Shown piece by piece: positions 1-13,832 of a stretch of 13,832 nucleotides of DNA. The notes beneath the pieces were generated by a model, which had not been told where the DNA came from, searched no databases, and saw only the letters and a program-made list of their open reading frames with translations. The position numbers were made by a program, and so were the translations under genes. Origin of the DNA: Pyrinomonadaceae bacterium (GTDB lineage Bacteria > Acidobacteriota > Blastocatellia > Pyrinomonadales > Pyrinomonadaceae); NCBI GenBank assembly GCA_013812565.1, contig JACCTF010000135.1:1-13832 (forward strand). Reading direction: 5' to 3'. Within the stretch, counting starts at the first letter, position 1. Each line of letters opens with the position of its first letter.

Positions 1-153
1 GCCGAGGCTACTGGCGAATCGATCTTCCAAAGTCTTAACGAACATTCCTTTTGTGCTTGTGAGGGTGCCGCACCGGATGGCCTCGGTCAGCAAGGCTATT
101 TCCTCATCGCCAAGGGTCCGGCCGGAAGAATCTTGATCCGACGGCAGCGTCAT
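1..153 (-). CDS. DegT/DnrJ/EryC1/StrS-family aminotransferase, N-terminal fragment (runs off the window)
   Basis: Fifty-one codons are visible, from ATG at 153..151 to the window edge, in an unbroken frame. The peptide contains the segments GRTLGDEEIALLTEAI and GTLTSTKGMFVKTLEDRFA. This resembles the start of PLP-dependent sugar aminotransferases of the DegT/DnrJ/EryC1/StrS family, where a G-R-x-[LF]-G-x-E-E-[IL] helix is followed by G-x-L-x-S-x-K-G and an [FV]-E-x-x-F-A-x-x-[LF]-G segment. These enzymes transfer an amino group to a keto-sugar nucleotide in surface-glycan or antibiotic-sugar synthesis; which sugar cannot be told here. The start is supported by AAGGA six bases upstream. An in-frame ATG at 174..172 is possible but lacks as good a site. 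The catalytic lysine lies outside the window. Confidence 0.72.
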   Translation of the reverse strand, partial: MTLPSDQDSSGRTLGDEEIALLTEAIRCGTLTSTKGMFVKTLEDRFASSLG

Positions 154-246
154 GACTGTTCCTTGACAAAGCATAAAGTATCTACTCCGTTAGTTTTTGA
201 TGAGTGCTGATGATGGTGAATAATACATAGCCCGGTTACGGCGGAA

Positions 247-272
247 ACCTCTACTCAAGAGGTGCCTTTTTC
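247..272 (+). terminator. Possible small hairpin terminator
   Basis: ACCTCT (247-252) and AGAGGT (258-263) form a perfect 6-bp stem with a 5-nt loop. It is followed on the plus strand by GCC and five T (267-271). On the minus strand the hairpin lies just past the ATPase remnant but is followed only by TT. No plus-strand gene ends here, so it may be left over from the deletion that truncated the ATPase. Confidence 0.3.
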
Positions 273-678
273 TAGAGGGCCTTGCTTGAAGCACTATTCT
301 GTTGTATTCGCAGGGCCAGCAGCCAAGCCATAAGTCGAAGATGTCCGAAGATGGTTCTAACCACTTTCATTTTGGATTGCCCGAACAGACGAACTTCAAG
401 CGTGGCTGGATGTTCAACTATCTTTTCGGCGATGATGGCACTCACCAACTGGTCGACCGTCGGGTAGCCCTCGGCGTTGTAGCGCAGGATGCTTGCACCT
501 TTGCTCATCGCACGGTCGGTTGCCGCCTTCAAAATCGAAGTTTTACCGTAGCGGCGCGGACCGATGAGGAAAAGCTTGCCGCCATCATTGATCGTGCGTA
601 TTACCTCAGCGATCTCTTCCAGCCGGTCAACGAGTTCATCGGCACTGAGTTCTCGCCCAAATGAACCGGACTATTCAT
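272..678 (-). pseudogene. AAA-type (archaeal-ATPase-like) NTPase remnant, frameshifted and truncated
   Basis: The ATG at 678..676 opens MNSPVH, but that frame soon leaves the family pattern. A second frame continues with FGRELSADELVDRLEEIAEV, then LFLIGPRRYGKTSIL (Walker A, G-P-x-x-x-G-K-T-S) and ASILRYNAEGYPTVDQL. Joined, they give the usual start of small membrane-associated AAA ATPases (M-x-x-P-[FV]-x-F-G-R, then L-V-D-R, then the P-loop). The join needs one extra T in the T-run at 659-661, so a one-base deletion (or homopolymer sequencing error) explains the break. About 40 residues after the P-loop the family resemblance fades, and the frame ends at 272, roughly 130 codons in all. From memory, intact family members are well over 300 residues. 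No Walker B or sensor region is present, so it is unlikely to be functional. Confidence 0.65.
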
Positions 679-688
679 GTTGCGGAAG

Positions 689-714
689 TGTATCATACAG
701 TTTTGTATGATACA
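689..714. promoter_or_regulatory. Twin palindrome TGTAT-N-ATACA, candidate operator
   Basis: TGTATCATACA (689-699) and TGTATGATACA (704-714) are each an 11-bp palindrome around one central base. They are also inverted copies of one another, with centres 15 bp apart. The block begins 11 bp upstream of the ATPase-remnant ATG (minus strand). The arrangement fits either a double operator for a dimeric repressor or a 10-bp-stem hairpin with a 6-nt loop in a leader transcript. No cognate regulator is visible nearby. Confidence 0.45.
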
Positions 715-788
715 GAGCTGCTCTACTCAGGTAGATAACTCAATCCACATCCACGGCAATCCCGTTCTCAGGCAGATACCGTTTTGGC

Positions 789-1406
789 TCAACGCTCCTT
801 AGCTTGATCCGGTGAGACGCGAACATGTTCAATTAACTTCTTGAGATTCTCCGCAGGCTGCACGCCGCTCAGCGCCGCTTTACGATTTGCCACGAAAGCC
901 GGGACGCCACTGAGACCCAATGCTTGCGCTTCCCGTTCGTCTTCAAGCACGCTTTTTTCAAACTCACGATGCTCAAGCGCTTGACGCAACGAATCACTAT
1001 CCATCTCTAATTCCGATGCGAGAGAAGCGAGGACTTCTATGTCACCAATGTCCTCTCCTCTTTCGAAGAAGGCGCGGAAGATGACCGCGTTGTAATCGTC
1101 AAAGCGCCCTTGCAGGCGTGCCCAGTGCGCCGCCTCGTGTGCCGGCCGGGAGCGGGGCTGCACGGGAGGAAGCTTCATCGTTATACCTAGCTGCTCGGCC
1201 AAAGGATAAACGGAGTTCATCCACACGCGCTCTAAGTACTCGCCCTTCGGGTCGAGCGCCGGAACGGGGTCAGGGCGCAACTCGAACGCACGCCAGACGA
1301 CCTCAATGTTTACTTCCGCGTTTACCAATTCATGAAGGCTTGGCTCCGCCAACCAGCAGAACGGTCAAACGTAATCGGAGAATATTTCTAACTTTACTAC
1401 TTCCAT
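789..1406 (-). CDS. DsbA/FrnE-family thiol oxidoreductase with in-frame TGA at the active site (candidate selenoprotein, UPFC)
   Basis: Starting at ATG 1406..1404 (AAAGGGAAAG upstream), the frame reads MEVVKLEIFSDYV, then TGA (1367..1365), then PFCWLAEPSLHEL, and stays open to 789, 205 codons in all. FrnE/DSBA-like thioredoxin-fold proteins normally read S-D-Y-V-C-P-F-C-W, so the TGA sits at the nucleophilic Cys (position 14) and the resolving Cys17 is intact. The helical insertion and the cis-proline loop (LSGVPAFV, Pro169) are well kept, which argues against an old pseudogene. TGA is an ordinary stop elsewhere in the window (7594-7596 and 9258-9260). A hairpin in SECIS position follows the TGA. 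I infer Sec insertion giving U-P-F-C. The fallback is a nonsense mutation or sequencing error, leaving only an ORF from TTG at 1352 without the active site. The gene follows the alpha/beta hydrolase by 97 bp, probably co-transcribed. Confidence 0.72.
1337..1354 (-). promoter_or_regulatory. SECIS-like hairpin just downstream of the in-frame TGA
   Basis: In the transcript, GG-UUGGC (1354..1348) pairs with GCCAA-[G]-CC (1344..1337). This gives five plus two base pairs with one bulged G (1339) and a GGA triloop (1347..1345). The first loop base is G, with 17 nt between the TGA and that G. The size, an apical G and this distance agree with the general bacterial SECIS pattern. The call is inferred by hand folding; selB and tRNA-Sec are not in the window. 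Confidence 0.5.
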
Positions 1407-1502
1407 GTCTTTCCCTTTCTTAACACTCGTTAGTCTCGCCGACGGTGCGCAGTGTCCGGTGTGCCTCTGCGACAATCTCTTGAGCGCCTTTTTGGACACC
1501 CT

Positions 1503-2306
1503 CTAAAAGTCGTTACCGCTGGTGCCGGCGAGAATCAACCGCACCGTCTCTTGCGGGACATCCCATTGCGGGAAGTGTCCGCAGTTCTCGAACCAATGCA
1601 GACGTGCATCGGGAAACAGGTTCAACGCCCGCTTCGCCTGACTGGGGAAGCACACGCGGTCGCTTCGTCCCCAACCAATCACGAGCGGATATTTAATCGT
1701 GTTTCTCGGCGCACCTTGTTGAGTTTCACCGTAAGCAAGTTGGTGCAGGAGTTCGTCGAAGGAAGGCGAAGCCGCGTAGCTACGCATCTCGTCAAGCGTG
1801 ACTTTGGGCGACAACTTCCACGCATGCGCCGATAACTGAGCGAAGAGCAGCGTGCGACTTACTGAATTTTCGGTAATAAGCGGCATGACGGGTTGCAGCA
1901 GGCGGACAAGGCGGACTGACAAATAAATCGAGGCGTAAAAGGCGTGTCGTTCCCAACCGCGCCAAAAGCCGCCGGGGTCGAGCGAGACAACCGCTTCCAA
2001 CACGCCGCCGCGTCTGGCTAGTTCAAGCACGAGCCGTGCTCCCATCGAACTGCCAACAGCATCAATGCCAATGAGATTGTTGGCGCTCAGAAACTCAGTG
2101 ACCGCATCGGCGAGAGTTCTGATAGATACTTCACCGTGAAGTGGCGGAGTCGCGCCGAAGCCGGGCAGATCAACGGCGATGACCTCGCGCTCGGCGGTGA
2201 GGTCATCGAGGATCGGACTCCATGAACGCCAATTTCCGCCCAAACCGTGGATGAGAAGCAGCGGTTTGCCCTTCCCCTGTCGAATGTAATTCATTTCTGC
2301 TGCCAC
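1503..2306 (-). CDS. Alpha/beta-fold hydrolase
   Basis: A 267-residue single-domain alpha/beta hydrolase. The oxyanion-hole strand PLLLIHGLGG lies at residues 16-24. The nucleophile elbow G-S-S-M-G is at 85-89, with Ser87. The acid is probably Asp216 in GWGRSD, and the base is His244 in NCGHFPQWDVP. This is the full Ser-Asp-His triad and the normal family length; a cap-like helical region covers about 120-190. The substrate cannot be read from sequence: esterases, epoxide- or haloalkane-type enzymes and meta-cleavage hydrolases share this layout. The GTG start at 2306 is chosen because GGAGGA stands six bases upstream; the ATG at 2294 would be 18 bases away. The gene lies between the MBL fusion (125 bp upstream) and the DsbA-like gene, all co-oriented, so a detoxification or catabolic operon is plausible. 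No signal peptide is seen, so it is probably cytoplasmic. Confidence 0.88.
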   Translation of the reverse strand: MAAEMNYIRQGKGKPLLLIHGLGGNWRSWSPILDDLTAEREVIAVDLPGFGATPPLHGEVSIRTLADAVTEFLSANNLIGIDAVGSSMGARLVLELARRGGVLEAVVSLDPGGFWRGWERHAFYASIYLSVRLVRLLQPVMPLITENSVSRTLLFAQLSAHAWKLSPKVTLDEMRSYAASPSFDELLHQLAYGETQQGAPRNTIKYPLVIGWGRSDRVCFPSQAKRALNLFPDARLHWFENCGHFPQWDVPQETVRLILAGTSGNDF

Positions 2307-2431
2307 GATTGCTCCTCCACTTCAGCGGCTTGTTTCAGAGAGCAAACGAGTCAATGAAATTTCGCTGGTTTGCGTTACCGTTACATATCATGCTTAACAA
2401 ATTGAACACGACATAATGAAGCCACAGCCAC

Positions 2432-4534
2432 TTACCGCAACCTTACGGGCGTGCCATCAATCTTCACGCGGAACAAGCTGTAAGGCTTGACGCGCAGGTC
2501 TCGCCCGTCGTGGTAATCAGCTTGCCGGTGCAATTGATTGGCGGTGAAGTAAAGATAGCCATCTGAAGCGATTGACATGGTGTCCGGCCACAGGGCGCGC
2601 TGGTCATGTACGACAATTTCGAACATTCCGTCAGGCTTGCGACGCACAATGCCATTGGTCTCGTAATCTGTGCAGTAGATACGCCCTTGCGCGTCCGACT
2701 CCAAGCCATCTGATGCGGGTTTCATGCCTTCGTCTTTAACCGTCGCCGCTACTTGAATATCGCTCATGTTTTCATTCAGCAGCGCATCAGTTGCGACGCT
2801 GTACAACCTGCGACTGGCGAGCGGGCAGTAAAACAACCTGGTCCCATCTGCGCTAATCGCAATGCCGTCCGCGCCAAGTTTGATAGGCTGCGGCGGCTGT
2901 CCGGGTTTGCGTTGCATCAGTGCTTCGCCTTCAACGAATGGTAGAAAGTTTGTTTCAGCTTTCGTCGTCGGATGGTCGTTGAGCAGTCGGCGACTTTTTC
3001 CGCTCGCCAGGTCAACGACGATGATTCCGTTCGCACCTTTGTCGGATGAATCGGTGATGTATGCCACGCCGTCCGTACCTTTGCGTAAGTCGAAGCGTAC
3101 ATCGTTAAGGTACGTCGTCGGCAGCACCACGTCAGCCGGAAACTGAATCTTTTTGAAGATACGATTGGTTTGCAAATCAATCCCGACGAGTTTCGGACCA
3201 TTCGGCACCACCGGCTCAAACTTGATGCTGCCCGTATCCAACACCCACAAACGATTGCGCGGATCAACAACGACGGATTGCACAGAGACGAAAGTGTCAT
3301 TGGCTCGTGATATGTCGAGGCGGTTTATCTCTGCGTCCGGGTATGCGACGGGTTGCCCGTTCTTTATTTCCGCGACTGTAAACGGCACCGGATCGCCCCA
3401 GCGCGGGAAGTTGACGAAGATACGTCCGCCTTCTTCGACCGTCACGCCGGTCGGCATCGAATCTGTGAAGGCAACGACCTGTTCAATTGCGCTGGTTGCT
3501 TTATGGCTTGGTAAAGATGGTGCAGCTTGCGCGCGTCTTCCCCGCACCCCGGTGGTGCGTTGCCAGAGCACTGCGACGACTGCCCCGGCGGCGAGGGCGA
3601 GCGCCGCACCTTTGATGAATTTACCCGCCGGGTCAGGCACGGGCGGCGGAACGTAAGTGACGCCACGCTCATCGGCGCGCGCCGGTTCGTGGACATAGCG
3701 CCCGTGTGCCGGTGAGGTGAATGTTTGCGCGAACCGCTGCATCTGGCCCGCAACGTCGCCTTCTTTCATCGGCAACCCGTGTCCCGCCGTGATGACCGTT
3801 GGCTGCAACTCCGCCAAGCGTCTGATTGAGTCGCGCGCCGCCTCCCAATCGGTCGTCAGCGGTGCGGGCGGCTGACGCAGCTCGCGCTCAAGCGTGACAA
3901 GGGTAATGACCGATTCCTGATTAACGGTGGCGAGCGCGTCGCCGGTAATCAGTGTGCGATCACGCTCACGGAAAAGAGAGACGTGCCCGGCAGTGTGTCC
4001 CGGTGTGTGAATCACGCGCCAATCGGGTAGCCCCGGCACGCTGCCGTCCTGCGGCAAGGGTTGCACCACGCTTCCAAAGTCGTAGCCGGAATGAGGGAAG
4101 AGGCGTGACATCTGCGCAAGCGCACCACCGACGGTCGGGTCTTGCGGCGGGTAATCGGACTTGCCTGTGAGATAAGGGAGCTCTAATTCGTGCGCATAGA
4201 TGGGCACGCCCCAGTCACGCGCGAGGTCAAGCGCGTTACCGGCATGGTCGAAGTGTCCATGCGTGAGGATGATGCTCGTGGGCCGTGCGTTCGTGCCGAA
4301 GCGGTCTTCTGCCGCACGGCGGACACGCGCAGCTTGGAGTGGCAGCCCCGTATCAATCAGCGACCAAGAACCGTCGGACGCCTCGACAAAATAAAGGTTG
4401 ACGAACACTGTCATCAGGTATGTCACGCCCGACGCGACGTGTTGCGTCAAGCTCTCTTTCTCACGCGAGATAATCGCTTCACTTACCACTTTCGTGATCC
4501 TCCCAATTTGAAGGTAGTCACAAGCGCAGCTCAT
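2432..4534 (-). CDS. Fusion: metallo-beta-lactamase-fold hydrolase + membrane helix + royal-jelly/Yellow-type beta-propeller
   Basis: One uninterrupted 700-residue frame. Residues about 35-265 are an MBL-fold hydrolase: THGHFDH (His92, His94, Asp96, His97), His180 in HTPGHT, Asp199 in TGDA and His252 in AGHG, a complete dinuclear metal set. A proline-rich linker (HGRYVHEPARADERG, then VPPPVPDP) leads to one hydrophobic helix at about 306-324, followed by a basic stretch (RTTGVRGRR). Residues about 345-700 resemble the major royal jelly protein/Yellow family: NFPRWGDPVPFTVAEI, VQSVVVDPRNRLWVLDTG and YLNDVRFD match its typical blades. The helix could anchor one domain on each side of the membrane; topology is not clear from charges. 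An ATG at 4534 has AAGG six bases upstream, but a GTG at 4489 has the stronger GGGAGG nine bases upstream, and the first 15 residues look atypical, so the true start may be 4489. Substrates are unknown. Confidence 0.85.
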   Translation of the reverse strand: MSCACDYLQIGRITKVVSEAIISREKESLTQHVASGVTYLMTVFVNLYFVEASDGSWSLIDTGLPLQAARVRRAAEDRFGTNARPTSIILTHGHFDHAGNALDLARDWGVPIYAHELELPYLTGKSDYPPQDPTVGGALAQMSRLFPHSGYDFGSVVQPLPQDGSVPGLPDWRVIHTPGHTAGHVSLFRERDRTLITGDALATVNQESVITLVTLERELRQPPAPLTTDWEAARDSIRRLAELQPTVITAGHGLPMKEGDVAGQMQRFAQTFTSPAHGRYVHEPARADERGVTYVPPPVPDPAGKFIKGAALALAAGAVVAVLWQRTTGVRGRRAQAAPSLPSHKATSAIEQVVAFTDSMPTGVTVEEGGRIFVNFPRWGDPVPFTVAEIKNGQPVAYPDAEINRLDISRANDTFVSVQSVVVDPRNRLWVLDTGSIKFEPVVPNGPKLVGIDLQTNRIFKKIQFPADVVLPTTYLNDVRFDLRKGTDGVAYITDSSDKGANGIIVVDLASGKSRRLLNDHPTTKAETNFLPFVEGEALMQRKPGQPPQPIKLGADGIAISADGTRLFYCPLASRRLYSVATDALLNENMSDIQVAATVKDEGMKPASDGLESDAQGRIYCTDYETNGIVRRKPDGMFEIVVHDQRALWPDTMSIASDGYLYFTANQLHRQADYHDGRDLRVKPYSLFRVKIDGTPVRLR

Positions 4535-4577
4535 GACTACCTTCTCGTTTATTGAATAAGTTCAAGACATCAGGTTT

Positions 4578-5750
4578 CTATGGTTTCAGCACGATCTTAA
4601 TGCAGCCGTCCTGCTTGTGCTTGAAGGTTTCATATCCTTTGGGCGCGTCGTCGAGCGGCATACGGTGCGTAATGATGAAGCTCGGATCAATCTCGCCGTT
4701 CACAACCTTTTTCAAGAGAGGTTCGAGATAACGCTGGACATGCGTCTGTCCCGCTTTGATCGTCAGTCCTTTATTCATTGCCGCACCAAACGGAATCTTA
4801 TCTAAAAATCCGACATAGACGCCGGGCACTGAAATCGTGCCTGCCTTACGGCAGCACATGATCGCCTGACGAAGTACATGCGCGCGGTCAGTTGCAAGAT
4901 AAGTCGCCGTTTTTATGTTATCCACAATCCCGTCTAATTTGCCGCCGGCATGTGCTTCGCAACCAACTGCATCCATGCAGCGGTCGGGTCCGCGTCCGCC
5001 GGTCATCTCCATCAAACGGTCATAAACATCCACTTCTTCGAAGTTAATGGTCTCTGCTTTGCCATGCTGCTCCGCCATCCGAAGGCGCTCAGGCACACGA
5101 TCAATCGCAATCACACGTCCTGCGCCAAGCATCCATGCGCTCTTAATGGCGAACTGCCCGACCGGCCCGCCACCCCAGATTGCTACCGTGTCGCCCGCTT
5201 CGATGTCGCAGTTCTCCGCCGCCATATAGCCGGTCGGGAAAATGTCAGAGAGAAACAGAACCTTTTCGTCAGGGATTCCATCGGGAATCTTGATTGGTCC
5301 GACATCGGCGAATGGAACGCGCAGGTATTCAGCTTGCCCGCCCGCATAGCCGCCGAGCATGTGTGAGAAACCGAACAGCCCTGCCGGTGATTGACCCATC
5401 ACCTCGCGAGCCATTTCCGCATTCGGGTTCGAGTTGTCGCAGCAGGAGAACAATCCCTTCTGGCAGAAGAAACACTGTCCACAAGAGATCGTGAATGGCA
5501 CGACGACGCGGTCGCCAACTTTCAAGTTTTTGATTTCCTTGCCGACCTCGACGACTTCGCCCATGTTTTCATGGCCGAGTATGTCGCCCTTCTCCATCGT
5601 CGGCTGGTAGCCGTCATAAAGGTGCAGGTCGGAACCGCAGATCGCTGTTGAAGTAATTTTAATAACAGCGTCGCTCTGGTTAATTATCTTCGGGTCAGGC
5701 ACCTGCTCGACGCTCACGCTGTTCTTTCCTTGCCAACATAAGGCTTTCAT
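4578..5750 (-). CDS. Zinc-dependent alcohol dehydrogenase, formaldehyde-dehydrogenase-like (medium-chain MDR)
   Basis: A 390-residue medium-chain dehydrogenase. The catalytic zinc site is Cys38 (AICGSDLH) and His60-Glu61 (LGHENMGEV), with Asp169 as the probable further ligand. Four cysteines at 90, 93, 96 and 104 ([15 protein letters not shown]) form the structural zinc lobe. The Rossmann loop GGGPVG is at 193-198, and the following strand ends in Asp217 (AIDR), favouring NAD(H). The insert near 105-145 and the [10 protein letters not shown] segment resemble glutathione-independent formaldehyde dehydrogenases and related threonine-type MDRs, so an aldehyde or alcohol substrate is likely; I would not name it more exactly. 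AAGGAG lies seven bases before the ATG. The 43-bp gap to the MBL fusion downstream suggests co-transcription. Upstream is a 311-bp spacer with an inverted repeat close to the start. Confidence 0.9.
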
Positions 5751-5796
5751 CGCATTTCTCCTTAGTTAAGTTACCGGTGGTGGGTGGGGTGTGATT

Positions 5797-5842
5797 GGTG
5801 TTTGTACGAAGGCAATCAAAATTGTTCTTCGTGCTAAACACC
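5797..5842 (-). promoter_or_regulatory. Long imperfect hairpin upstream of the Zn-ADH
   Basis: GGTGTTT-GT-ACGAAG (5797-5811) is mirrored by CTTCGT-GC-TAAACACC (5827-5842). Between them CAAT (5813-5816) pairs with ATTG (5821-5824) around a CAAA loop, so the stem can run nearly end to end with small internal loops. It sits 47 bp upstream of the ADH ATG on the minus strand, so it could be an operator or a 5'-leader structure. No T-run makes it a terminator. Confidence 0.4.
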
Positions 5843-5937
5843 GACCACCACAATTTACCTTCTTCAAACCCGCATCATCCGCGTTCTTGTTAAGGACGTT
5901 GATCGTGATGGGGTCGCCTTTGGGTTTGACCGACGCG

Positions 5938-5977
5938 ACTGGCCGCTAACCCGGACGTCATCGGGTTAGCGGCCAGT
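5938..5977. repeat. Perfect 16-bp inverted repeat with 8-nt loop
   Basis: ACTGGCCGCTAACCCG (5938-5953) and its exact reverse complement (5962-5977) flank GACGTCAT. The stem is GC-rich and very stable on either strand. It lies 84 bp beyond the SDR stop codon. No U-tract follows on either strand, so it is not a standard rho-independent terminator; a transcript-stabilising element, a Rho-assisted stop or a dispersed palindromic (REP-like) repeat are all possible. Confidence 0.55.
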
Positions 5978-6061
5978 TCGTGAAGCAGCATGTCGGTCGC
6001 CGAAGGCGAAACCGCGAGTTCGAGGGTGCGGTGCATTTACGCGAGACCTGTTCGGAGCGAT

Positions 6062-7093
6062 TTAGCGTCTCGCGCCGTTCTGTCTGTTTTGTGACGCACG
6101 CACCAACGCGGCGACGGCTAATCCCGCCCCCGCGACCAGCGCGACAGTCGCAATCGGACGCAGCGATGCCTGCGTATAGAGGCTCGACTCCATTGTGTGT
6201 CCTTCATAACCACCCCGCTCGGCAAGGTGCTCGGATGGGCGGTCAAGTCCGTTAACCTCACGCGGGCGCGCCGGTTTGTTCTTCTTCTGCGTATTAACGA
6301 ATAGACTGCTTTCCATAATCTTGTCGGCGAGGCGAGGCGCGTAGTAACCGAGTGCGGCGAGACCTTTGCCGCCGCCACCTGCGAACACGTCACGCTCCGG
6401 AACTTCGGCGCAATGCAGAATAGCTTGTGCGACAACCTCCGGCGCATAGACGGGCGGCGGAAGCGTTGCTTCTTTGTCCATGTAGTTCTTCGCGTTGCGC
6501 GGGAAGGGAGTGTCAATCGCGGCCGGCTTGATGAGCGTCACAGAGACGGGCGCGCCATCGGCTTCGAGCTCCATGCGGAGCGCGTCTGTGAAGCCTTTGA
6601 CAGCGTGCTTCGAGGTTGAGTAGATGCCTTGCATGTGAACCACACGCTCCGACACGGTGCTGCCGATGTTGATGAGCGCCCCGCCCCTCTGCTTCAAATG
6701 CTTGACGGCTTCGAGCGAGCCGTAAACCAAGCCCCAGAAGTTCGTCTCGAACAGGTGCCGCATATCTTCAATCTTGATCTCTTCGAGTTTGCCGAAAATC
6801 CCGACGCCCGCGTCGTTAACCCACGTGTCGAAGCCGCCGAACGCCTCTTGCGCTGCTCGCGCGATCTTGCGCACGTCTTCTTGCTTGCTGACATCGGCAA
6901 CCACATATATAGCTTTGCCGCCGGTGCGCCTGATCTCATCCGTCAATTGACGCAGCGCGTTTTCGCTGCGTGCGGCGAGCACGAGCCGCGCCCCGCGCTT
7001 AGCTGCCATGCGCGCCGTCGTCAAACCTATACCCGATGATGCGCCTGTAATCACTATTGTCTGTTGTTTAAGGTTCTTCAGTTTCACTGCCAT
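6062..7093 (-). CDS. SDR-family oxidoreductase with C-terminal membrane helix
   Basis: A 343-residue classical short-chain dehydrogenase. The NAD(P)-binding motif TGASSGIG is at 16-23. A basic residue follows the second strand (AARSE, Arg42), which favours NADP(H). D-V at 67-68 contacts the adenine. The motif at 93-96 is N-D-A-G instead of the usual N-N-A-G. Ser145, Tyr158 and Lys162 (YSTSK) complete the catalytic set. After the SDR core (about 1-255) comes an extra tail with a polar linker and a hydrophobic helix at about 313-331 (VALVAGAGLAVAALV) ending in basic residues, so the enzyme is probably held at the inner face of the membrane by its C-terminus. The ATG at 7093 has AAAGGA seven bases upstream. 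The substrate is unknown. It lies between the STAS-like ORF and the Zn-ADH in the redox cluster. Confidence 0.92.
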   Translation of the reverse strand: MAVKLKNLKQQTIVITGASSGIGLTTARMAAKRGARLVLAARSENALRQLTDEIRRTGGKAIYVVADVSKQEDVRKIARAAQEAFGGFDTWVNDAGVGIFGKLEEIKIEDMRHLFETNFWGLVYGSLEAVKHLKQRGGALINIGSTVSERVVHMQGIYSTSKHAVKGFTDALRMELEADGAPVSVTLIKPAAIDTPFPRNAKNYMDKEATLPPPVYAPEVVAQAILHCAEVPERDVFAGGGGKGLAALGYYAPRLADKIMESSLFVNTQKKNKPARPREVNGLDRPSEHLAERGGYEGHTMESSLYTQASLRPIATVALVAGAGLAVAALVRASQNRQNGARR

Positions 7094-7188
7094 CGTTAAA
7101 TCCTTTCCTTATGTACTTCTGCTTTTCCAGCATTGTGCCTTGCGTGGCCTGTATTCGTCCATCCGGACGTTGCCGCAGGGGTCATGCC

Positions 7189-7512
7189 TCAAAATTTTGT
7201 CCGTTCGTAATGTCCATTGAGAACGGCTTCATTCATCTCGCCTGAACCGATAAGACCCTCTTTGTTACGGTGCATCTCAGCCAGCAGTTTTTCGCCTGCT
7301 TCGTCAGCGAAAGTCATTGCCGACAAATCTACTATTACGCTTCTCGTCGAAGGCGAACCGATTATCTCCTGCCAACTCTTACAAAACCTCTCAGCGAAAT
7401 CTAGTGATCTGAGAAACGGAGGATAGCAGACGGTAGGAGGGGGACGTGTAATTACATTTGCGGTTTTATGATGTTTACTTGTCGCCACACAGCTCGACAC
7501 TTTGATAACCAC
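7189..7512 (-). CDS. STAS-domain-like small protein, N-terminus probably degraded
   Basis: The C-terminal half of this 107-codon frame reads SVIVDLSAMTFADEAGEKLL then AEMHRNKEGLI. That is the strand-helix core of STAS / anti-sigma-antagonist-like domains (V-x-V-D-L-S-x-[VM]-T-F-x-D-x-A-G-x-x-L-L). Residues from about 37 (LDFAERFCKSWQEII) fit the preceding helix. The first 35 residues, rich in Thr, Pro and His, do not look like the first two strands of the domain, and the GTG start at 7512 has no evident ribosome-binding site. Either the gene is 5'-damaged or translation begins elsewhere. A role in partner switching or membrane signalling is family knowledge only. It sits 81 bp after the ene-reductase and 95 bp before the SDR. 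Confidence 0.4.
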   Translation of the reverse strand: MVIKVSSCVATSKHHKTANVITRPPPTVCYPPFLRSLDFAERFCKSWQEIIGSPSTRSVIVDLSAMTFADEAGEKLLAEMHRNKEGLIGSGEMNEAVLNGHYERTKF

Positions 7513-7593
7513 CGAGCGCCAGGCGTCCGGCTGAAATCTTCTTTGTTCCGTGTCATGCCCCCTTGCGTTTTTGTGTATTTGCTATGTATTGGC

Positions 7594-8706
7594 TCAGGCG
7601 TGTTGAGCGTGTTGCTGGTCGAGTACCGGGTAATCGATGTAGCCGCGCGCATCGCCGCCGTAAAAGCTGGATGTGTCTGGGGGATTCAGTTCCACGCCGG
7701 TGCGAAAGCGTTCCGGCAAATCGGGGTTAGCGATGAACAGTTTACCGAACGCGACGAGGTCTGCGTCACCCGTCGCGAGCACGCGTTCAGCCTTCTCTTT
7801 GTCGTACCCGCCCGCCGTGATGATCTTACCCTCAAAAATCGCGCGCAGGTATGTTGTTGGCGAAGTCGGCGTTCCGTTCACGGAGATGCCGCCAACGGGT
7901 TCAATGATGTGGAGGTAGGCAAGACGGAAGCAGTTCAGTTCACGGGCGACATAACCGAAAGTGCCTGCGGGGTCTGAATCGTGCATCGTGTTGAAGATTC
8001 CACCCGGCGACAGTCGCACACCAACTCTATCCGCGCCCCATACACCTGTTACCGCTTCCACCACTTCCAACAACAGACGTGCGCGGTTGCTCGGAGAACC
8101 GCCGTACACGTCTGTGCGCTTGTTGGTGCTGTCCTCCAAGAACTGATTGAGCAGGTAGCCGTTTGCGCCATGAATCTCCACTCCATCGAAGCCTGCTTCA
8201 CGCGCATTGACCGCGCCCTGCCGGAAGCCTTCAACGATGCCGGGAATCTCAGCCGTCTCCAACGCGCGCGGCGTGACGAACGGTTGCAGTCCCGTGTAGG
8301 TGAAGACTTCGCCATCGGCAGCGATAGCGGAAGGAGCGACCGGAAGTTCACCACCACGTTGCAGCGAAGGATGCGAGATGCGCCCGACGTGCCAGAGTTG
8401 CAGAAATATGCGTCCGCCCTTCGCATGCACCGCATCTGTTATTCGTCGCCAACCGGCGATCTGCTCCGGCGTATGAACGCCGGGAGTCAATGGATAGCCG
8501 ATGCCCTGCTCGGAGAAATGCGTCGCCTCCGTGATGATCAGCGCCGCTGAAGCACGCTGAGCGTAATATGTGGCGTTCATCTCGGTAGGCGCGAGACCCT
8601 CGCCCGCGCGACTACGTGTCAGCGGTGCCATCACGATCCGGTGCGGTAGCTCAAGCGCACCAACTTTAACCTGTGAAAATAGAATGCTCGTGTTGTCGTT
8701 GCTCAT
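7594..8706 (-). CDS. Old Yellow Enzyme-family ene-reductase (NADH:flavin oxidoreductase, NemA-like)
   Basis: A 370-residue FMN-dependent TIM barrel. The signs are PHRIVMAPLTRSRA near the N-terminus, FLQLWHVGRISHP (flavin and phenolic-ligand strand), and HGANGYLLNQFL with His179, Asn182 and Tyr184, the substrate-binding pair and proton donor of classical OYEs. FLEDSTNKRTDVYGGS and the C-terminal AFGKLFIANPDLPER phosphate-binding region are complete. Such enzymes reduce the C=C bond of alpha,beta-unsaturated carbonyls, maleimides and nitro compounds with NAD(P)H. The ATG at 8706 is chosen over the in-frame TTG at 8712 because AGGA is eight bases before the ATG and only two before the TTG. It lies 69 bp downstream of trxA, probably in one transcript. 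The gene ends in TGA, evidence that TGA is a normal stop in this genome. Confidence 0.95.
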   Translation of the reverse strand: MSNDNTSILFSQVKVGALELPHRIVMAPLTRSRAGEGLAPTEMNATYYAQRASAALIITEATHFSEQGIGYPLTPGVHTPEQIAGWRRITDAVHAKGGRIFLQLWHVGRISHPSLQRGGELPVAPSAIAADGEVFTYTGLQPFVTPRALETAEIPGIVEGFRQGAVNAREAGFDGVEIHGANGYLLNQFLEDSTNKRTDVYGGSPSNRARLLLEVVEAVTGVWGADRVGVRLSPGGIFNTMHDSDPAGTFGYVARELNCFRLAYLHIIEPVGGISVNGTPTSPTTYLRAIFEGKIITAGGYDKEKAERVLATGDADLVAFGKLFIANPDLPERFRTGVELNPPDTSSFYGGDARGYIDYPVLDQQHAQHA

Positions 8707-8775
8707 AACCAATTTCCTAGTTCCTTCCTTGCTCTTTATGCGATCTTCTCCATGAGATCAAGCTGCCACTTCAAA

Positions 8776-9129
8776 TTAAGCTTGCGCCTGTTGCACTTTC
8801 GTGCCGACGTGCTTCTCTACCAAGCGCGATAGCGGTTCCTTGCCGACGGCACCGACGATTCGCTCGGCTTCCTTGCCGTCGCGGAAGAGGATCAGCGTCG
8901 GGATGCCCTTGATGCCATACGCCGCGGCGACACTGGGGTTATAGTCCACGTTTAATTTGGCGACGCGCACACGCCCCTCATACTCCTTTGCCATCGCCTC
9001 GACCGTCGGCGCAATTATGCGACACGGCGCACACCACTCAGCCCAGAAATCCACCAGCACCGGGACGTCGGCGTTAATTACGTCCTGCTCAAAACTCGTG
9101 TCGTTCACTTCCTTCACATGTTCACTCAT
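8776..9129 (-). CDS. trxA: Thioredoxin
   Basis: A 117-residue single-domain thioredoxin: VPVLVDFWAEWCAPCR carries the redox pair Cys33/Cys36, and KGIPTLILF gives the cis-proline (Pro77). The active site is C-A-P-C instead of C-G-P-C, which may shift redox potential slightly; C-A-P-C is a known variant. It reduces cytoplasmic disulfides, using electrons from thioredoxin reductase, which is not in the window. The ATG at 9129 is favoured over the GTG directly before it because AGGAGG lies seven bases upstream. A 12-bp sequence shared with the arsR upstream region stands 52 bp before the start, suggesting control by the neighbouring regulator. The ene-reductase follows directly. Confidence 0.95.
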   Translation of the reverse strand: MSEHVKEVNDTSFEQDVINADVPVLVDFWAEWCAPCRIIAPTVEAMAKEYEGRVRVAKLNVDYNPSVAAAYGIKGIPTLILFRDGKEAERIVGAVGKEPLSRLVEKHVGTKVQQAQA

Positions 9130-9172
9130 CACGCTTCCTCCTGCTGTGTACTGCTAGTTGCATTAACAAACA

Positions 9173-9194
9173 ATTCTACAATCATCTAAATAAA
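9173..9194 (-). promoter_or_regulatory. Candidate ArsR operator upstream of trxA
   Basis: The minus strand reads TATTTAGATGAT (9192..9181), identical over 12 bp to a site in front of arsR. Flanking bases also agree (GTA after one mismatch), about 18 of 22 positions. It sits 52-63 bp before the trxA ATG, a usual place for an operator or promoter. Confidence 0.45.
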
Positions 9195-9257
9195 GCTATC
9201 CTACAAACACCCGCGACAACAGTAAGGGGATACCTATGCCACCCCATCAAACCCGTA

Positions 9258-9605
9258 TCACCTTCGCGAGTGCGTCGTTGTCCTCACACCTGCTTTAGAT
9301 CCACGGCGTGGCTTCACTCCGGCGCGTGGTTTCGCATTGATGCGTTGCACAAGTTCCTCAACATACGCGGTAAGGACTTCCCGGCGCACGCTAAAATACT
9401 TGAACTGTCCTTCACACCGCGCCTCGATTAGCTCTGCGTCAGCCAACTCTTTTAGGTGGTGCGACACAGTCGCCTGCGATACTGGAAAGCAGTCTGAGAT
9501 TGAACCGCAACACATTTCGTCGCTCGCCGCAATCGTCTCGAATATCTCGAACCGACGCGGGTCTGCCAATGCCTTCGCTACTTTATGGAATTGTGCTCCG
9601 TTCAT
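9258..9605 (-). CDS. ArsR-family winged-helix transcriptional regulator
   Basis: A 115-residue protein with the ArsR/SmtB fold: ALADPRRFEIFETI (helix 1-2), CFPVSQATVSHHLKELADA (helix-turn-helix recognition helix, about 39-57), and LIEARCEGQFKYFSV (beta wing). Cys32, Cys33 and Cys39 lie in EMCCGSISDCF, the position of the E-L-C-V-C-D-L metal box of ArsR, and Cys64 is in the wing. This suggests metal(loid) or thiol-redox sensing, with release from DNA on binding or oxidation. A basic tail (KPRRGSKAG) may add DNA contacts. The ATG at 9605 lacks a clear Shine-Dalgarno site. A 12-bp motif 19 bp upstream recurs before trxA, pointing to autoregulation plus control of trxA and perhaps the genes after it. 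Confidence 0.9.
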   Translation of the reverse strand: MNGAQFHKVAKALADPRRFEIFETIAASDEMCCGSISDCFPVSQATVSHHLKELADAELIEARCEGQFKYFSVRREVLTAYVEELVQRINAKPRAGVKPRRGSKAGVRTTTHSRR

Positions 9606-9615
9606 AATCTAGACG

Positions 9616-9637
9616 TTTATACCATCATCTAAATAGA
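9616..9637 (-). promoter_or_regulatory. Candidate ArsR operator upstream of arsR
   Basis: Second copy of TATTTAGATGAT (9635..9624, minus strand), followed by GGTATAAA. It lies 19-30 bp before the arsR ATG and so would overlap the promoter, as expected for autoregulation. Confidence 0.45.
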
Positions 9638-9889
9638 ACGTCAACTGCTACAATATCTTTTAAGGATTCACCGCCTATCAGTCCTGCACCTCGATTACAT
9701 TGTTGATATGCTCGGATACTAGCCAACCAAGCGGCGCGTCTGGTTTTCTGCGTTCAAAGCTAAAAGGTTCGAGATTATATGTCCGGCTGCTGGTTGCAGA
9801 CCCGCGTGCCGGTAATATGGGTTGACTCTCTTTATGCTCGCGTCAAATAATTCGCTTAATAAATTTTTGTTGTTAATACGCTGCGTGTC
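9638..9889. other. Spacer between the LLM oxidoreductase and arsR, no supported gene
   Basis: This region is AT-richer than the neighbouring genes. One minus-strand frame stays open for about 54 codons (roughly 9840 to 9676) but has no usable start codon and no recognisable motif. I saw no terminator with a U-tract. It presumably holds the arsR promoter and the end of the LLM transcript. Confidence 0.35.
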
Positions 9890-10912
9890 CTATCCCGGCG
9901 CGAGCGCAAAGGCTTTGGCAAGTAGAGTGTAAGAGCGTCGCCGCTCCTTGTGGTCGTGGGTCATCGTCGTCACCATTATCTCAGTAACGCCTGCTTGCTC
10001 GGCGAGACTGAAGATTTGCTCGCGCACCGTTGCAGGTGATCCCACGAAAAGCCGCTCCCGGTTCATTTGCACCACTTCCTCTTCGTCGGAGGTGTAAGGG
10101 TAGTTAGTCGCTTCTGAGACGCTCGGCAGTTGTGTTCTAAACTTTCCTTGAGTAAACCGTAGTAGAGTCAGGTCAGCGGAGCGTGCCAACACATTTGCCT
10201 GTTCGTCTGTCTCTGCGCAAACGACTGATGCCGCCAGCAGAGATTGCGGCGCGGCGAAGCGGGGAGAAGGGCGAAATTGCTCCTGATAAAGTCGAAGCGC
10301 GGCAAGCGCGGGCGCAGGATTAATGTGATGAGCAAAGGCGAACCCTAGTCCCAATTCCCCCGCCAGCCGTGCGCTGAAATCGCTGGAACCGAGCAGCCAA
10401 ATGTCCGGCGTCCGCACGCCTTCAGGAATCGCCATGACGCGCTGGAACGGATGATCGCCGGAAAAATCTCCAGAGAAGAAAGCTAACAACTCGTTGAGTT
10501 GTTCGGGGAAGTCGTCGGTTGCGAGCGCCGCGCGCGAACGCCTCAAGGCGAGTGCTGTTAGATAATCGGTGCCCGGCGCGCGACCTATTCCGAGGTCAAC
10601 TCGATTTGGGTGGAGCGCCTCCAGCGTGCGGAAAGTCTCAGCCACTTTAAGCGGCGCGTGGTTGGGCAACATTACCCCGCCCGAGCCGACACGGATTCTC
10701 TTCGTCACACCAGCGACGTGCCCGATCATAACTTCAGGCGCGGAGATAGCGACAAGCTCAGTGTTGTGGTGCTCGGCGAGCCAGTAACGCGTGTAGCCTA
10801 GTTCGTCAGCAAGCTTCGCCAAATCAAGCGTGTTGCGTAAGGCATCCGCCGCCGTGGAACCGGAGGGCACCGGCGAAAGATCAAGCACTGACAAGCGAAT
10901 CGGTAACTTCAT
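9890..10912 (-). CDS. LLM-class flavin-dependent oxidoreductase (luciferase-like monooxygenase)
   Basis: A 340-residue bacterial-luciferase-like TIM barrel. The family marks are LSVLDLSPVPSG at the N-terminus, LGYTRYWLAEHHN (39-50), VGSGGVMLPNHAPLKVAE (75-92) and HPNRVDLGIGRAPGTD (101-116). The C-terminal LFVGSPATVREQI is the usual phosphate-binding end. Such enzymes use FMN or F420. This MsnO8-like subgroup is usually annotated only as LLM oxidoreductase, and its substrate is unknown. The ATG at 10912 overlaps the stop of a doubtful 67-codon frame (TAATG), and its Shine-Dalgarno site is weak. It stands upstream of arsR, between glgC and the redox cluster. Confidence 0.9.
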   Translation of the reverse strand: MKLPIRLSVLDLSPVPSGSTAADALRNTLDLAKLADELGYTRYWLAEHHNTELVAISAPEVMIGHVAGVTKRIRVGSGGVMLPNHAPLKVAETFRTLEALHPNRVDLGIGRAPGTDYLTALALRRSRAALATDDFPEQLNELLAFFSGDFSGDHPFQRVMAIPEGVRTPDIWLLGSSDFSARLAGELGLGFAFAHHINPAPALAALRLYQEQFRPSPRFAAPQSLLAASVVCAETDEQANVLARSADLTLLRFTQGKFRTQLPSVSEATNYPYTSDEEEVVQMNRERLFVGSPATVREQIFSLAEQAGVTEIMVTTMTHDHKERRRSYTLLAKAFALAPG

Positions 10913-11083
10913 TATAGTCTCTGGTGTTTATGCGGGTTTCGCGTTGATGTGCGAGCATTCCGACCAAACTGAATGACTTCGAGTCGAAGATACAGAAAGC
11001 CGAGCGAGGTGCGCAGCAGCGGATGTTGTAGCAACGCATTTAGCTTTCTCGTAGAAACTTCTAAACCCTTCGGTAAATCATTG

Positions 11084-12361
11084 CTACGTAGTTTGACGCT
11101 GTGACGACTCAACATTTATGCCCGGCTTGATGCGTGCATCGGCAGGCAGGCGAGCACCGGCAGAGATTTGCGCCTTCTGTCCGATCATCGCAATCTCTGA
11201 GCTTGTGATGCGTGGCGCTCGGTTCCCGGGACTTCTCTGCTGACCGATTATAGCTCCTTCACCCACGCGAACTTCCCTATCCACAATGGCGCAATCGACA
11301 ATGGCACGAGCTTCAATTACGGTGCTGTGCAGCACAACTGAGTCGCGCACGACGGCGTCTCGTTCAACCACAACTCCGGGAGCGAGCACTGAGCGGATGA
11401 CTTGGCCGTGAATTGTGCAGCCCGGCGAGATCAAACTGTTTTCAATGCGCGCTGTTTCATGGATGCGTGCAGGAAGTCGCTGCGAGCCGTAGGTTAGAAT
11501 CGGCCAATCAGGATCATCAAGCACAAGATTGAGTTCAAGTGAAAGCAGATCCATGTGCGATTGCCAGTAGCTCTCCACCGTGCCGACATCCTGCCAGTAC
11601 CCTTCAAGGCGATACTCAAAGGCGCGGCCATCCTCGACCAACTTCGGGATCAGTTCGTGGCCGAAGTCTCGCAGCGAAGTGCCTTCATCGCCGGAGTTAC
11701 CTTTGTTCGCGTTCCCACCCGCGAGCTGGTCCAAGGTCTCCAGCAGCGTGTGTGCGTCGTAGACGAAGACCTCTGTCGTCACAATATCGCTTTGCGGTTC
11801 GTCCGGCTTGTAGGCGAAATCAGTAATTCGTCCTTCGCCGTCGGTCTTTACGTTTCCGAAGCGGTCGGCTTCTTCAAGCGGAATCTGCGTTGTTACCATT
11901 GTAACGTCCGCTTTGCGGTTGAGATGCTGGTCGATAACTTTACTGTAGTCGAGTTTGTAAATGTGATCAGCGCTCAACACCAAGAGTATGTCAGGGTCAA
12001 ACTCGCGTATGAAGTCTCTATGACGGTAAATAGCGTCGGCATTCCCTTCGGCGAACCCGCCATCATTATCGTCTTCGTCTCCGCTCTCGTATGGCGGCAA
12101 CACTTGCAGCCCGCCATAAGTGCGATCCAAATCCCACGGACGACCGTTCGCCAGATGCTCATTTAACGAGTGCAAGTGGTATTGCTCGATCACCCACACG
12201 TCCGAGATGCCGCTGTGCATACAGTTGCTCAAGGCAAAGTCGATCAAACGGTACGTTCCGGCAAAAGGCATCGCGGGCTTCGCGCGCTCTTCGGTAAGCA
12301 CCTCCAACCTGCTGCCCTTGCCTCCCGCTAAAATAAGCGCCAAGATTTTATTGCGTGCCAT
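11084..12361 (-). CDS. glgC: Glucose-1-phosphate adenylyltransferase (ADP-glucose pyrophosphorylase)
   Basis: A 425-residue nucleotidyltransferase with a left-handed beta-helix tail. The N-terminal domain has LILAGGKGSRL (10-19), ERAKPAMPFAGTYRLIDFAL (25-44), the metal-binding SADH (130-133), and EGYWQDVGTVESYW (253-266), all typical of GlgC. Hexapeptide-like repeats run from about 305 to 415. It makes ADP-glucose from glucose-1-phosphate and ATP, the committed step of glycogen synthesis. An acidic loop (GDEDDNDGGFAEG, 94-106) replaces the usual short G-T-A-D-A context, giving G-N-A-D-A-I-Y-R, so a related sugar-nucleotide specificity cannot be fully excluded. AAGGAG is 10 bases before the ATG. 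No other glg gene is in view. Confidence 0.92.
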   Translation of the reverse strand: MARNKILALILAGGKGSRLEVLTEERAKPAMPFAGTYRLIDFALSNCMHSGISDVWVIEQYHLHSLNEHLANGRPWDLDRTYGGLQVLPPYESGDEDDNDGGFAEGNADAIYRHRDFIREFDPDILLVLSADHIYKLDYSKVIDQHLNRKADVTMVTTQIPLEEADRFGNVKTDGEGRITDFAYKPDEPQSDIVTTEVFVYDAHTLLETLDQLAGGNANKGNSGDEGTSLRDFGHELIPKLVEDGRAFEYRLEGYWQDVGTVESYWQSHMDLLSLELNLVLDDPDWPILTYGSQRLPARIHETARIENSLISPGCTIHGQVIRSVLAPGVVVERDAVVRDSVVLHSTVIEARAIVDCAIVDREVRVGEGAIIGQQRSPGNRAPRITSSEIAMIGQKAQISAGARLPADARIKPGINVESSQRQTT

Positions 12362-12414
12362 CTATCTCTTTCTCCTTCTCACCGCACCGACTATCATTGC
12401 TCAATAAGAAGACA

Positions 12415-12559
12415 GGAGTCAGAAGCCGGAGAGCAGAAAGCAGAAGGCGGAAAGCAGAAAAACAAAGCCCATGCTCGCTTTCGCCATGTTGTCAATTACT
12501 ACCCACTGCCTTCTGCCCACTGCCTTCTGCCCACTGCCTTCTCCTCACTGCCTTCTCCC
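12415..12559. repeat. Heptamer-based purine and pyrimidine repeats (inverted arms)
   Basis: The left arm (about 12415-12460) is purine-rich with heptamers such as AGCAGAA, AGCAGAA, GGCGGAA, AGCAGAA. The right arm holds four tandem 14-bp units starting CACTGCCTTCT (12504-12517, 12518-12531, 12532-12545, 12546-12559). The arms are partly complementary: GCAGAAGGC (12440-12448) pairs with GCCTTCTGC at 12508-12516 or 12522-12530. It fills the glgC/M48 spacer, non-coding, resembling short tandemly repeated repetitive (STRR) sequences. Confidence 0.7.
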
Positions 12560-12566
12560 CTCTATC

Positions 12567-13832
12567 TTACCTTGCCAATCGAAGGCTAGAGATGATCTGC
12601 CCGAAAGCCGGTTCGTAGGTTCTCAGTTCATCTTCGGGAGCGATGGTGATCAGGTAGAACAATCTCCCGTCGGCGGTAAGCGTTGTGTAAATTACATCAA
12701 CCTCTACGACGCTCGTGACGGCTGACGGACCGGCTACTACTGTTGCCAAGCCGGGTCGTCCTCCCAGATTCACCTGTTGCGGACGACGCACGAGGCGGAA
12801 GTCTGAGTTGACTTCTATTTGCTGCTGAATCAATCGAGCAGTCGCCGATTCGAGATTATCGGACTCGGCGGGAAGCGCGCCGACGAAGATTCCGTGAGTG
12901 ACAAAGACCGCTTGTCCCCGCTGGCCGTAAGCCCCCTTGGGAGCCAAAATCATGTTCGTCTCATCGCCAGCCAACGCATCCCAGTTCTGCGGATACTGAA
13001 AAGCAAACGAGCCATCGCGCGACTTAAACTCGCGCATTGGTGTGTCAGGAGCGGAGGGTCGCGCGCCAGCTTCAATGTCGTTCGGATCGCGCGGGCCGGT
13101 GCGCCGCGGCTCTGCCGACGAAGCGAGCGATGCGGCCCCTGTGCCGCCCGTCAGCCTGGCTTTGATTTGCTGAAACTCCGGCGAAGTACGAACCGGGGTT
13201 CGACTCACCGGCAGCGACGGCAAGACTTCGTTGATCGCCTGGACGCGATTGCCCGGATCAGGATGGTCGCTCAAAAACTCCGGCGTCCGCTGCCCGCCTT
13301 TCGCTTCCAGCGTCTTAAAGAACCCGGCCATATCGCGCGGATCATAACCGGCCTCAGCCATGATGCGTGCGCCTTGCAAGTCAGCCTGCTTTTCCGCCGT
13401 TCGACCGAACTTGAGAAAGACCACATTGGCGCCCGCGCCGCCGATGACGTTGACTATCTGCTGAAGGTCCGGGCTATCAGTCGCCCCGGCGATAGCCCCC
13501 AAAACACCCAAGCCCGCTTTGGCGATATAGGCTTTCGTTGCCTGATTCGTTCCATGACGAAGCGCCACGTGGGTGATCTCGTGGGCCATCACGCCCGCCA
13601 GCTCGCCTTCGTTTTTAGCCGCCGTGATCGCACCCGCGTTGACGAAGATAAAGCCTCCGGGCAAGGCAAAAGCGTTGATGTCTTTGGACGCGACGACACT
13701 GAACTGATAAGGAAAGCGGTGCCCCGGCGCACGAGCGGCCAGCTTTGCGCCCAGTTGACGGATGTACCCGACGGTTTTTTCATCCCTCATTAGCGGCACC
13801 TGCTGCGCGATCTGCTGCGCTGACTGGCGGCC
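12567..13832 (-). CDS. M48-family metallopeptidase with C-terminal extension (5' end outside window)
   Basis: 421 codons are visible, and the frame is still open at the right edge, where it reads GRQSAQQIAQQVPLMRDEKT, the usual region before the M48 catalytic domain; a GTG at 13799 is therefore not the start. The zinc site is AHEITHVALRH (His84, Glu85, His88 from the edge), with the third ligand Glu147 in RTAEKQADLQGARIM. FALPGGFIFVNAGAI and LSDHPDPGNRVQAI are also family marks of BepA/HtpX-like peptidases, which degrade damaged envelope proteins. After a low-complexity linker (about 210-265), residues 268-421 form a beta-rich extension (SFAFQYPQNWDAL near its start, IISSLRLAR at its end), similar to PsbP-like or DUF-type stress domains. 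Probably periplasmic. A signal peptide should lie outside the window. Confidence 0.9.
   Translation of the reverse strand, partial: GRQSAQQIAQQVPLMRDEKTVGYIRQLGAKLAARAPGHRFPYQFSVVASKDINAFALPGGFIFVNAGAITAAKNEGELAGVMAHEITHVALRHGTNQATKAYIAKAGLGVLGAIAGATDSPDLQQIVNVIGGAGANVVFLKFGRTAEKQADLQGARIMAEAGYDPRDMAGFFKTLEAKGGQRTPEFLSDHPDPGNRVQAINEVLPSLPVSRTPVRTSPEFQQIKARLTGGTGAASLASSAEPRRTGPRDPNDIEAGARPSAPDTPMREFKSRDGSFAFQYPQNWDALAGDETNMILAPKGAYGQRGQAVFVTHGIFVGALPAESDNLESATARLIQQQIEVNSDFRLVRRPQQVNLGGRPGLATVVAGPSAVTSVVEVDVIYTTLTADGRLFYLITIAPEDELRTYEPAFGQIISSLRLAR

Follow-up and report, generated by a model that had tools for sequence, protein, structure and literature searches.

The stretch of DNA analysed here (hereafter the window, 13,832 nucleotides) carries on its minus strand a gene of 205 codons that is interrupted by a single in-frame UGA. 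Reading through this codon, positions 1406-789 of the minus strand give a product of 205 residues, MEVVKLEIFSDYV-U-PFCWLAEPS..., where U stands for selenocysteine (Sec). The features of the gene are the following:

789..1406, minus strand: predicted Sec-containing FrnE-type gene, 205 codons, one in-frame UGA, terminal stop TGA at 791-789
1404..1406, minus strand: ATG start codon, with the purine-rich AAGAAAGGGAAAGAC upstream
1365..1367, minus strand: UGA, predicted to be read as selenocysteine, residue 14 and first residue of U-P-F-C
1356..1358, minus strand: codon of the putative resolving cysteine 17 of U-P-F-C, the sole cysteine of the protein
1354-1337, minus strand: SECIS-like stem-loop, its stem of seven pairs holding one bulged base and its apex formed by a GGA loop at 1347-1345
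900..908, minus strand: GVP 167-169, taken as the cis-proline loop; V168 and P169 are invariant in a 19-row alignment

The cis conformation of the last of these is assumed by analogy with the fold family. As the sequence-only reading had claimed, the TGA at 1367-1365 falls, within one frame, exactly on the first cysteine of a CPFC motif; the frame 3' of it is open, the next stop being the terminal TGA (791-789); and AAGAAAGGGAAAGAC, a purine-rich putative ribosome site, precedes the ATG at 1406. It was also right that TGA is not globally recoded, because the ene-reductase and arsR genes of the window end in TGA. Gene callers do miss the active site, as it had foreseen, but they do not start the gene at 1352: the database protein (P0002) has 179 aa and begins at a TTG at 1328.

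Upstream of the gene, a run of minus-strand genes (1503-10912) encodes a luciferase-like monooxygenase, an ArsR-type regulator, a thioredoxin (8776-9132), an ene-reductase, an SDR, an ADH, an MBL-MRJP protein and an alpha/beta hydrolase, a combination suggestive of redox or electrophile-stress functions. The MBL-MRJP protein (2432-4534, 700 aa) combines metallo-beta-lactamase and Major royal jelly protein (MRJP) domains, a pairing that is not known to be common. When the neighbourhoods of 27 loci, some with short flanks, were compared (ORFs of at least 90 aa, blastp E 1e-10), no neighbouring family recurred in more than four loci, and none of those shown came from the window. Thus, the context gives no function, and the link to the thioredoxin gene is only suggestive.

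The protein matches the Pfam DSBA family (PF01323) with 130.7 bits, against a gathering score of 25.6; NCBIfam gave no match above its cut-off. By sequence, the closest PDB chains are those of Deinococcus FrnE (E 6.5e-23). A structure model built from 19 homologues reached a mean pLDDT of 94.1, and its five best Foldseek matches were all Deinococcus radiodurans FrnE entries (TMq 0.82-0.86). Note that the folded protein, as well as alignment A1, carries an extra last residue, the terminal TGA having been read as Cys. With FrnE as the nearest solved structures and a CP(W/F)C-type motif whose first cysteine is the UGA, the protein was assigned to the FrnE subfamily. A C-terminal CxxxxC was not found, since the protein has no cysteine beyond residue 17. 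This does not exclude FrnE, because the FrnE proteins of D. maricopensis and S. roseofulvus, as described in the available text of the source, also lack it. By eye, the N-terminus (MEVVKLEIFSDYV) runs directly into the fold, with no apparent signal peptide, which would suit a cytoplasmic location.

The host assembly is a MAG of an uncultured acidobacterium (90.7% complete, 3.27% contamination). A search for selA, selB, selD and a tRNA-Sec with a UCA anticodon, which the sequence-only reading had proposed with the warning that absence of selB or tRNA-Sec would count against selenocysteine, recovered all four. A single tRNA-Sec scored above the cut-off (70.6 bits), and ARAGORN called it a tRNA-SeC with a tca anticodon; selB scored 367 bits and selA 543 bits. 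The selD gene is split over two contig ends, with scores of 235 and 116.7 bits, the second piece lying below the cut-off of 125. The first piece (G000:C38:3-554) has an in-frame TGA of its own, in MVTCAG-U-VAKL, and selD is likely a second selenoprotein of this organism.

The best explanation for these observations, which we hold with high confidence, is that the gene encodes a selenoprotein, a FrnE-type oxidoreductase of the DsbA fold in which a stem-loop helps the UGA of codon 14 to be read as Sec. SelB and tRNA-Sec would decode this UGA, the stem-loop directly 3' of it would help the decoding, and the product would be a small, probably cytoplasmic enzyme with the active site U14-P-F-C17. 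In such an enzyme, Sec14 would be both the attacking and the leaving selenolate, and Cys17 would resolve the intermediate, giving a selenenylsulfide. Because Cys17 is the sole cysteine and the C-terminal CxxxxC of D. radiodurans FrnE has no counterpart here, an external reductant would be needed to recharge the enzyme, thioredoxin being the likeliest. In the available text of PMC8945050, the CxxxxC of D. radiodurans FrnE is proposed to regenerate the active site, and some FrnE proteins are described as lacking it.

The most likely role is that of a cytoplasmic disulfide reductase or isomerase. What the analysis shows directly is the machinery, the conserved codon, coding selection to either side of the UGA, the hairpin signal of the group and, as a model, the fold; the insertion of Sec, the catalysis, the reductant, the location and the substrates are inferred. 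The DsbA fold also serves oxidant, isomerase and glutathione-linked roles, and the same selenoprotein could be one of these enzymes instead of a thioredoxin-recharged reductase, an alternative that lies within the selenoprotein reading and that we regard as unlikely, though not negligible. The weaker Foldseek matches do include kappa-class GST and HCCA isomerase, and D. radiodurans FrnE is credited with isomerase activity too (PMC8945050, available text). However, the best matches are Deinococcus FrnE proteins, proposed there to act as a cytoplasmic disulfide reductase, and the U-x-x-C is kept.

The selenoprotein reading is also supported by the close relatives of the gene, most of which have the same TGA and a stem-loop. 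Among 42 counted homologues, the codon at the site was TGA in 23, TGC in 11 and TGT in 8, and nothing else; the UGA thus pairs with the Cys of relatives in the alignment, a comparison that the sequence-only reading had proposed. This set omits 14 loci of the named-contig scan whose contigs, by length and match, were duplicates of others in the set; also omitted were L041, L045 and the Cys loci L089-L107, which are more distant. In total, 33 distinct related genes, that of the window included, have TGA at the nucleophile codon (the 23 of the counted set, L112-L120 and L121), and nearly all the others that were translated have Cys. In a search of 145 genomes, 14, including the host genome, had a TGA-form homologue after inspection; the Cys forms found were L028, L029, L037-L039 and L041. 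Genome G109 is a fifteenth TGA genome, as it carries, beside its Cys form, a second homologue (L121; G109:C30, 301-888) that is 33% identical and has UPWC. When 396 genomes of the phylum were searched, 14 matches were obtained at E<=1e-30, 13 of them with one TGA, always at the active-site codon. Hence, the TGA is not at this codon by chance, as had been argued from the window; and, since only 14 of the 396 genomes have such a match, the gene is scattered and not universal in the phylum.

In named contigs, TGA was present in 19 of 56 loci and Cys in 37 of 56, bearing in mind that one of the two scan patterns required Cys. The labels of the TGA carriers are Acidobacteria, Chloracidobacterium, Pyrinomonadaceae, Blastocatellia, Methylomirabilota, Binatia, Deltaproteobacteria, Rubrobacter, Gemmatimonadetes and Betaproteobacteria. 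Two of the Deltaproteobacteria carriers come from records described as chromosomes (CP070843 and CP070689). All these carriers are titled MAG, and some of the taxon labels may be binning artefacts.

If the UGA were instead a true stop, the gene would be a decaying or truncated copy, and only the frame from 1352 or 1328 would be translated, without the active site. This is how gene callers annotate it: P0002 and 100 more of the 120 best-listed database homologues (of 3338) start after the site, with lengths of 166-191 aa. However, the peptide before the UGA is under selection. In 21 of the 23 Sec genes, which were those taken into this count, divergence at codon positions 1, 2 and 3 was 0.189, 0.060 and 0.578 before the UGA, and 0.253, 0.172 and 0.586 far after it. 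The changes before the UGA are therefore mostly third-position ones, which indicates that the N-terminal peptide is translated and conserved. Furthermore, the codon was TGA, TGC or TGT in all 42 counted genes, and the 23 Sec genes have no internal stop beyond the UGA except for one in L024, where the matched range is about to end, and one in L059. A shortened product would also be without the catalytic motif. The decay scenario raised by the sequence-only reading, in which close relatives have Cys and no conserved hairpin and the gene shows other damage, does not apply, as the close relatives mostly have TGA followed by a stem-loop and the gene shows no further damage. We consider a true stop very improbable.

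Equally improbable is that, through suppression or a code change, the UGA specifies tryptophan or some other amino acid of the standard set. Five of the 120 best-listed homologues (of 3338) do have Trp at the site (WPFC; P0008, P0010, P0013, P0015 and P0026), but gene calling with UGA as Trp would give this, and it would be expected if that code had been applied to Sec-using bacteria. Other genes of the window terminate in TGA, all 19 counted genes without UGA have Cys there, Trp would abolish the thiol chemistry, and the Sec machinery is present in the genome. That a TGC or TGT became TGA through an error of sequencing or assembly is highly implausible, because 33 distinct genes share the codon, and the assemblies they come from are many and of different sources.

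The region directly after the UGA has a stem-loop with a G in its small apical loop, as in bacterial SECIS elements (GGA in the window). The hairpin described from the sequence alone, with 7 bp, a GGA loop and a stem from the 11th base after the TGA, is there; it also has one bulged base that had gone unmentioned. Taken alone, the window hairpin does not stand out: when 1367-1323 was shuffled with its dinucleotides preserved, 16 of 200 shuffles folded equally well or better, and p was 0.154 against synonymous recodings (500 per gene). As a group, the 23 Sec genes had a mean z of -1.42 in this recoding test, with p<=0.05 in 10 of them, versus a mean z of +0.20 and p<=0.05 in none of the 19 Cys genes. 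Seven of the nine new Sec genes (without L118 and L120, L121 also being left out) again gave a mean z of -1.42, with 3 of the 7 at p<=0.05. Note that these are not independent trials, because the Sec genes are kin.

Covariation in the 7-bp stem, analysed in alignment A2 (21 of the 23 Sec genes, without L036 and L040), was not above that of shuffles, 433 of 500 of which reached the observed pairing (20 distinct among the 21 sequences). In this alignment, 88.6% of the cells pair, slid versions reach at most 50.7%, and one pair shows a double change. Given this negative result, the case for the hairpin rests on the synonymous recoding. The third-position divergence was 0.432 over the first 15 codons that follow the UGA versus 0.586 further on, as would be expected if RNA structure were constrained there too. 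The letters of the hairpin differ by lineage: a GGTTGGC-GGA-GCCAGCC type, CTGGCTC-GGC-GAGCCAG in L033 and L034, and GGGGA-GTT-TCCCC in L040; L025-L027 have lost the pair that closes the common form. In the more distant FrnE-like UPWC genes L115, L117 and L119, the stem-loop that follows the UGA has another shape and a loop of 5 nt. Rfam had no match above the gathering score at 1280-1420.

We also analysed the Sec machinery of the other genomes. A tRNA-Sec above the cut-off was present in 128 of the 145 related genomes, the host genome included. Therefore, its presence discriminates weakly and seems to have been inherited across the group. The whole genomes with TGA at the nucleophile codon had it in 21 of 24 cases (14 of the 15, including G109, in the 145-genome set, and 7 of the 9 others). 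One of these, G433, is marginal, with 48.8 bits against a cut-off of 47, and tRNA-Ser genes score close to this (46.7 in the host genome). In G064, G294 and G342 the TGA form is present and no tRNA-Sec above the cut-off was found. These three and G433 have selA above the cut-off, and selB was found in G294, G342 and G433, the three that were searched for it. G144 forms a contrast: in its 28%-identical homologue (L122; G144:C102, minus strand) the TGA takes the place of the second Cys (CPW-U), not the first. In this genome neither selA nor selB scored above the cut-offs, and the best tRNA match had 47.1 bits against a cut-off of 47. As the TGA is at a different codon, it may reflect decay, an error or some other cause, and this gene was excluded from the 33 nucleophile-TGA genes.

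A tree of 61 rows requires at least nine changes between Sec and Cys when the five Trp proteins are treated as Sec; 19 of its 58 inner branches are drawn open because their support is weak. The Cys genes L028 and L029 lie among Sec genes, and the Sec gene L040 lies among Cys genes. The closest partner of L040 in the tree is a Cys gene (support 91/56), and L040 has a hairpin that its Cys relatives L037-L039 lack. Since the stems of L040 and L113 are similar in shape and both carry a GUU loop, an ancestral Sec with later losses fits as well as an independent gain of Sec from Cys in L040. Tentatively, and aware that this may well prove wrong, we propose that the FrnE-type enzymes of Acidobacteriota were anciently Sec-containing and are one of the overlooked selenoproteins of the phylum; that Sec and Cys were exchanged repeatedly (at least nine times on the 61-row tree), the SECIS decaying after each change from Sec to Cys; and that selenium is tied, through this clade, to disulfide reduction in the cytoplasm of soil bacteria.

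The 120 best-listed database homologues (of 3338) comprise 14 with CPxC in addition to the Trp and late-start proteins mentioned above. Together, the 101 late-start proteins, P0002 among them, and the five with Trp suggest that the database view of the clade is mostly wrong; we infer that the contigs behind all 101 carry Sec genes. Neither the extent of the clade nor this misannotation was met in the available text of the prior literature, many subscription papers being outside the coverage.

Proteins of this kind are already known, since Sec-containing DsbA-like proteins of COG2761 were reported in 2005 as nine Sargasso Sea sequences (PMC1088965), a precedent that the sequence-only reading did not mention. 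Available portions of later papers list four DsbA-like selenoproteins in 2006 (PMC1794560), 63 'DsbA 1' selenoproteins in GOS in 2008 (PMC2398784), a 'DsbA-like protein' in a 2022 review (PMC9312934) and a DsbA-like 'form 1' in a 2026 review (PMC13188914). In the available text of PMC1978522, frnE is assigned to COG2761. The term FrnE is absent from the available text of PMC2398784, PMC9312934 and PMC13188914, and the main text, as available, of the 2025 deep-Sep paper, which has an acidobacterium among its test genomes, mentions no DsbA (PMC12013277). Literature searches for selenocysteine with FrnE gave nothing relevant, as judged from the listing and with many subscription papers outside the coverage, and those for selenoprotein with 2-hydroxychromene-2-carboxylate isomerase gave nothing. 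To the known family we add the spread in Acidobacteriota, the switching between Sec and Cys and the likely misannotation of Sec FrnE-type genes, as well as a well-supported, structurally anchored Sec enzyme for this phylum. With natural Sec and Cys versions side by side and a solved Cys relative, the benefit of selenium to a disulfide reductase would be directly testable.

Finally, we compared the protein with the known systems. The published Sec DsbA-like proteins (COG2761/PF01323), as far as the available texts describe them, belong to the DsbA family, have Sec first in UxxC and have a bacterial SECIS after the UGA; the gene described here has matching features, with Sec as the predicted reading of its UGA and a SECIS-like stem-loop after it. 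Unlike the window gene, the sequences of 2005 and 2008 came from ocean sampling. The later names were equated with the 2005 family through the reference numbers of the reviews and the Pfam entry, as given in the available texts, and are likened to our protein by description (the form 1 exemplar is NIP15863.1). The Streptomyces coelicolor SCO1869 (3gl5), a probable DsbA oxidoreductase, has the same fold (TMq 0.79) and is more distant in sequence (E 5.3e-13). The best match in both sequence and fold is D. radiodurans FrnE (DR_0659; PDB 5cnw, 5cp1 and others). It differs from the Sec protein in having a C-terminal CxxxxC at 239-244 (PMC8945050, available text), and its CPWC occupies the same place as the UPFC described here, with Cys in the Deinococcus enzyme and, very probably, Sec in ours.
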